Shown one piece after another: positions 1 through 64,000 of a DNA stretch of 64,000 nucleotides; position 1 is the stretch's first letter; each line of letters opens with the position of its first letter. A program made the position numbers and the translations under genes. Under the pieces are notes generated by a model. That model had not been told where the DNA came from, did no database searches, and worked only from the letters and a program-made list of their open reading frames with translations. This DNA is from an uncultured Verrucomicrobiales bacterium (GTDB taxonomy: Bacteria; Verrucomicrobiota; Verrucomicrobiia; Verrucomicrobiales; Akkermansiaceae): assembly GCA_937928545.1 (NCBI GenBank), contig CALGJQ010000027.1, positions 1 to 64,000 on the forward strand, read 5' to 3'.

Positions 1-309
1 TTCTTCAAACAGCTCAAGCAGACCCTCAAAGTGTGCGACTTCTTAGGTCACAGCAAACACGCGATCCGTTGGCAACTCTGGTCCGCCTTGCTGGTCTATA
101 TTTTACTGCGATTCCAGAGTCAGCAAGTGGGTTGGCCACATAGTTTTGTGAGGCTCTTTGCGATGGTGCGTGGAGTGATCTGGGACCGCTTGGACCTTGG
201 AGCCTTGCTCAAAAGCTATGGGACAGCAGGCGGAAGCTATCGCTACCGAGCCCGCCCCGAAGCCATGTATTTACCGGGTCTGGCACCGCCGGGCTGTGGG
301 ACAGCATGA
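1..309 (+). CDS. IS4-family transposase, C-terminal end (cut by window start)
   Basis: The reading frame is open from base 1 to the TGA at 307-309, so the window begins inside this gene. The translation (FFKQLKQTLKVCDFLGHS, then AIRWQLWSALLVYILLRF) matches the C-terminal end of IS4-type DDE transposases, where the last catalytic Glu lies just before the FFKxLKQ stretch and is off the window. The tail RARPEAMYLPGL is also typical. The C-terminus looks intact. I could not recognise the terminal inverted repeat downstream, so whether the element is complete is unknown. Confidence 0.75.
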   Translation, partial: FFKQLKQTLKVCDFLGHSKHAIRWQLWSALLVYILLRFQSQQVGWPHSFVRLFAMVRGVIWDRLDLGALLKSYGTAGGSYRYRARPEAMYLPGLAPPGCGTA

Positions 310-778
310 GGAGCGGATGCTCACAACAACACACTCCTGATTCAAAACCTGAAAATTCCAAATCACCAAATCCGCTCAACAACCAAATGAATCTCCCCGT
401 GGCAAGCCTCGGCGCTCGCCCGCGCCGACTTTGCTTCGCAAAGAAGGGGTATCTTCATTTGTTATGTGGTTTTAGATCGCCGCAAGCGGCGGGGAATTCG
501 ACCCTCAGCGATTAAAATCAACCCTCAAGACCACTCTTAGGCGGCCTATGGGATGACTGTGTTTTAAAACAAGAGCTTCTGAACTTCCTGTGCTCACGTC
601 AAAAGCTCATCCAGAAATACTAATTACAAGAAATAGCTTCAATGAGGAACCTCCTCATCCGCTTAGAGCAAGAAGTCTCACAAATCACGCTGTTCATAAT
701 ACCAAATTAAATCGTCCCGCCCTCTCGTCCCAAGAAACAATTTTTTCTTTCTCATAGCTGATGATAAATCCCAGAATT
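310..778. other. Non-coding stretch after the transposase
   Basis: About 470 bases without a credible gene. Short open frames here have no family resemblance and no ribosome binding site. The right end of the insertion sequence should lie in this stretch, but no inverted repeat could be paired because the left end is outside the window. Confidence 0.5.
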
Positions 779-1609
779 CTAGTTTCCATAGATTCCCATA
801 GAGATGTCACCTTGTTTCTTGGGAATAATAACATCTCCATTTTCCTTCACGATGAGACCATTCCTTTCGTTTCCATCGCCATCAGTTCCAGCACTCAAGA
901 CCACTGCCGCATCAACGAGATCAGGATCGCTGGGATCGTTGTAGTTTCCAACGACGACGACCCCCTCTACCCCAGTGTTTCCGGTCCCAAGAACAATCGC
1001 GTCATCGACATCAGAAATGTTTGAATCACCGACTAAGACATTTCGGAGAATTCCTTTTTTAGGATGATTGGCCTCCTTAAGTAGAGTTGTGTTATTCCGC
1101 CCAAGTAGTAAAACATCTTTGTTTTCAACCCCCCCACTACTCGGATGCCCAGCCCACATCGATGAATTACCACTTCCAATCCCTATACTGAATTGATGCA
1201 ATGTGTTGCTCCTTCCTAGACCAATTGAATACCTACTCGTGTTATTATACGCGCCAATGCCGGCTGCATAATAATTTGTAGAGTTCTTTACACCCTGTGA
1301 AAATCCTCCCCAGAGCGCATCGTTGTCCCAGCCACTGGAAATTGAGTCACGCGTCGCATAATTATCCTCACCAACGGCAAGACTACGACCTTGACCACCG
1401 TGGCCAATTTCTGCAGTATTGTTTATCCCAATCGTTAGTGACTTATCCGCTGCGGTGTTTCCAGTCCCGAGAGCCATCGAGTGAGAACCAGGCAACACGG
1501 AATTGCTACTATCTGTACTAAAGGCGTCAAAGGCAGTCTGAACAGCAGAGATCGCTACGATAGGAAGACCTACGGCGAGAGAGATGATAACGGGTTTCTT
1601 GAATTTCAT
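779..1609 (-). CDS. Secreted repeat protein, YadA-head-like beta-roll, unknown function
   Basis: 276 residues with an N-terminal signal sequence (MKFKKPVIISLAVGLPIVAIS). The body is a run of short degenerate repeats of the type (S/A)(I/L)G.GN(N/S)(T), for example ALGTGNTA, TIGINNTA, AVGEDNYA, GIGAYNNT, GLGRSNT, GIGSGNSS, LLGRNNTT, VLGTGNTG and VVGNYND. This periodicity resembles the left-handed parallel beta-roll heads of trimeric autotransporter adhesins, but no membrane anchor follows. The C-terminus reads NGLIVKENGDVIIPKKQGDI, a fixed cap rather than a repeat. It starts 21 bases after the stop of the upstream coiled-coil gene, so the two are probably co-transcribed. The DNA is AT-richer than most of the window. 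An extracellular structural or adhesive role is inferred from the repeats only. Confidence 0.65.
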   Translation of the reverse strand: MKFKKPVIISLAVGLPIVAISAVQTAFDAFSTDSSNSVLPGSHSMALGTGNTAADKSLTIGINNTAEIGHGGQGRSLAVGEDNYATRDSISSGWDNDALWGGFSQGVKNSTNYYAAGIGAYNNTSRYSIGLGRSNTLHQFSIGIGSGNSSMWAGHPSSGGVENKDVLLLGRNNTTLLKEANHPKKGILRNVLVGDSNISDVDDAIVLGTGNTGVEGVVVVGNYNDPSDPDLVDAAVVLSAGTDGDGNERNGLIVKENGDVIIPKKQGDISMGIYGN

Positions 1610-1630
1610 GGTATTAATTTTGGTTTCTTC

Positions 1631-2248
1631 TTAATCTTGGGATTCTTGCAACTTAGAAAGACGTTGAGAGCGTGCCCGTAAGAGATCACGGACTTGCTGG
1701 CGTTCCGACAAATTCCCCCGGTCAGAATTCACTAAATCGTGAATTACCTTCATCTCCGGGTCATCGACATTCTCCTCTCCGACCAAGACGACTTGGCCTT
1801 CTGCGAGCTGCGCCAGATCCTCACGGTGATGAGCTTCCTCTCGGGTTCTTAAAGTTTTTTTTCTGAGAGTCCGAATTGACGCGTAGTATTTTTTGAGATC
1901 ACTATTCTTTTTTTGATCATCTTTTAACAGCTCATCGATTTGATTCTCTAAATCGGCTAGACTCTTACTTTCTTCATACGTGTATCCCAGCTCATTGCTA
2001 ACTTGGGCATTATCTTCACCCTGAGGCCGAGCCAAATTTGAGATCCCCCTAGAAGAGCCTCCTCGCCGCGATCGGGTCTGCCTAACATCACTAGAACGAG
2101 TAATTTGACTCTTAAATTGACGTTCATGATTTTCATCTTCACTTCCCATCTCACGTTTAGAAGTGGGATCGTCCCGCCTCAAGTTATTGAATGTCAAATA
2201 AAACGAACAACCCACTAAAATTGTAACCTTCACAAATACCTGATTCAT
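1631..2248 (-). CDS. Membrane-anchored coiled-coil protein, unknown function
   Basis: 205 residues. A short hydrophobic N-terminus (MNQVFVKVTILVGCSFYLTF) could be a signal anchor. A charged, Arg/Ser-rich low-complexity stretch follows (about residues 45-75), then a long helical, charged region from about residue 90 (ESKSLADLENQIDELLKDDQ) that should form a coiled coil, ending in a basic tail. I recognise no family. It is the first gene of a two-gene unit with the secreted repeat protein 21 bases downstream, so it may assist assembly or anchoring of that protein; this is inference from position only. Confidence 0.5.
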   Translation of the reverse strand: MNQVFVKVTILVGCSFYLTFNNLRRDDPTSKREMGSEDENHERQFKSQITRSSDVRQTRSRRGGSSRGISNLARPQGEDNAQVSNELGYTYEESKSLADLENQIDELLKDDQKKNSDLKKYYASIRTLRKKTLRTREEAHHREDLAQLAEGQVVLVGEENVDDPEMKVIHDLVNSDRGNLSERQQVRDLLRARSQRLSKLQESQD

Positions 2249-2291
2249 CTTCTTAAGATAATTTCCAGAAAATAATTTGTCTATACTTTTT

Positions 2292-4790
2292 TCACTTTCC
2301 AGAAGTAACCCTCACTAGCCCCAACACAACCCGATTCTCCTCATCTGACTTCGCGCGATCTACCTCAAGAACGACGCTCCAATCATTCAGACCTTCTTCA
2401 TCGATCATCGTTTGCTCCAAACGATCTCCTTCAATTCGAAGATACTTTTTACTCCGAGCCTCGGGATCCATCCGGATGATTCCGTGTTCTTCAAAGTAAC
2501 CCGTCATCATCTCGCGAATCTCGATCGATTTCCCGCCCACCAACTCGGCAGCGGCTTCGTAATTCTCGCGTGAGAGTTCCTTCACAAAGTCAAAGACCGT
2601 CCGACGCGTCGCGCGAAGAAACTCCGCCTTCTTCCGCGTGAAGGGAACTTCCTTAACCGGAGCCTTCTCCACTTCCTCGGTCTCCCCCTCCGGATTCCGA
2701 AGCTTCTCCCACTCATCAATCAGACTGGAATCCACCTCCCGCACCATCCCTTCGAGATAGGACTCGGCCTCTTCAACCTCCTCCGTTTTCAAAGCAGGCG
2801 GCACCGTTTGCACGAGGACTTTATAGACCTCCGAGAGATGCCTCAGTAAAACCGCTTCACTCCGTTCCAATCCGTAGTTCTTCACGTAGTCCTCAAAGGA
2901 AGACCAGTCCTCAAACATCTCCCGCACAATCGACTTCGGCCTCACCCCAGCCTCCTTGGCCCAAGGATTCTCGAGCACAAACTCATTATAGGTTTGGTAA
3001 ATAAAGTCCTTCCCCGGCTTCGGATGCTCCACCTCATCCAGCGCCTCCATCCGGTCATCATACTCCACCCCATCCTCCTTCATCTGAGCCACCAAGGCCG
3101 TCTTGATCTTATCCGTCTGCTTCCGAATCACCGCCGTCGGGTCCTCCAAAATCGCCTCAATCAGCGAGAGCATGTTCACCACATAATCCGGCGCTTCGCG
3201 ATCCAGCTTCGGGATCGTCTCAATCAGATAAAGCCCCAGCGCCTGGTTCATCGTAAAGTCATCTTGCAACTCCACATTCAGCCGAACCTTCGCTGGCCCC
3301 GTCCGCTCCTCTTTCGGAATGATCGTCAAAACCTTCCCCTCCACCAAGCCACGGAACAAGGCAAAGGCCTGCTTCCGAAGCGCCTTCTTCCGAACTGGCG
3401 TCTCATGACTCGCTTCAATGATCCGACGCAGCTCCGCGCAGCCATCTTCATGCTCACGCGAAAGCACATTCAACAAAGTCCCATGACGGATATTGAAACT
3501 CGAAACCAACTTCTCAGGCGGAGCACTCTGCAACTTGGTAAAAGTCTTCTCATCCCAATTCACGAAGCCCTTCTCCGGCGGCTTCTTTTTTTGCCCCTTA
3601 CTTTTCTTCCCCTTCGCCGCCGCCTTGGCATCCGACTTCAAATTCTCAATGACATACTCCGGCGCCTGACACACCACATAGCCCACATCGTCAAATCCCC
3701 GCCTCCCCGCCCGACCACAGATCTGTCGAAAATCACGAACTGCGAGAATCTTCGTACTTTGGCCACCATACTTATAAAGCTGCGTAAAGAGCACCGTCCG
3801 AATCGGAACATTCACCCCCACCCCAAGCGTATCGGTCCCACAAATTACCTTCATCAGCCCCTTCTGAGCCAGCTTCTCAACCAACACCCGATACTTCGGC
3901 AGCAAGCCCGCATGGTGAATCCCCAAACCATGACGCAGGAGCTTCTTCATCTCCTTACCATAGGGACTCTTAAAATCAGCATCCTCTAGCACCTTTGAAA
4001 TCTCAGCCTTCTCCTCCTTCGAGCAAAAGTTCCGACTCATCAAATTCTGCGCAGTCCGAGCACAGGACAGCTGAGTAAAGTGAACCAAATAAATCGGCGC
4101 ACGATCCGCCTCTACCAATTCCTCAACCTGCTCCTCCAGCGCCGTCGTGCTATACGAAAACTCCAGCGGCACCGGTCGATCTTCCGACTTCACCAGCACC
4201 GTCTCCGCCCCCGTCAAAGCCGTCAGCTCCTTCTGAAAAAACTCCGTTTCCCCCAACGTCGCCGACATCAGCAAAAAACGCGCCTGCGGCATCGTCAACA
4301 ACGGCACCTGCCAAGCCACTCCCCTCTCATGATCCGAGTAATAATGAAACTCATCCATGATGACCTCATCGACCTTCGCCAACGAGCCCTCACGCAACGC
4401 CATATTAGAAAGAATCTCCGCCGTGCAGCAAATCACCGGAGCATCGGCGTTCACCGTCGCATCCCCCGTGATCATCCCAACATTCTCCGGCCCAAAAGTC
4501 TCACAAAGCGAGAGGAACTTCTCATTCGCCAGCGCCTTAATCGGCACCGTGTAGTAAGATCGCCGCCCCTGACAAATCGCCCGGAAATGCAACGCCAGCG
4601 CCACCAGTGATTTTCCCGATCCCGTCGGTGTATTCAGAATGACATTCTTCCCCTCATAGAGTTCCAAAATCGCTTCCTGCTGATGATCGTAGGGCTCAAT
4701 CCCACTCTCGATCAGCCATTCCAAAAAGACATCAAGCACCTCCGCACTCGACGTCACATCACTCACATTCGCTGGGTCCAACTTCGCCAC
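2292..4790 (-). CDS. Ski2-like DEAD/DEAH-box helicase with DUF3516 C-terminal domain
   Basis: 832 residues with superfamily 2 helicase motifs in order: Walker A TPTGSGKS (about residues 54-61), the Walker B box DEFH followed by YYSDHERG, motif III LMSATLG, then in the second RecA domain [13 protein letters not shown] and [13 protein letters not shown] (motif VI). The Q-C-GRAGRRG form and long C-terminal extension place it with the Ski2/Mtr4-like branch. The C-terminal half is the DUF3516 type found with such helicases in bacteria. RNA unwinding in turnover or ribosome metabolism is known for the wider branch; the substrate here is unknown. It is divergent from the thioredoxin-like gene at 4875. 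A Lys-rich insertion (about residues 390-405) lies after motif VI. Confidence 0.85.
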
Positions 4791-4874
4791 CCCCCGACGG
4801 TGAACTTACTAGCTAAGATGTAAAGACTCTCAATGACTCATCGACACCTCTCAAGATTTCTCTAAGGTTTGAGT

Positions 4875-5933
4875 ATGAAAGTAAAAATCTTACTTTTGAT
4901 CATCGGACTGTCTGCGACCTTCCTAGACGCACAAACCGAAACAAAAGCCCAACCCGAAGCAGGGATCGATGAGATCACCGCCGACCATCAGGCCAAGATT
5001 ACTGAATTCCTGAAAAAAGTCCGCACCCTACCGAGAGAGGAACAAAGCGAGCTTTACCAAAAGGAATATCCGAAACCCGATGCCGCAGTCGCTGCTCTCA
5101 AAAAAATCATCGAGGCAGAACCGAACAACCCTGCGATCATTGACGCCTACGCTTGGATTGCCAAGAACACCCGAGGCAAAGGTCTCGATACCGAGGACTA
5201 CGCCGCCCTTAAAAAGAACCACCTTAATAACCCGAAGCTCAGCACTTTCCTCATTTCACTGACCTACTCTCAGAAAGAAGAAGCGCTAAACTTCGTCCAA
5301 ATGGTCAGCGAAAAAAGCACGGAAAAAGAGATCCGCGGAAACGCCCTTTACGCCCTCGCAGCGAGCATGAAACGGAACAAGGCCAAGGCCACCGAGCACG
5401 CTGCCCTCGTGGACAGAATCCTCAAAGATCACCCCGACCTCACAATTCGTGGCCGCAATGTTGCCCAGTCACTCAAAACGGAAAAAGAAGCGGCTATCAA
5501 ATTCGCAATCGGCAAAACCGCACCCGAGATCATCGGCAAGGACGTCGATGGGAACGAAATGAAGCTCTCCGACTACAAAGGAAAGGTCGTCGTCCTCGAT
5601 TTTTGGGGCGATTGGTGAGGCCCCTGCCGTGCCATGTATCCCCACGAGCGGTCGCTCGTTGCGCGGATGAAAGACAAGCCCTTCACCATTCTCGGAGTCA
5701 ATAGTGACCCTGCGGAGAAATACAAGAAGGCCATCAAAGCAAACAACATCACCTGGCCCTCCTTCTGGGATGGCGGAAAAACCGGCGGCCCCATCGCCAC
5801 CGAATGGGCCGTCCGAGCCTGGCCCACCATCTACATCATCGATGCCCAAGGAGTCATCCGCTACAAAAACACTCGCGGCAAAGCGATGGACGAAGCGGTC
5901 GATGCCCTCATGAAAGAGATGGAAGGCGCATAG
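4875..5933 (+). CDS. TlpA/ResA-like thioredoxin, predicted selenoprotein (UGA = Sec at codon 248)
   Basis: 353 codons including one in-frame TGA at 5616-5618. The ATG at 4875 follows AAGG by 7 bases and begins a signal peptide (MKVKILLLIIGLSATFLDAQ); the TTG at 4869 is less likely. Residues 30-215 are helical with a repeat-like region; residues 215-352 are a TlpA-type thioredoxin fold (GKTAPEIIGKDVDGNEMKLS, then VVVLDFWGDW). At the active site the family has W-C-x-x-C; here the first Cys codon is TGA, giving W-U-G-P-C. The frame then continues with a normal fold (RAMYPHERSLVARM, ILGVNSD, cis-Pro loop RAWPTIYIID) to the stop at 5931-5933. A SECIS-like hairpin lies at 5638-5668. A nonsense mutation is the alternative, but the downstream half shows no decay. 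Predicted role: periplasmic thiol/selenol oxidoreductase. Confidence 0.82.
5638..5668 (+). promoter_or_regulatory. Candidate bacterial SECIS hairpin in the TlpA-like gene
   Basis: An upper stem ACGAGC (5644-5649) pairs perfectly with GCTCGT (5654-5659) around the tetraloop GGTC (5650-5653). A lower stem ATCC (5638-5641) pairs with GGAT (5665-5668) across an internal loop. The loop begins 31 bases after the UGA, inside the 16-37 base range usual for bacterial SECIS elements. A GGUC apical loop is also what the SelB-binding hairpin of E. coli fdhF has. The hairpin lies entirely within coding sequence, as expected for bacteria. Confidence 0.7.
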
Positions 5934-5965
5934 CCCCCATCACCTCACTTTCAAATGACGAAACC

Positions 5966-6475
5966 TCAACTGGCTTCCTCATTTTTTTTGCTAAGCTCCT
6001 TCGTCTTGAACAACCGAAAGCCCCGCTTCTCGTAATTCGAAACGGCATGCGGATGATCTTCACTACAGGTGTGAAGCCAGATCCGCTTAGCCCCCGAAAT
6101 CTCCCATGCCTGCTTGATCGCAGCACTCAGCATTCCTGCTCCTAGTCCACGACCTATCATCTCTGGAAGCAGTCCAAAGCAGATCACTTCCACGTTTCCC
6201 TTCTCCTGCTTTTTTAACTCCACAAACCCAGCTTCCTCTCCATTCATGAACGCAAGCCAAGTCTCGACCTCCGGGCGCATTGCCCAGCGATTCCACTTCT
6301 CGACTTCCCAATTGAGCCGATCTGTCCATTGCCACGGACCGCCCACCTCTCGATAAAAGCGCTCATTGACGGCTGGGTCTCGCACTTCTCTCAGCTCTAG
6401 GCTTTCAGGAATTTCAGCAGGAAAAAATTCCTCCACTGAATTCATTTCCAGATATTGAACCGTCGACTTCATCAC
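5966..6475 (-). CDS. GNAT-family N-acetyltransferase
   Basis: 169 residues. The acetyl-CoA binding motif of GNAT enzymes is visible as FGLLPEMIGRGLGAGMLSAA (R/Q-x-x-G-x-G/A pattern), followed by a late strand and helix (RIWLHTCS, NYEKRGFRLFKT) typical of the fold. The substrate cannot be told. Its start ATG overlaps the TGA of the upstream lipoprotein gene (6472-6475), so it is the last gene of the tpiA-menF operon. The N-terminal 30 residues are variable, and an internal Met at residue 11 could be the true start. Confidence 0.8.
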   Translation of the reverse strand: MMKSTVQYLEMNSVEEFFPAEIPESLELREVRDPAVNERFYREVGGPWQWTDRLNWEVEKWNRWAMRPEVETWLAFMNGEEAGFVELKKQEKGNVEVICFGLLPEMIGRGLGAGMLSAAIKQAWEISGAKRIWLHTCSEDHPHAVSNYEKRGFRLFKTKELSKKNEEAS

Positions 6476-7206
6476 TCCTTAATCTCACGTAAAACACCTC
6501 GACTCGCAATCACCTGCTTCGGGCTGACCAAATCAAGATACCCTTTCCGATTCGAAACTTTCATGTCGGCACCTGCATAGTACAGCGCCGCTGCCACAAT
6601 CGTTGAGCAAATGTAATCATGCCCGATATCCTCCGCTTTATCCGGGCTGAGGTTCGAATTCCATAGCCCAAACATCCCCGAAAAATCATAGCCAATCCAA
6701 TTCCCCGCCTTCTCTTGTGACTTCACGACAAAGTCATGGAAACGGCCCTGATCAACTTTTGCCCAACGGTTCAAGCGATAGACATCGAAACTGTGATCTC
6801 GGAGTGTCTCAACATCTTCCTCTGTATTTGGCCCCTTAAAAGAGTGACTTGAAAAAAGCCGTAAAGCTCCACTCTGCCCTGTTAAAATCGCGAGGTGACC
6901 ATAATCCAACAGACGATAACCCGCCCGCGTGAGCTTCCCTTTTAAGACCGCCAAGCGCGCTTCATTCTTCTCCATGTGATACGCGATGACATCACCCTCG
7001 CGCAGCGTGCTCCGAATCTCTTCAAAACCTGCCTCTCCTTCTTTAAAAGTTCCAAGTTTATCAAAATGCAACTGCCGATCTTCCGGAACATTTTTGATAG
7101 CCTCGGAATACATCGGCTTCTCGACCCATCGCATCACCGTCAAACCACGGCGAGTCGAAGAGCAAGAGCTCAGCGCAAAAAGCAAAAGAAATAGGAGTCT
7201 GGTCAT
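6472..7206 (-). CDS. Lipoprotein with permuted papain-like (YiiX/YebB, NlpC/P60 clan) domain
   Basis: 244 residues with a lipoprotein signal peptide ending in the lipobox LSSC (Cys about residue 15). The mature part carries the two halves of the permuted papain-like amidase/peptidase signature: REGDVIAY, then YGHLAIL with the probable catalytic His, and later GHDYICSTIVAAALYYAG with the probable catalytic Cys. Circularly permuted NlpC/P60-clan enzymes act on lipids, peptidoglycan peptides or other amides; the substrate is not deducible. The start codon lies immediately next to the stop of the upstream gene (7207) and the end overlaps the GNAT start by four bases, which implies translational coupling. 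Confidence 0.7.
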   Translation of the reverse strand: MTRLLFLLLFALSSCSSTRRGLTVMRWVEKPMYSEAIKNVPEDRQLHFDKLGTFKEGEAGFEEIRSTLREGDVIAYHMEKNEARLAVLKGKLTRAGYRLLDYGHLAILTGQSGALRLFSSHSFKGPNTEEDVETLRDHSFDVYRLNRWAKVDQGRFHDFVVKSQEKAGNWIGYDFSGMFGLWNSNLSPDKAEDIGHDYICSTIVAAALYYAGADMKVSNRKGYLDLVSPKQVIASRGVLREIKE

Positions 7207-7686
7207 CTATCGTAAGCGAGTCAGGATTTCCATCATGACATCTCCCCTCTGATGATCAAAGAGCGATTCCTCGCGCATCCAGCGGGAGACTTTCAAAAGC
7301 TCCCCTTCACTCAGCTCCAAGGCCTCCAGCTCCCCAAAATCATATCCCTCGCCCTCACGCACTGCCCGATAGAGCGCGAGATACTTCCTACCCGACCTTC
7401 CCAGAATCGAAACCACCAAGCGCTCACCATAGTTCACTTCTGCAAGCCCCTCCCAGAAATCCTCAGGAATTTTCTCAATCTCCAAGCGAGCCGCCGTGCT
7501 TGTATCTAAAATCATCTCGGCCTCCGCCGCCGCCGCTTGCACCGGAATCGGCAATGGAAAGGCATCTTCAAAACCCTCCCCACGCAACGCCACCACTTCC
7601 AGCCGCCCCTTCTCTTCCCACACCACAAGATGCGCCTCCTCCTCTAAATTCTCGGCCAATTTCTCGAAATCAGGAGCTTGCATCAT
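7207..7686 (-). CDS. Hypothetical protein in the tpiA-menF operon
   Basis: I do not recognise this family. The start ATG at 7686 overlaps the TGA of the menF-like gene by four bases, which I prefer to the longer frame opening at 7740. The resulting protein of about 159 residues is acidic, soluble and without signal peptide or membrane segment. It begins MMQAPDFEKLAENLEEEAHL and contains conserved-looking hydrophobic strands (LVVSILGRSGRKYLALYRAV). The 3' end abuts the next start with no gap. A cytosolic role linked to its operon partners is likely, but no function is assigned. Confidence 0.6.
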   Translation of the reverse strand: MMQAPDFEKLAENLEEEAHLVVWEEKGRLEVVALRGEGFEDAFPLPIPVQAAAAEAEMILDTSTAARLEIEKIPEDFWEGLAEVNYGERLVVSILGRSGRKYLALYRAVREGEGYDFGELEALELSEGELLKVSRWMREESLFDHQRGDVMMEILTRLR

Positions 7687-8666
7687 TCTGGAGAAAAGAG
7701 GTTTCGAACTGCCGAGCGCTTCAGAGCCAGTTCGCGCCATTCATTCACTAGGCGACTCTCCTGAATCACTCCGCAACCGCTCGGAAGGGAAAATTCATCC
7801 CCTTTCCACGAGAGCATCCGGATTGCCACCAGCGCCTCGAAGTCCCCATCACGCAGCAGCCCAAAAGGCGCCCCAAACTCCACCGGACAATCCAAACTCC
7901 CGCGCCATTCCTTCAATAAATCGAGCGTCGCCGTCGTTCTCGGCAAAGGGCCCAAAGCTGGAGTGGGATGAAGTCGCTCGATCAAAGTCTCGGTTTTCTC
8001 GTACTTATAAAGCTCCACTTTAATGAGAGTTTGAAAATGGATCAACTTCCCGAGATCCAAAATCCCCCGCTCATTCCGAATCACCATTCCTAGATCCGAG
8101 AGCTTCGCAATCAGGGTCTGGGCGACAAACTCATGCTCGCGGATTTCCTTGTCATCGATCGCAAAGAGTCTCCGCTCATCACTCCGCGCCGTCCCCGCTA
8201 GCGCCATGGTATAAATCCGTCCATCGAAGTAACGAAAGAGCACCTCAGGCGTTGCCCCCAGAAACCCTTCTTCTTCTCCAATCCATCCGTAAGGCCGCAG
8301 CGTCTCCGGCAAGTCCATCAAAGAAGCTAAAAGATCATCCGGCGAGCACTTCCCTCGCCCCTTCTCCGTGACCACCGGAACTGATTTTTCCAGTATCCCT
8401 TTCTCAATCGCTTCCGAAACCTCTCGAAACACCTCCGCAAAGCCCTCCGGATCCGGCTCTTCCCACTCGAGCTTCACTCGCTCACCCGCCGGCAGCTTTT
8501 CTAAAACCTCAACCCGGTCAGGAACCAACCACGGCTTCTCCTCGCTCAGCGAGAAATCATTGCGATAAAAAGCCACCCCAGCAGAGGGTGGCTCAGCAAA
8601 TGCGGTGAATGGTCCATAACCGACGAGCACCTCGCCGCTTCGGGTTCCAAAGACCGCTCTTTCCAT
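7683..8666 (-). CDS. menF: Chorismate-binding enzyme, isochorismate synthase-like
   Basis: 327 residues covering the chorismate-utilising domain. Visible family motifs are GFLGATPEVLFR, MALAGTAR, DDKEIREHEFVAQTL, the LIHFQTLIKVEL strand, RLHPTPALGPLPR, GAPFGLL, and a C-terminal SGCGVIQESRLVNEWRE. The LHPTPA-G-P-R signature and the lack of a glutamine amidotransferase partner favour isochorismate synthase (MenF/EntC, first step to menaquinone) over anthranilate or aminodeoxychorismate synthase. It is somewhat short because the N-terminal region is reduced. It follows tpiA by 7 bases. No other men gene is in the window, so the pathway is inferred from motifs. Confidence 0.72.
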   Translation of the reverse strand: MERAVFGTRSGEVLVGYGPFTAFAEPPSAGVAFYRNDFSLSEEKPWLVPDRVEVLEKLPAGERVKLEWEEPDPEGFAEVFREVSEAIEKGILEKSVPVVTEKGRGKCSPDDLLASLMDLPETLRPYGWIGEEEGFLGATPEVLFRYFDGRIYTMALAGTARSDERRLFAIDDKEIREHEFVAQTLIAKLSDLGMVIRNERGILDLGKLIHFQTLIKVELYKYEKTETLIERLHPTPALGPLPRTTATLDLLKEWRGSLDCPVEFGAPFGLLRDGDFEALVAIRMLSWKGDEFSLPSGCGVIQESRLVNEWRELALKRSAVRNLFSPE

Positions 8667-8673
8667 GATGCAC

Positions 8674-9438
8674 TTAGTCTACCACACCAGCTTTGATCAG
8701 GTCAGCAAAACTTGCGGCCTCGAGGCTCGCTCCTCCTACGAGGGCTCCATCGATGTCTTTTTGCCCCATCAGTTCGGCGGCATTCTCAGCCTTCACTGAT
8801 CCTCCATACTGAATGCGGATCTTCTCTGAAACCGAAACGCCATAAAGGTCAGTCAAAACGGAGCGGACAAACTCGTGAGTGTCTTGCGCCTGCTTTGGAG
8901 TCGCCACTACTCCAGTGCCGATGGCCCAGACTGGCTCGTAAGCAACCACGGTATCGAGCATTTGCTTCTCAGAAACATTCTTCAAGCCCTCGGTGATTTG
9001 AGTGCGGAGAACATCCTCCAACTTCCCGTCTTCCCGCTCTTGCAAAGTCTCACCGATACAGAAGATCGGCTTCAGCTCCACTTCGTGAGCCTTCAAAATC
9101 TTGGCGTTGATCACCGCATCAGACTCACCGTAAATCGAACGACGCTCGGAGTGACCCAGAATGACGTAGTTCACAAAAACTTCCTTCAACATGAAGGCGC
9201 TCACCTCACCGGTGTAGGCTCCACTATCCTGCTCGCTCATGTTCTGAGCAGCAACCCGAACCTTGGAATGCGCAAGCAACTCAGTCGCCTTTGGCAACGA
9301 CACAAAAGGTGGCGCGATCACGATGTCAACGCCCTTCGGCAAGTCAGCGAGCTTACTCTCGAAACTCTTAATAAAGTCCTCAGTATCGGACGGTCCTTTG
9401 TTGAGCTTCCAGTTTGCGGCAATGATAGGCTTCCTCAT
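8674..9438 (-). CDS. tpiA: Triosephosphate isomerase
   Basis: Interconverts dihydroxyacetone phosphate and glyceraldehyde 3-phosphate in glycolysis. With the start at 9438 (MRKPIIAANWKLNKG) the protein is 254 residues, the usual length; the upstream extension to 9495 is not needed. Diagnostic motifs are AANWKLNK (catalytic Lys), ILGHSERR (catalytic His), AYEPVWAIGTG (catalytic Glu) and YGGSVKAENA (phosphate loop). It heads an operon of five genes with menF-like, two unknowns and a GNAT gene. The pgk gene lies 2.7 kb away on the same strand. Confidence 0.97.
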   Translation of the reverse strand: MRKPIIAANWKLNKGPSDTEDFIKSFESKLADLPKGVDIVIAPPFVSLPKATELLAHSKVRVAAQNMSEQDSGAYTGEVSAFMLKEVFVNYVILGHSERRSIYGESDAVINAKILKAHEVELKPIFCIGETLQEREDGKLEDVLRTQITEGLKNVSEKQMLDTVVAYEPVWAIGTGVVATPKQAQDTHEFVRSVLTDLYGVSVSEKIRIQYGGSVKAENAAELMGQKDIDGALVGGASLEAASFADLIKAGVVD

Positions 9439-9503
9439 GTCGTGAGCGGCGTAACCCAGTCCCTGACAATGCGCAAGACTGATCGTCGCCGACAAATCTT
9501 CCC

Positions 9504-9713
9504 TTATTTCCTTCTCAAAGCCAAGTCATCCAGCGCCTCATCAAAGTCATCCCACTGAAAATCAAAGCCTTCTGCTAACAAGCGCTTCGGCAGCACCCTA
9601 CCGCTCTTCAAAACCAACTCCGTCTCAGAACGCATAAAAAAGGTCCCAATCTCTAACATCCAACGCGCCGCCGGCAGGCCGCCCCCCCGTCCCGCGATGA
9701 TCATTTTCTTCAT
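9504..9713 (-). pseudogene. Remnant of a TIGR01777/YfcH-type epimerase (C-terminal DUF1731 piece)
   Basis: Only 69 residues, reading LPAARWMLEIGTFFMRSETE and LVLKSGRVLPKRLLAEGFDF. This is the extreme C-terminal DUF1731 segment of SDR-type epimerases of the YfcH/TIGR01777 family, which are normally about 300 residues with an N-terminal GxxGxxG Rossmann fold. The whole NAD-binding domain is missing. The start overlaps the TGA of the MBOAT fragment upstream by four bases. Both fragments look like survivors of one deletion. A short functional protein cannot be excluded. Confidence 0.6.
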
Positions 9714-10024
9714 GTCAGCAAGTCAAAGAATTGAAGACACCGTGCGATGACTTCGCTCTGGAATTCCGGAGGAAAGAGAAAGCTCAAAGGCAATCCCACC
9801 GCTAACAAAGCGAGAACTTTCCCCAATAGCTTCCCCAACTTCCCTTCCAGCAGAACCAAAAGCCCATGCGCCGCAAAGTAAGCCGTCGGCAGGCCATAAC
9901 CACTCCCCACCGGTAGCGTGATCGCGATTTCATGGAGTAGACCGGAAACAAAGAAGACCCCAAAGATCCCCGCCTTCTTTCCCCAGAGCTTTTCGACCGG
10001 TCTTCCCGCCACCCGCTGCATCAT
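9710..10024 (-). pseudogene. Remnant of a wax-synthase-like MBOAT acyltransferase (C-terminal part)
   Basis: 104 residues with the MBOAT/wax synthase C-terminal region, including the conserved FFVSGLLHEIAITLPVGSGY with the family's catalytic-type His in a transmembrane helix, then two further hydrophobic helices. Complete family members are about 300-450 residues with several more helices and an FWgrRWN motif before this point; those are absent here. The frame starts with ATG ATG, overlapping the stop of the small membrane protein gene upstream. I infer an N-terminal deletion. Confidence 0.6.
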
Positions 10025-10440
10025 TTGCGATTCTTTCTACGGCCATTGATCGCCGCGACTGCGCTAATCAAACCATAAAGCACCCCTCCAGCATAAAGGG
10101 CTAGTTCTAGGGGACCACTCAAACCTGCAAAGAACACGTTTAGCACGAGATACATCGCTACAAATCCCAATCCAAGACCCACTGGAATCCCGACACCCCA
10201 AGTCCAGAGCGTAGGAAAAGGCTTCCATAGGATCAGATAGACCGGAAGGCCTAGAATTAGCCAAGAGATGAGATGGATGAATGTCGCATAGGCTCCAATC
10301 CAAACAACCCAAGCGACAGAATCTGGAGAGATCAGGCAGGCGAAGACTCCACCTAGAATCCAAAGTCCTAAGGGATATAGGAATACCCTAGGGGTGGCTT
10401 TCCCCCACTCTTCGATTGGGCTATTTTCGCGATTCATCAT
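10021..10440 (-). CDS. Small integral membrane protein, unknown function
   Basis: 139 residues with about four hydrophobic segments (VFLYPLGLWILGGVFACLI; VVWIGAYATFIHLISWLILG; WGVGIPVGLGLGFVAMYLVL; LALYAGGVLYGLISAVAAI) and a short basic tail NGRRKNRK. No family recognised. It sits in the operon controlled by the GbsR-like regulator, and its stop overlaps the start of the MBOAT remnant by four bases. Confidence 0.6.
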   Translation of the reverse strand: MMNRENSPIEEWGKATPRVFLYPLGLWILGGVFACLISPDSVAWVVWIGAYATFIHLISWLILGLPVYLILWKPFPTLWTWGVGIPVGLGLGFVAMYLVLNVFFAGLSGPLELALYAGGVLYGLISAVAAINGRRKNRK

Positions 10441-10446
10441 TCGACT

Positions 10447-10527
10447 CTACATCTCAAACATTCTCGTCAAACGACGCGGGCGGGTTTTATGCTCACCTTT
10501 TCGGAGCACCTTTTTAAGCCAATTCAT
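10447..10527 (-). CDS. Possible small basic peptide (26 residues)
   Basis: An ATG at 10527 opens a frame of 27 codons ending in TAG at 10447: it begins MNWLKKVLRKGEHK and ends RRLTRMFEM. It fills the gap between two membrane-protein genes on the same strand, 13 bases after one stop and 6 bases before the next start, which is operon-like spacing. It is very basic and could be amphipathic. No clear Shine-Dalgarno precedes it and no family is known to me. Confidence 0.3.
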   Translation of the reverse strand: MNWLKKVLRKGEHKTRPRRLTRMFEM

Positions 10528-10540
10528 AAAGTTCATTTCA

Positions 10541-10909
10541 TTAAGGAAGTTGTGGTGGTAATGGCCTCGCTCCCCTGCTCCTCACACGGCTAAAGAGGAA
10601 GAGATTGAAGAAGTGCATCGCTCCCAGAACGAGAAGGACGACTCCCACTTTCTCACTGAGAGCCTCGAAGATTCCCTTGGTATTTTCAACGAGGACATTG
10701 AGCTTCAGATAGAGGGTCACAAAGCCAATGTTCACGAGATAAAAGCCGACCACTAAAAGGTGATTCACACTATCGGCCATTTCTTGATCACCTCCGAAGC
10801 ATTCAACGAGGAATACTCTTCCGTTTTTGTGGAGCGTTCGGGCAACCCAGATCGTTATCGGAATAACGATGACGAGATAAAGGGCGTAGGTCGTTACTGT
10901 TTCATTCAT
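10541..10909 (-). CDS. Small integral membrane protein, unknown function
   Basis: 122 residues with three hydrophobic helices: an N-terminal one (TTYALYLVIVIPITIWVAR), a second (SVNHLLVVGFYLVNIGFVTL) and a third (VGVVLLVLGAMHFFNLFLF), ending in an Arg/Pro tail. It lies 30 bases downstream of the DCC-family gene, in the operon of the GbsR-like regulator. Proteins of this shape occur next to DCC-family genes in related bacteria as far as I recall, but no function is known to me. Confidence 0.65.
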   Translation of the reverse strand: MNETVTTYALYLVIVIPITIWVARTLHKNGRVFLVECFGGDQEMADSVNHLLVVGFYLVNIGFVTLYLKLNVLVENTKGIFEALSEKVGVVLLVLGAMHFFNLFLFSRVRSRGARPLPPQLP

Positions 10910-10939
10910 GGTTCTGTTTCTATTTTCAGGTTGGGTTTG

Positions 10940-11425
10940 TCAGTGCATCAGTTCCGCACGCCAATCATCGTGATCAGTCGCGCAGTGATCGCCCTCGCAC
11001 TGAGGGGGCGTCACATTATGAAGGGTTTCTCGTACTTCGCGGTCCTTCCGACGAAAGAAGATCTTGCTGAGGCCGTGACGATTCGCGGCGAGTAGTCGGC
11101 ACACTCGGATCGCCACTGCCAGCATGGCGGGCCGCGCCAGCCGATGCGCGAGGCCTCGATAATTCGCGCAGCTATAAAGGCACAACACCCAGGCTTCCGC
11201 TCCGCGATGAATGGCCCCTTCGTCGGTTCGCACGATCATCTCACGCGCCGGATCCAGCGTATGAATCCCCGGGAAGACCTCTTCGGCCTCCGCCGCTTGA
11301 TAGGGAATGAAGGCGATCTCAAAAGCTCGCTTCTGTCGGTTGATCCACTCGTGGAAGCTGCAGCACATGCCACAACGTCCGTCGTAGAAGACCTCGATTC
11401 TTTTAGGATGGATGGGTAATTTCAT
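10940..11425 (-). CDS. DCC-family (DUF393) thiol-disulfide oxidoreductase-like protein
   Basis: 161 residues. The family signature is near the N-terminus: EVFYDGRCGMCCSFHEWI, with Cys18-Gly-Met-Cys21-Cys22, the CxxC of the thioredoxin-like DCC/DUF393 fold. The rest is compatible with the family (DPAREMIVRTDEGAIHRGAE). Biochemical activity of the family is poorly known. It is the first gene of the operon that continues with two small membrane proteins and the MBOAT and YfcH remnants. A near-palindrome 20 bases upstream of its start matches the operator found before the regulator gene at 12036. Confidence 0.82.
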   Translation of the reverse strand: MKLPIHPKRIEVFYDGRCGMCCSFHEWINRQKRAFEIAFIPYQAAEAEEVFPGIHTLDPAREMIVRTDEGAIHRGAEAWVLCLYSCANYRGLAHRLARPAMLAVAIRVCRLLAANRHGLSKIFFRRKDREVRETLHNVTPPQCEGDHCATDHDDWRAELMH

Positions 11426-11445
11426 GGTTTTCGTTTGTTCTGTTT

Positions 11446-11463
11446 TTTCAGTAATTAGTGAAA
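11446..11463. promoter_or_regulatory. Operator-like palindrome before the DCC operon
   Basis: The 18-mer TTTCAGTAATTAGTGAAA differs by a single base from the perfect palindrome at 12041-12058. It lies 20 bases upstream of the DCC gene start, between that gene and the end of the regulator gene. Two near-identical 18-mers, one before the regulator and one before the neighbouring operon, are what a dimeric MarR-fold regulator controlling itself and its target would need. Confidence 0.7.
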
Positions 11464-11501
11464 GTTTGTTTCGTGAGTTTTGAAGCTTTGTTTTGTTTTC
11501 A

Positions 11502-11521
11502 TAAAAACCGGCTCTTAGCCG
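11502..11521 (-). terminator. Short intrinsic terminator overlapping the regulator's stop codon
   Basis: On the minus strand CGGCT (11521-11517) pairs with AGCCG (11513-11509) around a three-base loop, followed by GTTTTTAT. The TAA stop of the GbsR-like gene sits inside the hairpin. The stem is only five pairs, so efficiency is uncertain, but it would separate the regulator transcript from the DCC operon, which has its own operator. Confidence 0.4.
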
Positions 11522-12036
11522 AAGATTTTCATCGCGAGCTTGATCGCTTTCCCGTGCTGCATGGTCGCAACCCGGTCACCCATCTTGGAAGCGAAGCTGA
11601 CAAAATCTTCAAGCTGCATCATCTGCTCGTGGAAGGCTTTCCCATCGGGCAATTCCATATCCTCAGTGGCTGCTTTACAATTTCGAAGGGTCTCCAAGGC
11701 TGGATCAATCTCCCGACGCTTTCGCTCCCGGGCAACCCGGCGAAAAATCTCCCAAACATCCTTCTCAGCTTCAAAGAATTCCTTTCGCTCCCCTTTCTTG
11801 GTCACAATCCGGATCAAGCCCCAACCAACCAGATCCTTCAAGTTGGTGTGAGCATTTCCTCGGCTAATTTGCAAAACCTCCATCACCTCATCGGTGCTCA
11901 TGACCTCGGGAGCCGTCATGAGAAGAGCATGAATCTGAGCCATCGTGCGATTGATCCCCCACTGCGCACCCATGATCCCCCATTGGGTCACGAATTCATC
12001 GCGGGTTTCCTCAAGTCTGGCACGCTCGTCGTTCAT
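11515..12036 (-). CDS. GbsR/MarR-family transcriptional regulator
   Basis: 173 residues with a winged helix-turn-helix of the GbsR type: IHALLMTAPEVMSTDEVMEV (helix), then LQISRGNAHTNLKDLVGWGL (recognition helix) and a wing (IRIVTKKGERKEFFEAEKDV), with a helical C-terminal part for dimerisation. GbsR-like proteins are usually repressors responding to small molecules. A perfect 18-bp palindrome lies four bases before the start codon and a one-mismatch copy lies before the DCC operon downstream, so autoregulation plus control of that operon is the simple reading. The inducer is unknown. Confidence 0.85.
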   Translation of the reverse strand: MNDERARLEETRDEFVTQWGIMGAQWGINRTMAQIHALLMTAPEVMSTDEVMEVLQISRGNAHTNLKDLVGWGLIRIVTKKGERKEFFEAEKDVWEIFRRVARERKRREIDPALETLRNCKAATEDMELPDGKAFHEQMMQLEDFVSFASKMGDRVATMQHGKAIKLAMKIFG

Positions 12037-12040
12037 CTGA

Positions 12041-12058
12041 TTTCAGTAATTACTGAAA
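12041..12058. promoter_or_regulatory. Perfect palindromic operator before the GbsR-like gene
   Basis: TTTCAGTAATTACTGAAA is an 18-bp perfect palindrome ending four bases upstream of the start codon at 12036. So close to the start it would occlude the ribosome binding site or promoter. Its near copy at 11446-11463 strengthens the case for a true binding site. Confidence 0.75.
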
Positions 12059-12086
12059 GTTCATTCCGAAGTCAAGCTTTTGAAAT

Positions 12087-12123
12087 AAAAAAGCCCGATT
12101 CCCCTTTCAGAAAATCGGGCTTT
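12087..12123 (-). terminator. Intrinsic terminator of pgk
   Basis: The stem AAAGCCCGATT (12090-12100) pairs with AATCGGGCTTT (12113-12123). On the minus strand the hairpin is followed by a T-rich run. It starts 18 bases after the pgk stop and separates pgk from the GbsR-like regulator. Confidence 0.85.
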
Positions 12124-12140
12124 AAAAACTGACCAACAAA

Positions 12141-13340
12141 CTATGCTTCGGAAAGCGCCGCCACTCCAGGTAAGGTCTTTCCTTCCAGAAGCTCAAGACT
12201 TGCACCACCGCCGGTAGAAATGAAGCTCATCTTATCAGCCACGCCGAACTTCACCGCCGCCGTCACCGAGTCACCTCCGCCCACGATGCTCAGCGCGCCG
12301 CTTTCGACAACTGCCTCAGCAATCGCCTTGGTCCCCTTCGAGAAGCAGTCCTTTTCAAAGACTCCCATGGGGCCGTTCCAAAGCACCGTCTTCGCGGTCA
12401 AAAGAACTTCTTTGAACTCCTCAATCGCGACATCACCGATGTCGATTCCTTCCTTATCAGCGGGAATCGCACCTCCCTGACCGTAGACTTCGGTATTCCA
12501 AGTCTCCGCTCCTTCTTTAAATTCTTTGGTAATGCGAGTATCGGCCGGAAGCAGGAACTTGACCCCTTTTTCCTCAGCCTTTTTCAAAATCTCAAGCGCG
12601 AGCTCTTGCTTGTCATCTTCAACCAAGCTCATCCCGATTTCATATCCCTGCGCCTTGCGGAAAGTGTAAGCCATCGCTCCACCGATCAAAATAGTATCAG
12701 CCTTCTCCAGGAGGGCTGAGATCACCTCGATCTTATCACTCACCTTCGCACCACCCATAATCACCACAAAGGGGCTTTCGGCATTGCCCAGCTTCCCTTC
12801 GAGATACTCAAGCTCACGCTCGATGAGTAATCCCATCACACTCTTTTCGACATGATGAGTCACGCCCTCCGTCGAGGCATGAGCACGGTGTGCGGTGCCA
12901 AAGGCATCGTTCACAAAAATCTTCGCTGATCCCGCAAGCGCTTTCGCAAACTCAGGGTCATTCTTCTTCTCCTCCGCATAGTAACGTGTGTTCTCCAAAA
13001 GAAGAACATCTCCCCCACCCAGCTCCGAACGCAAAGTGGCCGTGTCGTCACCAATGCAATCTTCCGCGAAAGTGACATCCTGCTCAAGCAACTCACAAAG
13101 ACGCGCCGCAACCGGCTCCAGCGAATACTTCTTCTCCTTCGCCTCCGTCGGGCGGCCCATGTGCGAACACAGAACCAACTTAGCCCCAGCCGAAATCAAA
13201 TGCTTAATCGTTGGAAGAGCTGCCTGAATTCGGGTCTCGTCCGTAATTTCAAGGGCGTCATTTTTAGGAACATTAAAATCAGCCCGCATCAGGACTTCCT
13301 GGCCAGCAACATCAACATCGCGAATCGTAAGTTTACTCAT
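12141..13340 (-). CDS. pgk: Phosphoglycerate kinase
   Basis: Transfers phosphate between 1,3-bisphosphoglycerate and ADP in glycolysis. Starting at the ATG at 13340 (MSKLTIRDVDVAGQEVLMRA) the protein is 399 residues, the normal bacterial length; the extension to 13394 is not supported. Motifs: RADFNVPKND, CSHMGRPTE (substrate Arg), NDAFGTAHRAHAS, FVVIMGGAKVSDKI (Lys at the nucleotide site), WNGPMGVFE and the C-terminal GGGDSVTA with STGGGASLELLEGK. It ends in a good terminator. Convergent or divergent partners are unrelated; tpiA is on the same strand 2.7 kb downstream. Confidence 0.98.
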   Translation of the reverse strand: MSKLTIRDVDVAGQEVLMRADFNVPKNDALEITDETRIQAALPTIKHLISAGAKLVLCSHMGRPTEAKEKKYSLEPVAARLCELLEQDVTFAEDCIGDDTATLRSELGGGDVLLLENTRYYAEEKKNDPEFAKALAGSAKIFVNDAFGTAHRAHASTEGVTHHVEKSVMGLLIERELEYLEGKLGNAESPFVVIMGGAKVSDKIEVISALLEKADTILIGGAMAYTFRKAQGYEIGMSLVEDDKQELALEILKKAEEKGVKFLLPADTRITKEFKEGAETWNTEVYGQGGAIPADKEGIDIGDVAIEEFKEVLLTAKTVLWNGPMGVFEKDCFSKGTKAIAEAVVESGALSIVGGGDSVTAAVKFGVADKMSFISTGGGASLELLEGKTLPGVAALSEA

Positions 13341-13462
13341 AACTTGAACCCCTTCCGTGCCGGAGAGCAGCCCCCCTGTCAAGAGAGGGATCATTTAGCT
13401 CTCAGCCCTTTCCCTTGCGCCTTGTCATTTAAGGGATTTTCTTCATACTTCCCGAACATTCC

Positions 13463-14296
13463 ATGAACATTAAGAAAGCTGTCATCACTGCCGCTGGCCC
13501 CCAGCAACAGCACCTCCCTCTTCAAACGCTCGTCAGCCCCACTGGCGAGACAAAGACCGTGGCCGCCTTTCTTCTCGACGAAATTTTCGCCAGCGGTATC
13601 GAATCTGCCGCCATCATCATCGCCCCAGGAACGGAAAGGGATTTCTCTTCCGCCGTCGCCGATCACCTCGATCAGGTCACTTTCATCGAACAAGCCGAGC
13701 CCCTCGGCTACGGACACGCTGTCCTTTCAGCCAAAGATTTCGTCGGCGACGATCGCTTCCTCCTCATGATGAGCGACCACCTTTACCTCTCCTTCTCAAA
13801 AGACTCCTGCCTCCAACAACTCCTCTCCGTAGCGGCATCGACCGATGGTCCAGTCTCCACCGTTCAATCGACCCACGAGAGTAAACTCCCCTACTACGGT
13901 GCCATCGGAGGCAGCAGAATCAGCGGACAAAAAAGCCTCTACCAAGTCTCCAACATCCTCGAAAAGCCCACCCCCACCGTTGCCGAACAAGAACTCATCA
14001 TCCCCGGTCTTCGCTCCGGAAACTACCTCTGCTTCTTCGGCATGCACGTCCTCACCCCCAGCGTCATCAAGCAACTCGAAGACTCATTCGCTCCTGAGCG
14101 TAAACTCGGCCTCACCGGCAGCCTCGCCGCCACCGCTAAGAGCGAAAACTACCTCGCCTGCGAGATCGAAGGCCTCCGCTTCAACATCGAGGAACCCCAC
14201 GGCCTCCTCCGTGCTCAACTCGGCATGGCTCTTTCTGGCGACTCACGGGACGAAGTCATGGGCTCCATCATCGAACTCATCGCCGCCACCCGCTAG
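13463..14296 (+). CDS. GalU-like nucleotidyltransferase-fold protein with altered signature
   Basis: 277 residues with the fold of sugar-phosphate nucleotidyltransferases: N-terminal strand KKAVITAAG, EPLGYGHAVLSAKDFVGDDR (the Q/E-x-x-GxGHAxL motif of GalU), FLLMMSDHLY in place of the usual LGDD, YGAIGG, a LEKP motif with variants (NILEKPTPTV) and the exit of the last helix. The nucleotide-binding loop that normally reads GxGTRxLP is replaced by AGPQQQHLPLQT, so the Arg and the glycine loop are missing. It may be inactive, or a partner of the large enzyme encoded 48 bases downstream. Sugar substrate unknown. Confidence 0.65.
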   Translation: MNIKKAVITAAGPQQQHLPLQTLVSPTGETKTVAAFLLDEIFASGIESAAIIIAPGTERDFSSAVADHLDQVTFIEQAEPLGYGHAVLSAKDFVGDDRFLLMMSDHLYLSFSKDSCLQQLLSVAASTDGPVSTVQSTHESKLPYYGAIGGSRISGQKSLYQVSNILEKPTPTVAEQELIIPGLRSGNYLCFFGMHVLTPSVIKQLEDSFAPERKLGLTGSLAATAKSENYLACEIEGLRFNIEEPHGLLRAQLGMALSGDSRDEVMGSIIELIAATR

Positions 14297-14344
14297 GAGC
14301 ACCTCACTGGTAACTTCTTAACCAAGTAACCCAATCACCACCCC

Positions 14345-17300
14345 ATGCTCCTCTCCCTCATCACCTCGGACGACCCCGCCACCCGCGACCGCTCACTCGC
14401 CGAGGCTTGCGCCACCCTCGACGTCCCCACCCTCCTGACCCAGTGCCACGAGCTCGACGCCTTCCGCCGCAGCTCAGACAACCTCTACCACCGCGTCCGC
14501 GCCCTCTTCTTCCTCCAAGCGATCTACCGCTTCCACCTCCCCGAAAAACTCCCAACTTCCGCCTCCGGCTCCATCCCCTTCGCTGGATACGAAGACCTCC
14601 TCGGCCGCCATTTTGAAGAAGCAATCGACTCCTTCCTCGCCATCCAAGCCCAAGATGGCCCCTCCGATGGCATCTCCTCCGCCCTCGCCGCCGCCTACCA
14701 CCAACTCGCCTTCCAAACCCTCGCTAACCAAGTCCGTAAATCAGTCCGCACCGTCCGCGGAAACCGGTGGATGTTCCGCATGGGCCACCCCACTGACCAC
14801 CCACTCCGCATCCGCCCTGAGCTTCTGGAGCAATCCAACAACCTCTTCCCCGTCCTCTGCGAACGCACCCCCGTCCGCATGGACCTCACCCACTCCGCTT
14901 GGTCCGACATCTTCTTCCTCGGCATGGACTTCCCCCAAGGAGCACGCGTCGTAAACGTCTCCGTCGACCTCGCCGTCCACGGCCGCGACTCCAAGCCCAC
15001 CCCACCCGTCGAAGCCTACTTCCGCATCATCGACGAACCCGTCCTCCGCCTCACCTCCATCGACCTCAAGGCCAGTGCCGAAATCACCGCCCTCGCCGAC
15101 GTCTTCGACTTTGCCAAAGACTACCTCGGCCTCCTCAAAGCCGCCATCATCGCCTCCGGCATCATCCCTCCCGGGATCGAAGGCTCCGGCAAATCCCTCG
15201 CCGACCTCCTCGCCCGCCTCGCCGGCCCCGGACACGGCATCGAGATGATCTCCTCGGTCAACGACATCCCAAAAGGCTCCCGCCTTGCCGTCTCCACCAA
15301 TCTCCTCGCCGCCCTCATCAGCGCCTGCATGCGCGCCACCGGCCAAACCCAATCCCTCGCCGGCGAACTCACCGAAAGTGAAAGACGCCTCGTCCTTGCC
15401 CGCTCCATCCTCGGCGAATGGATCGGCGGCTCCGGCGGCGGCTGGCAAGACTCCGGCGGCGTCTGGCCCGGCATCAAACTCATCGAAGGAGAAATCGCCG
15501 CCGAGGCAGACCCCGAGCACGGCATCTCCCAAGGCCGCCTCATGCCAAAGCATAAGGTCTTCAACACCACCGAGATCCCAGACTCCGCTCGCCAAGCCCT
15601 CACCGACTCCCTCATCCTCGTCCACGGCGGCATGGCCCAAAACGTCGGCCCCATCCTCGAGATGGTCACCGAGAAATACCTCCTCCGCTCCTCCGCCGAA
15701 TGGAAAGCAAGACAGGACGCCCTCAACCTCCTCGACCAAATCGTCGACGCCCTCGCCAAGGGCGACATCAAAACCCTTGGCCGCCTCACCACCGAAAACT
15801 TCCGCGGCCCCCTTCAGACCATCATCCCCTGGGCCACCAACCACTTTACCGAAACCCTCATCGCCCGCGTTTCTGAGAAATTCGGCGACGATTTCTGGGG
15901 CTTCTGGATGCTCGGCGGCATGTCCGGCGGCGGCATGGGTTTCATCGTAGAGCCCTCCCGAAAGCAGGAGGCACTAAACATCATTCACGACATCATGCTC
16001 CAAACAAAACGTGAGCTTGAGAACGCCCTCCCCTTCGCGATGGACCCCGTCGTCTACGACTTCGCCATCAATCCCCACGGCACCTTCGGCGACCTCCGCC
16101 ACGGGCACGATGCCATCCTCCCCCCCTCCTACTACCACCTCTCCCTCGGCGACACCCTCCGCCAACAACCCGCCGACCTCTCCCCTACCGCCCGCGCTGA
16201 GCTTGATCAATTTGCCCACGCCTGCCGAAGCAATCCCGCCTTCGACTCCTCCGTCCAAGCCCTCTTCGACACCCTCATCCCCCGCACGACCGAAGACAGC
16301 GGCGAAGCCAACTCTCTCGACCAACTCCTGAGCCAAAACGGCTTCGACCCCGCCCAACACGAGCAAATCCGCAAGGACCTCCGCGATGGCCGCATCGGCC
16401 TCGCCCAAAACCGCCTCCCCGCCAACACCACCATCAAGGACGTCAGCCCAGAAGACATCACCGACTTTACGAGCACCTACACAAGTCAGGCAAACATCGT
16501 ACTTGGCGAAAAATCCCTCGCCGCCGGAGAAGTCGGCGTCATCACCCTCGCCGCTGGAGCAGGCTCCCGCTGGACCCAAGGCGCTGGCGTCTGCAAAGCC
16601 CTCCACCCCTTCGTCCGCCTCGGAGGAAAGCACCGCACTTTCATCGAGACCCACCTCGGCAAATCCCGCAAACGCGGCACCCAAGCCGGCACCACCATCC
16701 CCCACCTCTTCACCACCTCTTACCTCACCCATCAACCCACCCGCGACTTCCTCGATACCGTTTCTGACTACCGCTACCCCGGCCCACTCTACCTCTCCCC
16801 CGGACGCTCCGTCGGCCTCCGCATGGTCCCCACCGTCCGCGACCTCCGCTTCGCTTGGGAAGAAATGCCCCAGCAAGTCCTCGACGAGCAGCAACAAAAA
16901 ATGCGCGACTCCGTCCGCTCCGCCCTCACCGGCTGGGCCCGCGACACTGGCGAAGCCTCCGACTACACCGACAACCTCCCCCTCCAGTGCCTCCACCCCG
17001 TCGGCCACTTCTACGAGGTCCCCAATCTCCTCCTCAACGGAACCCTCGCCGACCTCCTGAGCAAACGCCCGCAACTCAAAACGCTCATGCTTCATAACAT
17101 CGACACCCTCGGCGCCGATGTTGACCCCGCCCTTCTCGGCCACCACCTCGCCAGCGACACCGGCCTCACCTTCGAAGTCATCACCCGCCGCCTCGAAGAC
17201 CGAGGAGGCGGCCTCGCCAGCATCAATGGCCGCCCGCGCCTCCTCGAAGGCCTCGCCATGCCCCGCGAAGAAGACGAATTCAAACTGTCCTACTACAACT

Positions 17301-17659
17301 CCATGACCACTTGGATCGACGTCGACAAGTTGCTCCAACTTTTCGGCCTCACCCGCGATGACATCCTCGCCCGCGATCAGGAAAAAATCACCGCCGGCAT
17401 CCGCAATGTCGCCGCCAAGCTCCCCACCTACATCACCCTCAAAGAAGTCAAAAAACGCTGGGGCCACGGCCAAGAAGACGTCTTCCCCGTCCTCCAATTC
17501 GAAAAACTCTGGGGCGACCTCACCACCCTCCCCGGCATCGACTCAAAATTCATCGTCGTCCCGAGATCGCGCGGCCAACAACTCAAAGACCCCGCCCAAC
17601 TCGACGCCTGGCTCCGCGACGGCTCCGCCAAGCACATCGAGTCCCTCTGCCAGTGGTAA
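14345..17659 (+). CDS. Fusion of fucokinase-like GHMP kinase and UDPGP-type pyrophosphorylase
   Basis: 1104 residues. Around residues 185-560 lies a GHMP-kinase-type domain of the fucokinase branch: a modified ATP loop [11 protein letters not shown] (about 309), [19 protein letters not shown] (about 360; fucokinases have GGGWQDQ-G), and the C-terminal [12 protein letters not shown] (about 522). From about residue 730 a UDPGP-type nucleotidyltransferase follows: AAGAGSRW (nucleotide loop), [49 protein letters not shown] and [17 protein letters not shown]. It could salvage a free sugar to a nucleotide sugar in two steps. In the known FKP/FKGP fusions the pyrophosphorylase comes first, so the order is reversed here. 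Gap to the GalU-like gene is 48 bases. Confidence 0.72.
   Translation: [1104 protein letters not shown]
16628..16728 (+). repeat. Source copy of a 101-base duplicated segment
   Basis: This part of the UDPGP domain recurs about 85 per cent identical at 17721-17821, same orientation, 1093 bases away. Here it is in frame and encodes the conserved [20 protein letters not shown] stretch. Confidence 0.8.
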
Positions 17660-17660
17660 C

Positions 17661-17684
17661 GTGGCGGAGGCTTCCAGCCTCCAC
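17661..17684. repeat. Intergenic palindrome
   Basis: GTGG-C-GGAGGC pairs with GCCTCCAC around a short loop directly after the kinase/pyrophosphorylase stop. It has no T-run, so it is a palindromic repeat rather than a clear terminator. Confidence 0.5.
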
Positions 17685-17720
17685 GCCCAAAAACTCCCCA
17701 AGACCATGCTCCAACACCGC

Positions 17721-17821
17721 AAGGACCGCACTTCCATCGAGACCCACCTCAGCAAATCCCAGAAATGCGGCACCCAAGCCGACACGAGCATCCACACCTC
17801 CCTCACCACCTCCTACCTCAC
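17721..17821 (+). pseudogene. Degenerate duplicate of the UDPGP segment
   Basis: 101 bases matching 16628-16728 at about 85 per cent. The translation keeps RTSIETHLSKSQKCGTQ and TTSYLTQ but has lost conserved residues (for example IPHLF has become IHTSL), and nothing of the gene flanks it. It is debris of a local duplication lying between the fusion gene and the kinase-like gene. Confidence 0.75.
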
Positions 17822-17872
17822 GCAACGCGATTCTTCTGATCCTCGCGCTTCTTCCTTCATTGCCCGAAACGG

Positions 17873-18652
17873 TCAGTCGCCAAAGAGGCCCAATTCTTCA
17901 ACGACGACATCAAAAAACTGAGGGTGGCCATTTGCGTCGATCAGGATATTGCCAATGTTGGCGTCCGAGATCATCACACCGGTCTTTTCGTGTTGGTAGC
18001 TGTTACCCACCCCTTTGATCCATCCACACCCCTTCACAATATCGATGAGCTCTTCTGGATCATCGAGGGCCTCCCCTTTCACATAAGGTTGTTTTGTCCA
18101 GATGACACCAAATCCCCTTTCATTCAAAGAAACGCCGATGACCAGCATCGCAAGTTCAGGAAAGACGATATTGAAATGATCAAGACGTTGGAGATATTGT
18201 GCCGGAGTCGCTTTCTCCTGAGGATGGCCATAGGCATCGTCTTTGGTTCGCTTTATGACGTAAGCGGTCTCACTGTTTGTGAAGAGAAACACATCGTGCT
18301 CTGTCCCTCCGCTATCGATGTTATCCGCGTCTTGAATGAGAGACGTAACATCATCATGGAAGATTCCGAGCCTCTTGGCGTTTGCGATAAGATCACGTTC
18401 TTCTCGATCCAGAACCTCCCGTGCTAGCGTCAATCCGTAAGCGGGGATTTCCAGATGACGGGTCGCGAGTAGCGAGAGTTTCTCTGGAACTGGGCCTTGA
18501 TCTCCTCCCGGCTCATCGGGATTTTGGGCAGAGGAAAACTCAGCCCCTTCCGCTGCGACTGCTTCAGCGGGAGCTTTGGATCCTGAGTCTGACCTTTCGC
18601 TTTCAATACCTTTAGGATCCTTCACTCTGTGCGATTTGTCAAGATCGTCCAC
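17873..18652 (-). CDS. Protein-kinase-like protein (polyvalent kinase type)
   Basis: About 259 residues; the start is unsure (GTG near 18652). After a low-complexity Ser/Glu/Ala-rich N-terminus the protein has a kinase-like layout: FLFTNSETAYVIKRTKDDAY (strand with the ATP-site Lys), YLQRLDHFNIVFP, VIWTKQPYVKGE (hinge-like), and VMISDANIGNILIDANGHPQ FFDV, resembling the catalytic D-x-x-x-x-N loop followed by a metal-site Asp. This resembles the putative polyvalent protein kinase domains found on phages and integrative elements. Base composition is AT-richer than the neighbours and it lies between duplicated debris and a toxin-antitoxin pair, both consistent with acquisition. Function unknown. 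Confidence 0.5.
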   Translation of the reverse strand: MDDLDKSHRVKDPKGIESERSDSGSKAPAEAVAAEGAEFSSAQNPDEPGGDQGPVPEKLSLLATRHLEIPAYGLTLAREVLDREERDLIANAKRLGIFHDDVTSLIQDADNIDSGGTEHDVFLFTNSETAYVIKRTKDDAYGHPQEKATPAQYLQRLDHFNIVFPELAMLVIGVSLNERGFGVIWTKQPYVKGEALDDPEELIDIVKGCGWIKGVGNSYQHEKTGVMISDANIGNILIDANGHPQFFDVVVEELGLFGD

Positions 18653-18763
18653 CCCGCGCGAGCATGAGAAATCATCCTCATTTTTCGTGCCGCCCTCACC
18701 GAATCAATAAGATGGTATCTCCCCCTCTTCTGCCAAAAAAAGGCAACCCAGAACCTTACTCTC

Positions 18764-19141
18764 TCAAACCTCCAACACCGCAAGCTCATAGCCACTTGCG
18801 AACTGATCCCGCGTCGCGAAGTGCAGCGACTCGACCTGGCATTGCGCAATCAAGGCTCGATCAAACGGATCTCCATGAATCGAAGGGAGCATCAGAGACT
18901 GAGTGGCATGCGCATGGGTAAAAGCCAACTCATCCACCCCATCCGCCTTCAATAGTTCCGTGAAATTCGCAGGAAGCTTTAACTTTCCTTTCGAGATCTT
19001 GAGCCCGAGTTCCCACACCGATACCGCACTCAAAAACACCTGATTCATCGGATCAGCAATCGCATCGCGAGCCTTTTTCTTAATTCTAGTAGGGTCGTCC
19101 ATCCACCAGAGCGCGGTATGGGAATCAAGGAGAATTCGCAT
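18764..19141 (-). CDS. PIN-domain toxin (VapC-like)
   Basis: About 125 residues with the PIN fold of VapC ribonucleases: N-terminal RILLDSHTALWWMDD (first acidic residue), SAVSVWELGLKISKGKL (second, conserved Glu), and HGDPFDRALIAQC (third acidic cluster), then LHFATRDQF. It cuts RNA in characterised relatives. ATG at 19141 is preferred; a GTG lies one codon earlier. It follows the Phd-like antitoxin gene by only a few bases, forming a type II toxin-antitoxin pair. Confidence 0.85.
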   Translation of the reverse strand: MRILLDSHTALWWMDDPTRIKKKARDAIADPMNQVFLSAVSVWELGLKISKGKLKLPANFTELLKADGVDELAFTHAHATQSLMLPSIHGDPFDRALIAQCQVESLHFATRDQFASGYELAVLEV

Positions 19142-19147
19142 CACTTA

Positions 19148-19399
19148 CTATTGAGCTTCTTTTGGTTCGAGAGGCGCTTTCGTCATCAACTCCACCAGCT
19201 CCTCATCAGGCTCCCAACAATCATCAGACTCCCAAATCTGCCCCTGCAAAAAGCCCCCCTTCCGAACCGGCCGAGGCGGAATGTAAGGCACCAACTTCGC
19301 CATCGGCTTACCCGCCTTAGAAATGATGACTTCTTCGCCAGCATGAGCCCGCTCGACAAGTCGAGAGAGATGAGTTTTGGCTTCTTGGATATTTTCCAT
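19148..19399 (-). CDS. Phd/YefM-type antitoxin
   Basis: 83 residues. The N-terminus MENIQEAKTHLSRLVERAHA and EEVIISKAGKPMAKLVPY is the typical Phd/YefM DNA-binding fold; the C-terminal part (WESDDCWEPDEELVELM) would wrap the toxin. It is first in the operon, so it should repress the pair together with the PIN toxin. Upstream, TCTGG occurs three times in a row (about 19405-19421), possibly part of the operator. Confidence 0.88.
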   Translation of the reverse strand: MENIQEAKTHLSRLVERAHAGEEVIISKAGKPMAKLVPYIPPRPVRKGGFLQGQIWESDDCWEPDEELVELMTKAPLEPKEAQ

Positions 19400-19486
19400 A
19401 ATTAAGTCTGGTCTGGTCTGGTTTTTATGTCAATCGATCTCTTCTTACGAATCGCATTCCACGATTAGCACCGCTAAGCTCTCCCC

Positions 19487-20284
19487 GTGAGCATCTTCCA
19501 AGCAACCGGACGACTCGTCCTCAGCTTCATCAACTACCTCGGCCAACTCGGCTTGTTGACGGGAGAGATCTTCACCTCTCTGACCAAAGGCCAGAAACGT
19601 TGGCGGCAGATGTGGGCTCAAGTTGCGGAAATCGGCGCTCGCTCCCAAGTCGTGGTCTGCGTCACCGGAGCCTTCACCGGAGCGGTCCTCGCCGCTCAGA
19701 CCCTTTTCCAGTTCAAGCTCTTCGGTCTCGAAACTGCGACCGGTGGCCTCGTCTCCGTCGCGATGCTCCGCGAACTTGGCCCCACCATCACCGGACTCAT
19801 GCTCGCGGGCCGCGTCGGCTCCGCAATGGCCGCTGAGATCGGCACCATGAAGGTCACCGAACAAGTCGACGCCCTCCGCTCAATGGCCGTGCATCCCGTC
19901 GATTACCTTGTCACCCCCCGCCTCCTCGCGATGATCATTTCCATTCCCTTACTGATTGCTGAATCAGCGGCCCTCGGAATGATCGCCTCTTACGTCGTCG
20001 GCGTTGGAGTCTTTAAAGTCGAAGCCGCCTACTGGATCGCCAACACCCGTCAATACGTTGCGCTTGAGGACATCAGCATCGCCCTCATCAAAGGCCTCTC
20101 CTTCGGCATCCTCATTGTCATCGTTTCTTGCGACCGAGGCTTAAAAGCCAGCAATGGCGCGGTCGGCGTAGGACGAGGCACCACCGAAGCGATGGTTTAT
20201 TCATCCCTCGCTATTCTCGTCGTGAATTTCTTCCTCACCCTAATCATGCAGATTATTTTCCCCGCGACCCTCTTTTCGAGCTAG
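19487..20284 (+). CDS. mlaE: MlaE-family ABC transporter permease
   Basis: 265 residues, GTG start. The MlaE/TTG2B permease family is clear from RSQVVVCVTGAFTGAVLAAQ, ATGGLVSVAMLRELGPTITG, LMLAGRVGSAMAAEIGTMKV and EQVDALRSMAVHPVDYLVTP, with five to six transmembrane helices. Family members move phospholipids between the membranes of Gram-negative bacteria with an ATPase (MlaF) and an MCE protein (MlaD). Neither partner follows here; the gene stands alone between the toxin-antitoxin pair and a convergent FG-GAP gene. Confidence 0.88.
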   Translation: MSIFQATGRLVLSFINYLGQLGLLTGEIFTSLTKGQKRWRQMWAQVAEIGARSQVVVCVTGAFTGAVLAAQTLFQFKLFGLETATGGLVSVAMLRELGPTITGLMLAGRVGSAMAAEIGTMKVTEQVDALRSMAVHPVDYLVTPRLLAMIISIPLLIAESAALGMIASYVVGVGVFKVEAAYWIANTRQYVALEDISIALIKGLSFGILIVIVSCDRGLKASNGAVGVGRGTTEAMVYSSLAILVVNFFLTLIMQIIFPATLFSS

Positions 20285-20290
20285 CCCCAA

Positions 20291-20326
20291 AAGGAAAACC
20301 GCGCCCTTGTCGAAACAAGAGCGCGG
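20291..20326 (-). terminator. Hairpin between convergent mlaE and FG-GAP genes
   Basis: CCGCGCCCTTGT (20299-20310) pairs with ACAAGAGCGCGG (20315-20326) around CGAA, with one mismatch. On the minus strand it is followed by a T-rich stretch, so it suits the FG-GAP gene; on the plus strand there is no T-run. Confidence 0.6.
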
Positions 20327-20353
20327 CCACACAAACACACAAAATCAGAGGGG

Positions 20354-21538
20354 TTATTTCTGATAATATACCCATACGAACCCTGTGGATTCTTCTTTCA
20401 AAAACTCCTCCCGTTTTTCGAACAACTTTGAAAAACGACTTTGAACCTTCTCCATTTCCTCGGCGCTCTGCTCCGTTTGAAAAAGCTTTTGAAGCTCCAT
20501 CATCTCCTTGTTCCACTCGGCTTGAGCCTTGTCCGACTCCTCCCGTGTGACACCTTCAGGAAGCGATTGAAGACTCACGCTATCGCCCATAAGGAGATCT
20601 AGTTTACCATCACCGTTTAAGTCATCTGCCCAAACTCGGGTAGAAGAAGATGGCGAAGGGTCCTCATTCGCCCACCGAGGTCCATCTTTCTTAGGCGGAG
20701 AAATTAGAACGGTAGATTTCCCAAAGCTCATCTCCTGATCCTTGCCTGCTGTATTTTCGACCAACTTAACTCCTCCATTTCCAGATCCAGCGAGGAGATC
20801 CAAGTCGCCATCACCATCCCAATCCGCAAAACAAGGATCGCTGTGATAACCGGTCGAAAGAGGCTGATCTCCCTGCATTACTCTCTCACTCTTGGGAGAA
20901 AATTTCCCCTTCCCCTCTCCTCGAAAGAGATAGTAGGTCCCCTTAAAGTTCCCCACAAAAAGATCCAAATTACCATCGCCATCAAAATCCACCGCCGTAG
21001 GCCGCGTACAAATCCTCGGGATATCCATATCTCCTCCTTTCTGGTCAGCAGGTTTGATGATTAAAAGTTTTCCATCCGTCCCCTTCAGAGGCTCGGCCTT
21101 TTTAAAAGTCCCCCCTTTCTCACCCCAAAGCACTTGAAAAAGCCCCGCCATTTCAGAAAGACCATCTCCCGAATACGACCCAGAAAGAATGTCCATTTGG
21201 CCGTCACCATTCAGATCCACAACCTGTGGAGTCGAACTCTTGCATCACCACACTCCGGGGATCTTGGCGATCTCACCTCCAGCTTTGAGAAATTTTCCTT
21301 CTCCAAATTTTCCCTCTCCTTTCCCAGGATAGACCTTGATTTTCCCATTATTGAACTGCCCCACCAGAAGATCTTTCTCTCCGTCCCCATCCAGATCGAA
21401 AAGAGTCGGAGCTGCATAGCCCGGAGCTTCCACTTGAACCAACTGATCTCCGCCTTTCAAAGGAACCGGAGTTTCAAAATTCGCTGCCGCCACTGCGAGT
21501 GGCAGAAGCCCAGAGAGCATAAAATAAATTCTTCTCAT
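20354..21538 (-). CDS. FG-GAP/VCBS repeat protein, predicted selenoprotein (UGA = Sec at codon 98)
   Basis: 395 codons including one in-frame TGA at 21247-21245. From ATG 21538 (MRRIYFMLSGLLPLAVAAAN) it has a signal peptide. FG-GAP/VCBS repeats with the D-x-D-x-D-G calcium-binding pattern lie on both sides of the UGA: LFDLDGDGEKDLLVG before it, then VVDLNGDGQMDILSG, AVDFDGDGNLDLFVG, FADWDGDGDLDLLAG and WADDLNGDGKLDLLMG. The UGA is followed at once by TGC, giving GVW-U-C-KSSTPQ. The last 80 residues are a charged helix. A hairpin with a GGU loop follows the UGA. Both halves look fully conserved, which argues against decay. Predicted exported beta-propeller with a vicinal selenol-thiol pair. 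Divergent from pdhA. Confidence 0.75.
21210..21236 (-). promoter_or_regulatory. Candidate bacterial SECIS hairpin in the FG-GAP gene
   Basis: On the minus strand TCCACA (21230-21225) pairs perfectly with TGTGGA (21221-21216) around the loop GGT (21224-21222). A lower stem TTC (21236-21234) pairs with GAA (21212-21210) across a 3x3 internal loop. Twenty bases separate the UGA from the loop, inside the usual bacterial range. The GG/GU of the loop is what SelB recognises in known elements. Confidence 0.65.
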
Positions 21539-21657
21539 ACGAGAGGAAGCGCCCGAAAGGCTCAAACTTGTCTCTTTTTGGTAAATTCAGAGCGAATTGC
21601 ATTAGTCTTGCGGCGAATCGCTGGGGCCGCTATGTCGCTCTTTGAAATTCTTTCGTC

Positions 21658-22746
21658 ATGGATACTGCAAGCAGCCCAAATATTTCCCCGCTCGATTTTG
21701 CGAGCTCGCCCATTAATAAAACCCTCTCCTCTGAAAAGAAGATCGAGCACTACCGCCAGATGACCCAGATCCGGCGATTTGAGCAATCTGCTCTTAAAAA
21801 CTACTCGAAAAAGGGCACCATGGGTGGCTTCCTTCACCTTTATATTGGTCAAGAATCCCTCGCCGTGGGTGCCGCTTCCCTCATGGGTGACCACGATCAC
21901 ATGATCACTGCCTACCGATGCCACGCCCACGCCCTTGCTGTAGGAATGGGGATGAACGAGTGTATGGCCGAGCTTTATGGAAAAGCCACTGGCTGCTCGA
22001 AAGGCAAAGGCGGATCGATGCACTTCTTCGCACCTGACAAGAACTTCTGGGGAGGCCACGGAATCGTCGCCGGTCAAACTCCACTCGGCCTAGGCCTCGG
22101 CTACGGCCTCAAGTATAACAATCTTCACGGCTCAGCCCTCTGCTTCCTCGGAGACGGCGCCGTCAACCAAGGAGCCTTCCACGAGTCACTGAACATCGCC
22201 GCCCTCTTCGGGATTCCCGTCGTTTACGTCATCGAAAACAACGGCTACTCCATGGGCACTTCTCAAAAACGTTCCTCCGCCTATAAAGACTGCTTAGCCC
22301 AGCGCGCCGACGCTTACGACATGGACTGGGACGTCGTGAATGGTGAGGACTTTTACGAAGTCCGCGCAAAAATGCACATCGCGATGGAGCGAGCTCGCAA
22401 AGAGCTCAAGCCAACCGTTCTCGAAATCAACACCTACCGCTATTACGGACACTCCGTCGCCGACGCCAACCACAAGGTCTATCGTTCTCCTGAAGAGATC
22501 GAAAAATATAAGCGCGACCACGACCCCATCAACCTCTGGAAGCAGCGCCTCCTCGACGAAGGAGTTCTCACTGAAGAATCCGCCAAGGAGATCGACACCG
22601 CTTCCAAAAATGAAGCAGCCGCGTCCGTCAAATTTGCCGAAGACTCCCCCGCCCCAACCGCCGAGGACATTACCAAAGACGTTTACTGGGAGACCGATAA
22701 CAACACCGAGGCCTCCAAGATCGGCCGTCACTTTTTCAACGATTAA
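21658..22746 (+). CDS. pdhA: Pyruvate dehydrogenase E1 component, alpha subunit
   Basis: 362 residues. Thiamine-diphosphate enzyme that decarboxylates pyruvate and reductively acetylates lipoyl-E2. Motifs: FLHLYIGQESLAVG, AYRCHAHALAVG (Tyr-Arg of the diphosphate site and following His), CSKGKGGSMHFF, GGHGIVAGQTPLGLG, the TPP motif LGDGAVNQGAFHES...NN, and YRYYGHSVAD with the catalytic-loop His. The beta subunit follows after 21 bases. E2 is not in the window and lpdA (E3) is 36 kb away. Compare the degenerate paralogue at 45381. Confidence 0.95.
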   Translation: MDTASSPNISPLDFASSPINKTLSSEKKIEHYRQMTQIRRFEQSALKNYSKKGTMGGFLHLYIGQESLAVGAASLMGDHDHMITAYRCHAHALAVGMGMNECMAELYGKATGCSKGKGGSMHFFAPDKNFWGGHGIVAGQTPLGLGLGYGLKYNNLHGSALCFLGDGAVNQGAFHESLNIAALFGIPVVYVIENNGYSMGTSQKRSSAYKDCLAQRADAYDMDWDVVNGEDFYEVRAKMHIAMERARKELKPTVLEINTYRYYGHSVADANHKVYRSPEEIEKYKRDHDPINLWKQRLLDEGVLTEESAKEIDTASKNEAAASVKFAEDSPAPTAEDITKDVYWETDNNTEASKIGRHFFND

Positions 22747-22767
22747 ATTCTTACCTTTTTAGATACC

Positions 22768-23751
22768 ATGCGCGAAATCGAATACCGAGACGCCCTCAAC
22801 GAAGCCTTCGACGAAGAGCTTGCCCGCGATGAAAACGTCGTCCTCATGGGCGAGGAAGTCGCTCAATACAACGGAGCTTACAAAGTCACCAAAGGCCTTT
22901 GGGAAAAGTGGGGCGACAAACGAGTCGTCGACACCCCCATCTCCGAAGCCGGCTTCATCGGCATGGGCATCGGAGCCTCCATGCTCGGCGTCCGCCCCGT
23001 CATGGAACTCATGTTCTGGTCCTTCCACAGCGTCGCCTTTGACCAACTCGTCAACAACGCCGCCTGCTGCCGCTACATGTCCGGCGGACTCATCAATGTC
23101 CCCATCGTGATGCGTGGTCCCGCCAATGGCGGCACCAACGTCGGCGCGACCCACTCTCACACTCCCGAGGGCCTCTTCGCCGCCTTCCCCGGCCTCAAAG
23201 TCTGCTCGCCTGCCACCCCAGCCGATGCTAAAGGCCTCATGAAAACCGCCATCCGTGACAATGACCCCGTCTACGTTATGGAAAATACCACCCTATATGG
23301 AAATCTCGGCGACGTCCCAGATCCCGCCGACGGTGACTTCACCATCCCACTCGGAAAAGCCGACATTAAGCGTGAAGGTAGCGACATCAGCCTCATCGCT
23401 CACGGAGCCAGCGTCCTCCGCTGCCTCGAAGCGGCCGAAATCCTCCAAAATGAGCACAACATCAGTGCCGAAGTCGTCGATCTCCGCTCCATCCGTCCCC
23501 TCGATCAAGACGCCATCATTGAGTCCGTCAAAAAGACCAATAAGGCCTGCCTCGTTGACGAATCAAAGCCCTTCTGCGGCGTTTCCGCTCAAATCACCAC
23601 CCTGATTCAGGAATACGCCTTCGATTACCTCGATGCCCCTATCAAACGGGTCTGCACCATCGATGCACCAGCGATTTACTCGCCTCATGTCGAGCCAGAC
23701 CAGCTCCCAAATGCAGATCGCATTGTCAAACAAGTCCTCACCATCGCTTAA
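22768..23751 (+). CDS. pdhB: Pyruvate dehydrogenase E1 component, beta subunit
   Basis: 327 residues, co-transcribed with pdhA. Typical E1-beta features: MREIEYRDALNEAFDEELAR, VVLMGEEVAQYNGAYKVTKG, TPISEAGFIGMGIGASMLGV, MELMFWSF, GPANGGTNVGATHSH, VYVMENTTLYG, and the transketolase C-terminal domain (SLIAHGASVLRCLEAAEIL, VVDLRSIRPLD). It supplies the Glu that activates thiamine diphosphate and binds E2. A small Cys-rich lipoprotein gene follows 83 bases later, with no evident functional link. Confidence 0.96.
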   Translation: MREIEYRDALNEAFDEELARDENVVLMGEEVAQYNGAYKVTKGLWEKWGDKRVVDTPISEAGFIGMGIGASMLGVRPVMELMFWSFHSVAFDQLVNNAACCRYMSGGLINVPIVMRGPANGGTNVGATHSHTPEGLFAAFPGLKVCSPATPADAKGLMKTAIRDNDPVYVMENTTLYGNLGDVPDPADGDFTIPLGKADIKREGSDISLIAHGASVLRCLEAAEILQNEHNISAEVVDLRSIRPLDQDAIIESVKKTNKACLVDESKPFCGVSAQITTLIQEYAFDYLDAPIKRVCTIDAPAIYSPHVEPDQLPNADRIVKQVLTIA

Positions 23752-23834
23752 AATCTCATTTTGAAGAAATCCACTCTCGACAACCCCTCGTCTCATTTGA
23801 TTTCCTCTACCCAGTCAAAACACCGCATACATTC

Positions 23835-24233
23835 ATGAAAAAACTGATCCCACTTCTTCTTCTCAGCCTCTTCGCTTCGGTCCTTACTTCCTGCTGCGGC
23901 CTCAGTAAGTGCCACAACAAAGGAAAAATCGTTGAAGTTGGCTGCGAAAATATGGGCTACACCAACGAAAAAGTCACCAAATACAAGGTCGTCAAGCGCA
24001 TGGTCAACCCGGGCACCAAAGGTGGCATTCCTTACGAAGTTGAGGACAAAATCGCTTACACCGAGACCGTCCAAGTGCCGCAAGACTGCGGAACCTGCGG
24101 ATCAGTCTACTGCCCAGCTCCTGATTGCTGTGGAAGCATCAGCCCAGCTGTTATCAAGCGCGCTACTGCTCAAGGAGGAACAGGTGAGCCACACATCGGC
24201 ACCATCCCGACCATGAGAATCCTCGCTGAATAA
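23835..24233 (+). CDS. Cys-rich small lipoprotein, unknown function
   Basis: 132 residues with a lipoprotein signal peptide MKKLIPLLLLSLFASVLTSC followed directly by a second Cys. The mature part contains further paired cysteines (CGTCGSVYCPAPDCCG) that could form disulfides or bind metal. No family recognised. A second lipoprotein gene follows after 8 bases, so the two are probably co-expressed. Confidence 0.65.
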   Translation: MKKLIPLLLLSLFASVLTSCCGLSKCHNKGKIVEVGCENMGYTNEKVTKYKVVKRMVNPGTKGGIPYEVEDKIAYTETVQVPQDCGTCGSVYCPAPDCCGSISPAVIKRATAQGGTGEPHIGTIPTMRILAE

Positions 24234-24241
24234 GCAAGTTC

Positions 24242-24583
24242 ATGAAAACACTTTCAAAGCCCACACGCCTTCCCAGAAGGCTGTGGGTTTTTTCGTCTCT
24301 CGTTGCTGCCGCTTTAACCTCCTGTCAGTCATCCCCTCCTCCCGCTCGCCCCTTTTCGCAACCCAGCCTCCTCAAAGTGAAACCCTCTCCCCCTCCCACC
24401 CCCAATGGCGGCTTCGAAGGTCTTTCTCTTGAAGCCGCAAAAGCCAAAGCCGAGCAGGCGAAGCTCCGATGGCGCGTCACCCGAATCGACGGCAAAAGCC
24501 GCCCTGTCACCAAAGACTACCGACCCCAGCGACTCAACTTTGAGATCACTCAGGGAAAAGTCTCCCGCGTCACCAAGGGATGA
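24242..24583 (+). CDS. Lipoprotein with peptidase-inhibitor I78-like domain
   Basis: 113 residues. The signal peptide ends in the lipobox ALTSC, then a Pro/Ser-rich linker. The C-terminal 60 residues read GLSLEAAKAKAEQAKLRWRV, then VTKDYRPQRLNFEITQGKVS. The DYRPxRLN motif close to the end is that of the I78 serine-peptidase inhibitor family. The family has a small fold related to potato inhibitor I. A role in protecting the periplasm or outer membrane from proteases is inferred. Confidence 0.6.
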   Translation: MKTLSKPTRLPRRLWVFSSLVAAALTSCQSSPPPARPFSQPSLLKVKPSPPPTPNGGFEGLSLEAAKAKAEQAKLRWRVTRIDGKSRPVTKDYRPQRLNFEITQGKVSRVTKG

Positions 24584-24944
24584 AAATCCTAATTCCTAAA
24601 TTTTGAAACTCTAAACAAATTCAAATAGGAAAATTCAAAAAACCAAAAACGGAAAGGGCCCCAAAAACCACCGCCCCTCAACCAAGACGGTTTGCCCCAT
24701 GGGTATTCGTGCGATTCATGGTGACTCACCTCAACCGTTACGTGTCATCTGCGGTCCCACCCCCAACCAAGCAAAAAAAATCTCCGCGTCTCTCAGCGAC
24801 CTCCGCGTCTCTGCGTTATCCCCCCTCAACCACCCCCCAAAAACTTCGCGCCTTCGCGTCTTTGCGGTTCAAAACTCCAACAACCCAAGCCCCTCAAAAA
24901 TCCCTGCGTCATCAGCGACCTCCACGTCTCTGCGCTAAAAACCC
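24584..24944. repeat. Intergenic region with repeated GCGTCTCTGCG-type words
   Basis: About 360 bases without a gene. Variants of CTCCGCGTCTCTGCG recur at 24783-24816, 24846-24870 and 24903-24936, separated by AT- and C-rich spacers and each preceded or followed by AGCGACCTCC in two cases. This is a decayed intergenic repeat array, not a coding region. Confidence 0.55.
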
Positions 24945-26048
24945 CTATAATTCCCCCCGCTGCTCCTTCTCTAAATCGATCCGATCTTCCCGATTCCTCG
25001 CCTTCACGCGACTATTTCGCTTCCCCCAACGCTCCACGATCATCTGCCGCTTCTTCCGGCGAAAATTCAGCTCCTCAATCTCCTCATCGAGCCGCAGGTA
25101 AGCCTCATAGCGCAGCGGATCCAGCTCCCCGGCCTCCACCGCCGCCGCAATCGCGCAGCCCTTATCCCCCTGATGCTTGCAGTCCCGGAACTTGCACAAG
25201 TTCGTCAAATCCTCCACGTCCACAAAGCTATCGCGCAGGGTATCCTCATCCGTCCACATCTGGACCTCACGGATTCCCGGGTTATCCACCAGCATCCCGC
25301 CGTCTTCTAAAACCACCAACTCCCGCGCCACCGTGGTGTGCCGACCCTTCCCCGTGACTTCATTGACCTCCCCAGTCCAAAGCCACTCTTCTCCCAAAAG
25401 CTGATTCACCAGCGTCGACTTCCCCACCCCGCTCGATCCCACCATCGTCAGCGTAATCCCCGGCTTCAAGTGAGTCTTTAAAACCTCCAAGCCCTCATGG
25501 CGCGTCGCGCTCGTGACATGAACCTCAGCCTCCGGCGAAAGCTCCTGAATCTCCTTCCGCGCCTTCTCATTCACCTCATCCTCCTCTAGGTCAGACTTGT
25601 TGACCAAGACCACACACCTTGCCCCGCTTTTTTGAATGATCGTGAAGTAACGCTCCATCCGCCGCAGATTAAAATCCGACCCCGCATCCGTCACCACCAC
25701 CACGATGTCCACATTCGCCGCCATCACCTGCTCCTGACTACTTTTGCCTGGCTCTTTGCGCGAAAAACAACTCTGCCTCGGCAACCTCGCCCGAATGATG
25801 TGCTCATCATTCTCAGCCCCTAACTCAATCGCCACCCAATCTCCCACCGCTGGCAAGTCCGCATCACAAGTCGCATCATGCCACACCTTCCCGCCCACCA
25901 CACAATCCACCTCCTCAGCATCATCCAATAAGGCCGAAAAATTAATCTTCGTCTCCCGAATCAAACGCCCCGGAACCCAGCCCTCCTTCGCCACCTCCGC
26001 AAAGCGGTCGGCAAAGAAATCATTCCATCCAAGATCCTCAAGAGTCAT
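24945..26048 (-). CDS. rsgA: Ribosome small-subunit-dependent GTPase A
   Basis: About 367 residues starting at ATG 26048 (MTLEDLGWNDFFADRFAEVA); a TTG at 26063 is less likely. Circularly permuted GTPase that helps 30S maturation. It has an OB-fold N-terminus (VGGKVWHD, PAVGDWVAIE), G4 VLVNKSDLEED, G5, G1 MVGSSGVGKSTLVNQLLG, then TGEVNEVTGKGRHTT and VDNPGIREVQMW (G3), and a zinc-binding C-terminus CKFRDCKHQGDKGCAIAAAV. All key elements are present. Single gene, divergent from rhomboid. Confidence 0.95.
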   Translation of the reverse strand: MTLEDLGWNDFFADRFAEVAKEGWVPGRLIRETKINFSALLDDAEEVDCVVGGKVWHDATCDADLPAVGDWVAIELGAENDEHIIRARLPRQSCFSRKEPGKSSQEQVMAANVDIVVVVTDAGSDFNLRRMERYFTIIQKSGARCVVLVNKSDLEEDEVNEKARKEIQELSPEAEVHVTSATRHEGLEVLKTHLKPGITLTMVGSSGVGKSTLVNQLLGEEWLWTGEVNEVTGKGRHTTVARELVVLEDGGMLVDNPGIREVQMWTDEDTLRDSFVDVEDLTNLCKFRDCKHQGDKGCAIAAAVEAGELDPLRYEAYLRLDEEIEELNFRRKKRQMIVERWGKRNSRVKARNREDRIDLEKEQRGEL

Positions 26049-26127
26049 CTGCGAGAAGTTCAAACCGGATTGGCCTTAAGAAAAAGTTTCATTTTCATGA
26101 GTCACCAATCACTGCTACCTCTTTCCC

Positions 26128-27021
26128 GTGGGATATAACGATCGCGACTACATGAATTCGGAAGAAGGCCGCTACGGAGGCCGCCCTCCCGGCATGCTCG
26201 GACCCTTCGAAGGAGCCCCCGTTACCAAGTGGCTTCTCATCATCAATGTCGCCATTCTCTTCCTCCAAGCCCTAATGACCAACCCAGGCCAGCCAGTCTT
26301 CCTGCAGCGCTTCGGCCACTTCAGCATCCAAGAAGGAGTTTACGGCTTCCAAATCTGGCGCTTCCTCACCTTCCAATTCCTCCACGCCGACTTTGGTCAC
26401 CTCATCATGAACGGCGTCGGACTCTTCTTCTTCGGCCCACACATCGAGCGCTGGATGAGTAGCCGTGTCTATCTCACTTTCTACCTCCTTTGCGGAGTCG
26501 CGGGAGCTCTTTTCTACACCATCCTCTTCATTCCGGGACTTTTCGATGGCTACCACCCTGCCATCCCCATGGTTGGAGCCTCCGCCGGACTCTTCGGCAT
26601 CCTTGCCGCCTTCTACTTCGTCGCGCCCAATGCCCGCGTCCTCCTCTTCTTCGTCATCCCAATCCAGATGCGCACCCTCGGCATCGTCTACTTCATCTAC
26701 GAAGCCTGCGCCGTCCTCTTCAACTGGCACAATGCCGGAGGAAGCGCCGGCCACCTCGGCGGAGCGATCTTCGGCCTCGCCGTCCTCAAATGGCCTCCCC
26801 TCAAACAAGGCATCATCAAGCTCTCCCAAATCGGCGATCAAAGCTCACCCCCTCGCTCGAAGAAACCGAGAGAAGCCAAAATCATCCGCGAAGACGAACG
26901 CTCTCCGCTCGAAATCTCCAAAGAAGTCGACCGCATCCTCGACAAAATCAGTGACCAGGGAATCCAATCCCTCACCCCCAAAGAAAAGGAAACTCTCAAC
27001 AAGGCCCGACGAGACAAATGA
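26128..27021 (+). CDS. Rhomboid-family intramembrane serine protease
   Basis: 297 residues; GTG start at 26128, with ATG at 26152 as the alternative. Six hydrophobic helices with the rhomboid signatures FLHADFGHLIMNGVGLFFFG (H-x-x-x-N oxyanion region), MVGASAGLFG with catalytic Ser about residue 152, and SAGHLGGAIFG with catalytic His about residue 209. A charged cytosolic tail of about 60 residues follows (EISKEVDRILDKISDQG), as seen in some bacterial rhomboids. The stop overlaps the mazG start by four bases. Substrates are unknown. Confidence 0.92.
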   Translation: MGYNDRDYMNSEEGRYGGRPPGMLGPFEGAPVTKWLLIINVAILFLQALMTNPGQPVFLQRFGHFSIQEGVYGFQIWRFLTFQFLHADFGHLIMNGVGLFFFGPHIERWMSSRVYLTFYLLCGVAGALFYTILFIPGLFDGYHPAIPMVGASAGLFGILAAFYFVAPNARVLLFFVIPIQMRTLGIVYFIYEACAVLFNWHNAGGSAGHLGGAIFGLAVLKWPPLKQGIIKLSQIGDQSSPPRSKKPREAKIIREDERSPLEISKEVDRILDKISDQGIQSLTPKEKETLNKARRDK

Positions 27022-27830
27022 CTGACGACGAAATGATCAATTGCTCGGAACCGGGCCGCCAAATCGAACGCCTCCGCGCCATCATGCATCGCCTCCGCTC
27101 CCCCGGCGGCTGCCCGTGGGACGCTGAGCAAACGCACGAATCCCTCGTCTCCAACCTCATCGAGGAAACCTACGAAACCGTCGCCGCGATCCGCGCGAAC
27201 GACCCCGAAAACCTCCAAGAAGAACTCGGCGACGTCCTCCTCCAAGTCGTCTTCCACGCCGAAATTGCGCAAGAAAGCGGAACCTTCGATCTCGATGAAA
27301 TCGCTCGCGGCATCTCTGAAAAACTCGTCCGCCGCCACCCGCACGTCTATGGCGACTCACAAGTTGGCAGCACCGAGGGCGTCCTCACCCAGTGGGAAGA
27401 CATTAAGCGCGCCGAAAAAGGCCACGAAGAAAAACCCTACCTCCACGGCGTCGGCAAAGGACTCCCCGCCCTCCTCAAGGCCGCCAAGCTTCAGAAGAAA
27501 GCCAGCAAAGTCGGCTTCGACTGGCCCGACACCACCGGCATCGCCGAAAAGATCGACGAAGAACTCGCCGAAGTACGAGAAGAACTAGAGAAACATCAAG
27601 TCGGCCAAGCCGCCTCCCCTGAACTCCAAGCCGAAATCGGCGACCTCCTCTTCATCGTCACCAACCTCGCCCGCAAACTCGGCGTCGACCCCGAAGTCGC
27701 CCTCGAGGGAACCAACCAAAAATTCCTCCACCGCTTCGCCCAGATCGAAAAGGGCCTCAAAGCCGACAAAATCACCCTAGAAGACGCCACCATCGAACAA
27801 ATGGACACCTTCTGGAACGCCGCCAAGTAG
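27018..27830 (+). CDS. mazG: Nucleoside triphosphate pyrophosphohydrolase MazG
   Basis: 270 residues, hydrolysing NTPs to NMP and pyrophosphate. The family's tandem helical domains are visible: RLRSPGGCPWDAEQTHESLV, NLIEETYETVAAI with the EExxE metal site, EELGDVLLQVVFHAEIA, KLVRRHPHVYGD, and in the second domain EEIGDLLF-type residues (EIGDLLFIVTNLARKLGVDP). Start overlaps the rhomboid stop, so the two are translationally coupled. Confidence 0.95.
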   Translation: MTDDEMINCSEPGRQIERLRAIMHRLRSPGGCPWDAEQTHESLVSNLIEETYETVAAIRANDPENLQEELGDVLLQVVFHAEIAQESGTFDLDEIARGISEKLVRRHPHVYGDSQVGSTEGVLTQWEDIKRAEKGHEEKPYLHGVGKGLPALLKAAKLQKKASKVGFDWPDTTGIAEKIDEELAEVREELEKHQVGQAASPELQAEIGDLLFIVTNLARKLGVDPEVALEGTNQKFLHRFAQIEKGLKADKITLEDATIEQMDTFWNAAK

Positions 27831-27842
27831 GTCACCCCGGAA

Positions 27843-27862
27843 GGACACTTTGGAAAGTGTCC
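27843..27862. repeat. Dispersed palindrome, copy 1 (GGACACTTT family)
   Basis: GGACACTTTGGAAAGTGTCC, a nine-pair perfect inverted repeat just after mazG. Further copies lie at 44538-44555 (18-base core) and 45259-45278. A second hairpin, AGAAAG-CTCCAG-CTTTCT, follows at 27889-27906. Confidence 0.75.
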
Positions 27863-28028
27863 TCCCAGCCCTCTGCCCAAGCCGTAGCAGAAAGCTCCAG
27901 CTTTCTGTCCCCCTCCAAAGAGCTACGGAGCTTAGGCTTTAGCCTGAGTCCCCTCAACCACCACGTTCCGAGAAAATACCGCAAATTTTATAGAGGACAG
28001 CACCCTTCGAATCTCTATCATCTTCGAT

Positions 28029-28409
28029 ATGACACCCATTCTTGTAATCAACGATGACAATGCCCTCCTGACAGAAATGACTAACATTCTTCGCGAGGGA
28101 AACTACGAGCACATTGCAGCCTCCAGCGCTTCTCAGGCTCTCACGATGGCTTCTGGATACGATTTCAGCCTCGTCGTTCTAGACCTAAAGCTTCCCGACA
28201 TGGATGGTGATGAACTCTACGATAAGCTCCTAAAATCAGAAGAGCACTACACCCTTCCAGTGGTCGCCCTGATCGATTCGCTCGATGGCGATGAAGTTAA
28301 AGTCGTCAATCGTCTCCTCCCGAAAGGAACAGTCACCCTCATCTCAAAACCACTCAAGCGCGAGTGGCTCGAAGACCTCTTCGCCCGCTACGGCAAGAAA
28401 AGACGCTAA
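28029..28409 (+). CDS. Stand-alone response-regulator receiver domain protein
   Basis: 126 residues, receiver domain only. The acidic pair is at Asp9-Asp10 (INDDNALL), the phospho-acceptor Asp52 in VVLDLKLPDMDG and the conserved Lys107 in LISKPL. The switch position usually occupied by Thr/Ser (L-T/S-A) appears to be Ile82 (VVALIDS), which is unusual. No histidine kinase is adjacent. The TAA stop overlaps the TAG of the convergent map gene by two bases. Confidence 0.88.
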   Translation: MTPILVINDDNALLTEMTNILREGNYEHIAASSASQALTMASGYDFSLVVLDLKLPDMDGDELYDKLLKSEEHYTLPVVALIDSLDGDEVKVVNRLLPKGTVTLISKPLKREWLEDLFARYGKKRR

Positions 28410-29215
28410 ACAGGCATCGGAGGGATCCCCAACTGCTCTGGCAAGGCCGTCCGCGGACGCCAGGTCAAAATCTCAGGATCACCATTTGTCACCAAAACGG
28501 TGTGCTCGAAGTGACTCGAAGGCCGACGGTCAGAAGTCGCCACGGTCCACCCGTCATCAAACCAATCCACCGTGCCCACACCCGCATTGATCATCGGCTC
28601 AATCGCCAAAATCATCCCCGCCTTCAAAATCGGCGACTTCCCTCCCGGATCATAATTCGGCACCTGAGGCTCTTCATGCAGCTGACGCCCCACTCCATGA
28701 CCCACCAAATCCCGCACCACCGTAAAACCAAAGCGCGTGACATACTCTTCGACCGAGGCACAAAGCTTATGCAGCGGCTCACCGGCCCGCGCGTGCGAAA
28801 TGGCCACAAAAAGCGACTCTTCGGTCACCGCCATGAGACGCTTCTGCTCCCCATTGATCTTCCCAACTGGAACCGTGAGCGCATTGTCACCAATCCAGCC
28901 CTGACGCTTAATCCCCACGTCTAGCTTCACCAAATCACCCTCGACGATCACGCGATCCCCACCGATCCCGTGAACCACTTCTTCGTTCATCGAAATACAA
29001 GTATAACCCGGAAAGTCGCGGTATTTGTGAAAAGCGCTCTTCACCCCATGCTCCTCCATTAAGGAAAGGGCATACTCATCGACTTCACGAGTTGTCTTTC
29101 CAGCTTCAATAAAGGCCGCCGTCCGCTGAAGGACATCACTCGCCACCTTCCCAGCTTCCCGCATCTTCTCAATCTCCTGCTTGGTCTTAATGGGAATCTT
29201 AGAACGCTTGGCCAT
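28406..29215 (-). CDS. map: Methionine aminopeptidase, type I
   Basis: 269 residues. Removes the N-terminal Met from nascent proteins. It has the five-ligand metal site of the family: VKLDVGIKRQGWIGDNALTV (two Asp), VGHGVGRQLHEEPQVPNYD (His), MILAIEPMINAG (Glu) and SSHFEHTVLVT (Glu), plus the substrate His in SAFHKYRDFPGYTC. It has a normal N-terminus starting MAKRSKIPIKTKQEIEKM. It ends convergently with the receiver gene, the two stop codons overlapping in CTAA. Confidence 0.96.
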   Translation of the reverse strand: MAKRSKIPIKTKQEIEKMREAGKVASDVLQRTAAFIEAGKTTREVDEYALSLMEEHGVKSAFHKYRDFPGYTCISMNEEVVHGIGGDRVIVEGDLVKLDVGIKRQGWIGDNALTVPVGKINGEQKRLMAVTEESLFVAISHARAGEPLHKLCASVEEYVTRFGFTVVRDLVGHGVGRQLHEEPQVPNYDPGGKSPILKAGMILAIEPMINAGVGTVDWFDDGWTVATSDRRPSSHFEHTVLVTNGDPEILTWRPRTALPEQLGIPPMPV

Positions 29216-29266
29216 GGCTCAGGGAAGTACGCCGCAGAAACCAATGGGTCAAGACGAAGCACTCTT

Positions 29267-29307
29267 CAAAAAAACAACCCTCCCCACAAAATGCAGAGAA
29301 GGTTGTT
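29267..29307 (-). terminator. Intrinsic terminator after hflKC
   Basis: AACAACC (29273-29279) pairs with GGTTGTT (29301-29307), extended by CTC/GAG with a bulge. On the minus strand it is followed by a run of T. It lies 22 bases after the hflC stop. Confidence 0.7.
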
Positions 29308-29328
29308 GAAATCTAGTTTAGGAATTCC

Positions 29329-30273
29329 CTATTCCGACCCCTCCAAAAGCTTAAACAGCTCAGAGTCGGTCGAAAGAATCACCGTCGTCTTATCGTCAAG
29401 AATCTCGTCATAGGCTTCCAGCGTTTTGACAAACTTATAAAAGCTCTCCCGCTCCGGAGTTCCGCCATAAGCCTCAGCATAGATCCGAGTCGACTCGGCA
29501 TCGGCTTCACCAAGAATCGATTGAACGCTCTTGTAGGACTCCGACTCGATTTTCTTCACTTCGCGCTCCATCTTTCCTTTCCAACGAGCCGCTTCTCCAG
29601 CTCCCTCAGATCGGAAACGTTCCGCAATCTGCTGACGTTCAGAAATCATGCGCTGGTAGATCTGAGGCGCAACTTCCCCATTGTAGTTAATTCGCTTGAA
29701 CCGGAGGTCGAGCAAGGTAATACCAAAGTCCTCTAACTTCGCCTTGGCTGTCTCAAAGACATTCTGCTCGATCGCTCGGCGACCCACTTTGATCTTCTCA
29801 AAATCGATCTCCTTTTCGTCGAGAATATCAGTCAGTTGCGGCTTCCGGTCCTTGGTTGATCGCACCACCTCAATCAGGTCGTGCTTCGCCACGGCGTTCC
29901 GTGTCTCAGAACCTAGGATATCATCGAGACGGGATAGCGCGCTTCGTTCATCTCGCAGCTTCTGAAAATAGGCGAGAGGATCAGAAATTTGCCAGCGAGC
30001 AAAAGTATCGACCTGAATGTAGGTCTTATCACGAGTCGGCATTTGCGAACTCGCGCCATCCCAAGCGAGAAGCCGCTTTTCAATGACATTGACCTTCACC
30101 ACGAAGGGTATTTTAAAATGGAGCCCCGCTTCAGTCACCGGCTCACCGATCGGCTTTCCGAACTGGGTCAGGATCACTTGCTGATCCTCTTTTACGGTAT
30201 AAATCGTGCCTGTTACGAAAAGCAGGACCAAGACCACAAAGGCGAAAATCATGAAACCAACTGCTTTCTTCAT
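29329..30273 (-). CDS. hflC: Protease modulator HflC (SPFH/band 7 protein)
   Basis: 314 residues. One N-terminal membrane anchor (AVGFMIFAFVVLVLLFVTGTIYTV) followed by an SPFH domain: VKEDQQVILTQFGKPIGEPV, AGLHFKIPFV, ERLLAWDG, and a coiled-coil region rich in Glu/Arg (ISERQQIAERFRSEGAGEAA). HflC and HflK form a cage around the FtsH protease in the inner membrane and limit its activity. Its start overlaps the hflK stop by four bases. Confidence 0.93.
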   Translation of the reverse strand: MKKAVGFMIFAFVVLVLLFVTGTIYTVKEDQQVILTQFGKPIGEPVTEAGLHFKIPFVVKVNVIEKRLLAWDGASSQMPTRDKTYIQVDTFARWQISDPLAYFQKLRDERSALSRLDDILGSETRNAVAKHDLIEVVRSTKDRKPQLTDILDEKEIDFEKIKVGRRAIEQNVFETAKAKLEDFGITLLDLRFKRINYNGEVAPQIYQRMISERQQIAERFRSEGAGEAARWKGKMEREVKKIESESYKSVQSILGEADAESTRIYAEAYGGTPERESFYKFVKTLEAYDEILDDKTTVILSTDSELFKLLEGSE

Positions 30274-31265
30274 CGGGCACCTCCTTTTCCATTCAGGGCG
30301 TTATTGAGGTCGAGGAGGGGAAGCGGTTTGCTAGCCTCTCCGTCCATGATCACTTTGCTTTTGAGAGAGGGTAAGACGTCTTTCATTTTTTCTAGGTAGA
30401 GGCGCTGCCGCGTAATCGCAGGCGCCTTTTGATATTCGTTAAAGAGGGCGAGAAAGCGCTCGGCATCACCGGTTGCCTCGTTCACTCGCTGGAGCTTGTC
30501 ACCCTCGGCGCTACTGATCTTTTGATCCGCCTCACCCAGGGTGCGCGGCACAGCCTTGTTATAGAGCCCTTTGGCCACGTTGATTTGCCCCTCCTTTTGC
30601 TGCTGGGCTTGGTTCACCTCGTTAAAGGATGACTGCACCGGCCGAGGCGGGTTCACGTTCTTCAATTGTAACTGCTCGATCTGCAAACCTAGCCCGTAAG
30701 AAGAAACCAGCTCTTGCAGTTTCACCAAAGCATCCGTCTCAATCGACTGACGACCAATCGTAATGACTTCGTCAACCGTTCGGTCTCCCACCACTTCCCG
30801 CATCACCGATTCAGAGGCATCTCGCATCGTGTCCTCAGGATCTTTGACTTGGAAAAGATAAGCCTTCGGATCACTAATTCGGTATTGCACGACCCACTCC
30901 ACAAGTGCGGAGTTTTTATCTCCGGTAATCATGGTTTGCTCAGCTTCCCACTCCTGAGGGATCGTTTGCCTAGAATTCGTGGCACCTTTGGTTCCAAAAC
31001 CAAATTCCATCTTAAGTCTCCGCTCCACTGGAATCACATCCTTGGTCTCAAACCAAAAGGGCAATTTAAAGTGAAGTCCCGGAGCTGCCGTCCGGTTGTA
31101 TTTGCCAAAGCGTAAAATCACCGCCTCGGAATCTGCCGGAACGGTGTAGTAGCTTGTAAACACCCCCGCCACCACGATGATTGCGGGAATGATCAGACCT
31201 GCGCGCATCCCAACCTTTCGCAGGGCCTGACGCGCAGCGTCTTTATCAATTCGAATTTCTGCCAT
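30270..31265 (-). CDS. hflK: Protease modulator HflK (SPFH/band 7 protein)
   Basis: 331 residues, first gene of the hflKC operon. A membrane anchor (AGLIIPAIIVVAGVFTSYYT) and an SPFH domain with YTVPADSEAVILRFGKYNRT, APGLHFKLPFW, ALVEWVVQYRISDPKAYLFQ and VVGDRTVDEVITIGR. The Gly-rich N-terminal extension of enteric HflK is missing, which is common outside Proteobacteria. Works with HflC on FtsH. Confidence 0.92.
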   Translation of the reverse strand: MAEIRIDKDAARQALRKVGMRAGLIIPAIIVVAGVFTSYYTVPADSEAVILRFGKYNRTAAPGLHFKLPFWFETKDVIPVERRLKMEFGFGTKGATNSRQTIPQEWEAEQTMITGDKNSALVEWVVQYRISDPKAYLFQVKDPEDTMRDASESVMREVVGDRTVDEVITIGRQSIETDALVKLQELVSSYGLGLQIEQLQLKNVNPPRPVQSSFNEVNQAQQQKEGQINVAKGLYNKAVPRTLGEADQKISSAEGDKLQRVNEATGDAERFLALFNEYQKAPAITRQRLYLEKMKDVLPSLKSKVIMDGEASKPLPLLDLNNALNGKGGAR

Positions 31266-31327
31266 AGGAGCTGAGACTCATCGCTAATCACCTGAGCAGC
31301 AATGAGAATTTGAGCCTACTTTTCTAA

Positions 31328-31936
31328 TCACTTGCGCCCGAAGAAAAGCGAAAGGAGCCATTGCAAGATTCCACCACGCTTTTGCGTCGCTGCACCACCT
31401 CCGCCGAGAACCATGCCAGCAATATCGTCAATGATAGAGCCGTCACCATCACGGTCAATAATGCTGCTAATGCCTCCCATCAGGCCTCCTCCTCCACTTT
31501 GAGTAGCACCACCTCCAGCTTGCCCACCCTTTTTCATAAGCATTCCCAAGATAATAGGAGCGAGCATCGGCAAGAGCTTCTTGGCGAGCGCTCCTCCAAT
31601 ATTGAACTTCTTAGAAAGAGCCGAAGCCGTTTGCTCCTGAGCTTCTTCCCCAAAAATTGCGCGAGTTTGCGAGCTATGACCCGCTAGACCCTTTTCGAAA
31701 ACATCGTCAATATTGTCTGCCTGATCAGCAGTGATGCCAGCATTCGCCAAAAGCTCTTCAATCCCACCCTCACCCACTTCAGCCTGCTTTCGCTTCAGCG
31801 AACCAAGGACGAGGGGAGAGATTGCGGAAAGGGCTTGGATCGACTGCTCAGGCGTCAAATCCGTTGCCGCACTCAACTTACTAGCGACTTGATCACCGTG
31901 GCTCTCAATAAGGTATTTTGTGAAATCATCGTTCAT
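31328..31936 (-). CDS. DUF937 domain protein
   Basis: 202 residues. The DUF937 signature is spread over the protein: LTPEQSIQALSAISPLVLGS, then KKFNIGGALAKKLLPMLAPI IL GMLMKK and a Gly-rich stretch with GGLMGGISSIIDRDGDGSII. The acidic DRDGDGS resembles a calcium loop. No signal peptide. The C-terminus (GGILQWLLSLFFGRK) is amphipathic. Function of the family is not known. It is on the same strand as hflK, 62 bases upstream. Confidence 0.82.
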   Translation of the reverse strand: MNDDFTKYLIESHGDQVASKLSAATDLTPEQSIQALSAISPLVLGSLKRKQAEVGEGGIEELLANAGITADQADNIDDVFEKGLAGHSSQTRAIFGEEAQEQTASALSKKFNIGGALAKKLLPMLAPIILGMLMKKGGQAGGGATQSGGGGLMGGISSIIDRDGDGSIIDDIAGMVLGGGGAATQKRGGILQWLLSLFFGRK

Positions 31937-32008
31937 ATCTGTTAGAACAGTGGCACCTTCAGAGCCTTCTGTCTATGAAGAGTCTCAGGAAATAACGAGG
32001 ACGCTTTT

Positions 32009-33067
32009 CTAAGCCTCCTCGGCATGCCGACTCAGAATATCCATGACATCGTCGAGCGAAGTCGACACCTCATAGTCCTTCGAGTCGCACACCGCTTCCA
32101 TCAGCGGGAGTAAAGAATCCCAAAATCCCACCCCGTTTTCATCAGGCCGGTTAAAGATCACCACCTTTTTCCCCTTCATCAGGTCGCTATCCTGCTGCTT
32201 GAAGATCATCAACGCGAACAACTCCTGCACCGTCCCTGCCCCTCCCGGGAAGATCACAAAGGAGGTAGAATTTTCAATCATCACCTCCATTCGTGTGTAA
32301 ATATCATCACGGAGCCAGAAGCATGACAGCCCTTCGGGCAGACCCTCGAGCTCAATAATATGAGGCACATTGGAACCCGCTGTCCAACCACCGGCTCCCA
32401 CCGAACCACGGACAACTGCACCCATGATCCCCGTCTTACCTGCTCCTGAAACGCAGCCGAATTTGTTCTCCGCAAGGCGACGCCCCAACTCTTCTCCGTC
32501 CGAAATGTAGGCCGGATCCTCCAAGCTTGCCGAACAAAAGACACACACACTCCCCACCAGATCAGCCGGTGCCGGAGTATCAGCCTTTGGGATCTCGGTC
32601 TTGATCGCAATTTCACGACCTGCATCAGGCATCCCTTGCTGCGCTGCAAGATGAAGGCGCTTAATCACCTTTTCTGGAGTCGAGGCACTGAGCAAAAAAT
32701 CACGATAGTCCTGCCTCACCGTCCCCTGCTCACGCAGTTTGGCAAAGAGTTGAAACAAGGGGTCCCATGAAAAATCACTATTCAAAATCACCGTCGGCTT
32801 CCCCGCGAGATGCTTATCAAGAGTCTGATAACCTACAAAAACCGAGGTCGCCTTGAACATGTCCTCAAGCGAAGCACCGGGCGTAAAAACAAAGGCATCC
32901 GACTCCACGATCTTCTCCTCAATATTCGCCAGCGTGATTTGCTGATTCCCATTGGAATTAAAGATATCCCAGCCAGCATTATAAAGAAGAAACAGAAGCT
33001 TTGCACGCGTTGAGCGGCCCTCATCTTCGGCTCCAAGAACGGTTCCAGAAAGTCTAACAAATGGCAT
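32009..33067 (-). CDS. LOG-family protein with two tandem Rossmann-like halves (TIGR00730 type)
   Basis: 352 residues. The C-terminal half is a LOG/TIGR00730 domain: VCVFCSASLEDPAYISDGEE, SGAGKTGIMGAVVRGSVGAG and the hallmark FPGGAGTVQELFALMIF (PGGxGTxxE). The N-terminal half repeats the topology without the catalytic signature (LLYNAGWDIFNSNGNQQ, VFTPGASLEDMFKATSVFVG). Characterised LOG proteins are phosphoribohydrolases that release free cytokinins or related bases. The degenerate first half could be regulatory or for dimerisation. Confidence 0.78.
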   Translation of the reverse strand: MPFVRLSGTVLGAEDEGRSTRAKLLFLLYNAGWDIFNSNGNQQITLANIEEKIVESDAFVFTPGASLEDMFKATSVFVGYQTLDKHLAGKPTVILNSDFSWDPLFQLFAKLREQGTVRQDYRDFLLSASTPEKVIKRLHLAAQQGMPDAGREIAIKTEIPKADTPAPADLVGSVCVFCSASLEDPAYISDGEELGRRLAENKFGCVSGAGKTGIMGAVVRGSVGAGGWTAGSNVPHIIELEGLPEGLSCFWLRDDIYTRMEVMIENSTSFVIFPGGAGTVQELFALMIFKQQDSDLMKGKKVVIFNRPDENGVGFWDSLLPLMEAVCDSKDYEVSTSLDDVMDILSRHAEEA

Positions 33068-33144
33068 TTCGATAAAAGGTAATTATTCGCCGCCTCGGGA
33101 ACTTCTCCCTCGCACGGTCCCTAAACATAACCGATTCTCACGAA

Positions 33145-33585
33145 GTGAAACCAGAATTTTTAAAAGCCGCCATTTCTGAAGCCCGCCTCGGACTCGCCGA
33201 AGGAGGAATCCCCATCGGGAGCGTCCTCGTCCACGACGGAAAAATCATCGGCCGAGGCCACAATCGACGAGTTCAAAAAGGCAGCACCATTCTCCACGGC
33301 GAGATGGATGCTCTCGAAAACGCGGGCCGCCAATCCGCCGAGATTTACCGCCAGTCCGAACTCTACACCACCCTCTCGCCCTGCCCCATGTGCAGCGGCG
33401 CCATTCACCTCTATGGCATCCCAAAAGTGATCGTTGGCGAAAACCAATCCTTCATGGGGCAAGAAGATTACCTCCGCTCACAAGGCATCGAAATCGAAGT
33501 CATTCAAAACTCTGAATGTCTCGACATGATGCAAAGCTTCATCAAAGAACACCCCGCCCTTTGGAACGAAGACATCGGCGTTTAG
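33145..33585 (+). CDS. Cytosine/nucleoside deaminase family protein
   Basis: 146 residues, GTG start. Zinc deaminase signatures: TILHGEMDALENAG (His and catalytic Glu) and TLSPCPMCSGAIHLYGIPKV (PCxxC, two Cys zinc ligands). The C-terminus FIKEHPALWNEDIG with a Trp near the end is similar to the yeast-type cytosine deaminases. Likely hydrolyses cytosine or a related base in pyrimidine salvage. The YchJ gene follows after 45 bases. Confidence 0.85.
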   Translation: MKPEFLKAAISEARLGLAEGGIPIGSVLVHDGKIIGRGHNRRVQKGSTILHGEMDALENAGRQSAEIYRQSELYTTLSPCPMCSGAIHLYGIPKVIVGENQSFMGQEDYLRSQGIEIEVIQNSECLDMMQSFIKEHPALWNEDIGV

Positions 33586-33630
33586 TTCCTATTCCTCACC
33601 ATCGTCATTCCCACAAGCCCACGTAATTTT

Positions 33631-34059
33631 ATGTCTGTCCTTTCTGATAAAATCCCCAAAGAGCGCCACATCTCGCTCTGCCCCTGCAAATCAAAAAAGC
33701 CCTACCAAGACTGCTGCCTCCCCTTCCACCAAAACAAGGCCCACCCAAAAACCGCCGAAGCCCTCATGCGCTCCCGCTACAGCGCCTTCTTCTTCCGCCT
33801 GCCCGACTACCTCGTCGAAACCACGCACCCCGACTCCCGAACCCCAGCCCTTCGGCGTGAACTCGAAAACACAATCCATCACACCGACTGGAAATTTCTC
33901 ACCATCGTCTCCACCTCCAAAGGCCAAGAGGAAGACAAGCGCGGCAAGGTCGAATTCCTCGCCGACTACTTCTGGGACGGCGAAGCCCAACAACTCAACG
34001 AGCACTCCCGCTTCCGCCGCTTCAAAGGCCACTGGAAATACCTCGACGACAAAGGCTAG
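33631..34059 (+). CDS. YchJ-family (UPF0225) protein with SEC-C motif
   Basis: 142 residues. An N-terminal SEC-C zinc motif, CPCKSKKPYQDCCLPFH, is followed by the YchJ domain with AEALMRSRYSAFFFRLPDYL, VETTHPD and VEFLADYFWDGEAQQLNEHS. The family is a small nuclear-transport-factor-like fold of unknown function. It ends convergently six bases before the sulfatase stop. Confidence 0.88.
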   Translation: MSVLSDKIPKERHISLCPCKSKKPYQDCCLPFHQNKAHPKTAEALMRSRYSAFFFRLPDYLVETTHPDSRTPALRRELENTIHHTDWKFLTIVSTSKGQEEDKRGKVEFLADYFWDGEAQQLNEHSRFRRFKGHWKYLDDKG

Positions 34060-34065
34060 CCCTAA

Positions 34066-35595
34066 TCACTTCATCAGGCGCGGCGCCGAGTAGCCCTGCT
34101 CTCTCACTTCCTTAAGAGCCGCTTCCATCGCCTTCACTTTCTCAGCATGCTTCGCCGCCACATCATCGCGTTGCCCTATATCCTCCTTCAAATTAAAGAG
34201 CCGCGCCTTCTTACTCTCCGCCTTTGGATATCCGTGCTTCGCAAACCAGTCCTTCCCAACCCGCGACCGATGCCCGCTCTTCCCGGTCACCAAGACCCAA
34301 TCTCCCTCACGAAAGGCCCACGACCCCTCATACGTATTATGCACATGGCTCGTCCTTACCGACTCCACCTCGCCCTTCAGCAGCGGTAATAAATCATGAG
34401 AATCCTCCGCCGCATTTTTCTTCGGTAGCTCATACTCCACCACCGAGGCCAAGGTCGCCATGATATCGATCTGCGAAACCAAAGCCTCATTCACCGTTCC
34501 TGCCTTTGTCACTCCTGGATACTTCACAATGAAAGGCACATGATGTCCCCCTTCATAAACATCCCGCTTCAATCCCCGAAAGGGCCACGCCGACCAGTGG
34601 TCAAATTTCTCATCCCGCGCATAAGCATAATGCTCAGGTCCATTGTCTGCAGAAAAAATCACGATCGTATTCTCTGCCTGCCCCGATTCCTTCAGCGCCT
34701 TTAAAAGCTGCCCAATCGAATCATCCGTCTCATGGACAAAATCCCCATAAGGTCCCGCCCCCGACTTCCCATCGAACTCATCATTCGGAATGATCGGCGC
34801 ATGCGGTGACGGGTAGGCAAAGTAGAGAAAGAACGGCTCCTCCGTCTTCGCCGCCGCCCTGATATACTCCACACCCTTCCTCGTCGTTTCTGGAATATTT
34901 TCATATGGATCCCAGCCCGAAGTCATCGGCCCCGGACGACACTCCCAGTTCCCCTCCTTAATCGTCTTCCACTTCGTCGTATCCATCACGGTATCCGGAG
35001 CCTTCACCACCTTGTCATTTTCGATCCAGCAATACGGCGGGAAATTAATCACGGTGTCTCCAAAGTAATAATCAAAACCATGCGCCAAAGGCCCATCCGG
35101 AATCGACTTCGTCCAATCAAAAGCCTCCGGCCCGAATTCCTTCTTCTTCCGCTTTCCTTGCTGCACTTCTTTCGGCTTCACCTCCTCTTTTCGAATCGCA
35201 TCCCAATCCCATCCCAAATGCCACTTCCCAATCGCCGCCGTCGCATAGCCCTTCTCCTGCATCATCTCCGGTAAGGTCAACCGCTCTGGTTTAAAAACCG
35301 ACTTTCCAAAAGCATTCACAATCCCATGAAAATCCCGCCAATGATGCCTCCCCGTCAAAAGCGCAAACCGCGACGGCGTACAAATCCCCGACGACGAATG
35401 CCCATCCGTGAACCGCACCCCCTCCTTCGCCAATTGATCCAGATTCGGCGTCGGGATCTTACTCTTCTCATAGTAGCACCCCAGATCCCCAAAGCCCAAA
35501 TCATCCGCATAAAAAATCAAAACATTCGGCCTCTTTGCCAAAGCCACCCCACCCAAAAAAATCCCCACTAACCCCGCAAAAATCCGTCTCTTCAT
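34066..35595 (-). CDS. Exported sulfatase (arylsulfatase family)
   Basis: 509 residues with signal peptide MKRRIFAGLVGIFLGGVALA. The first metal-binding motif is NVLIFYADDLGFGDLGCYY, and the active-site signature is ICTPSRFALLTGR with Cys72 in C-x-P-S-R, the residue converted to formylglycine by the maturase. Later motifs are GKWHLGWD, SADNGPEHYAY (metal ligands) and HHVPFIVKYPGV. It hydrolyses sulfate esters, probably of algal or host polysaccharides, outside the cytoplasm. No sulfatase maturase is in the window. Confidence 0.93.
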   Translation of the reverse strand: MKRRIFAGLVGIFLGGVALAKRPNVLIFYADDLGFGDLGCYYEKSKIPTPNLDQLAKEGVRFTDGHSSSGICTPSRFALLTGRHHWRDFHGIVNAFGKSVFKPERLTLPEMMQEKGYATAAIGKWHLGWDWDAIRKEEVKPKEVQQGKRKKKEFGPEAFDWTKSIPDGPLAHGFDYYFGDTVINFPPYCWIENDKVVKAPDTVMDTTKWKTIKEGNWECRPGPMTSGWDPYENIPETTRKGVEYIRAAAKTEEPFFLYFAYPSPHAPIIPNDEFDGKSGAGPYGDFVHETDDSIGQLLKALKESGQAENTIVIFSADNGPEHYAYARDEKFDHWSAWPFRGLKRDVYEGGHHVPFIVKYPGVTKAGTVNEALVSQIDIMATLASVVEYELPKKNAAEDSHDLLPLLKGEVESVRTSHVHNTYEGSWAFREGDWVLVTGKSGHRSRVGKDWFAKHGYPKAESKKARLFNLKEDIGQRDDVAAKHAEKVKAMEAALKEVREQGYSAPRLMK

Positions 35596-35619
35596 AGACC
35601 CTTCCTACCAAATCCCAAC

Positions 35620-35709
35620 CCCCAACGGAAGGGCTGTCTCCAGACCGCCCACCCTCAACAAGCTCCCCAACGGAAGGGCTGTCTCCAGACTGCCCACCCT
35701 CAACAAGCC
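35620..35709. repeat. 45-bp tandem repeat, two units
   Basis: Units 35620-35664 and 35665-35709 differ at two bases. Each contains CGGAAGGGCTGTCTCCAGAC. The reverse complement of the same unit, slightly changed, occurs at about 56491-56519, so it is a dispersed intergenic repeat that was also duplicated in tandem here. Confidence 0.8.
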
Positions 35710-35854
35710 CCTCAACCCAGAAGCTAATCGCCAAAAGCGTCCAACCAATCGCTAGCCCCTCACTCACAACCCTATCTCCACCATACCCTCCCAAAACCTA
35801 GCCAGCCGAACCTCAACCTGATACAACACCACCCACCACTCCGTATTCTCAAAA

Positions 35855-37705
35855 ATGCGCCTCCTCTTCTCCCTCATCCTCCTCATCACCCCCCTCTCGG
35901 CCGACTCCTTCTCCGCGCAAATCTCCCCCTTCCTTAAAAAACACTGCATCTCCTGCCACGGCCCCGACAAAGAAAAAGGCGGAATCACCTTGGATCATCT
36001 TAACTCCCTCAGCGCCGGATTTAAAAACCATCTCCTCCTCGAGAAAATCATCGACCAGGTCCAGCACAAGGAAATGCCTCCCGACGATCAAGACGTCCTC
36101 CCTACCGAAGCCGAGCGTGCCCAAATCATCAAAGCCCTCTCCAAGGTCGTCGACCGCGTCAAATCCGGCGACGTCCCCCAACGCGCTGGCCGCACCACCC
36201 TCCGCCGCCTCAACCGGAACGAATACCACTACACCGTCCGCGACCTCTTCGGCGTCACCTTCAACCCCTCCAAAGATTTCCCCGTCGATGGCGCCGGTGG
36301 CGAAGGCTTCGACAACATGGCCGATGCCCTCTTCTCCACCCCCACTCTTCTCGAAAAATACCTCAACGCCGCCAAACAAGTCATCGCAGCCGTTTACGCT
36401 GACCCCACCCTTAAAAAGAAAATCATTTTCAAATCCCCCGACAAAGAAAACTCACCCGCTGCCACCGCCAAAACCATCCTCACCTACCACGCCACCCTCG
36501 CCTACCGCCGCCGCGTCAGCGATGCTGACCTCGCCCCCCTCCTCAACGCCTTCGCCAAAGGACAACAAGCGAGCAAAGACTTCGATCAATCCCTCCGCGC
36601 TCCCCTCACCGCCCTCCTCATCAACCCTCGCTTCCTCTTCCGCGCCGAACACGACCAAGCCGACAAAGACGAATGGCCCCTCACCGACTTCGAAATCGCC
36701 ACCCGCCTCTCCTACTTCCTCTGGTCCTCCATGCCCGACCGCGAACTCTTCCAAGTCGCCGACCAAGGAAAACTTCGCGACCCCAAAATCCTGCGCCAAC
36801 AAACCCTCCGCATGATCGCCAGCCCTAAGTCCTCTGCCCTCGCCCGACACTTCGCCGGTCGCTGGCTCGAGTTCGACAAAATGATCGATCAAGCTGACCC
36901 TGACCCCAAACGCTTCCCCGCCTTCACCCCCGAACTCCGACGCTCGATGTATTACGAAAGCGTCGAGTTCTTCAACCACCTCGTCCGCCAAAACCGTCCA
37001 CTCACCGAACTCATCGACAGCGACTACACCTTCGCCAACGCCACCCTCGCCAAACACTACCGCCTCAAAGAACCCGTCACCGGAAGCAGACTCCAAAAAG
37101 TAAAACTCCAAAACAAAAACCGTGGCGGCGTCCTCGGCATGGGCTCCACCCTCACCGCCACCTCCCTCCCCCTCCGCACCAGCCCCGTCCATCGTGGCGT
37201 CTGGATCCTCGACGCCATGCTCGGCGACCCCGCTCCCCCACCCCCACCCGACGCTGGCGAACTCCCCGCCGACGACACCAAAGCCGAAGGCCTTACCTTC
37301 CGCCAACAACTCGACCTCCACCGCAAAGCCACCAAATGCGCCAGCTGCCACGCCCGCATCGACCCCCTCGGCTTCGGGCTCGAAAACTTCGACGCCATCG
37401 GCCGCTGGCGCACCAAAGACGCCAACGGAAAACCCGTCGACTCCTCCGCCACCCTCCCCGGTGACATCACCTTCGACACCCCCGCCGAACTCAAGCAACT
37501 CCTCATGGCCGGCAAAGACAAATTCGCCAAAAACATGACTCGTAAACTCATCAGCTACGCCACCGGACGCGGCCTCGAATACTACGACGAAGTCACCATT
37601 AACAACATCGTCGCCGAACTCCCAAAAACCAACTACGCCACCCGCGACCTCATCCTCCAAATCGTCAACTCCCGCCCCTTCCTCAACCGCTCAAAAACGA
37701 GGTGA
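35855..37705 (+). CDS. Exported DUF1587/DUF1592/DUF1588/DUF1585 protein with planctomycete-type cytochrome motif
   Basis: 616 residues with a signal peptide (MRLLFSLILLITPLSADSFS). The N-terminal haem motif C31-I-S-C-H35 is followed by DUF1587 (TTLRRLNRNEYHYTVRDLFG), DUF1595/DUF1592 (DFEIATRLSYFLWSSMPDRE), DUF1588 (RGGVLGMGSTLTATSLPLRT and the second C-x-x-C-H, CASCHARIDPLGFGLENFDA) and DUF1585 (TRKLISYATGRGLEYYDE). This architecture is frequent in Planctomycetes and Verrucomicrobia and normally paired directly with a DUF1552 gene. Here the DUF1552 gene lies 5.4 kb downstream. Function unproven; a redox or carbohydrate-related envelope complex is proposed for the family. Confidence 0.88.
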   Translation: MRLLFSLILLITPLSADSFSAQISPFLKKHCISCHGPDKEKGGITLDHLNSLSAGFKNHLLLEKIIDQVQHKEMPPDDQDVLPTEAERAQIIKALSKVVDRVKSGDVPQRAGRTTLRRLNRNEYHYTVRDLFGVTFNPSKDFPVDGAGGEGFDNMADALFSTPTLLEKYLNAAKQVIAAVYADPTLKKKIIFKSPDKENSPAATAKTILTYHATLAYRRRVSDADLAPLLNAFAKGQQASKDFDQSLRAPLTALLINPRFLFRAEHDQADKDEWPLTDFEIATRLSYFLWSSMPDRELFQVADQGKLRDPKILRQQTLRMIASPKSSALARHFAGRWLEFDKMIDQADPDPKRFPAFTPELRRSMYYESVEFFNHLVRQNRPLTELIDSDYTFANATLAKHYRLKEPVTGSRLQKVKLQNKNRGGVLGMGSTLTATSLPLRTSPVHRGVWILDAMLGDPAPPPPPDAGELPADDTKAEGLTFRQQLDLHRKATKCASCHARIDPLGFGLENFDAIGRWRTKDANGKPVDSSATLPGDITFDTPAELKQLLMAGKDKFAKNMTRKLISYATGRGLEYYDEVTINNIVAELPKTNYATRDLILQIVNSRPFLNRSKTR

Positions 37706-37801
37706 AATAAAACACCCACTACCTCACCTCGACTCTCAGTGCAATGCCACCAATTGCGCCAGCTACATTGCACGTAATCTCCGTCATGTCCCTCGACCAA
37801 C

Positions 37802-38221
37802 TCACCTCCCCCAAGGATTAACCAACCCCACCCCACACGCCTCAAAATCTCCCACATTTCGAGTGCAGATCTTCGCATTCACATCAGACGCGATCGCGCA
37901 AATCATCAAATCCAGCGCATCGACATGCAGGCCCTTCACCTCCCTCTTTGCAGCCAACTCCCCGTAGCATTCAGCCGCAGCTTGATCGAAAGACAGAATC
38001 CTCCCGTCAAAAGCCTTGGAAACAAAGGAGCCAAAACGGGCTTCTAAATCAGCACGCCGCTTCCCTTTTGGAAGTCGTTTCAGCCCACGCTCAATCTCCG
38101 CAATGGTCACCGTTGTGATTGCCAAATTCACCGTCCTCTGCGACCGAACCCACTCTTGAACTGCAGCATCGGGTTGCTTTCGCATCAACTCGGATACGAC
38201 GTTCGTGTCCAAAATAATCAT
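37802..38221 (-). CDS. PIN-domain toxin (FitB/VapC-like)
   Basis: 139 residues. PIN signatures: MIILDTNVVSELMRKQPDAA (first Asp), ITTVTIAEIERGLKRLPKG (Glu), LHVDALDLMICAIA and CTRNVGDFEACG with the later acidic residues. The FitB-like C-terminus LVNPWGR is complete. Its ATG shares one base with the TGA of the antitoxin gene, so the two are coupled. Confidence 0.9.
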   Translation of the reverse strand: MIILDTNVVSELMRKQPDAAVQEWVRSQRTVNLAITTVTIAEIERGLKRLPKGKRRADLEARFGSFVSKAFDGRILSFDQAAAECYGELAAKREVKGLHVDALDLMICAIASDVNAKICTRNVGDFEACGVGLVNPWGR

Positions 38222-38466
38222 CAGTCAAATTCGACGACAGGCCGACGTGTCTTTGCGGGTGAGAGTTCTAAATCCACCCCATTTTTCGGTCCAAAGCACT
38301 CTTGGGAAAGCTTTAGTAAGTCTTCCGGCTGGGCAGAACGTTTCTTCGATGCCTCTTGCAAAAGCCCACGAGCAAAGGACTCCAAAGAAACACCAGCCTT
38401 AGCAGCTTGCACTCTCAGAGACTCCTTGGCGGTATCCGGTAGATCTCGAATTGTTAAATTGGCCAT
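38221..38466 (-). CDS. FitA-like ribbon-helix-helix antitoxin
   Basis: 81 residues from ATG 38466. The N-terminus MANLTIRDLPDTAKESLRVQ is the FitA-type ribbon-helix-helix fold, followed by AAKAGVSLESFARGLLQEA. The C-terminal tail (GVDLELSPAKTRRPVVEFD) should bind the PIN toxin. A longer open frame upstream to 39024 is a shadow of the methyltransferase gene and is not used. Confidence 0.85.
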   Translation of the reverse strand: MANLTIRDLPDTAKESLRVQAAKAGVSLESFARGLLQEASKKRSAQPEDLLKLSQECFGPKNGVDLELSPAKTRRPVVEFD

Positions 38467-38573
38467 AATTTTTGTGTCGTCAATGTATGCATTGAAATCA
38501 ATGATGTCAAGAATGTCACCATCCTTGAGCGTTGATTGACTTCTGACTAAAATCTCTCGCATAGCCCACCCCC

Positions 38574-39215
38574 ATGCCCCTCGAACAACTCCCCCTCTCC
38601 CTGAAACCCGGCACGATTCAAAACGACGTCGCCGCCCTCCTCGCCGAATCCGAGAAACGCTGCGACGCCTTCTTCGACGCCGGCCTCGACCGCCGATACC
38701 CTCGCTACCTCCCCAGCAATCCCGAGAACGTCTTCTTCGCCATTTGCGCCCTTCAGGAATCCGGACTCCTCCGTGGAAACGTCTTCTGCGAGTGGGGCTC
38801 CGGCTTCGGCATCGCCACCTGCATCGCCTCCCTCCTCGGATTCGACGCCATCGGAATCGAGCTCGAACTTGGCCTCGTTGAACTCTCCACTCAACTCGCC
38901 GACGACCTCGAAATCCCTGCCGAATTCCTCTGCACCAGCTACCTCCCTGAAGGCTATGAGGAAGTCGATGGCATCGGCGGAAAAGACCTCCTCCCCCCCC
39001 AAGCGACCACCTCAGGCGGAGCAAAGATCGACATCACCCCCATCTACGACGGGCTCGATCCTGACGAAGTCGATCTCTTCTTCGTCTACCCTTGGCCCGG
39101 CCAGGAGGAATTCATGATGGATCTCTTCGACGCAGTCGCCAGCGAAGACGCCATCCTCCTCATCCACCACGCTGACCGCTCCACCACCGCCTATCGCCGG
39201 AGTGAGGACGAATAA
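38574..39215 (+). CDS. Class I SAM-dependent methyltransferase-like protein
   Basis: 213 residues. The SAM-binding motif I is FCEWGSGFGIATCIASLLGF, followed by a strand ending in the acidic residue of motif II (AIGIELELGLVEL). The acidic motif before strand 4 is VDLFFVYPWPGQEEFMMDLF. The pre-domain includes the Arg-Tyr-rich RRYPRYLPSNPENVFF. Substrate unknown. It is divergent from the FitAB-like pair. Confidence 0.75.
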   Translation: MPLEQLPLSLKPGTIQNDVAALLAESEKRCDAFFDAGLDRRYPRYLPSNPENVFFAICALQESGLLRGNVFCEWGSGFGIATCIASLLGFDAIGIELELGLVELSTQLADDLEIPAEFLCTSYLPEGYEEVDGIGGKDLLPPQATTSGGAKIDITPIYDGLDPDEVDLFFVYPWPGQEEFMMDLFDAVASEDAILLIHHADRSTTAYRRSEDE

Positions 39216-39307
39216 ATCCCCCATCTCCCTTACCCATAGAGAGAAAAAGTAGGCGCACATTTGTAGATTGAGACTTCCCACTCAATCGATCATACTGATT
39301 TTTTACG

Positions 39308-42300
39308 ATGAAATGCTTTCTCCTCATTTTTCTTTTCTGCTGCACCCTTCCAGCTCGGGGCACACTTAAAATCACTGAATTCGTTGCCAATCCCGCTGAT
39401 ATCTTCGCCGATTCTGACGGGGACTTTCCTGATTGGATCGAACTTCAAAACACCGGAGCAGGAAACCTCTCGACCGCTGGCTACAAACTTTCTGACGACC
39501 CCGACTTTCTCAATCGCTGGCCTCTGCCTTCAGTAGATCTCGCTCCGGGAGAATTTCTAATCATCTTCGCTTCGGAAAAAAATCGCGCTGTCGCAGGAGA
39601 GGAACTTCACAGCAACTTTAAGCTTTCCCAAGACCCTAATTTTCTCGGTCTCGTTGATCCCGCCGGAGAACTTGCGAGTCGCTTTCACTACCCCAAGCAA
39701 GCCTACGGCATGAGTTATGGGCAAGGTGGTTTCCACACCACTCCCACTCCTGGCGCGACGAATGGCACTGCTGATTTTCCTGACTACGTCCGAGACACGA
39801 AGTTCAGCAAAAACCGCGGCTTCTACACCGCCTCCTTCTCACTCGTGATCACCTCAGCGACCCCTGCTGCCGCAATTTATTACACCACAGACGGATCCGA
39901 ACCCTCCCTCACAAACGGCACTCTTTATACCTCTCCGATTCACATCACTACGACCACCGTCATCCGAGCCATCGCCACAAAAGAAGGCCTCCTCAGCAGC
40001 AACATCGACGCCCAAAGCTACTTCTTTCTCCAAGATGTCATTACTCAGCCCGCAGCTCCCGCCGGCTTCCCCGCCACCTGGGGCATCGATAACTCCACCA
40101 GCAACGGAGCCACCAATCTCCCCCGCCCTAGCGACTACGAGATGGACCAGCGCGTCATCACCCAATTCGGGGCAACCGAAGCCATCGAAGCTCTCAAAAA
40201 TCACCCGACCATTTCCGTCGTAATGGACCCCGACCACCTCTGGAATGAGAGCTCCGACTCCGCGACTGGTGGCATTTACCCGAATCCCTACGGCGGCACT
40301 GGAGATCAATTCTTAGCTGGCTGGGGCGAACCCCGCGAATGGGAGCGCCCCTGCTCTGTTGAATTCATCGGCTTCGAAAAAGTCCCCGAGCTACAAGTCA
40401 ATGCCGGTATCCGTATCGCCGGTAACTTTGCCCGCCACCCGAACCGCTATAAGCACCACTTCCGCCTCACCTCCCGGCGCGAATACGGCCCTTCTAAATT
40501 CAAAGGTGAACTCTTCTCCAGAACCGATGTCGATACCTTCGATGACTTCATCCTCCGTGGTGGAAACAGCGAAGCTTGGACTTTCCCCGGAGCAAGTGGA
40601 AACGGACCCGGCACCCGCTCAAATGTCCAATATCTCCGCGATCAATTCTACAAAGATGCCCAAGTTGACATGGGCCATCTCTCCGCACATTTTGAATACT
40701 TCCACCTCTATCTCAATGGAGCTTACTGGGGATTCTATAGCCTGATCGAACGCGTCGATGCGCACTTTCTCTCCCAACACCTCGGAGGAAAAGAGGAAGA
40801 CTTCGATGTCATCAAGCAAGCCAATGTCCTCAGCGATGGCAGTCACGATGACTGGGAAGCGATGTATGCCATTTCCCGTGCCGGGGTCTCGGATGCCGCA
40901 AGCTACGAAGCCATTCAAGAGTATCTCGATCTTGATAACTTCATCGACTATATGATCTTCAACTTCTGGGCCGGCACCGTCGATTGGAGAAACAATTGGC
41001 GAGCCGGACGCCGCAGCCGCGGAGCCGATGACTATGGATTCCAATTCTACAACTGGGATGGCGAACGGGGTCTAGGAGATAACGGAGGAAATAGAACTTA
41101 CACCTTCAACAGCACAACATCTAGCCGTTCTTGGTCCTACCACCCGAACGAAATGCACCACGCTCTCAAACTCAACCCCGAGTATCAGATTCGCTTCGCT
41201 GATCGTGTTCAAAAACACCTCTTTCACAATGGAACCCTCTCGCCCCAGCGAGCCGCCCTTCTTTACAATGCCCGCGCCGAAGAGGTCCGCCCCGCTCTCA
41301 TCGTAGAATCTGCCCGCTGGGGAGATCGCCAACGCCCTAGCGATCCCTACACCACCGAGAATGAATGGCAGATGATGTTGGACTACCTGAACGACGTCTT
41401 CTTCCCCCTACGAAACCCCATCGTCATCAACCAATTCCGCACCGAACGAATCTACCCCACCATTGACGCCCCAACCTTCAATCAACACGGAGGAATGGTC
41501 ACAAATGACTTCCCTCTCTTGATCTCAGCAAGCAGCGGCACAATCTACTACACCACCGATGGCAGCGACCCTCGCCTCGAGGGAGGAGCGATCAGCCCGA
41601 CGGCCCTCATCAGCAGCGGAGGCAGTGAGGAATCTGAAATCATCTCCTCAGGATCCATTTGGAACTATAATGACGATGACCTCGCCATCGCCGCCAACTG
41701 GAGCAGTCCGTCATTCGATGACTCCTTGTGGAAAGCTGGGCCTTCCCCCCTTGGTTACGGGGGCGTTTCAAACACCACCATCGCCACAACCCTCGTCGGC
41801 ACTCCCATCACCACCGCCTATTTCCGGAAGCAATTCGAAATCACTGACCCCGCTTCTGTGATTTCTTCCTACCTGGATGCCAGCCTCGATGGCGGCGGCA
41901 TCTTCTACCTCAATGGAATCGAGATCTTCCGCGAAAACATGGCCGATGGCCCCGTCGATCACACCACTCTTTCCACTTCCGATGGAGTCGAAGGAGTCTT
42001 TGATCGCTTCGAGGTCCCCACCGAGCATCTCGTCACCGGAACCAACACGCTGAGTATCGAAGTGCATAACCGCAGCTCACAAAGTAGCGACATGGCGCTC
42101 GATATCCGAATGGTCATTGCCGAAATCACCGAACCTGACCTCAACATAAGCAGCGCCCAGACCATCCGCACCCGTGCTCTTGATGGAACGAATTGGAGCG
42201 CCCTCACCGAAGCCTTTTTCTACATCGGAGACCTCGCCACTTCTGAAAACCTCGTCATCGCGGAGATTCTCTACAAGCCTTTCGTGGCTGATTCAGATGA

Positions 42301-42949
42301 ATTCATCGAACTTCTAAATATCAGCAGCTCTCCTGTAAGCTTAGCAGGTGTCCGTTTCGATAAAGGGATCGATTACGAGTTCGGGCAGGATGTCATCCTC
42401 AGCCCAGGCGAAAGACTCGTGCTCACTCCTTCGGACTATGAAGGACGGCTCAGCAATGCAGGAGAGCGCATCCTTCTTCTCGCTGCAGATGGAAGTGCCA
42501 TCGCTGATTTCAACTATGGCATAATACATCCTTGGCCACCTGCTACTTTCCAAGGAGGAGGCTCCATCGTTCTCAGTCATCCCACCTCAAAACCCAATCC
42601 AGATCTTCCGGAAAACTGGGTGCCCAGCCTGACGCTCACTGGCACCCCGGGCACCAGTGATACCATCAGTCCACCGATCGGAGCTAATTTGAGAGACTTC
42701 TTTTTCGATGGAAAAGATCCTGAGATCACCTTCTCCAACGGAAGCCCACTCTTCATCCTCCCTCGTAATCTCGCAGCAGACGGCGCCCGCATTGTCATCG
42801 AAGTCTCCGAAGATCTCATCTCTTGGCAAGAAGGAGGAAGCTATCAAGGCTTCGTCACCCTCCCTGACCAGCAAGCAGCCATGACATGGGCCCTCTCTCT
42901 CGATCCAGGAAGACAGTTCGTGCGAGCACGAGTCATCGTCGATCCCTAA
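39308..42949 (+). CDS. Large exported CotH-type protein with lamin-tail and chitobiase-type domains
   Basis: 1213 residues with signal peptide MKCFLLIFLFCCTLPARG. First a lamin-tail domain (KITEFVANPADIFADSDGDF, WIELQNTG), then a chitobiase/FN3-type module (YYTTDGSEPSLTNGTLYTSP), a CotH-like region (VNAGIRIAGNFARHPNRYKH, RLTSRREYGPSKFKGELFSR, VDWRNNWRAGRRS, FQFYNWDGE), a second chitobiase-type module (YYTTDGSDPRLEGG), a galactose-binding-like segment and a second lamin-tail domain (NLVIAEILYKPFVADSDEFI). Secreted proteins of this plan are frequent in Verrucomicrobia; CotH is an atypical kinase in spore coats, activity here unknown. No PEP-CTERM sorting tail is seen. Confidence 0.85.
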   Translation: MKCFLLIFLFCCTLPARGTLKITEFVANPADIFADSDGDFPDWIELQNTGAGNLSTAGYKLSDDPDFLNRWPLPSVDLAPGEFLIIFASEKNRAVAGEELHSNFKLSQDPNFLGLVDPAGELASRFHYPKQAYGMSYGQGGFHTTPTPGATNGTADFPDYVRDTKFSKNRGFYTASFSLVITSATPAAAIYYTTDGSEPSLTNGTLYTSPIHITTTTVIRAIATKEGLLSSNIDAQSYFFLQDVITQPAAPAGFPATWGIDNSTSNGATNLPRPSDYEMDQRVITQFGATEAIEALKNHPTISVVMDPDHLWNESSDSATGGIYPNPYGGTGDQFLAGWGEPREWERPCSVEFIGFEKVPELQVNAGIRIAGNFARHPNRYKHHFRLTSRREYGPSKFKGELFSRTDVDTFDDFILRGGNSEAWTFPGASGNGPGTRSNVQYLRDQFYKDAQVDMGHLSAHFEYFHLYLNGAYWGFYSLIERVDAHFLSQHLGGKEEDFDVIKQANVLSDGSHDDWEAMYAISRAGVSDAASYEAIQEYLDLDNFIDYMIFNFWAGTVDWRNNWRAGRRSRGADDYGFQFYNWDGERGLGDNGGNRTYTFNSTTSSRSWSYHPNEMHHALKLNPEYQIRFADRVQKHLFHNGTLSPQRAALLYNARAEEVRPALIVESARWGDRQRPSDPYTTENEWQMMLDYLNDVFFPLRNPIVINQFRTERIYPTIDAPTFNQHGGMVTNDFPLLISASSGTIYYTTDGSDPRLEGGAISPTALISSGGSEESEIISSGSIWNYNDDDLAIAANWSSPSFDDSLWKAGPSPLGYGGVSNTTIATTLVGTPITTAYFRKQFEITDPASVISSYLDASLDGGGIFYLNGIEIFRENMADGPVDHTTLSTSDGVEGVFDRFEVPTEHLVTGTNTLSIEVHNRSSQSSDMALDIRMVIAEITEPDLNISSAQTIRTRALDGTNWSALTEAFFYIGDLATSENLVIAEILYKPFVADSDEFIELLNISSSPVSLAGVRFDKGIDYEFGQDVILSPGERLVLTPSDYEGRLSNAGERILLLAADGSAIADFNYGIIHPWPPATFQGGGSIVLSHPTSKPNPDLPENWVPSLTLTGTPGTSDTISPPIGANLRDFFFDGKDPEITFSNGSPLFILPRNLAADGARIVIEVSEDLISWQEGGSYQGFVTLPDQQAAMTWALSLDPGRQFVRARVIVDP

Positions 42950-43095
42950 ACCCCAATCTCACCTAACCATCGAAAAACAAGATCTTGGCGAAATGAATGA
43001 AATGGCACTAGCCTCCCCGTAAAGATCATAGCCAGAGAATTCCCCCCTTCTTCGTTAAGCTCCTCAACTCAGTAAATCACCCATCATAAACTCCC

Positions 43096-44490
43096 ATGTC
43101 CAACATCCAATCCAAGCGCTGGCAACTCTCTCGCCGCCAAACCCTTCGCGGCATGGGTGCCACTCTCGCCCTCCCCTTCCTCGAAGCAATGCGCCCCGTC
43201 TACGGACAAAGCGCCGCCACCAGCGATCCCGTCCGCATGGCCTGCCTCTTCATGCCCAATGGCGTCCGCCCCGACAAATGGACCCCCAGCGGAAAAGGCC
43301 CCTCCTTCAAACTCTCCCCCATTCTCTCCCCGCTCGAGTCCGTCAAAGAATACCTCACCGTCATCTCCGGCCTCACCAATCAACCCTCGCACAAGGGCGA
43401 CGGCCACTACTTCAAAACCGCCGGCTGGCTCACCTGTTCCACCATCGCCAGCACCACCGGGTCCGATGTCTCCGCAAATGGCATCTCCATCGACCAACTC
43501 GCCGCCCAAGCCATCGGACGAAACACCAAGCTCCCCTCCATGGAACTCGGCACCTCACCCATCAGCTCCGGCATCGACCGAAACGTCAACCTCACCCGCC
43601 TCTACGGCTCACACATCTCCTGGAAAAAGCCCGACGTCCCTCTCCCTTGCGAAATTAACCCGCAAAGCGCCTTCGACCGCCTTTTCCGCAAAGTCGACAA
43701 ATCTGGCAAAGGACAATCCGATGACAAATCCGTCATCGACATCGTCCTCGACGACGCCAACTCGCTCAAACGAACCCTCGGCACCGAGGACAAGCACAAG
43801 CTCCAGCAATACCTCGAAAGCGTCCGCGAAGTCGAACGCCGCATCGAAAACGAAGCCAAACAAATTGGCGCCGGACAAAACATCTCCGAAGCCGCCGCCA
43901 AACAACTCGCCGCCCTCAACAAACGCATCGGCACCGCCATGGGTGGAGACAAAAAAGGCCTCGGCTCCGTCCAACGCATCGACCACACCGAGCACTCCCG
44001 CCTCATGCTCGACCTCATCGCCCTCGCCTTCTGGACCGACTCCACCCGCGTCGCCACCTTCATGTTTGGCAATGCCGTCTCCGGAAAAAACTTCTCCTTC
44101 CTCGATGGCGTCAGCGGCGGTCACCATTCCATCTCCCACCACAAGGGCGATAAAAAACAGCTCGACCAATACCAGAAAATCAACACCTGGCACTCCGCAC
44201 AACTCGCCTACCTCCTTCAGAAAATGAAGAGCCTCCCCGAAGGCAGCGCCAACGTTCTCGATAATTCGATGGTCCTCTTCGGCTCCGGCATCCGTGACGG
44301 AAACGCCCACGCCACCAAAGACATCCCCACCATCCTCGCTGGCGGAGCCAACGGCCAACTCAAACCCGGCCGCCACCTCCAAGCCGACGACAACTCCCCC
44401 CTCGCCTCCCTCTACGTCGGCATGATGAAACGCCTCGGCGTCCCCACCAAATCAATCGGCAACGCCAACCGCGAACTCCGCGGCCTCTAA
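43096..44490 (+). CDS. DUF1552 protein, Tat-exported
   Basis: 464 residues with a twin-arginine signal peptide (QLSRRQTLRGMGATLALPFL). The DUF1552 body includes VRMACLFMPNGVRPDKWTPS, GLTNQPSHKGDGHYFKTAGW, SMELGTSPISSGIDRNVNLT, a helical central part with VLDDANSLKRTLGTEDKHKL, and DGVSGGHHSISHHKGDKKQL. The family is found together with DUF1592/DUF1588 cytochrome-like proteins, and the mate at 35855 lies on the same strand. Its last 45 bases and the following 75 recur at 45165-45291. Confidence 0.9.
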   Translation: MSNIQSKRWQLSRRQTLRGMGATLALPFLEAMRPVYGQSAATSDPVRMACLFMPNGVRPDKWTPSGKGPSFKLSPILSPLESVKEYLTVISGLTNQPSHKGDGHYFKTAGWLTCSTIASTTGSDVSANGISIDQLAAQAIGRNTKLPSMELGTSPISSGIDRNVNLTRLYGSHISWKKPDVPLPCEINPQSAFDRLFRKVDKSGKGQSDDKSVIDIVLDDANSLKRTLGTEDKHKLQQYLESVREVERRIENEAKQIGAGQNISEAAAKQLAALNKRIGTAMGGDKKGLGSVQRIDHTEHSRLMLDLIALAFWTDSTRVATFMFGNAVSGKNFSFLDGVSGGHHSISHHKGDKKQLDQYQKINTWHSAQLAYLLQKMKSLPEGSANVLDNSMVLFGSGIRDGNAHATKDIPTILAGGANGQLKPGRHLQADDNSPLASLYVGMMKRLGVPTKSIGNANRELRGL

Positions 44491-44567
44491 AGGAGCGCGG
44501 GCGTCCCGCCCGCTTCACAACCTCAGCCCCCCGGAAAGACACTTTGGAAAGTGTCCTCCCCGCCCTC
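44445..44567 (+). repeat. Source copy of a duplicated block (end of DUF1552 gene and following palindromes)
   Basis: Covers the final codons of the DUF1552 gene, the stop, the palindrome GCGGGCGTCCCGCCCGC (44497-44513) and a GGACACTTT-family palindrome core (44538-44555). It recurs in the same orientation at 45165-45291, 720 bases away, at about 90 per cent identity or better. Confidence 0.85.
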
Positions 44568-44615
44568 AACCACCCACCAAAAAGCCTAGATAAAATTCCG
44601 AACCATCTCCCCCCC

Positions 44616-45326
44616 ATGAAACAGAAAATCCTTATCCTCGGCGGATTCATAGTCTTCTGCACCCTCTTCAGCTTCTGGCGAATCTCAAAGCAAGCTCTCC
44701 CCGCTTCCTCTGACCTCAGAACGTCAATCCTACAGGCCTCAAAAATTGACCTCAAAAAAGGCCTCCCTCACCAATTCTTTGAACCAGAGGCTCTAAAACA
44801 GGAACTCGATCAAGAAAACACCGTTCAAATCGCCGACTTCCCCTTCTACACCCCTTCGATCTCACTCACCGATTCCCAAAAAGAAAAAATCATCTCTCTT
44901 CTTTCCTCTGACGGAAGCATCCGCCCTTTCAAAGGAGAAAAAGACTGCGGCGGCTTCCACCCCGACTTCGCAGTCTCTTGGACCACAGATAACACAGACG
45001 TCCACGCCCTCATCTGCTTCGGCTGTAGCGAAATCATCTTCACCTCGGGTCCAGAACGCTATCGCTTCGACCTCTCGCCACCCGCAAAGAAGGAACTAAA
45101 GAAGCTCCTCAATCACGTCTTCTCTGACCGAGAACCGCACGCCAATTTTCCCTACTACACACACCACCAAATCAATCGGCAACGCCAACCGCGAACTCCG
45201 CGGCCTTTAAGGAGCGCGGGCGTCCCGCCCGCTTCACAACCTCAGCCCAACCCCGGAAGGACACTTTGGAAAGTGTCCCTCCCAACCTTCAAGCTCAGCC
45301 CCATGGGGAACTCCCGAGTTTTTTGA
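44616..45326 (+). CDS. Membrane-anchored or exported protein, 3' end replaced by a repeat
   Basis: From ATG 44616 the protein begins with a hydrophobic segment (KILILGGFIVFCTLFSFWRI). The mature part has no family I recognise; a feature is TTDNTDVHALICFGCSEIIF with a CxxC-like C-F-G-C. Up to about ANFPYYT (45160) it looks native. From 45165 the DNA is a copy of the end of the DUF1552 gene read in another frame, giving the abnormal Arg/Pro/Gln-rich tail QINRQRQPRTPRPLRSAG and a new stop at 45324-45326. The original C-terminus has been lost or displaced. Confidence 0.5.
   Translation: MKQKILILGGFIVFCTLFSFWRISKQALPASSDLRTSILQASKIDLKKGLPHQFFEPEALKQELDQENTVQIADFPFYTPSISLTDSQKEKIISLLSSDGSIRPFKGEKDCGGFHPDFAVSWTTDNTDVHALICFGCSEIIFTSGPERYRFDLSPPAKKELKKLLNHVFSDREPHANFPYYTHHQINRQRQPRTPRPLRSAGVPPASQPQPNPGRTLWKVSLPTFKLSPMGNSRVF
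45165..45291 (+). repeat. Duplicated block inserted into the 3' end of the upstream gene
   Basis: Matches 44445-44567. The DUF1552 frame ending at its TAA can still be read here, but it is not the frame of the host gene. The block brings a GGACACTTT palindrome (45259-45278). Confidence 0.85.
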
Positions 45327-45380
45327 AAAGAAGAAGTAGAGAAGCACACAGATATAAATCATTCTCACGGTGTTGAAAAA

Positions 45381-46424
45381 ATGGTCCGATTCTCCCCCAC
45401 CCAAAAACGCCATCTCCTCCGCGAGATGATCCGCATCCGCCGCATCGAGCAGAGATGTCTTAAAAGTTACAGCAAAGGCTGGCCGCCAAAAATGGGAGGC
45501 TTCCTCGTCCTCTCCATCGGTCAAGAATCCACCGCCGCCACCGTCCGCTCCATCATGGGGCCGGATGACCACACCATCACCGGCTGTCGAGGCATTGGTC
45601 CTGCCATCGCGGCCGGAATATCCGCAGACTCCATCATCGCCGAACTCATGGGGAGAACCGGAGGCTGCAGCCAAGGCAAAGGCGGCAATTTCTCCCTCTT
45701 CAGCCCCGCCCACCGCCATTGGGGATGCTTCCCCATCGCCGCTGCCCAAACTCCCCTCGCACTCGGCCTCAGCTTCGCCCTCAAATACCAAGAAAGAGAA
45801 GGCGTCGTCTTCTGCTTCCTCGGCGACGGAGCCACCAACCAAGGTGTCTTCCACGAGACTCTCAATCTCGCCGGCCTCTTCGATATCCCCACCGTCTTCA
45901 TCATCGAGAACAACGGCTACGCCATGGGAACCAGCGTCCCCCGATCCTCCGCCTTCAAAGACCACCTCGCCCAACGCGCCGAGACCTACAACATCGATTG
46001 GGATATCGCCAAAGGTTGGGAAATCGATTCCCTCCTCAGTAAACTCACCAAAGCCCGCGATCGCGCTCTCCAAAAATCCCGCCCCACCGTCCTCGAAGTC
46101 ACCACCTACCGCTACTACGGATGGAGCGTCGCCGACGCCAATCACAAAAAATATCGCACACCCGAAGACATTCAGTTCCACAAAGACAACCGCGACCCCA
46201 TCCGCCTCTGGGCCGACCAACTTATCGCCGAAGGCCACCTCACCCCCGAAGTCGAAAAAGAGATGCACGAAGAGGCTAAGCTCGAAGCCCTCACCGCCTC
46301 CACCCTCGCAGAGCAATCCCCACCACCCACACCCGACGACCTCCTCGACCACGTCTATTGGGAAACTGACCACAACACCCCCGCCAGCCAACAAGGACGA
46401 CACTTCTTCAACGATGAAACCTGA
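45381..46424 (+). CDS. Orphan E1-alpha-like protein lacking catalytic histidines
   Basis: 347 residues, full-length homologue of pyruvate dehydrogenase E1-alpha (compare 21658). The TPP metal motif FLGDGATNQGVFHETLNLAG with IENN is kept. Several active-site positions are changed: HLYIGQES is VLSIGQES, AYRCHAHAL is GCRGIGPAI, GGSMHFF is GGNFSLF, GGHGIV is GCFPIA, and YYGHSVAD is YYGWSVAD. Five histidines of the catalytic region are therefore missing while the fold-keeping residues persist. No beta subunit or E2 is adjacent. Either a pseudoenzyme that binds the complex, or an enzyme of altered chemistry. Both paralogues share the C-terminal IGRHFFND/QGRHFFND ending. Confidence 0.78.
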   Translation: MVRFSPTQKRHLLREMIRIRRIEQRCLKSYSKGWPPKMGGFLVLSIGQESTAATVRSIMGPDDHTITGCRGIGPAIAAGISADSIIAELMGRTGGCSQGKGGNFSLFSPAHRHWGCFPIAAAQTPLALGLSFALKYQEREGVVFCFLGDGATNQGVFHETLNLAGLFDIPTVFIIENNGYAMGTSVPRSSAFKDHLAQRAETYNIDWDIAKGWEIDSLLSKLTKARDRALQKSRPTVLEVTTYRYYGWSVADANHKKYRTPEDIQFHKDNRDPIRLWADQLIAEGHLTPEVEKEMHEEAKLEALTASTLAEQSPPPTPDDLLDHVYWETDHNTPASQQGRHFFNDET

Positions 46425-46458
46425 GCAAAGTGGTTTAACCTAAGAACTTCTCAAAGTC

Positions 46459-46941
46459 ATGCGTTCTCACAAAGACCCCATGACCCACCGCAAAAGATCC
46501 CCCCTCCCGACCGAAGACAGCCCCGGACTCGACATCTCCTCTCTCATCGATGTCTGCTTCTTACTTCTCATCTACTTTCTCGTCACCACCCAGATCGTCA
46601 AAAAGGAACAAGAACTCAGCTCCACCCTGCCCGTACCAAATCCCACTGGGACGCCAGTCGAAAACCCGCCTCTCAATCTTCTCATTGAAGAAAACGGCAA
46701 CATCTCAATCCGAACCGAAGCCAAGCTCATCGAATTGGTCGAATCTGACAAAAATTCCCGAGAGCTCCCCACTCTCTCCAAACGCCTCGCCCTGCACAAA
46801 AGCATCGCCCAAGCCTCCAAACAAAACGCTGTCGTCACCATCAAAGTCGACGGAAGCGCCAAACAACAACGAGTCACCGATGTCCTCAATGCCCTCGCTG
46901 GCGCTAAGATCTCCGAAATCACCTTCCTCGAATCGTCATAG
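46459..46941 (+). CDS. ExbD/TolR-family protein
   Basis: 160 residues. A short cytosolic N-terminus is followed by the single transmembrane helix with the conserved Asp of proton-coupled ExbD/TolR proteins (LDISSLIDVCFLLLIYFLVT), then a periplasmic domain (VTIKVDGSAKQQRVTDVLNA). Works with an ExbB/TolQ partner to energise outer-membrane processes; no partner is adjacent. A Met at residue 8 is another possible start. Confidence 0.85.
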   Translation: MRSHKDPMTHRKRSPLPTEDSPGLDISSLIDVCFLLLIYFLVTTQIVKKEQELSSTLPVPNPTGTPVENPPLNLLIEENGNISIRTEAKLIELVESDKNSRELPTLSKRLALHKSIAQASKQNAVVTIKVDGSAKQQRVTDVLNALAGAKISEITFLESS

Positions 46942-46955
46942 ATTTCTGAGCAAAG

Positions 46956-47249
46956 CTAGCCCCTCAACATTGATTGCCATACTAAAGCAACAAGCATCAG
47001 GATCACCCCAAGAACGATGTAGCAAATTCGTATGTTCGAGCGCTCAACGTTTCCAACCCAGTGATCCATAATCGAAACTTTCACCGCACCTAACGCAAAA
47101 ATCACGATGCACAAATACCACGCCTTAGCAAACCTCCGTCCCCTTAGCTCAACAGCTTGATCTGGCATTTCAAATCCACCTGTCAGATAAAAGGCGACCA
47201 GAAGTAACGCCAGAATTCCCCCTCGAATTGGAGTCACATTAATTTCCAT
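46956..47249 (-). CDS. Small membrane protein, unknown function
   Basis: 97 residues from ATG 47249 (MEINVTPIRGGILALLLVAF). Three hydrophobic segments with a short central hydrophilic part (QAVELRGRRFAKAW). The start lies 11 bases inside the end of the upstream membrane-protein gene, so the two are coupled. No family recognised. The DNA is AT-richer than the neighbours. Confidence 0.55.
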   Translation of the reverse strand: MEINVTPIRGGILALLLVAFYLTGGFEMPDQAVELRGRRFAKAWYLCIVIFALGAVKVSIMDHWVGNVERSNIRICYIVLGVILMLVALVWQSMLRG

Positions 47250-47841
47250 AGTTTTTATTAATCTTGATCCTAGGGACACCTCTCGAAATCCCATACTGAA
47301 TCGCCCCAATCCGGATAAGATTCTGAAGCTCTTCTTCAACTCCGACATACTCTTTCAAATCCTGCCACTTATTTGCGTCGCGAGATCTCTCTAAGACCTC
47401 TCCCATTCGCTTCTCTAGATCTCCCTTACTTGAAATCAAACTTGCGAATCTTGTGGCGGCATTCAGAAGCATCAAAGGTCCCGCTAGAAAAATCTGGCTT
47501 AAAAGGTGAGAAGTTCCAGTCACCTGCCCCAGCTCTCGATTCACGGCATAGGCTCCGCCAGTTTCACTCTTTGCAAGCGACTCTACATAAAGTGCTGATT
47601 CTCCGAAAGAAGTAAGCCCGTTGCCTTTTTTCCAAACCGAATAACCACTTGAAAGTAGTATCGCGAGGCCAAGCAAACCAATCGTCACCCCCATTCCAGA
47701 TGTCATTTCAATTCCAAATCGATCCAAGGCAAATATTGGGACAAATCGAAAGAACAAATACCCCAACCACGAGCAAAATAAGCCTCCAATTATTGCAAGA
47801 ATTCCAACAATAATTTGATTCCGATTATATCGTTGAATCAT
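47239..47841 (-). CDS. Membrane protein, unknown function
   Basis: 200 residues with two N-terminal transmembrane helices (IIVGILAIIGGLFCSWLGYLF; GMGVTIGLLGLAILLSSGYSV) and a mainly helical cytosolic part (SLISSKGDLEKRMGEVLERS). A hydrophobic stretch in the middle (LLSQIFLAGPLMLLNAATRF) may be a third helix. First gene of a two-gene unit. No family recognised. Confidence 0.55.
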   Translation of the reverse strand: MIQRYNRNQIIVGILAIIGGLFCSWLGYLFFRFVPIFALDRFGIEMTSGMGVTIGLLGLAILLSSGYSVWKKGNGLTSFGESALYVESLAKSETGGAYAVNRELGQVTGTSHLLSQIFLAGPLMLLNAATRFASLISSKGDLEKRMGEVLERSRDANKWQDLKEYVGVEEELQNLIRIGAIQYGISRGVPRIKINKNYGN

Positions 47842-47967
47842 CGTTCATAAATCTAAATTGAATCAACCTGTCACAACCACAACTTTCTTTCGCAAAATTT
47901 GCTCCACCAAGCCCAATCCTATCCTTGGCCTTGGCATGACGCATTCGCAGGCTACCTTGCTGAGGTG

Positions 47968-49086
47968 ATGAAAATGCTCCCCCATTCCGTTAAGATCATT
48001 TGCTGCTTCTTTTCTCTCGCTCTCCCCAGCTACGCCCAGCTTTCCAAAGTCCCTTCTTGGACCCCTCTCCCCACTAGCTCAACGGCCACCACTCTCCGCT
48101 CCGGCGGAGCCAGTTACATCCGCTCTCTCCAATACGTCACCCCCACTCCCTCCACCACCGCAGCTCAACTCAGCGCGATCAACCCGCACCTCCCAAAGAT
48201 TCTTCCGGACTTCAATCTCCTCCTCGAAACCGCCCAGCTCTCCTCTCGCTTCCAACAACTCTACGACACCAAGCACAAGACCAACCGCTCCGGCAGCCTC
48301 CTCACCTCGCATAACTACTTCGATTGCGAAACCACCCTCCTCCTCACCCACCCCACCACCCAGCAAAAAGTCTTCCTCCTCCAGTCCGACATGGACGTCG
48401 TCACCGATGGCTCCGACCCCGGCCGCTCTCCCCTCATCTCAAACTACGACTTAGCTCGTACTTCCGACTGGTTCCTCCCCGAAACCTCCTACTCTTGGGT
48501 CAACACCAGCCCTGAACCCAACCCCTTCCTCAACTACTACCCCGAAACCCTGACCAAGCTCCAAAAGCTCCGCACCCAACTCGAAGCTGAAGCAAAAAAA
48601 GACCCCGGCGTGGTCTGGCGCGAAATGATCCGTGCCTGCGATTCCCAAATTTACCGAGTCAAAGAACGCGGCCTTCATTCCTACACCAAAACCAACCTCA
48701 AAAAGCGCCGCTTCCTCCTCGCGACCGAAGACCCCTTCGTCGTCCTCCCCGTCCCCTGGGTCAAATCCACCGCCCCCTTCTCCCCTCGCATGGGTGACTA
48801 CGCCGCCGTCATCTATAAAGATAAAATCTACCCCGCCATCCTCGGCGACGCCGGCCCCTCCTCCAAAACCGGAGAAGCCTCCCTCCGCCTCGCCCGCGCC
48901 CTCAACCCAAAGGCCAACGGCAAAACCCGCGCCGTCTCCGACCTCACCGTCACCTACCTCTTCTTCCCAAAATCCGCCGGCCCCCGCAAAGCCCCCAACC
49001 TCCCCGAGTGGCATACCAAAGTCAGCAGCCTCTTAAAAAACATCGGTGGCCTCGGCGAGGGCTACACCCTCCACACCTGGGATTGA
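47968..49086 (+). CDS. Exported GH75 chitosanase-like protein
   Basis: About 372 residues; ATG at 47968 or 47974 starts the signal peptide (MLPHSVKIICCFFSLALPSYAQ), and GAGG lies 8 bases before the latter. The C-terminal half resembles fungal-type chitosanases of glycoside hydrolase family 75: LLQSDMDVVTDGSDPGRSPL, TSYSWVNTS, PFVVLPVPWVKST, GDYAAVIYKDKIYPAILGDA, and KTGEASLRLARALNPKA with the conserved GDxG and GEAS elements. The Asp in DMDVVTDG is at the expected catalytic region. Chitosan or a similar polysaccharide is the likely substrate. Confidence 0.65.
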   Translation: MKMLPHSVKIICCFFSLALPSYAQLSKVPSWTPLPTSSTATTLRSGGASYIRSLQYVTPTPSTTAAQLSAINPHLPKILPDFNLLLETAQLSSRFQQLYDTKHKTNRSGSLLTSHNYFDCETTLLLTHPTTQQKVFLLQSDMDVVTDGSDPGRSPLISNYDLARTSDWFLPETSYSWVNTSPEPNPFLNYYPETLTKLQKLRTQLEAEAKKDPGVVWREMIRACDSQIYRVKERGLHSYTKTNLKKRRFLLATEDPFVVLPVPWVKSTAPFSPRMGDYAAVIYKDKIYPAILGDAGPSSKTGEASLRLARALNPKANGKTRAVSDLTVTYLFFPKSAGPRKAPNLPEWHTKVSSLLKNIGGLGEGYTLHTWD

Positions 49087-49117
49087 TCCCCCCTTCAATT
49101 CAGCCTACCGTAAAAAA

Positions 49118-49423
49118 GTGATTCACCAAATCTCCACCTCAGACTTCTCATCCCACCTCTTTTGGGATGTCGATGTCTCTTCGGTGGACCTTGAGAAAAA
49201 CCGCGCTTGGCTAGTTCGGCGCGTTCTAGAAAAAGGCCTCCTCAAAGACTGGCTTCTTTTAAAAAAGTGCTACTCCAAAAACGAACTGAGAGAAGCCGTC
49301 ACCTCCCTCCGCTCGCTCGAAAAAAAGGCCACCAGCTTTGCCTGCGCCACCCTCGATTTGGATCGAACTCAACTGAGATGCTACACGAACAAACAGTCCC
49401 AAGCCACACCCTGGAACTCCTAA
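49118..49423 (+). CDS. DUF6922-like protein, putative antitoxin of AbiEii-type pair
   Basis: About 101 residues from GTG 49118. The pattern HLFWDVDVSSVDLEKNRAWL, VRRVLEKGLLKDW and FACATLDLDRTQLRCY corresponds, as far as I recall, to the DUF6922 family, which often sits directly before nucleotidyltransferase toxins of AbiEii type. The end overlaps the start of that gene by 46 bases in another frame. The antitoxin role is inference from position. Confidence 0.6.
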   Translation: MIHQISTSDFSSHLFWDVDVSSVDLEKNRAWLVRRVLEKGLLKDWLLLKKCYSKNELREAVTSLRSLEKKATSFACATLDLDRTQLRCYTNKQSQATPWNS

Positions 49424-49986
49424 AACTCGCTTCGCCTCGCCTCAATGAACTCGGTTTCTATCTGGCTGGCGGCACCGCCTTAGCCCTGAGACTGGGACAT
49501 CGAATCTCCGTCGATCTGGATTTTTTCAAGAGCGCTCAGTTCTCCCCTCCTGAATTAATCGATGAACTAGAAACCCTCACAGGATCTCCCTCAAAAATCA
49601 TTCACCAATCCAAAGGCTCAATCGCAATCACACATCAGAACAGCAAACTCGAGTTCCTCAGATACGACACCCAACTTCTCGAACCAGTCGAACAAATCGA
49701 TGGCATCTCACTCTCTTCGCTTCCCGACAACGTCGCGATGAAGCTCTCGGCCTTAGTTGGCCGAGGTTCAAAAAAAGACTTCGTCGATGTTGCCGCCCTC
49801 CTCGAAAGCATCGACCTCTCCCTGATGCTCGATTGGTATCAAAGAAAATACCCTGCCTCAGACCCCTTCATCGTCATGAAAAGCCTCACCTGGTTCGACG
49901 ATGCCGAAGCTGAACCAGATCCAGTTTTCTTGAAGTCACAGAACTGGGAAGAGATTAAGGAAGTCATTCTCAAAGCCGCCAAATAG
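49378..49986 (+). CDS. AbiEii-type nucleotidyltransferase toxin-like protein
   Basis: 202 residues from ATG 49378. AbiEii/nucleotidyltransferase fold: FYLAGGTALALRLGHRISVD LDFF gives the GG-x9-10-D-x-D signature (Gly-Gly and the two Asp metal ligands). The middle contains SLPDNVAMKLSALVGRGSKKDFVDVAALLE, with the K-x-x-A and RG-x-x-KDFxD elements of the family. Toxin members transfer nucleotides to tRNA or other targets. Forms a pair with the overlapping upstream gene. Confidence 0.8.
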   Translation: MLHEQTVPSHTLELLKLASPRLNELGFYLAGGTALALRLGHRISVDLDFFKSAQFSPPELIDELETLTGSPSKIIHQSKGSIAITHQNSKLEFLRYDTQLLEPVEQIDGISLSSLPDNVAMKLSALVGRGSKKDFVDVAALLESIDLSLMLDWYQRKYPASDPFIVMKSLTWFDDAEAEPDPVFLKSQNWEEIKEVILKAAK

Positions 49987-50002
49987 AAGGCTGCCGTGCG
50001 TG

Positions 50003-50266
50003 CTTCGAAAGCAGGAGCTTTCGACTACGGCACAAAAAAAGCACCTCCAACTCGTGAGAGCCGAAGACGCTTAGTGATATTTTCGAGTCAGTTGACTTAG
50101 CCGAAGGTCACGACTTCTTCCTCGGAAGGAGGAACATCGTCGTCACTGGAAGGTGCGTCCGCAGCAGGTGCTCCGCCCCCGTTTCCTTCACGGAGAGCAG
50201 CTTTACGGGACATCTTCACGCGGCCATTGTTGTCGATTCCGACGCACTTTGCTGAGATGATGTCGC
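50003..50266 (-). pseudogene. Truncated copy of the pnp 3' end plus its terminator region
   Basis: Matches 51920-52191 at roughly 90 per cent, same orientation. The minus-strand frame still reads AKCVGIDNNGRVKMSRKAAL and ends with the pnp C-terminus DVPPSEEEVVTFG and TAA at 50099-50101, but there is no start and nothing of the rest of pnp. The copy of the terminator hairpin is mutated. It borders the vapBC-like cassette on the left. Confidence 0.85.
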
Positions 50267-50296
50267 TCTCCTACAATCAACCAACTTGACAAGAAC

Positions 50297-50320
50297 ACAC
50301 GGGCCATGCATGGTCCGTGT
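50297..50320. promoter_or_regulatory. Operator-like palindrome abutting the VapB start
   Basis: Half sites ACACGG and CCGTGT flank the perfect centre CCATGCATGG with one mismatched pair between (24 bases). It touches the ATG at 50321, leaving no room for a Shine-Dalgarno sequence. TTGACA at 50286-50291 could be a -35 box. An autoregulatory site is probable. Confidence 0.65.
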
Positions 50321-50602
50321 ATGCCCACTAAAACCATCTCCATCGAACTCGATGCCTACGAGAAGCTGGCTGCGGCAAAAAAAGGCCCGCGCGATTCCTT
50401 TTCGAAGGTGATTCGGCGCACCCACTTTGAGAATCCTGCTCCAACCGGAGCCGATTTATTGGAAAATGTGGACAAGCTTTTTGCCCACCTCCCCGATGAC
50501 GGGGTTTCTCTCGCAGATGCTTTGGCCGAACTTCCGGAAGATCCCCCCATCGTCACTAGCCCATGGGATGAGGTCGAACTGGAGGCAGGAGAAAAACGAT
50601 GA
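50321..50602 (+). CDS. VapB-like antitoxin
   Basis: 93 residues from ATG 50321 (MPTKTISIELDAYEKLAAAK), a ribbon-helix-helix N-terminus of the VapB/DUF217 type followed by SFSKVIRRTHFENPAPTGAD and an acidic C-terminal tail (EDPPIVTSPWDEVELEAGEK). The stop overlaps the toxin start in ATGA. Palindrome directly upstream. Lies between the two copies of the pnp 3' end. Confidence 0.82.
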   Translation: MPTKTISIELDAYEKLAAAKKGPRDSFSKVIRRTHFENPAPTGADLLENVDKLFAHLPDDGVSLADALAELPEDPPIVTSPWDEVELEAGEKR

Positions 50603-50985
50603 TCCTCGATAGTAATTTCCTGATCCATCTCGAACGAGAGCGCCGTCGCAAAGAGGAAGGGCCCGCGAGCCAATTCCTCCTCTTGAACACAGATTCCCCT
50701 TTAGCAATCACATCAACCATCGCCGGAGAAATCGCCTGCGGAAATAGCATGAGAGACCGTATTTCTTGGGAAAAATACATTCGCTTTTTCACCTGCCTAG
50801 AAATCACCCCTGAGGTGAGCTGGCATTATGGTGAGATCTTCCTCCATCTCAAAGAAAGCGGTAAAATAATCGGCCAAAATGACCTTTGGATCGCTGCCAC
50901 GGCATTGGCTCACAAGCGCCCTATTGTGACTCGAAACACTTCGGAGTTCACCCGCGTGCCGGGTTTAGAAGTGCGGGAGTTTTGA
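50599..50985 (+). CDS. PIN-domain toxin (VapC-like)
   Basis: 128 residues with PIN acidic motifs: MILDSNFLIHLERERR (Asp), ITSTIAGEIACG (Glu), IIGQNDLWIAATALAHKRPI (Asp), TRNTSEF. A ribonuclease in characterised relatives. Second gene of the pair with the overlapping VapB-like antitoxin. It ends convergently two bases before the nucleotidyltransferase gene. Confidence 0.9.
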   Translation: MILDSNFLIHLERERRRKEEGPASQFLLLNTDSPLAITSTIAGEIACGNSMRDRISWEKYIRFFTCLEITPEVSWHYGEIFLHLKESGKIIGQNDLWIAATALAHKRPIVTRNTSEFTRVPGLEVREF

Positions 50986-50987
50986 GA

Positions 50988-51671
50988 CTAATCAGATCCA
51001 CGTTCCTCCAATAATTCCTTCGCGAAAGGATCTTCATCGGCAGCAAGATGTTTAACCTCACGCCAGATGACTTCCCGGACTTCTGGGAGAGGATTTGCCA
51101 AGCCATCTTCGAGGACTGAATGATCGAAGAACTCGTCCATCAGTGACAAGGCTTCCTCTGCGGACCCAGCATTCGCTAACTTCCCCCCTTGCTGCTCACG
51201 CGCCAAACCAAGCAGAAAGCTCGCATCAGTAAAATCACGCTTCCGATTGGTTTCCTCTTTGGTGCAAAGGAGATCAAGAAGTGTTGGAAGTTTCGTACCA
51301 TCAGACATTGCGCTCGAATCAGCCCACACCCGGTCAAACTCATCAACTCGTAAGCCATTGGGACGAAAAAATAAGTCCAAAGGCATGTCCAAACCTTCAA
51401 CTCTTACCATCCCAACCGCCTCCACGTTTTCCACGACCTCCGAAGGCTCCAGCTCTTTCCATCCGGGAAGTGTTACAATTTTCTCGTCCTTGGTGATTAC
51501 GTTTTTAATCGAAGAAAGCCAACTCTGGGCGCCTTTTGTGGGATCGAGCCAGACATCTACATCCTTCGTTGGTCTCGATAAACCGTGTGCAATCACCGCA
51601 AGGCCACCAATCATCACCACTCGTTCTTGAGAAGCGAGTCGAGTGACCACGTCTTCAACTTTTCTTGGCAT
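50988..51671 (-). CDS. Nucleotidyltransferase-fold protein (MNT/DUF6036-like)
   Basis: 227 residues with the minimal nucleotidyltransferase signature VVMIGGLAVIAHGLSRPTKD VDVWL (GG and D-x-D), then LDLFFRPNG. A helical C-terminal region follows with DLLCTKEETNRKRDFTDASF, the K-x-x-x-x-R-xKDxxD element of this group. The start overlaps the end of the upstream small gene by 17 bases. It belongs to the toxin-antitoxin-type cassette flanked by pnp copies; toxin or antitoxin role not determinable. Confidence 0.7.
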   Translation of the reverse strand: MPRKVEDVVTRLASQERVVMIGGLAVIAHGLSRPTKDVDVWLDPTKGAQSWLSSIKNVITKDEKIVTLPGWKELEPSEVVENVEAVGMVRVEGLDMPLDLFFRPNGLRVDEFDRVWADSSAMSDGTKLPTLLDLLCTKEETNRKRDFTDASFLLGLAREQQGGKLANAGSAEEALSLMDEFFDHSVLEDGLANPLPEVREVIWREVKHLAADEDPFAKELLEERGSD

Positions 51672-51882
51672 AACGCTCAGAAAGCTTGGTCACCTCTTCA
51701 TTGATCCAAAGACAGTCGGCGACACTGTTTGGCTTTTTCATCCATGGCTCACTATTATCAGTAATCTGAGACTTCGGGATGGGATGGCCGAGCTTTGCTT
51801 CCCGCTTCTTGCGGAGACGACGCATCGTGAGAACGTCCGCGTATTCACGCATGACAAACTCTCGAGGCGTCCGGTATTTCAT
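51655..51882 (-). CDS. Small protein coupled to the nucleotidyltransferase
   Basis: 75 residues, very basic: MKYRTPREFVMREYADVLTM, then RRLRKKREAKLGH. A helix-rich, DNA- or partner-binding small protein. It overlaps the downstream nucleotidyltransferase gene by 17 bases, as antitoxin-toxin pairs commonly do. No family recognised. Confidence 0.55.
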   Translation of the reverse strand: MKYRTPREFVMREYADVLTMRRLRKKREAKLGHPIPKSQITDNSEPWMKKPNSVADCLWINEEVTKLSERYAKKS

Positions 51883-51954
51883 ACGGAGAACTTACCAGTT
51901 GGGTTCCCCAGACGCAAGGCTCCGAAAGCAGGAGCTATCGGCTACGGTCGCCCA

Positions 51955-51995
51955 CAAAAAAAAGCGCGTCCGACTCGTGAGAGCCGAACGCGCTT
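51955..51995 (-). terminator. Intrinsic terminator of pnp
   Basis: On the minus strand AAGCGCGTTC (51995-51986) pairs with the GACGCGCTT half (51970-51962), followed by eight T. It lies 27 bases after the pnp stop. A mutated copy is at about 50034-50071. Confidence 0.85.
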
Positions 51996-52021
51996 GGTGA
52001 TTTTTTTCGAGTCCGTAAGAC

Positions 52022-54211
52022 TTAGCCGAAGGTCACGACTTCTTCCTCGGAAGGAGGAACATCGTCGTCACCGGAGGGTGCGTCAGCAGCAGGTGCTCCA
52101 CCGCCGTTTCCTTCACGGAGAGCAGCTTTGCGGGACATCTTCACGCGGCCTTTGTCGTCGATCCCGACGCACTTGGCTGAGATGATGTCGCCCTTCTTAC
52201 AGACGTCTTCCACTTTGTCTACGCGACCTTCTTCAAGCTCGGAGATGTGAACGAGTCCGTCCTTACCTGGAAGCACTTCCATGAAGGCTCCGAAGGTGGT
52301 GACGTTCATGACTTTACCAGTGTAGGTCTTTCCGATCTCCACTTCCGCGAACATCATGTCGATCATGTTCTTGGCAGCTTCGAGGCCTTCCTGCTTAGAG
52401 GCGTAGATGTGAACGGTGCCATCGTCTTCGATGTTCAGTTCAGCACCAGACTCAGCCTGGATGGCTTTGATGTTCTTTCCGCCAGGTCCGATGAGCTCGC
52501 CGATGCGATCTTGTGGAATGGTGACGGTCTCGATACGAGGGGCGTGTGGTGAAAGCTCACCAGGTCCGGTGATGGACTCAGCCATCTTGTCGAGGACCTT
52601 GCCACGACCTTCAATTGCGAGGTCGATGCCTTCCTCCAAGATGGAGAGAGGGATGCCGGGGAGCTTAAGGTCAAGCTGGTAACCGGTGACACCTTCGCTG
52701 GTTCCACAGAGTTTGAAGTCCATGTCGCCGTAGAAATCCTCAGAACCGATGATGTCGAGAATGACAACGTGCTTGGTCATGTTTCCATCAGCATCCTGCT
52801 CAGTGACGAGACCGGATGAGATACCCGCAACAGGGCGGATCATAGGGACACCAGCATCAAGAAGAGCCATCGTGCCTGCGCAAACAGTCGCCATGGAAGT
52901 CGAGCCGTTGGACTCCATCACCTCGGACGAGATACGCATGGAGTAAGGGAAGTCATCCGTGGAAGGAAGCATCGGAGCGATCGAACGCTCAGCAAGTGCT
53001 CCGTGTCCGATCTCACGACGATTCATGCCGCCAAAGCGACCGGTCTCACCCACCGAGAACGGAGGGAAGTTGTAGTGAAGGAAGAAGTTCTTGGAATCTT
53101 CACCACCTGCGTAGTTGTCGACGTAGAGCTTCTCGTCAGCAGGCGCGAGCGTGCAAATTCCGAGTGCTTGAGTCTCACCACGCGAGAAGATCGCGGAACC
53201 ATGAACACGTGGAAGAGTGCCGATTTCTCCGTAAAGAGTACGGAGGTCGCGAAGGCCACGACCATCAGCACGCACTCCTTTTTCCATGATGGAAAGACGG
53301 AAGGCTTTCTTCTGAATGTATTCGAAGACCTGCTCGATTTCGAACTCAGTGGTCTCAGGGAATTTCTCCTTAATGGCCGCTTCCACTTCGTCGCGAAGTG
53401 CGCCGACTTTCTTGCCGCGCTCGACTTTCGAAGCAGCGTAGATCGCGTCCTCGATTCGGTCACCGGCGACGGCGTATCCGATTTCAAGGAGGTCCTCTTT
53501 AGCCACGGTGACAACGTAGTCACGCTTAGGCTTACCAGCGAGTTTCACGAGCTCTTCCTGAGCTTCGACAAGCTTAGCAACTGCTGCTTGGGCGAAGTGG
53601 AGAGACTTTTTGAACTCAGCGTCAGGAATTTCGTCGGCAGCGCCTTCGATCATGATGACGTCGGTCTTGTTACCCACGTAGATGAGGTCGAGGTCAGAGT
53701 CTTCACGCTGCTCGAAGGTTGGGTTGATGAGGAACTCACCGTTCACACGACCAACACGCACCGCACCGATAGGACCGGCGAAGGGAATGTCAGAAATCGC
53801 AAGAGCGGCAGAAGCACCGTTCATCGCGAGGATGTCGGCGTCATTCACTTGGTCAGCACTCAGAAGGAGAGCGATGATCTGGGTGTCATAAAGGTAACCC
53901 TTTGGGAAAAGCGGACGCAGGGGGCGATCCGTCATGCGGCAGGTGAGAATCTCTTTCTCGGTAGGACGGCCTTCACGCTTGAAGTATCCTCCGGGGAAAG
54001 TTCCAGCGGCAGATGCGCGCTCCTTGTATTCGACCGAGAGGGGGAACCAAGTCTGGCCCTCACGGATTTTCGTTTGTGAAACAGCGGATACCATTACGAT
54101 GGTTTCTCCCATCTGAACGGTGACTGCTCCGTCGGCCAACTTGGCCAATTTTCCGGTCTCGATGACCATTGGTGCCGGCCCAACATTGGCCGTAACATTT
54201 TGTATACTCAT
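52022..54211 (-). CDS. pnp: Polyribonucleotide nucleotidyltransferase (PNPase)
   Basis: 729 residues. Phosphorolytic 3'-5' exoribonuclease. Two RNase PH-like domains (N-terminal MVIETGKLAKLADGAVTVQM; second with FFLHYNFPPFSVGETGRFGG, RREIGHGALAERS and CAGTMALLDAGVP), the catalytic Asp region SEDFYGDMDFK, a KH domain (IGPGGKNIKAIQAESGAELN) and an S1 domain (GKTYTGKVMNVTTFGAFMEV). Standard order downstream of rpsO. Hairpins in the leader may serve autoregulation. Confidence 0.98.
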   Translation of the reverse strand: MSIQNVTANVGPAPMVIETGKLAKLADGAVTVQMGETIVMVSAVSQTKIREGQTWFPLSVEYKERASAAGTFPGGYFKREGRPTEKEILTCRMTDRPLRPLFPKGYLYDTQIIALLLSADQVNDADILAMNGASAALAISDIPFAGPIGAVRVGRVNGEFLINPTFEQREDSDLDLIYVGNKTDVIMIEGAADEIPDAEFKKSLHFAQAAVAKLVEAQEELVKLAGKPKRDYVVTVAKEDLLEIGYAVAGDRIEDAIYAASKVERGKKVGALRDEVEAAIKEKFPETTEFEIEQVFEYIQKKAFRLSIMEKGVRADGRGLRDLRTLYGEIGTLPRVHGSAIFSRGETQALGICTLAPADEKLYVDNYAGGEDSKNFFLHYNFPPFSVGETGRFGGMNRREIGHGALAERSIAPMLPSTDDFPYSMRISSEVMESNGSTSMATVCAGTMALLDAGVPMIRPVAGISSGLVTEQDADGNMTKHVVILDIIGSEDFYGDMDFKLCGTSEGVTGYQLDLKLPGIPLSILEEGIDLAIEGRGKVLDKMAESITGPGELSPHAPRIETVTIPQDRIGELIGPGGKNIKAIQAESGAELNIEDDGTVHIYASKQEGLEAAKNMIDMMFAEVEIGKTYTGKVMNVTTFGAFMEVLPGKDGLVHISELEEGRVDKVEDVCKKGDIISAKCVGIDDKGRVKMSRKAALREGNGGGAPAADAPSGDDDVPPSEEEVVTFG

Positions 54212-54314
54212 TTTCTTTGTTTTGTGAAATCGCAGCGGGACCCTCCCGGACGATCAATTTTTTTAATGGCAAAGTGCCCCCGTTCTTAAATTGGGTGGGA
54301 ACCTTCACCGGAGT

Positions 54315-54380
54315 GAGAGCCATCAATTGCGAGGGCTCTCAAAAGCAAAAGGGCCACAGTGGAAATCACCGTGGCCTTTT
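54315..54380 (-). terminator. Two hairpins between rpsO and pnp
   Basis: GGCCAC-GTG type hairpin (54347-54361 with 54367-54380) followed on the minus strand by CTTTTGCTTTTG, a plausible terminator or attenuator after rpsO; then a second hairpin GAGAGCC (54315-54321) with GGCTCTC (54334-54340). In E. coli this same intergenic region has the rpsO terminator and an RNase III site used in pnp autocontrol. Confidence 0.65.
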
Positions 54381-54390
54381 GCAGATTGGG

Positions 54391-54651
54391 TTACTTACGA
54401 AGGTCGAGTGCTTTCAACACTGACTCGTAACGCTCCTCCGACTTACTCTTGAGGTAATCAAGAAGCTTGCGGCGGCGTGCCACCAGGCGGAGAAGTCCGC
54501 GACGGGAGGCAAAATCTTTCTTATGATCCTTCATGTGCTCCGTGAGATGCTTGATCCGCTGGGTCATGAGGGCAATTTGGAAGTCAGCACTTCCGGTATC
54601 ACTGTCACTTTGCTTAAAGTCAGCAAGGTTAATTCCGTAATCGTTTGTCAT
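54391..54651 (-). CDS. rpsO: 30S ribosomal protein S15
   Basis: 86 residues from ATG 54651. Classic S15 sequence: SDTGSADFQIALMTQRIKHL, TEHMKDHKKDFASRRGLLRL and VARRRKLLDYLKSKSEERYE. Binds 16S rRNA in the platform. Upstream extension to 54744 is not supported. Confidence 0.97.
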   Translation of the reverse strand: MTNDYGINLADFKQSDSDTGSADFQIALMTQRIKHLTEHMKDHKKDFASRRGLLRLVARRRKLLDYLKSKSEERYESVLKALDLRK

Positions 54652-54809
54652 TCTATTGGGTAATCGGGATGGGCCGAGCCACTTCATTGCAGCCAAGCCG
54701 TCCTTCGACGCGCGGGGAATAGGCGACAATTGGGAATAACTCAACCTTTTTCGGCGAGAAATTCACGGCGCTGACTTGATTGAGCAAGGATTTCCACTAC
54801 TCTCAAGAC

Positions 54810-55391
54810 ATGGCTTTAAAAGCGGCAGATGAAATCATCTCGATCGAGGAATACCTCGAAGGTGAACTCGTGTCCGAAATCAAGCACGAGTATCTCGGCG
54901 GCACCGTCCACGCGATGTCTGGCGGAAGACTTCGCCACAACAAAGCATCATTTAATGCGGCACATCATCTCGAAAATTCCCTCAACGGCAAACCCTGCAA
55001 TGTCTTCAACAGCGAAAACAAGATCCGCGTCGTCCTGCCAACCGACACTCGCTTTTACTACCCCGATGCCATGGTCGCTTGCGGCCCCACGGACGACGAA
55101 GCCCTTTTCTTCGATGACCCAGTCGTCATTATTGAGGTCCTCAGCCCGTCCACCTTCCGCAACGACATCGGAGAAAAACGTGACGCTTACCTCACGATTC
55201 CCTCCCTCAAGGTCTACCTCGTCATCGACCCCGCAAAGCCTCTCGTCAAAGCAGACCGCCGCAAGGATCGCGGGGGATTCGCAAACGAAGTTTACCAAGA
55301 TCTCGCTGATGTGATTCCACTCCCCGAAATCGAAAGCGAGCTCGCCCTCGCCGATATTTACGCTGGAATTTCACTTCCAGAAGGAGAGTAA
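54810..55391 (+). CDS. Uma2-family (DUF820) putative restriction endonuclease-fold protein
   Basis: 193 residues from ATG 54810; TTG at 54780 is less likely. Uma2 motifs of the PD-(D/E)xK nuclease fold: YPDAMVACGP (Asp), VVIIEVLSPSTFRND (E-V-L-S), and K in GEKRDAYLTIPSLKVYLVI. The family is widespread in cyanobacteria and Verrucomicrobia, function mostly unknown. Divergent from rpsO. Confidence 0.85.
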   Translation: MALKAADEIISIEEYLEGELVSEIKHEYLGGTVHAMSGGRLRHNKASFNAAHHLENSLNGKPCNVFNSENKIRVVLPTDTRFYYPDAMVACGPTDDEALFFDDPVVIIEVLSPSTFRNDIGEKRDAYLTIPSLKVYLVIDPAKPLVKADRRKDRGGFANEVYQDLADVIPLPEIESELALADIYAGISLPEGE

Positions 55392-55400
55392 GAGTTGGCC

Positions 55401-56222
55401 CTACTCCACCACGATCTTGCTCGGGTCCCAGTTCACCTTGGGATACTCCAGCCCCATCTGATCCATCGCGTGCGTCACAATCTGGCTCACCGCCATATCG
55501 CGATACCACTTATGATCTGCCGGAACGATAAACCACGGCGCATCCTCCGTGCTCGTTCTCCCGATGACATCCTCATAAGCCACTTCAAAGTCCTCCCAAC
55601 GCGCCCGATCCGCCAAATCCTCAGGGAAAAACTTCCAATGCTTCTCCGGCCGATCCAGCCGCGACTGCAATCTCCGCTTCTGCTCATCCTTCGAAATATG
55701 AAGGAAGATTTTCAAAATCGTCGTCCCCTCATCCACCAACATCTGCTCAAAGTTCATGATGTGCTGGTAGCGTTTCTCCCACACCTCCTGCGGAGCCAAA
55801 TTCTTCACCCGCACCGCCACGATGTCCTCGTAGTGACTCCGGTTAAAGACCGCGATCTCCCCCTTCGCCGGCACCACCTGATGGACTCGCCACAGAAAAT
55901 CATGCGCCAACTCCCGCGCAGAAGGCGCTTTAAAAGGCGTCACCCTCACCCCCTGCGGATCCACTCGTGAAAACAACTTCCGCACACAACCATCCTTCCC
56001 GCCCGTATCCATCGCCTGCATCACAATGAGAAGCTTCTTCTCCCCCTGCGCATAAAGCACCCGCTGCTGCGCGGCCAACTTCCCCCTCAAATCCGCAAAG
56101 ATCGGCCTCGCCTCCTCCTCCGGCTTCCCCAAAATCCCCAAAGTCTTCGTCGTCAACTCTCCCAATCGGACCTCCGTCCCCGGCTTCACCAAACAACGCC
56201 TCGTAAAATCAGCTCCAAGCAT
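55401..56222 (-). CDS. ppk2: Polyphosphate kinase 2 family protein
   Basis: 273 residues. Walker A MQAMDTGGKDG, followed by the R-loop VTPFKAPSARELAHDFLWRV and Walker B-like IAVFNRSHYEDIVAVRV, then RLDRPEKHWKFFPEDLADRA and a lid. Class I-like PPK2 enzymes transfer phosphate between polyphosphate and nucleotides. Ends 9 bases after the convergent Uma2 gene. Confidence 0.92.
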   Translation of the reverse strand: MLGADFTRRCLVKPGTEVRLGELTTKTLGILGKPEEEARPIFADLRGKLAAQQRVLYAQGEKKLLIVMQAMDTGGKDGCVRKLFSRVDPQGVRVTPFKAPSARELAHDFLWRVHQVVPAKGEIAVFNRSHYEDIVAVRVKNLAPQEVWEKRYQHIMNFEQMLVDEGTTILKIFLHISKDEQKRRLQSRLDRPEKHWKFFPEDLADRARWEDFEVAYEDVIGRTSTEDAPWFIVPADHKWYRDMAVSQIVTHAMDQMGLEYPKVNWDPSKIVVE

Positions 56223-56330
56223 TCTTAAATGAACCTACCTTCCCCCCCTCCTTGCAAGGAAAAGGTCATAATTTCCTGCTGATCTCCGCGGGGCAAGTCG
56301 GACGGGAGAGGATCTTTGACGTTTATTTGC

Positions 56331-56529
56331 CCGATACACGGTTGGCGCTAATTCTTCATCGCAGTTTCTACAGTATGGGGCACCCCTGCGTCGTTCCGAG
56401 TTGATCAGTCTGCGCATTAAGGATCTCGATTTAGATCGAGGCACTGTGACGGTGCGCGACAGGGAAAGGGTGAAGGAGCTCGGTTGGAGGGGGCAGTCGG
56501 GAGACAGCCCTTCCTTGGGCATGGTTTAG
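56331..56529 (+). pseudogene. Tyrosine recombinase/integrase remnant
   Basis: A frame open to the TAG at 56527-56529 includes FLQYGAPLRRSELISLRIKD and LDLDRGTVTVRD. This is the first-Arg region of tyrosine recombinases (L-x-G-x-x-x-R-x-S-E-L). No N-terminal core-binding domain or C-terminal HxxR/Tyr follows. At about 56491 the frame runs into the dispersed repeat also found at 35620, so the gene was cut there. Confidence 0.5.
56491..56519. repeat. Dispersed repeat, inverted relative to 35620 units
   Basis: GGGCAGTCGGGAGACAGCCC followed by TTCC matches the reverse complement of the 45-bp tandem repeat unit at 35620-35709 apart from about three bases. Confidence 0.7.
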
Positions 56530-56546
56530 GGGAACGAAAGCAGAAC

Positions 56547-57131
56547 TTAGGATGTCCCGGTGATGAGTTTTAGGACTTCTTCTCGGGAGGCGGCGTTTTG
56601 GCGGAAGATGCCGCGCATCGAGGAGGTGACGGTGCGGGCGCCGGGTTTGCGGATGCCTCGCATGGACATGCAGAGGTGCTCGGCTTCTAGGACCACGGCG
56701 GCGCCACGGGGGGCCAGCTTTTCTTGGATGGCATTGGCGATGTCTCCGGTGAGGCGTTCTTGAACCTGGGGGCGGCGCGCGAAGCCATCGACGAGGCGCG
56801 CGAGCTTTGAGAGGCCGGTGATGCGGCCATCGCTTTTTGGTAGGTAGGCGACATGGGCCTTTCCAAAGAAGGGGATGAGGTGGTGCTCGCAGATGGAGTA
56901 GAATGAGATATCTCGAACGACGATGATTTCGTCATGCTCGACGGCGAAGGTTTTGTCGAGGTGGTCGGCCGGTTCTTCACGGAGACCGCTGCAGATCTCG
57001 CCATACATGCGAGCTACGCGCGCGGGGGTATCTAGGAGGCCATCGCGATCAGGGTCCTCGCCAATCGCGATGAGGATTTCTTTGACGGCCTTTTCGATGC
57101 GTTGGTGGTCAATGTCTTGTGTTTTGCTCAT
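56547..57131 (-). CDS. folE: GTP cyclohydrolase I
   Basis: 194 residues. Converts GTP to dihydroneopterin triphosphate (folate path). Zinc and catalytic residues are visible: [20 protein letters not shown] (Cys and His ligands), [20 protein letters not shown] and [19 protein letters not shown] (second Cys ligand). Length normal. No other folate gene nearby. Confidence 0.96.
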
Positions 57132-57301
57132 ACCGATCTGGAGTTGAGATACACGAATGAGGGGGCTTTGGCGAGAGGACCGATGGGGATTCTCCGATCG
57201 GGGTGGGTTGGATAGGGAGTGATTTGCTCATCATGGCTCCTTTAAAAAGGAAAATTTCATCTTGAGTCTCTCTTTTGATTTATTTTAACTCCTTATCGTT
57301 C

Positions 57302-57967
57302 ATGAAGTTAAGAATATTACCATTGGGAGCGATCGCTCTCATTTCGTCTGCGCAGGCCGTCACCATCAATGTAGGGGTGGAAGGCTGTTGTGACAGTGAT
57401 GTTAACCAGTGGCCCGGAGGAGAGACCCCTTCCGCTGTGATCGATGGAGCCGGTCAGAAATACCTGAACTTTGGTAAGGTGAATACTGGATTCGTAGTGA
57501 CTCCATCTGCGGGGTCAGTCGCTACGAGCATGACGCTGTGGGCCGCGAATGATGCGATTGAGCGTGATCCCTCAAGCTATCAACTCTTCGGGACAAATTC
57601 CGCGATTTCCGGACCATCCTTTCAATCTACTGAGTTTACTTTGATTTCTAGCGGGGCACTGGCGCTGCCAGACACACGGAACAACGGAGGAGTCGATCCC
57701 CTGCTCGCAGCGAACTCGACTTCGGTGAGCTTTTCCAACTCCAACTCATACTCAACTTACATGATTCTTTTCCCAACGGTTAAGGATGAGGCTTTGGAAA
57801 ACAGTATGCAGATTGCCGAGGTGCAACTCTTTGATGCCGGAGCTACTGGTATTTTTGCTCCCGGAGACACGATTTTGGGAGTCCAAGCTGTTAGCACGGT
57901 CCCTGAGCCATCTACTGGGGTTCTTTCGCTTCTCGCTGCGACTGCTTTATTGAGGCGTCGGCGATAG
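57302..57967 (+). CDS. PEP-CTERM sorted exported protein
   Basis: 221 residues from ATG 57302 (MKLRILPLGAIALISSAQAV, signal peptide). The mature part is Ser/Asn/Gly-rich with beta-sandwich-like segments (VEGCCDSDVNQWPGGETPSA, SMTLWAANDAIERDPSSYQL, IAEVQLFDA), resembling carbohydrate-binding or discoidin-like folds. The C-terminus is a canonical PEP-CTERM tail: VPEPST, a hydrophobic helix and RRRR. It would be cut and sorted by an exosortase. Terminator directly after. Confidence 0.88.
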   Translation: MKLRILPLGAIALISSAQAVTINVGVEGCCDSDVNQWPGGETPSAVIDGAGQKYLNFGKVNTGFVVTPSAGSVATSMTLWAANDAIERDPSSYQLFGTNSAISGPSFQSTEFTLISSGALALPDTRNNGGVDPLLAANSTSVSFSNSNSYSTYMILFPTVKDEALENSMQIAEVQLFDAGATGIFAPGDTILGVQAVSTVPEPSTGVLSLLAATALLRRRR

Positions 57968-57991
57968 TTTCTCAGCGAACATCATCCCTTC

Positions 57992-58020
57992 AAAGCCCGT
58001 CACGATGACGGGCTTTTTTT
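57992..58020 (+). terminator. Intrinsic terminator of the PEP-CTERM gene
   Basis: AAAGCCCGTCA pairs with TGACGGGCTTT around CGA and is followed by T residues; 24 bases after the stop. Confidence 0.9.
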
Positions 58021-58111
58021 AATTTACGGGGAAGGCCATCGATCTCCGGAAGGTCGCGGCCGGAGGAGGTCTTACGCTGAAAGGGGGCGAGGAGACGGGT
58101 GGACCAGGAGG

Positions 58112-58930
58112 TCATTTTCTCTTTCGTTTATGGTTGCGGCCGAAGTCGCGCTTTTTACTCAGATTTTTTTCACGCTTGGGGGCGTGCTTTTGTTCCCGTG
58201 TCTTTTCCTCCTTGGGTGGCTCGGGCTCGGGAGCGGCGGCCATTTTATGGAAGGTGGCGGGTGCGGGGACCTTGAAGGTCATGCGCTTTCCGCTGTAGGG
58301 GTGGTCGAAGGTGAGGATGTGGGAGTGGAGGGCGAGGCGCTTATTATCGCGGATTTTGCGGCCGTATTTGCTATCACCGACAATGGGCCAGCCTTTGTCG
58401 GCGAGGTGGACGCGGATTTGGTTTTTGCGACCAGTGAGAAGGAAGATCTCAAGAAGGGTGCGCTTGTCGACGGCTTTGACAGTGCGGTATTTGGTGGTGG
58501 AGAGCTTGCCCTTTCGCTTGTCGGGAGTGGAGTAAACACGGCGGGCCTCGTTTTCGGCGAGGTAGGTCTCGATGGTCCCAGAAGCGGGGTCGGGGTGACC
58601 TTCGACGAAAGCGAGGTAGGTTTTCTCGGCCTTTTCCCAGTTTTCTTGGAGGGCGAGCTTCGCTTTTTCGCTGCGGGCGAAGACGAGGGCGCCCGAGGTA
58701 TCGCGATCGAGGCGATGGACGATGAAAATGCGTTCGTGGGATTTGTAGTTCCCTTTTTTGACGTAGTCATCGAGAGCGGCGTGGGCCGTCCGACCACCAT
58801 CACGCCCGGTTCCCATGGTGAGAAGGCCGGCGGCTTTGCTGACGACGATGATATCGCGGTCCTCATGAAGAATCTCCAAGCCCATCGGCTGGTGCTTTCT
58901 CTTCGCTTTTTTCTTTTTCTCCGCAGCCAC
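58112..58930 (-). CDS. RluA-family RNA pseudouridine synthase
   Basis: 272 residues; GTG at 58930 or ATG at 58885 may start it. The RluA/RsuA catalytic motif IVHRLDRDTSGALVFARSEK contains the catalytic Asp. Other motifs: ILHEDRDIIVVSKAAGLLTM, LLTGRKNQIRVHLADKGWPI and GDSKYG. A basic Lys/Arg-rich tail follows. It modifies uridine in rRNA or tRNA; target not deducible. No S4 domain. Confidence 0.9.
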   Translation of the reverse strand: MAAEKKKKAKRKHQPMGLEILHEDRDIIVVSKAAGLLTMGTGRDGGRTAHAALDDYVKKGNYKSHERIFIVHRLDRDTSGALVFARSEKAKLALQENWEKAEKTYLAFVEGHPDPASGTIETYLAENEARRVYSTPDKRKGKLSTTKYRTVKAVDKRTLLEIFLLTGRKNQIRVHLADKGWPIVGDSKYGRKIRDNKRLALHSHILTFDHPYSGKRMTFKVPAPATFHKMAAAPEPEPPKEEKTREQKHAPKREKNLSKKRDFGRNHKRKRK

Positions 58931-59025
58931 AGCGAAGCTTTGTCCGGTTTTAAAGGGTGGAAAAGGGAAAGATGAGAGAACTGGTTCGGTCTTGATTTTT
59001 TTGCCCGACTCTCCACCGTCTTCAC

Positions 59026-60408
59026 ATGTCTTACGATCTTGTCGTTATCGGAGGAGGCCCCGGCGGATACGTCGCGGCGATCCGCGCCGGTCAGCTGGGA
59101 AAAAAAGTAGCCTGTGTCGAAGTTGAACGTGCGGGTGGAACCTGCCTCAACTGGGGCTGCATTCCTACCAAAGCTCTTCTCAAGAATGCTCATCTTTATC
59201 ACCAGCTAAAACACGATGCGGGGAAGTTTGGCATCAGTTTCGATAACCTGAGCTACGATTGGTCACAGGTTATCGGGCGCTCTCGCAAGGTTTCCAGCAC
59301 GCTTGCCGGAGGAATCGAATTCCTCTTCAAAAAGAACAAGGTCGATTACGTCAAGGGCTTTGGCTCGGTGCAATCCGCCGGCAAAGTCGAAGTGAAGAAG
59401 GAAGATGGATCCACTGAGGTTCTCGATACCAAGAACATCATCATTTCAACCGGTGCGAAGTCGCGGGAGCTCCCCGACCTTCCTTACAATGGCACCACCG
59501 TCATTTCTTCGAAGGAGGCCATGATTCTTGAGAAGCAACCTAAGTCGATGGTCATCATCGGCGCGGGCGCGATCGGAATGGAGTTTGGCTATATTTACAA
59601 CGCCTTTGGTACTGAGGTCACCATTGTTGAGATGATGCCAAATTGCCTCCCAGTAGAGGACGATGAAGTCGGTGATGCCATCACCAAGAGCTATCAGAAA
59701 GCCGGCATCAATTGCCTCACGGATACAAAAGTCACGGCAACGAAGGATAACGGATCGTCAGTCACCATTACCGTCGAAAACGCGAGCGGCACAAAAGACA
59801 TCACCGCTGATTGCTGCCTCGTCGCCATCGGCGTGGTTCCTGTCTTACCGGGTGGTCAACAACCTGCTCTCACCGACCGTGGCTGGGTCCAGATCGATGA
59901 TCGCTACCAAACTTCCATTCCCGGCGTTTACGCCATCGGAGATATTTCCGGACCTCCTTGGCTCGCCCATACCGCGAGCTTTGAGGCAATGCAATGTGTT
60001 GAAGGAATGTTCGTGAAGGGAGCTTCCGTCAAACGCGTCGGCGACTTCCCCGGCTGCACCTACTGCTACCCTGAAGTCGCTTCGGTGGGGAAAACGGAAC
60101 GCGCACTCAAAGAAGAAGGCATCGACTACAAAGTCGGAAAGTTCCCTTACCAAGCACTTGGCAAAGCGCAAGCAAGCGGCGAGACCGAAGGCTTTGTGAA
60201 GCTCCTTTTTGGCAAGGAGCACGGTGAGATTCTCGGCGCTCACATCATCGGTCAAAATGCCACCGACCTAATTTCTGAAATGGGCCTCGCTCTCTCCTTA
60301 GAGGCTACCATCGACGACATTCACGCGACCATCCACGCTCATCCCACCCTTGCCGAAGCGATTCACGAGGCAACTTTGGACGCAGACGGTCACGCCATTC
60401 ACTTCTAA
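59026..60408 (+). CDS. lpdA: Dihydrolipoyl dehydrogenase (E3)
   Basis: 460 residues. FAD motif VVIGGGPGGYVAAIRAGQLG, redox-active disulfide GGTCLNWGCIPTKALL, NAD motif VIIGAGAIGMEFGYIYNAFG, second FAD motif VYAIGDISG, and C-terminal HAHPTLAEAIHEA with the catalytic His-Glu. Reoxidises lipoyl groups of 2-oxoacid dehydrogenases and probably serves the PDH complex encoded at 21658. Confidence 0.97.
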   Translation: MSYDLVVIGGGPGGYVAAIRAGQLGKKVACVEVERAGGTCLNWGCIPTKALLKNAHLYHQLKHDAGKFGISFDNLSYDWSQVIGRSRKVSSTLAGGIEFLFKKNKVDYVKGFGSVQSAGKVEVKKEDGSTEVLDTKNIIISTGAKSRELPDLPYNGTTVISSKEAMILEKQPKSMVIIGAGAIGMEFGYIYNAFGTEVTIVEMMPNCLPVEDDEVGDAITKSYQKAGINCLTDTKVTATKDNGSSVTITVENASGTKDITADCCLVAIGVVPVLPGGQQPALTDRGWVQIDDRYQTSIPGVYAIGDISGPPWLAHTASFEAMQCVEGMFVKGASVKRVGDFPGCTYCYPEVASVGKTERALKEEGIDYKVGKFPYQALGKAQASGETEGFVKLLFGKEHGEILGAHIIGQNATDLISEMGLALSLEATIDDIHATIHAHPTLAEAIHEATLDADGHAIHF

Positions 60409-60420
60409 AAATCTCGCTCT

Positions 60421-61314
60421 GTGGCTGAACTCCCCTCTCGCTCTTCGCAACCCCCAGCTCGCCGCTTCTCTGGGGCCGCTGCTTGGTATTGCGAGATCGG
60501 GCAAGAACAACACGGGCCCATGGACTACCGTGAGCTTCGAATGCTAGCCGTAGACAAAAAGCTTCTCGGCCATCATGAGGTCTGGCAGGAGGACAATGAT
60601 AAGCGCCAGTCGGCCTCTTCCATCATGGGACTCGTCCCACGTGCCAAGAAACCACCTGCCGATCCCCCTCCATCCAACCTTAGTGATGAGGACCCTTACG
60701 CCACCCCAAAAGCCCGCACCATCGCCGACGGCCCACCGGGAGGACTCTACCTCCCTCATTTGCACCGAACCAATTTTCCGGTCTTCCTCCTCGTTCTCGT
60801 CATCACCAGTGCGCTCTTTTATGCTGGGTGGAAGATTCCCGATCCTGAAACCAAGCCTATCATCTATTCCTTAGCTGTAATCGGCTTGGCCTTTTGGATT
60901 TTTCTCGCAGTGGTTTATCTCCATCGTGCTTGGGAAATGATGCACATGTTTGGAGCTCAGCTCAATGGCAGCAAAGCAATCCGCTTTTTTATTATCCCAG
61001 TCTTCAATGCTCTCTGGTGCTTCGTTGTCGTCTTCGGTTGGGCGCGCCTATGGAACCGAAGCGTCTCCACACATCCCGGACTAAAACCAGCGAGCAAAGT
61101 TTGGAGGCCTTTCTTTTTCCTCTTCCCCATCATGTTTCTGGTCACGCAAGTCATGCTGATCATGTACATCGTCATCAAGGAATGGCCGGTCAACCTCATG
61201 AACCAAAGCCACCAAATCGCGATAGGAATTTTGCTATCAACGCTTCTCGTTGGCCTCATTTGCTGGTTCCAAATAAGCCAATCCATCAACTTCCTCGCTC
61301 GGAAGAAATCTTAG
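60421..61314 (+). CDS. GYF-like (DUF4339) membrane protein
   Basis: 297 residues, GTG start, 12 bases after lpdA. The N-terminal GYF_2-type domain reads AAWYCEIGQEQHGPMDYREL. After a linker rich in Pro come four or more transmembrane segments (FPVFLLVLVITSALFYAGWK; LAVIGLAFWIFLAVVYLHRA; FFIIPVFNALWCFVVVFGWA; FLFPIMFLVTQVMLIMYIVI). Function unknown. Its last 29 bases overlap the convergent phosphatase gene. Confidence 0.75.
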   Translation: MAELPSRSSQPPARRFSGAAAWYCEIGQEQHGPMDYRELRMLAVDKKLLGHHEVWQEDNDKRQSASSIMGLVPRAKKPPADPPPSNLSDEDPYATPKARTIADGPPGGLYLPHLHRTNFPVFLLVLVITSALFYAGWKIPDPETKPIIYSLAVIGLAFWIFLAVVYLHRAWEMMHMFGAQLNGSKAIRFFIIPVFNALWCFVVVFGWARLWNRSVSTHPGLKPASKVWRPFFFLFPIMFLVTQVMLIMYIVIKEWPVNLMNQSHQIAIGILLSTLLVGLICWFQISQSINFLARKKS

Positions 61315-61990
61315 CTTTCTTCCCTGCTTTAGAAGCTTTCAAAACCCCTTTGCGGGTCTTCCCTTTCTCGTTGGCCTGCCAATACCGTCGACTCTTTGCC
61401 TCGAAACAGGTCAACCACCCTCCTCGGCACGCCGCCGTATCGATGCAAATCGTATGCCCCTTATCCGTTGGCACCCCGTCGCGCTGAATGGTGTGTCCAC
61501 ACACCACGAGCTTTCCAGATAAATGCTTCTTCGCATCAGGAAATCGCCGCCACGTGAGATCCACGGGATCCTGCTTCGCCATCACTTTCTTCGGCGCCAC
61601 TCCCCCGTGAACATAAATCACCTTCTTCGTTTCGTAGTAGGGCTTCGTCTTCGAAATAAATTCCCAATGCGTATCAGGAATATTGGCAAACTTCGCATCA
61701 TAAGACGCGATCGTCTCCAGCCCCCCAACGTTGCACCAATACATGAGGTGCTCTCTCGAAAAAGAAGCCTCCTCCATGATAATCTCATGGTTTCCCTTCA
61801 AAAGAATCAACTCAGCCTCCCAAGGCCATTCAATGAGATAGTCAATCACCCCCTTACTCTCAGGTCCGCGATCCACATAGTCACCCAACATGATCACCGT
61901 ATCGCCTGAAACAGGAGCGATCATAGCGAGGAGGGTTTTTAAAGACTTGAGACATCCGTGGACGTCTCCGATGGCAAGTTTTCGACTCAA
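61286..61990 (-). CDS. Serine/threonine-type metallophosphoesterase
   Basis: 234 residues. Phosphoprotein phosphatase metal motifs: AIGDVHG, MLGDYVDRGPESKG and LLKGNHEIIM, then YVHGGVAP and VVCGHTIQ. Related to bacterial PrpA/PrpB and Ap4A hydrolase-like enzymes. A Lys-rich tail (KTRKGVLKASKAGKKAKISS) is unusual. Substrate unknown. Confidence 0.87.
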   Translation of the reverse strand: MSRKLAIGDVHGCLKSLKTLLAMIAPVSGDTVIMLGDYVDRGPESKGVIDYLIEWPWEAELILLKGNHEIIMEEASFSREHLMYWCNVGGLETIASYDAKFANIPDTHWEFISKTKPYYETKKVIYVHGGVAPKKVMAKQDPVDLTWRRFPDAKKHLSGKLVVCGHTIQRDGVPTDKGHTICIDTAACRGGWLTCFEAKSRRYWQANEKGKTRKGVLKASKAGKKAKISSERGS

Positions 61991-62033
61991 AGGGGAACGG
62001 CAAACTAGCTCGACCTGAGCGCTCGCGCAAATC

Positions 62034-63161
62034 CTAAAACGATTCCTCTTCCCCCCAGCTCATCTCATCCCAGCGCTCTCGCTTTCCTCTAAGCCTCTCC
62101 CAGATCAATCCCATCGCTTTCTTGAATTCAAAATCACGGGGCCGGTAAGAATTTGCCTGCATCTTCCCGTCATCATCATACTCCAAAAGCCACTGAAACA
62201 TCGGAACCAAACGCTTACTCTCTTGGTTCCGGAGCTCTCCAAAGCGCATATTGATAAAGACCACTCTCCCTTCCGGAGCCGGCCTCGCTACCCAATGCTC
62301 CTTCGCAAACCACTTCAAGGTCTCAAAACTCTTCTGCCCCTCAAAGGCCTTTGCCGACTCCCGCCCTTTCGCTAAAAAATCAAAGTTTGCGGCATCCTGA
62401 TCAAAGGGAGACCAATAAGTCACAAAATACCCCTTTTCCGTCTCCACCAAACCCCGCCAAAGAATCGTATTAAACGGAGTTGGCGCCACCATCACTAAGC
62501 TCCCATTCGGAATCTGCTCTTCCATCGCCCCTTTAATTTGATCCGTCGCCCAAAGCTTCATCACAAAACTAAAAAAGACATAAAGACAGCTCAGCGATAT
62601 CATCACCGTCGCGCATCTTCGCGAAAAATCAGGATACTCCGGCCCCTCGTCCTCATCTCCATCTTCCCTATCACGCCTCCAATCCGCCCAGCACTTCAAA
62701 CTCACCAACCCCATCCAGAGCCGGTAGAAAAGACACAGCAACAAAGGTAAGGTGAAAAATAAATCGATAATAAAGAGATTACTCGTCGTCACCCGATGAT
62801 CGGAAAACGGCTCATAAATCTGAGTTCCATAACTCGTGAAGACATCGATCAACACATGCGTGCTCCACGCCAGAAAAACAAACCACCCTGCCCGCTTTGC
62901 CGTCAGACCCCTCTCCCGATGCAGCATCGCCAGCGGCTTCGCGAATACAAAGCTCGCCAACACCATCATCAGAATCGAATGCGAAATCCCCCGATGCCAA
63001 CGCAAGCGCTCCGTCGTATCTAGCCAAGGACTAAAAAACACATCCAAATCTGGGAGAGTTCCAAAAAACATCCCCCACGCCATCCCCTTCCAACCAATTC
63101 TCCTCCCGAGCACTAGCTCGCCTACCACGCCTCCTAAGGCTGCTTGTGTAATCGAATCCAC
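62034..63161 (-). CDS. YdjM-type metal-dependent hydrolase (DUF457) membrane protein
   Basis: 375 residues. DUF457/YdjM N-terminal half: MDSITQAALGGVVGELVLGR, FGTLPDLDVFFSPW, RGISHSILMMVLASFVF, FLAWSTHVLIDVFTSYGTQI. His and Asp residues on short helices form a putative metal site. Several transmembrane helices, then a soluble C-terminal domain. Family role poorly known, sometimes linked to membrane or SOS functions. Confidence 0.85.
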   Translation of the reverse strand: MDSITQAALGGVVGELVLGRRIGWKGMAWGMFFGTLPDLDVFFSPWLDTTERLRWHRGISHSILMMVLASFVFAKPLAMLHRERGLTAKRAGWFVFLAWSTHVLIDVFTSYGTQIYEPFSDHRVTTSNLFIIDLFFTLPLLLCLFYRLWMGLVSLKCWADWRRDREDGDEDEGPEYPDFSRRCATVMISLSCLYVFFSFVMKLWATDQIKGAMEEQIPNGSLVMVAPTPFNTILWRGLVETEKGYFVTYWSPFDQDAANFDFLAKGRESAKAFEGQKSFETLKWFAKEHWVARPAPEGRVVFINMRFGELRNQESKRLVPMFQWLLEYDDDGKMQANSYRPRDFEFKKAMGLIWERLRGKRERWDEMSWGEEESF

Positions 63162-63180
63162 GGCTGGAAGCTAGACTTGA

Positions 63181-63570
63181 TTACCCTTTCATCAAGAGCA
63201 TCTTCACCCCCACCAAAATCAACAAAATCGCAAAGCCCTTTTGCAACTGCACATTACTCAGGCTTCTCATCAGATCCGCCCCCAACCACGATGCCACCGC
63301 CGCTCCCACCGCCGTCACCGCCACCACTCGCCAATCAATCAAATCCGAATTCACCGCATTATTAATCGTCCCCGACAAACCCGACACCACCACCACCGCT
63401 AAAGACGTCGCCACCGCAACCTTCTGCGTCATCCCCAAAGCTATGACAAAAGCCGGCACCATAATGATTCCTCCCCCCACACCACAGAGCGCTCCCACCA
63501 AACCCGCCACCGCTCCTACCAAGAGCCCCGTGATCAATAATTTTGTCATGGGAGAATCAAACTCCCCCAT
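63181..63570 (-). CDS. Half-size TauE/SafE (TSUP) transporter protein
   Basis: 129 residues; the alternative start is ATG 63549. One TSUP repeat: AVAGLVGALCGVGGGIIMVP, VATSLAVVVVSGLSGTINNA and VGAAVASWLGADLMRSLSN. Full-length members have two such halves and seven to eight helices; a single half would have to dimerise. Proposed to export sulfite or related anions. Confidence 0.82.
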   Translation of the reverse strand: MGEFDSPMTKLLITGLLVGAVAGLVGALCGVGGGIIMVPAFVIALGMTQKVAVATSLAVVVVSGLSGTINNAVNSDLIDWRVVAVTAVGAAVASWLGADLMRSLSNVQLQKGFAILLILVGVKMLLMKG

Positions 63571-63597
63571 CTACCTCCCGAAAAGGCCAAACTCACC

Positions 63598-64000
63598 CTA
63601 TCCGAGCAACTCCATCCGCGTAAATAAGCTCACCACCGGCACCCTCTCCTCCTCAATCGCCGCTCGTCCCCCCTCTTCCCGATCGACCAACACCAGACAG
63701 AACACAACCTCACCACCCGCCGCCCGGATCGCCTCAATCGCCTTCAAAGTCGATCCTCCCGTCGTGATCACATCATCGACCACCACCACCTTATCGCCTT
63801 CCTTAAAATTCCCCTCAATCTGCTTCCCTCGTCCATGCCCCTTCGGCTCCTTTCGGATATTAAAGACCTGCAAAGCCTTCTCATCTCCCGCACTCGCCAT
63901 CCCCACCACCAAGGAAATCGGATCCGCCCCCATCGTCATCCCACCAATCGCATCTACTTCCAAATTCTCCGCCTCAATCCGACCCTTCACCAACTCCCAA
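63598..64000 (-). CDS. pyrE: Orotate phosphoribosyltransferase, C-terminal part (cut by window end)
   Basis: The frame is open to the end of the window at 64000 and begins outside. The visible part is the PRTase core: LEVDAIGGMTMGADPISLVV, the metal/PRPP motif KVVVVDDVITTGGSTLKAIE and the flexible-loop region RKEPKGHGRGKQIEG. Adds phosphoribose to orotate in pyrimidine synthesis. Ends 27 bases before the TauE-like gene on the same strand. Confidence 0.9.
   Translation of the reverse strand, partial: WELVKGRIEAENLEVDAIGGMTMGADPISLVVGMASAGDEKALQVFNIRKEPKGHGRGKQIEGNFKEGDKVVVVDDVITTGGSTLKAIEAIRAAGGEVVFCLVLVDREEGGRAAIEEERVPVVSLFTRMELLG

Follow-up and report, generated by a model that had tools for sequence, protein, structure and literature searches.

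A UGA codon that is very probably read as selenocysteine in a secreted FG-GAP protein with a Sec-Cys pair

In the window, by which we mean the whole stretch of 64,000 nucleotides analyzed here, the apparent stop codon of one gene is very probably the selenocysteine (Sec) codon of a secreted FG-GAP protein with a Sec-Cys pair. The open reading frame at 20354-21538 on the minus strand runs through 97 codons, TGA (21247-21245), TGC, 295 further codons and TAA. This agrees with the first-pass annotation, which had described two FG-GAP halves in one frame joined by that TGA and the TGC behind it. Judging from sequence comparisons, we are close to certain that codon 98, the UGA, specifies Sec. We also consider it highly probable that the gene product is an exported selenoprotein of the FG-GAP (integrin/lectin) type with the Sec-Cys pair as its functional site. 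The features of the gene and its immediate surroundings are as follows.

20354-21538, minus strand: probable FG-GAP selenoprotein gene, TGA read as Sec98, 394 residues, stop TAA
21482-21538, minus strand: hydrophobic N-terminus MRRIYFMLSGLLPLAVAAA, a putative export signal called by eye
21359-21409, minus strand: FG-GAP repeat 1 (DLDGDG), upstream of Sec, bounds by eye
21245-21247, minus strand: UGA codon, probably for Sec98; TGA in 25 of 25 copies
21242-21244, minus strand: TGC for Cys99, adjoining Sec98; Cys after Sec in 24 of 25 copies
21216-21230, minus strand: bSECIS-like hairpin UCCACA-GGU-UGUGGA, 14 nt past the UGA
21225-21230, 21222-21224 and 21216-21221, minus strand: 5' arm, loop and 3' arm of this hairpin
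21176-21226, minus strand: FG-GAP repeat 2 (DLNGDG), past the Sec-Cys loop, its DNA overlapping the hairpin, bounds by eye
20948-20998, minus strand: FG-GAP repeat 3, bounds by eye
20783-20833, minus strand: FG-GAP repeat 4, bounds by eye
20585-20641, minus strand: FG-GAP repeat 5, bounds by eye
20402-20545, minus strand: helical hairpin of the predicted model, residues 332-379, ahead of the C-terminal strand
20297-20328, minus strand: terminator-like stem-loop of 14 pairs, past the TAA
19487-20284, plus strand: MlaE permease, neighbor in a conserved locus
21658-22746, plus strand: E1 dehydrogenase component (pyruvate dehydrogenase E1-alpha-like), neighbor in the same conserved locus

The predicted protein, of near 42 kDa, matches Pfam FG-GAP_3 (PF13517) with 109.8 bits against a cut-off of 26.9. 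Of its five DxDGDG-type repeats, the first precedes the TGA and the other four follow it. Other aligned copies have N-termini that resemble its hydrophobic start. The terminator-like stem-loop past the TAA is a weak sign alone, as shuffled sequences contain a mean of 1.6 such sites; the same terminator search reported none just past the TGA. Antisense ORFs are also present over the gene.

Homologues were collected from overlapping draws of 58 relatives, 384 genomes of the class, 387 of the phylum and 288 of the class of G569, and in the three large draws (384, 387 and 288 genomes) we scored the best four to six candidates per genome. The resulting family has 25 copies in 20 genomes. Comparison of the copies establishes that the UGA is conserved, as the residue that homologues carry at this codon is the same throughout: TGA stands there in 25 of 25. 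Every copy also has a Cys next to the Sec, in Sec-Cys order in 24 and in Cys-Sec order in one (C19 of the window assembly, G000); the copy with the reversed pair lies at L071:4374-5720 on the minus strand. The site reads IPGVW-U-CKSSTPQ in the window copy; the core motif is W-U-C-T-S-S-T-P-Q-[VF]-V-D, and other forms are PTG-U-C-VGFSPQFVD, PST-U-C-STFCPQFVD and LSAG-U-C-QGSSPRVVD. The Pro and Gln near the Sec are invariant in the earlier alignments, and a later copy, from G545, has Arg for Gln. In one paralogue of the window assembly, C14b, the Cys of the pair is the sole Cys of the protein. In a 17-row tree the resolution was poor and long branches met.

Some members of the family do decay. 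Three of the 25 copies are partial or decayed (G316, G001 C142 and G005), and the G005 copy (L050) is missing a large part. G004, which is not counted among the 25, has a remnant at about L052:1300-1730 with the same neighbors as the intact gene and with the Sec region lost. From the G004 remnant and the partly deleted G005 copy we conclude that some relatives are in the course of losing the gene. This is what would speak for a gene degenerating through a nonsense mutation, or for two separate ORFs, but we regard that account as very improbable. TGA is retained in all of the copies though the 14 other aligned rows are only 31-59% identical to the window protein, there is purifying selection past the TGA in close pairs, and there is a codon bias in the hairpin. 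The recurrence of the TGA bears out the view of the first-pass annotation that a chance nonsense mutation is the less likely cause, and its presence in 20 genome assemblies speaks against a sequencing error, which had been named there as a possible refutation.

For selection, three pairs among G009, G017 and G002 have dN/dS values of 0.09, 0.16 and 0.12 after the TGA, lower than before it; in the other pairs, including those with the window copy, synonymous sites are saturated or nearly so. The comparison indicates that the sequence past the UGA is coding and that this part is under purifying selection in close relatives. The order MlaE / FG-GAP / E1 is common to G000, G012, G018, G009, G017 and G002, and in G005 and G004 the same arrangement surrounds the decayed copy and the remnant. 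Identity in the MlaE and E1 genes on either side is 76-95%, compared with 31-59% for the FG-GAP rows. Recurrence of the TGA, together with the purifying selection, led us to reject a chance nonsense mutation, a sequencing error and a pseudogene.

The organism also has the genes for Sec, the lack of which the first-pass annotation had said would count against its reading. In G000 (3.98 Mb, 75 contigs, 91.75% complete), comparison with known models finds SelA, SelB (319 bits, cut-off 242) and SelD (381 bits), which has an in-frame TGA of its own in CGGUASK. The tRNA-Sec scores 59.2 bits with Rfam, over a cut-off that 5 of 14 control genomes also pass, and ARAGORN agrees, with anticodon TCA. PF12390, the small SelA N-terminal domain, has no match in G000. 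Two short SelA-like fragments lie at G000 C5:11450-11770 on the minus strand, about 1.5 kb from the full selA, and are possibly the remnant of a second selA copy.

Carriers of the gene tend to be genomes with SelA. In the class draw SelA is present in 58 of the 384 genomes and in all seven carriers of a TGA copy (G000, G034, G074, G203, G316, G339 and G404, from five families), an association with P = 1.3e-6 if the genomes are treated as independent and kinship is ignored. In the draw of 58 relatives, SelA is present in 11 of the 12 carriers and in 37 of the 58 genomes overall; the exception is G001 (86% complete), in which neither SelA nor a tRNA-Sec over the cut-off was detected. A tRNA-Sec over the cut-off was found in six of the eight carriers tested, at 62-79 bits, and not in G001 or G339, although G339 does have SelA. 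Outside these eight, G022 is over the tRNA-Sec cut-off and G421 is below it. We think it extremely improbable that the UGA is read as another amino acid, by a change of code or by a suppressor. We found no support for this, tRNA-Sec and SelB are present, and TGA is also the true stop after the last codon of the G203 and G074 copies.

Next to the codon, the first-pass annotation had seen a hairpin of six pairs with a GGT loop, 14 nt after the UGA, and the sequence agrees (TCCACA-GGT-TGTGGA). The bSECIS model in the accessible part of PMC13188914 has a loop of 3-9 nt whose first two bases are G, a stem of 4-16 bp, a distance of 16-37 nt from UGA to loop, and an MFE of -7.5 or lower. The window hairpin lies within all of these ranges, with a GGU loop, 6 bp, 20 nt and -9.4 kcal/mol on 42 nt. 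We folded 19 of the 25 copies: the stem forms at -7.5 or lower in 13 and at -6.0 in one, and the other five are predicted to favor another helix. This rival helix, which overlaps the hairpin, is 88% paired across the family and has little covariation. The fold energy of the window hairpin is no better than that of shuffles (z -0.40 and z -0.35); copies that do beat their shuffles include L080 (z -3.27) and L079 (z -2.44). Rfam found nothing above cut-off over the whole window.

Whether the hairpin covaries was another question raised by the first-pass annotation, and we found that the covariation is real, with two-sided changes at three pairs, but modest. These pairs belong to a seven-pair helix examined in all 25 copies, and they are the outer pair (GC/AU), a middle pair (AU to GC, in two copies) and the inner pair (AU to GC, in one copy). 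We counted five two-sided cells against a shuffle mean of 0.5, and none of 500 shuffles was as high; three two-sided pairs were reached by 2 of 500. The standard pair types were not above shuffles, with 361 of 500 as high. When the helix is slid by +3 it also gives five two-sided cells, but it is then 18.9% paired compared with 85.7%. The outer pair forms in 7 copies and is missing from 18, the inner pair forms in 19, and the middle five pairs are intact in every copy but the decayed one of G005, where one of them is broken. RNAalifold on 22 copies reported one covarying pair.

The strongest sign for the hairpin is a codon bias, measured as the departure from the genes' own codon usage in 15 rows with kinship ignored. 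We took a column as conserved if at least 13 rows share the residue, and of the 79 such columns T103, P104, V107 and Q105 rank 1, 2, 3 and 5. Their codons lie in the hairpin or overlap it, and the comparison points firmly to a constraint on this element.

No close Cys form at the Sec site appeared in the 58, 384, 387 or 288 genomes, for the candidates scored in each. The matches without TGA reported from the 384 and 387 draws are FG-GAP proteins whose open frames run to 523-4513 residues, with scores of 75-122 bits, and two of them, from G160 and G055, outscore the weakest TGA copy (G569, 105 bits). We word the claim as the lack of a close Cys form because three distant FG-GAP proteins do carry a single Cys:

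L081 (G180): longer single-Cys FG-GAP protein
L082 (G421): longer single-Cys FG-GAP protein
L093 (G055): longer single-Cys FG-GAP protein

When aligned to the family profile, these three read FGCPSP[QN]F. They are like the family in that about 230 residues align to the profile (105-107 bits in G055 and G421) and the Cys is in a loop ahead of a repeat. They are unlike it in their length of 523-700 residues, in a loop that is shorter by about five residues, and in having neither a Cys pair nor a TGA. Their genomes are not among the SelA-positive ones, and the proteins may represent remote Cys relatives from organisms that lack Sec. A single Cys where the family has its Sec loop would be in keeping with a reactive site. 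The G160 protein has a lone Cys close to the Sec site, and the remaining TGA-less matches that were aligned and cover the site have a gap or an unrelated residue there. We also aligned 17 other distant FG-GAP proteins, and all 17 have a gap at the Sec-Cys segment. A search of contigs with a single protein as query yielded distant FG-GAP proteins, with no family copies among them by motif scan; four distant loci on viral contigs matched.

Any selenoprotein gene acts to some degree as a selenium-dependent switch, here between a 97-residue product and the full one, and both this and the lack of a close Cys version in the draws scored would suit a UGA that is mainly such a switch, with residue 98 mattering little. 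We give this a slim chance. The Cys beside the Sec, on one side or the other in every copy, and the nearly invariant Pro and Gln point to a role for the residue itself.

The statement in the first-pass annotation that no FG-GAP selenoprotein has been described holds for the sources that we could check. Table 1 of PMC13188914 (2026; 119 families and subfamilies) has no FG-GAP, VCBS or propeller entry, the words 'FG-GAP' and 'propeller' do not occur in the text of that paper, and the window protein has no match over cut-off in NCBIfam release 20. There is no such family in the accessible parts of PMC12013277 (deep-Sep), PMC5330540, PMC2398784 and PMC4807772, and we found no FG-GAP, VCBS or beta-propeller selenoprotein in the literature that could be checked. 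The nearest in kind are CopZ-like GxUC, SaoL CU, HgcA CU and KCU-star CU in the tabulated part of PMC13188914, which like our family have Sec beside Cys and which have other domains, none of them FG-GAP. According to the accessible part of PMC12013277 (deep-Sep), almost all selenoproteins have Cys homologues, and this may be why the FG-GAP family was passed over. If our reading is right, Sec occurs on a scaffold outside the 119 families catalogued in that table, as an extracytoplasmic Sec-Cys pair. Since the near members all have Sec, what Sec does beyond Cys would become testable. The family would also reveal what is overlooked by searches that take Cys homologues as their starting point, and genes of this kind would tend to be annotated as fragments.

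On the fold, the first-pass annotation had placed the Sec-Cys pair in an exported beta-propeller. The pair stands, as it is there in all 25 copies; the propeller depends on the Pfam family and on a predicted model of moderate confidence (pLDDT 68.5, pTM 0.67), which was built with 17 distant FG-GAP sequences and has a pLDDT below 50 at the Sec-Cys site (residues 96-101). The top Foldseek rows for this model are FG-GAP lectins, at TM 0.39-0.44, followed lower down by KICSTOR ITFG2, CRTAC1, phytase and integrin, and the best matches in a sequence-profile search are CRTAC1 and lectins. Among FG-GAP proteins with known structures, CRTAC1, the lectins PVL and AAL, and integrin alpha share FG-GAP motifs with the window protein, but their similarity to it is weak. 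A vicinal disulfide is present in one propeller enzyme, the PQQ methanol dehydrogenase. It is like our family in having a vicinal pair in a propeller, but it appears only as a weak Foldseek row (rank 48).

For the role of the pair, we looked at neighboring genes, and the window itself contains a second likely selenoprotein:

4869-5930, plus strand: TlpA/ResA-like ORF, likely selenoprotein, TGA 5616-5618 in DFWGDWUGPC

The first-pass annotation had counted a second such case in the same 64 kb, by which this ORF was most likely meant. That there is a second in-frame TGA is correct, but this ORF matches AhpC-TSA and is likely a selenoprotein of a known kind. It is a possible redox partner of the FG-GAP protein. 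A relative of this ORF, with 63% identity past the TGA, adjoins selA/selB in G074, where tRNA-Sec, selA, selB and this TlpA-like gene with TGA (plus strand) lie within 7.8 kb of one another and of the FG-GAP gene (minus strand). In G687, a Thioredoxin_7-like ORF with TGA (FTUNPC, L113:348-1394, plus strand) adjoins the FG-GAP gene on the same strand. On G000 C14, one strand holds in order PSCyt1-DUF1549-DUF1553, DUF1501, FG-GAP, a thioredoxin-like gene with TGA, and FG-GAP. This thioredoxin-like ORF (CDCUGP, L070:5511-6200, minus strand) sits between two FG-GAP genes that both have the TGA. It has no Pfam match, its match to NCBIfam redoxin_TUGYCR (6.7e-8) is below the cut-off of that model, and it is possibly a new subtype. 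TlpA/thioredoxin-like UxxC selenoproteins adjoin some family members and occur in the same window; unlike the family, they have the thioredoxin fold, and they are not homologous to it.

Elsewhere, one G404 copy has iron-sulfur/CCG and ETF genes nearby, a cytochrome c / 3-keto-disaccharide hydrolase gene lies close to the G203 copy, and on G000 C19 DUF1549-DUF1553 and DUF1501 come next after the FG-GAP gene. Among the few neighbors scanned at the window, G034, G001 C92 and G569, there was no link of these kinds. The link to thioredoxin, from three loci and a TlpA-like TGA gene 15 kb off in the window, is suggestive only. Because of the neighbors at the three loci and the usual behavior of Sec, we lean slightly toward a redox role for the Sec98-Cys99 pair, by analogy.

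In the mechanism that we propose, the SelA/SelB/SelD/tRNA-Sec system would decode the UGA at codon 98 as Sec under the direction of the hairpin beginning 14 nt past it. The match between SelB and SECIS can be specific to a species. The Sec98-Cys99 pair would then sit in a loop ahead of the second repeat, and the scaffold would present it outside the cytoplasm as a selenenylsulfide / selenol-thiol couple. This couple would exchange electrons with the thioredoxin-like selenoproteins that are encoded beside some relatives. We infer export, calcium binding and redox cycling of the Sec-Cys selenenylsulfide with thioredoxin-like partners.

The main rival to a redox couple is soft-metal binding by the Sec-Cys pair (copper or mercury, for example) in an exported scavenger or sensor, and we judge this unlikely. 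It gains from the CU and GxUC motifs listed in Table 1 of PMC13188914 for the metal- or cluster-linked SaoL, HgcA, MbdU and CopZ-like proteins, and from C14b, which is without any other Cys. However, no metal pump or chaperone turned up in the part of the neighbors that we scanned, which does include thioredoxin-like, cytochrome-type and iron-sulfur genes, and the distant single-Cys relatives have no pair.

A broader form of the redox reading, which we offer tentatively and with some doubt, is that of a Sec-dependent family that lacks any close Cys counterpart in the phylum as sampled and in which a secreted FG-GAP propeller has the Sec-Cys pair, in either order, as its sole redox center. Such proteins would take part in an extracytoplasmic selenium-dependent relay together with thioredoxin-like selenoproteins and perhaps, in some lineages, DUF1549/DUF1553 proteins (with haem motif) and DUF1501 proteins, and would have been missed because searches that pair Sec with a near Cys form are blind to them. 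The DUF1501 and DUF1549/DUF1553 genes lie at L070:7487-11349 and L071:384-3736, both on the minus strand like the family copies there, and the DUF1549/DUF1553 genes of both loci contain CXXCH motifs.
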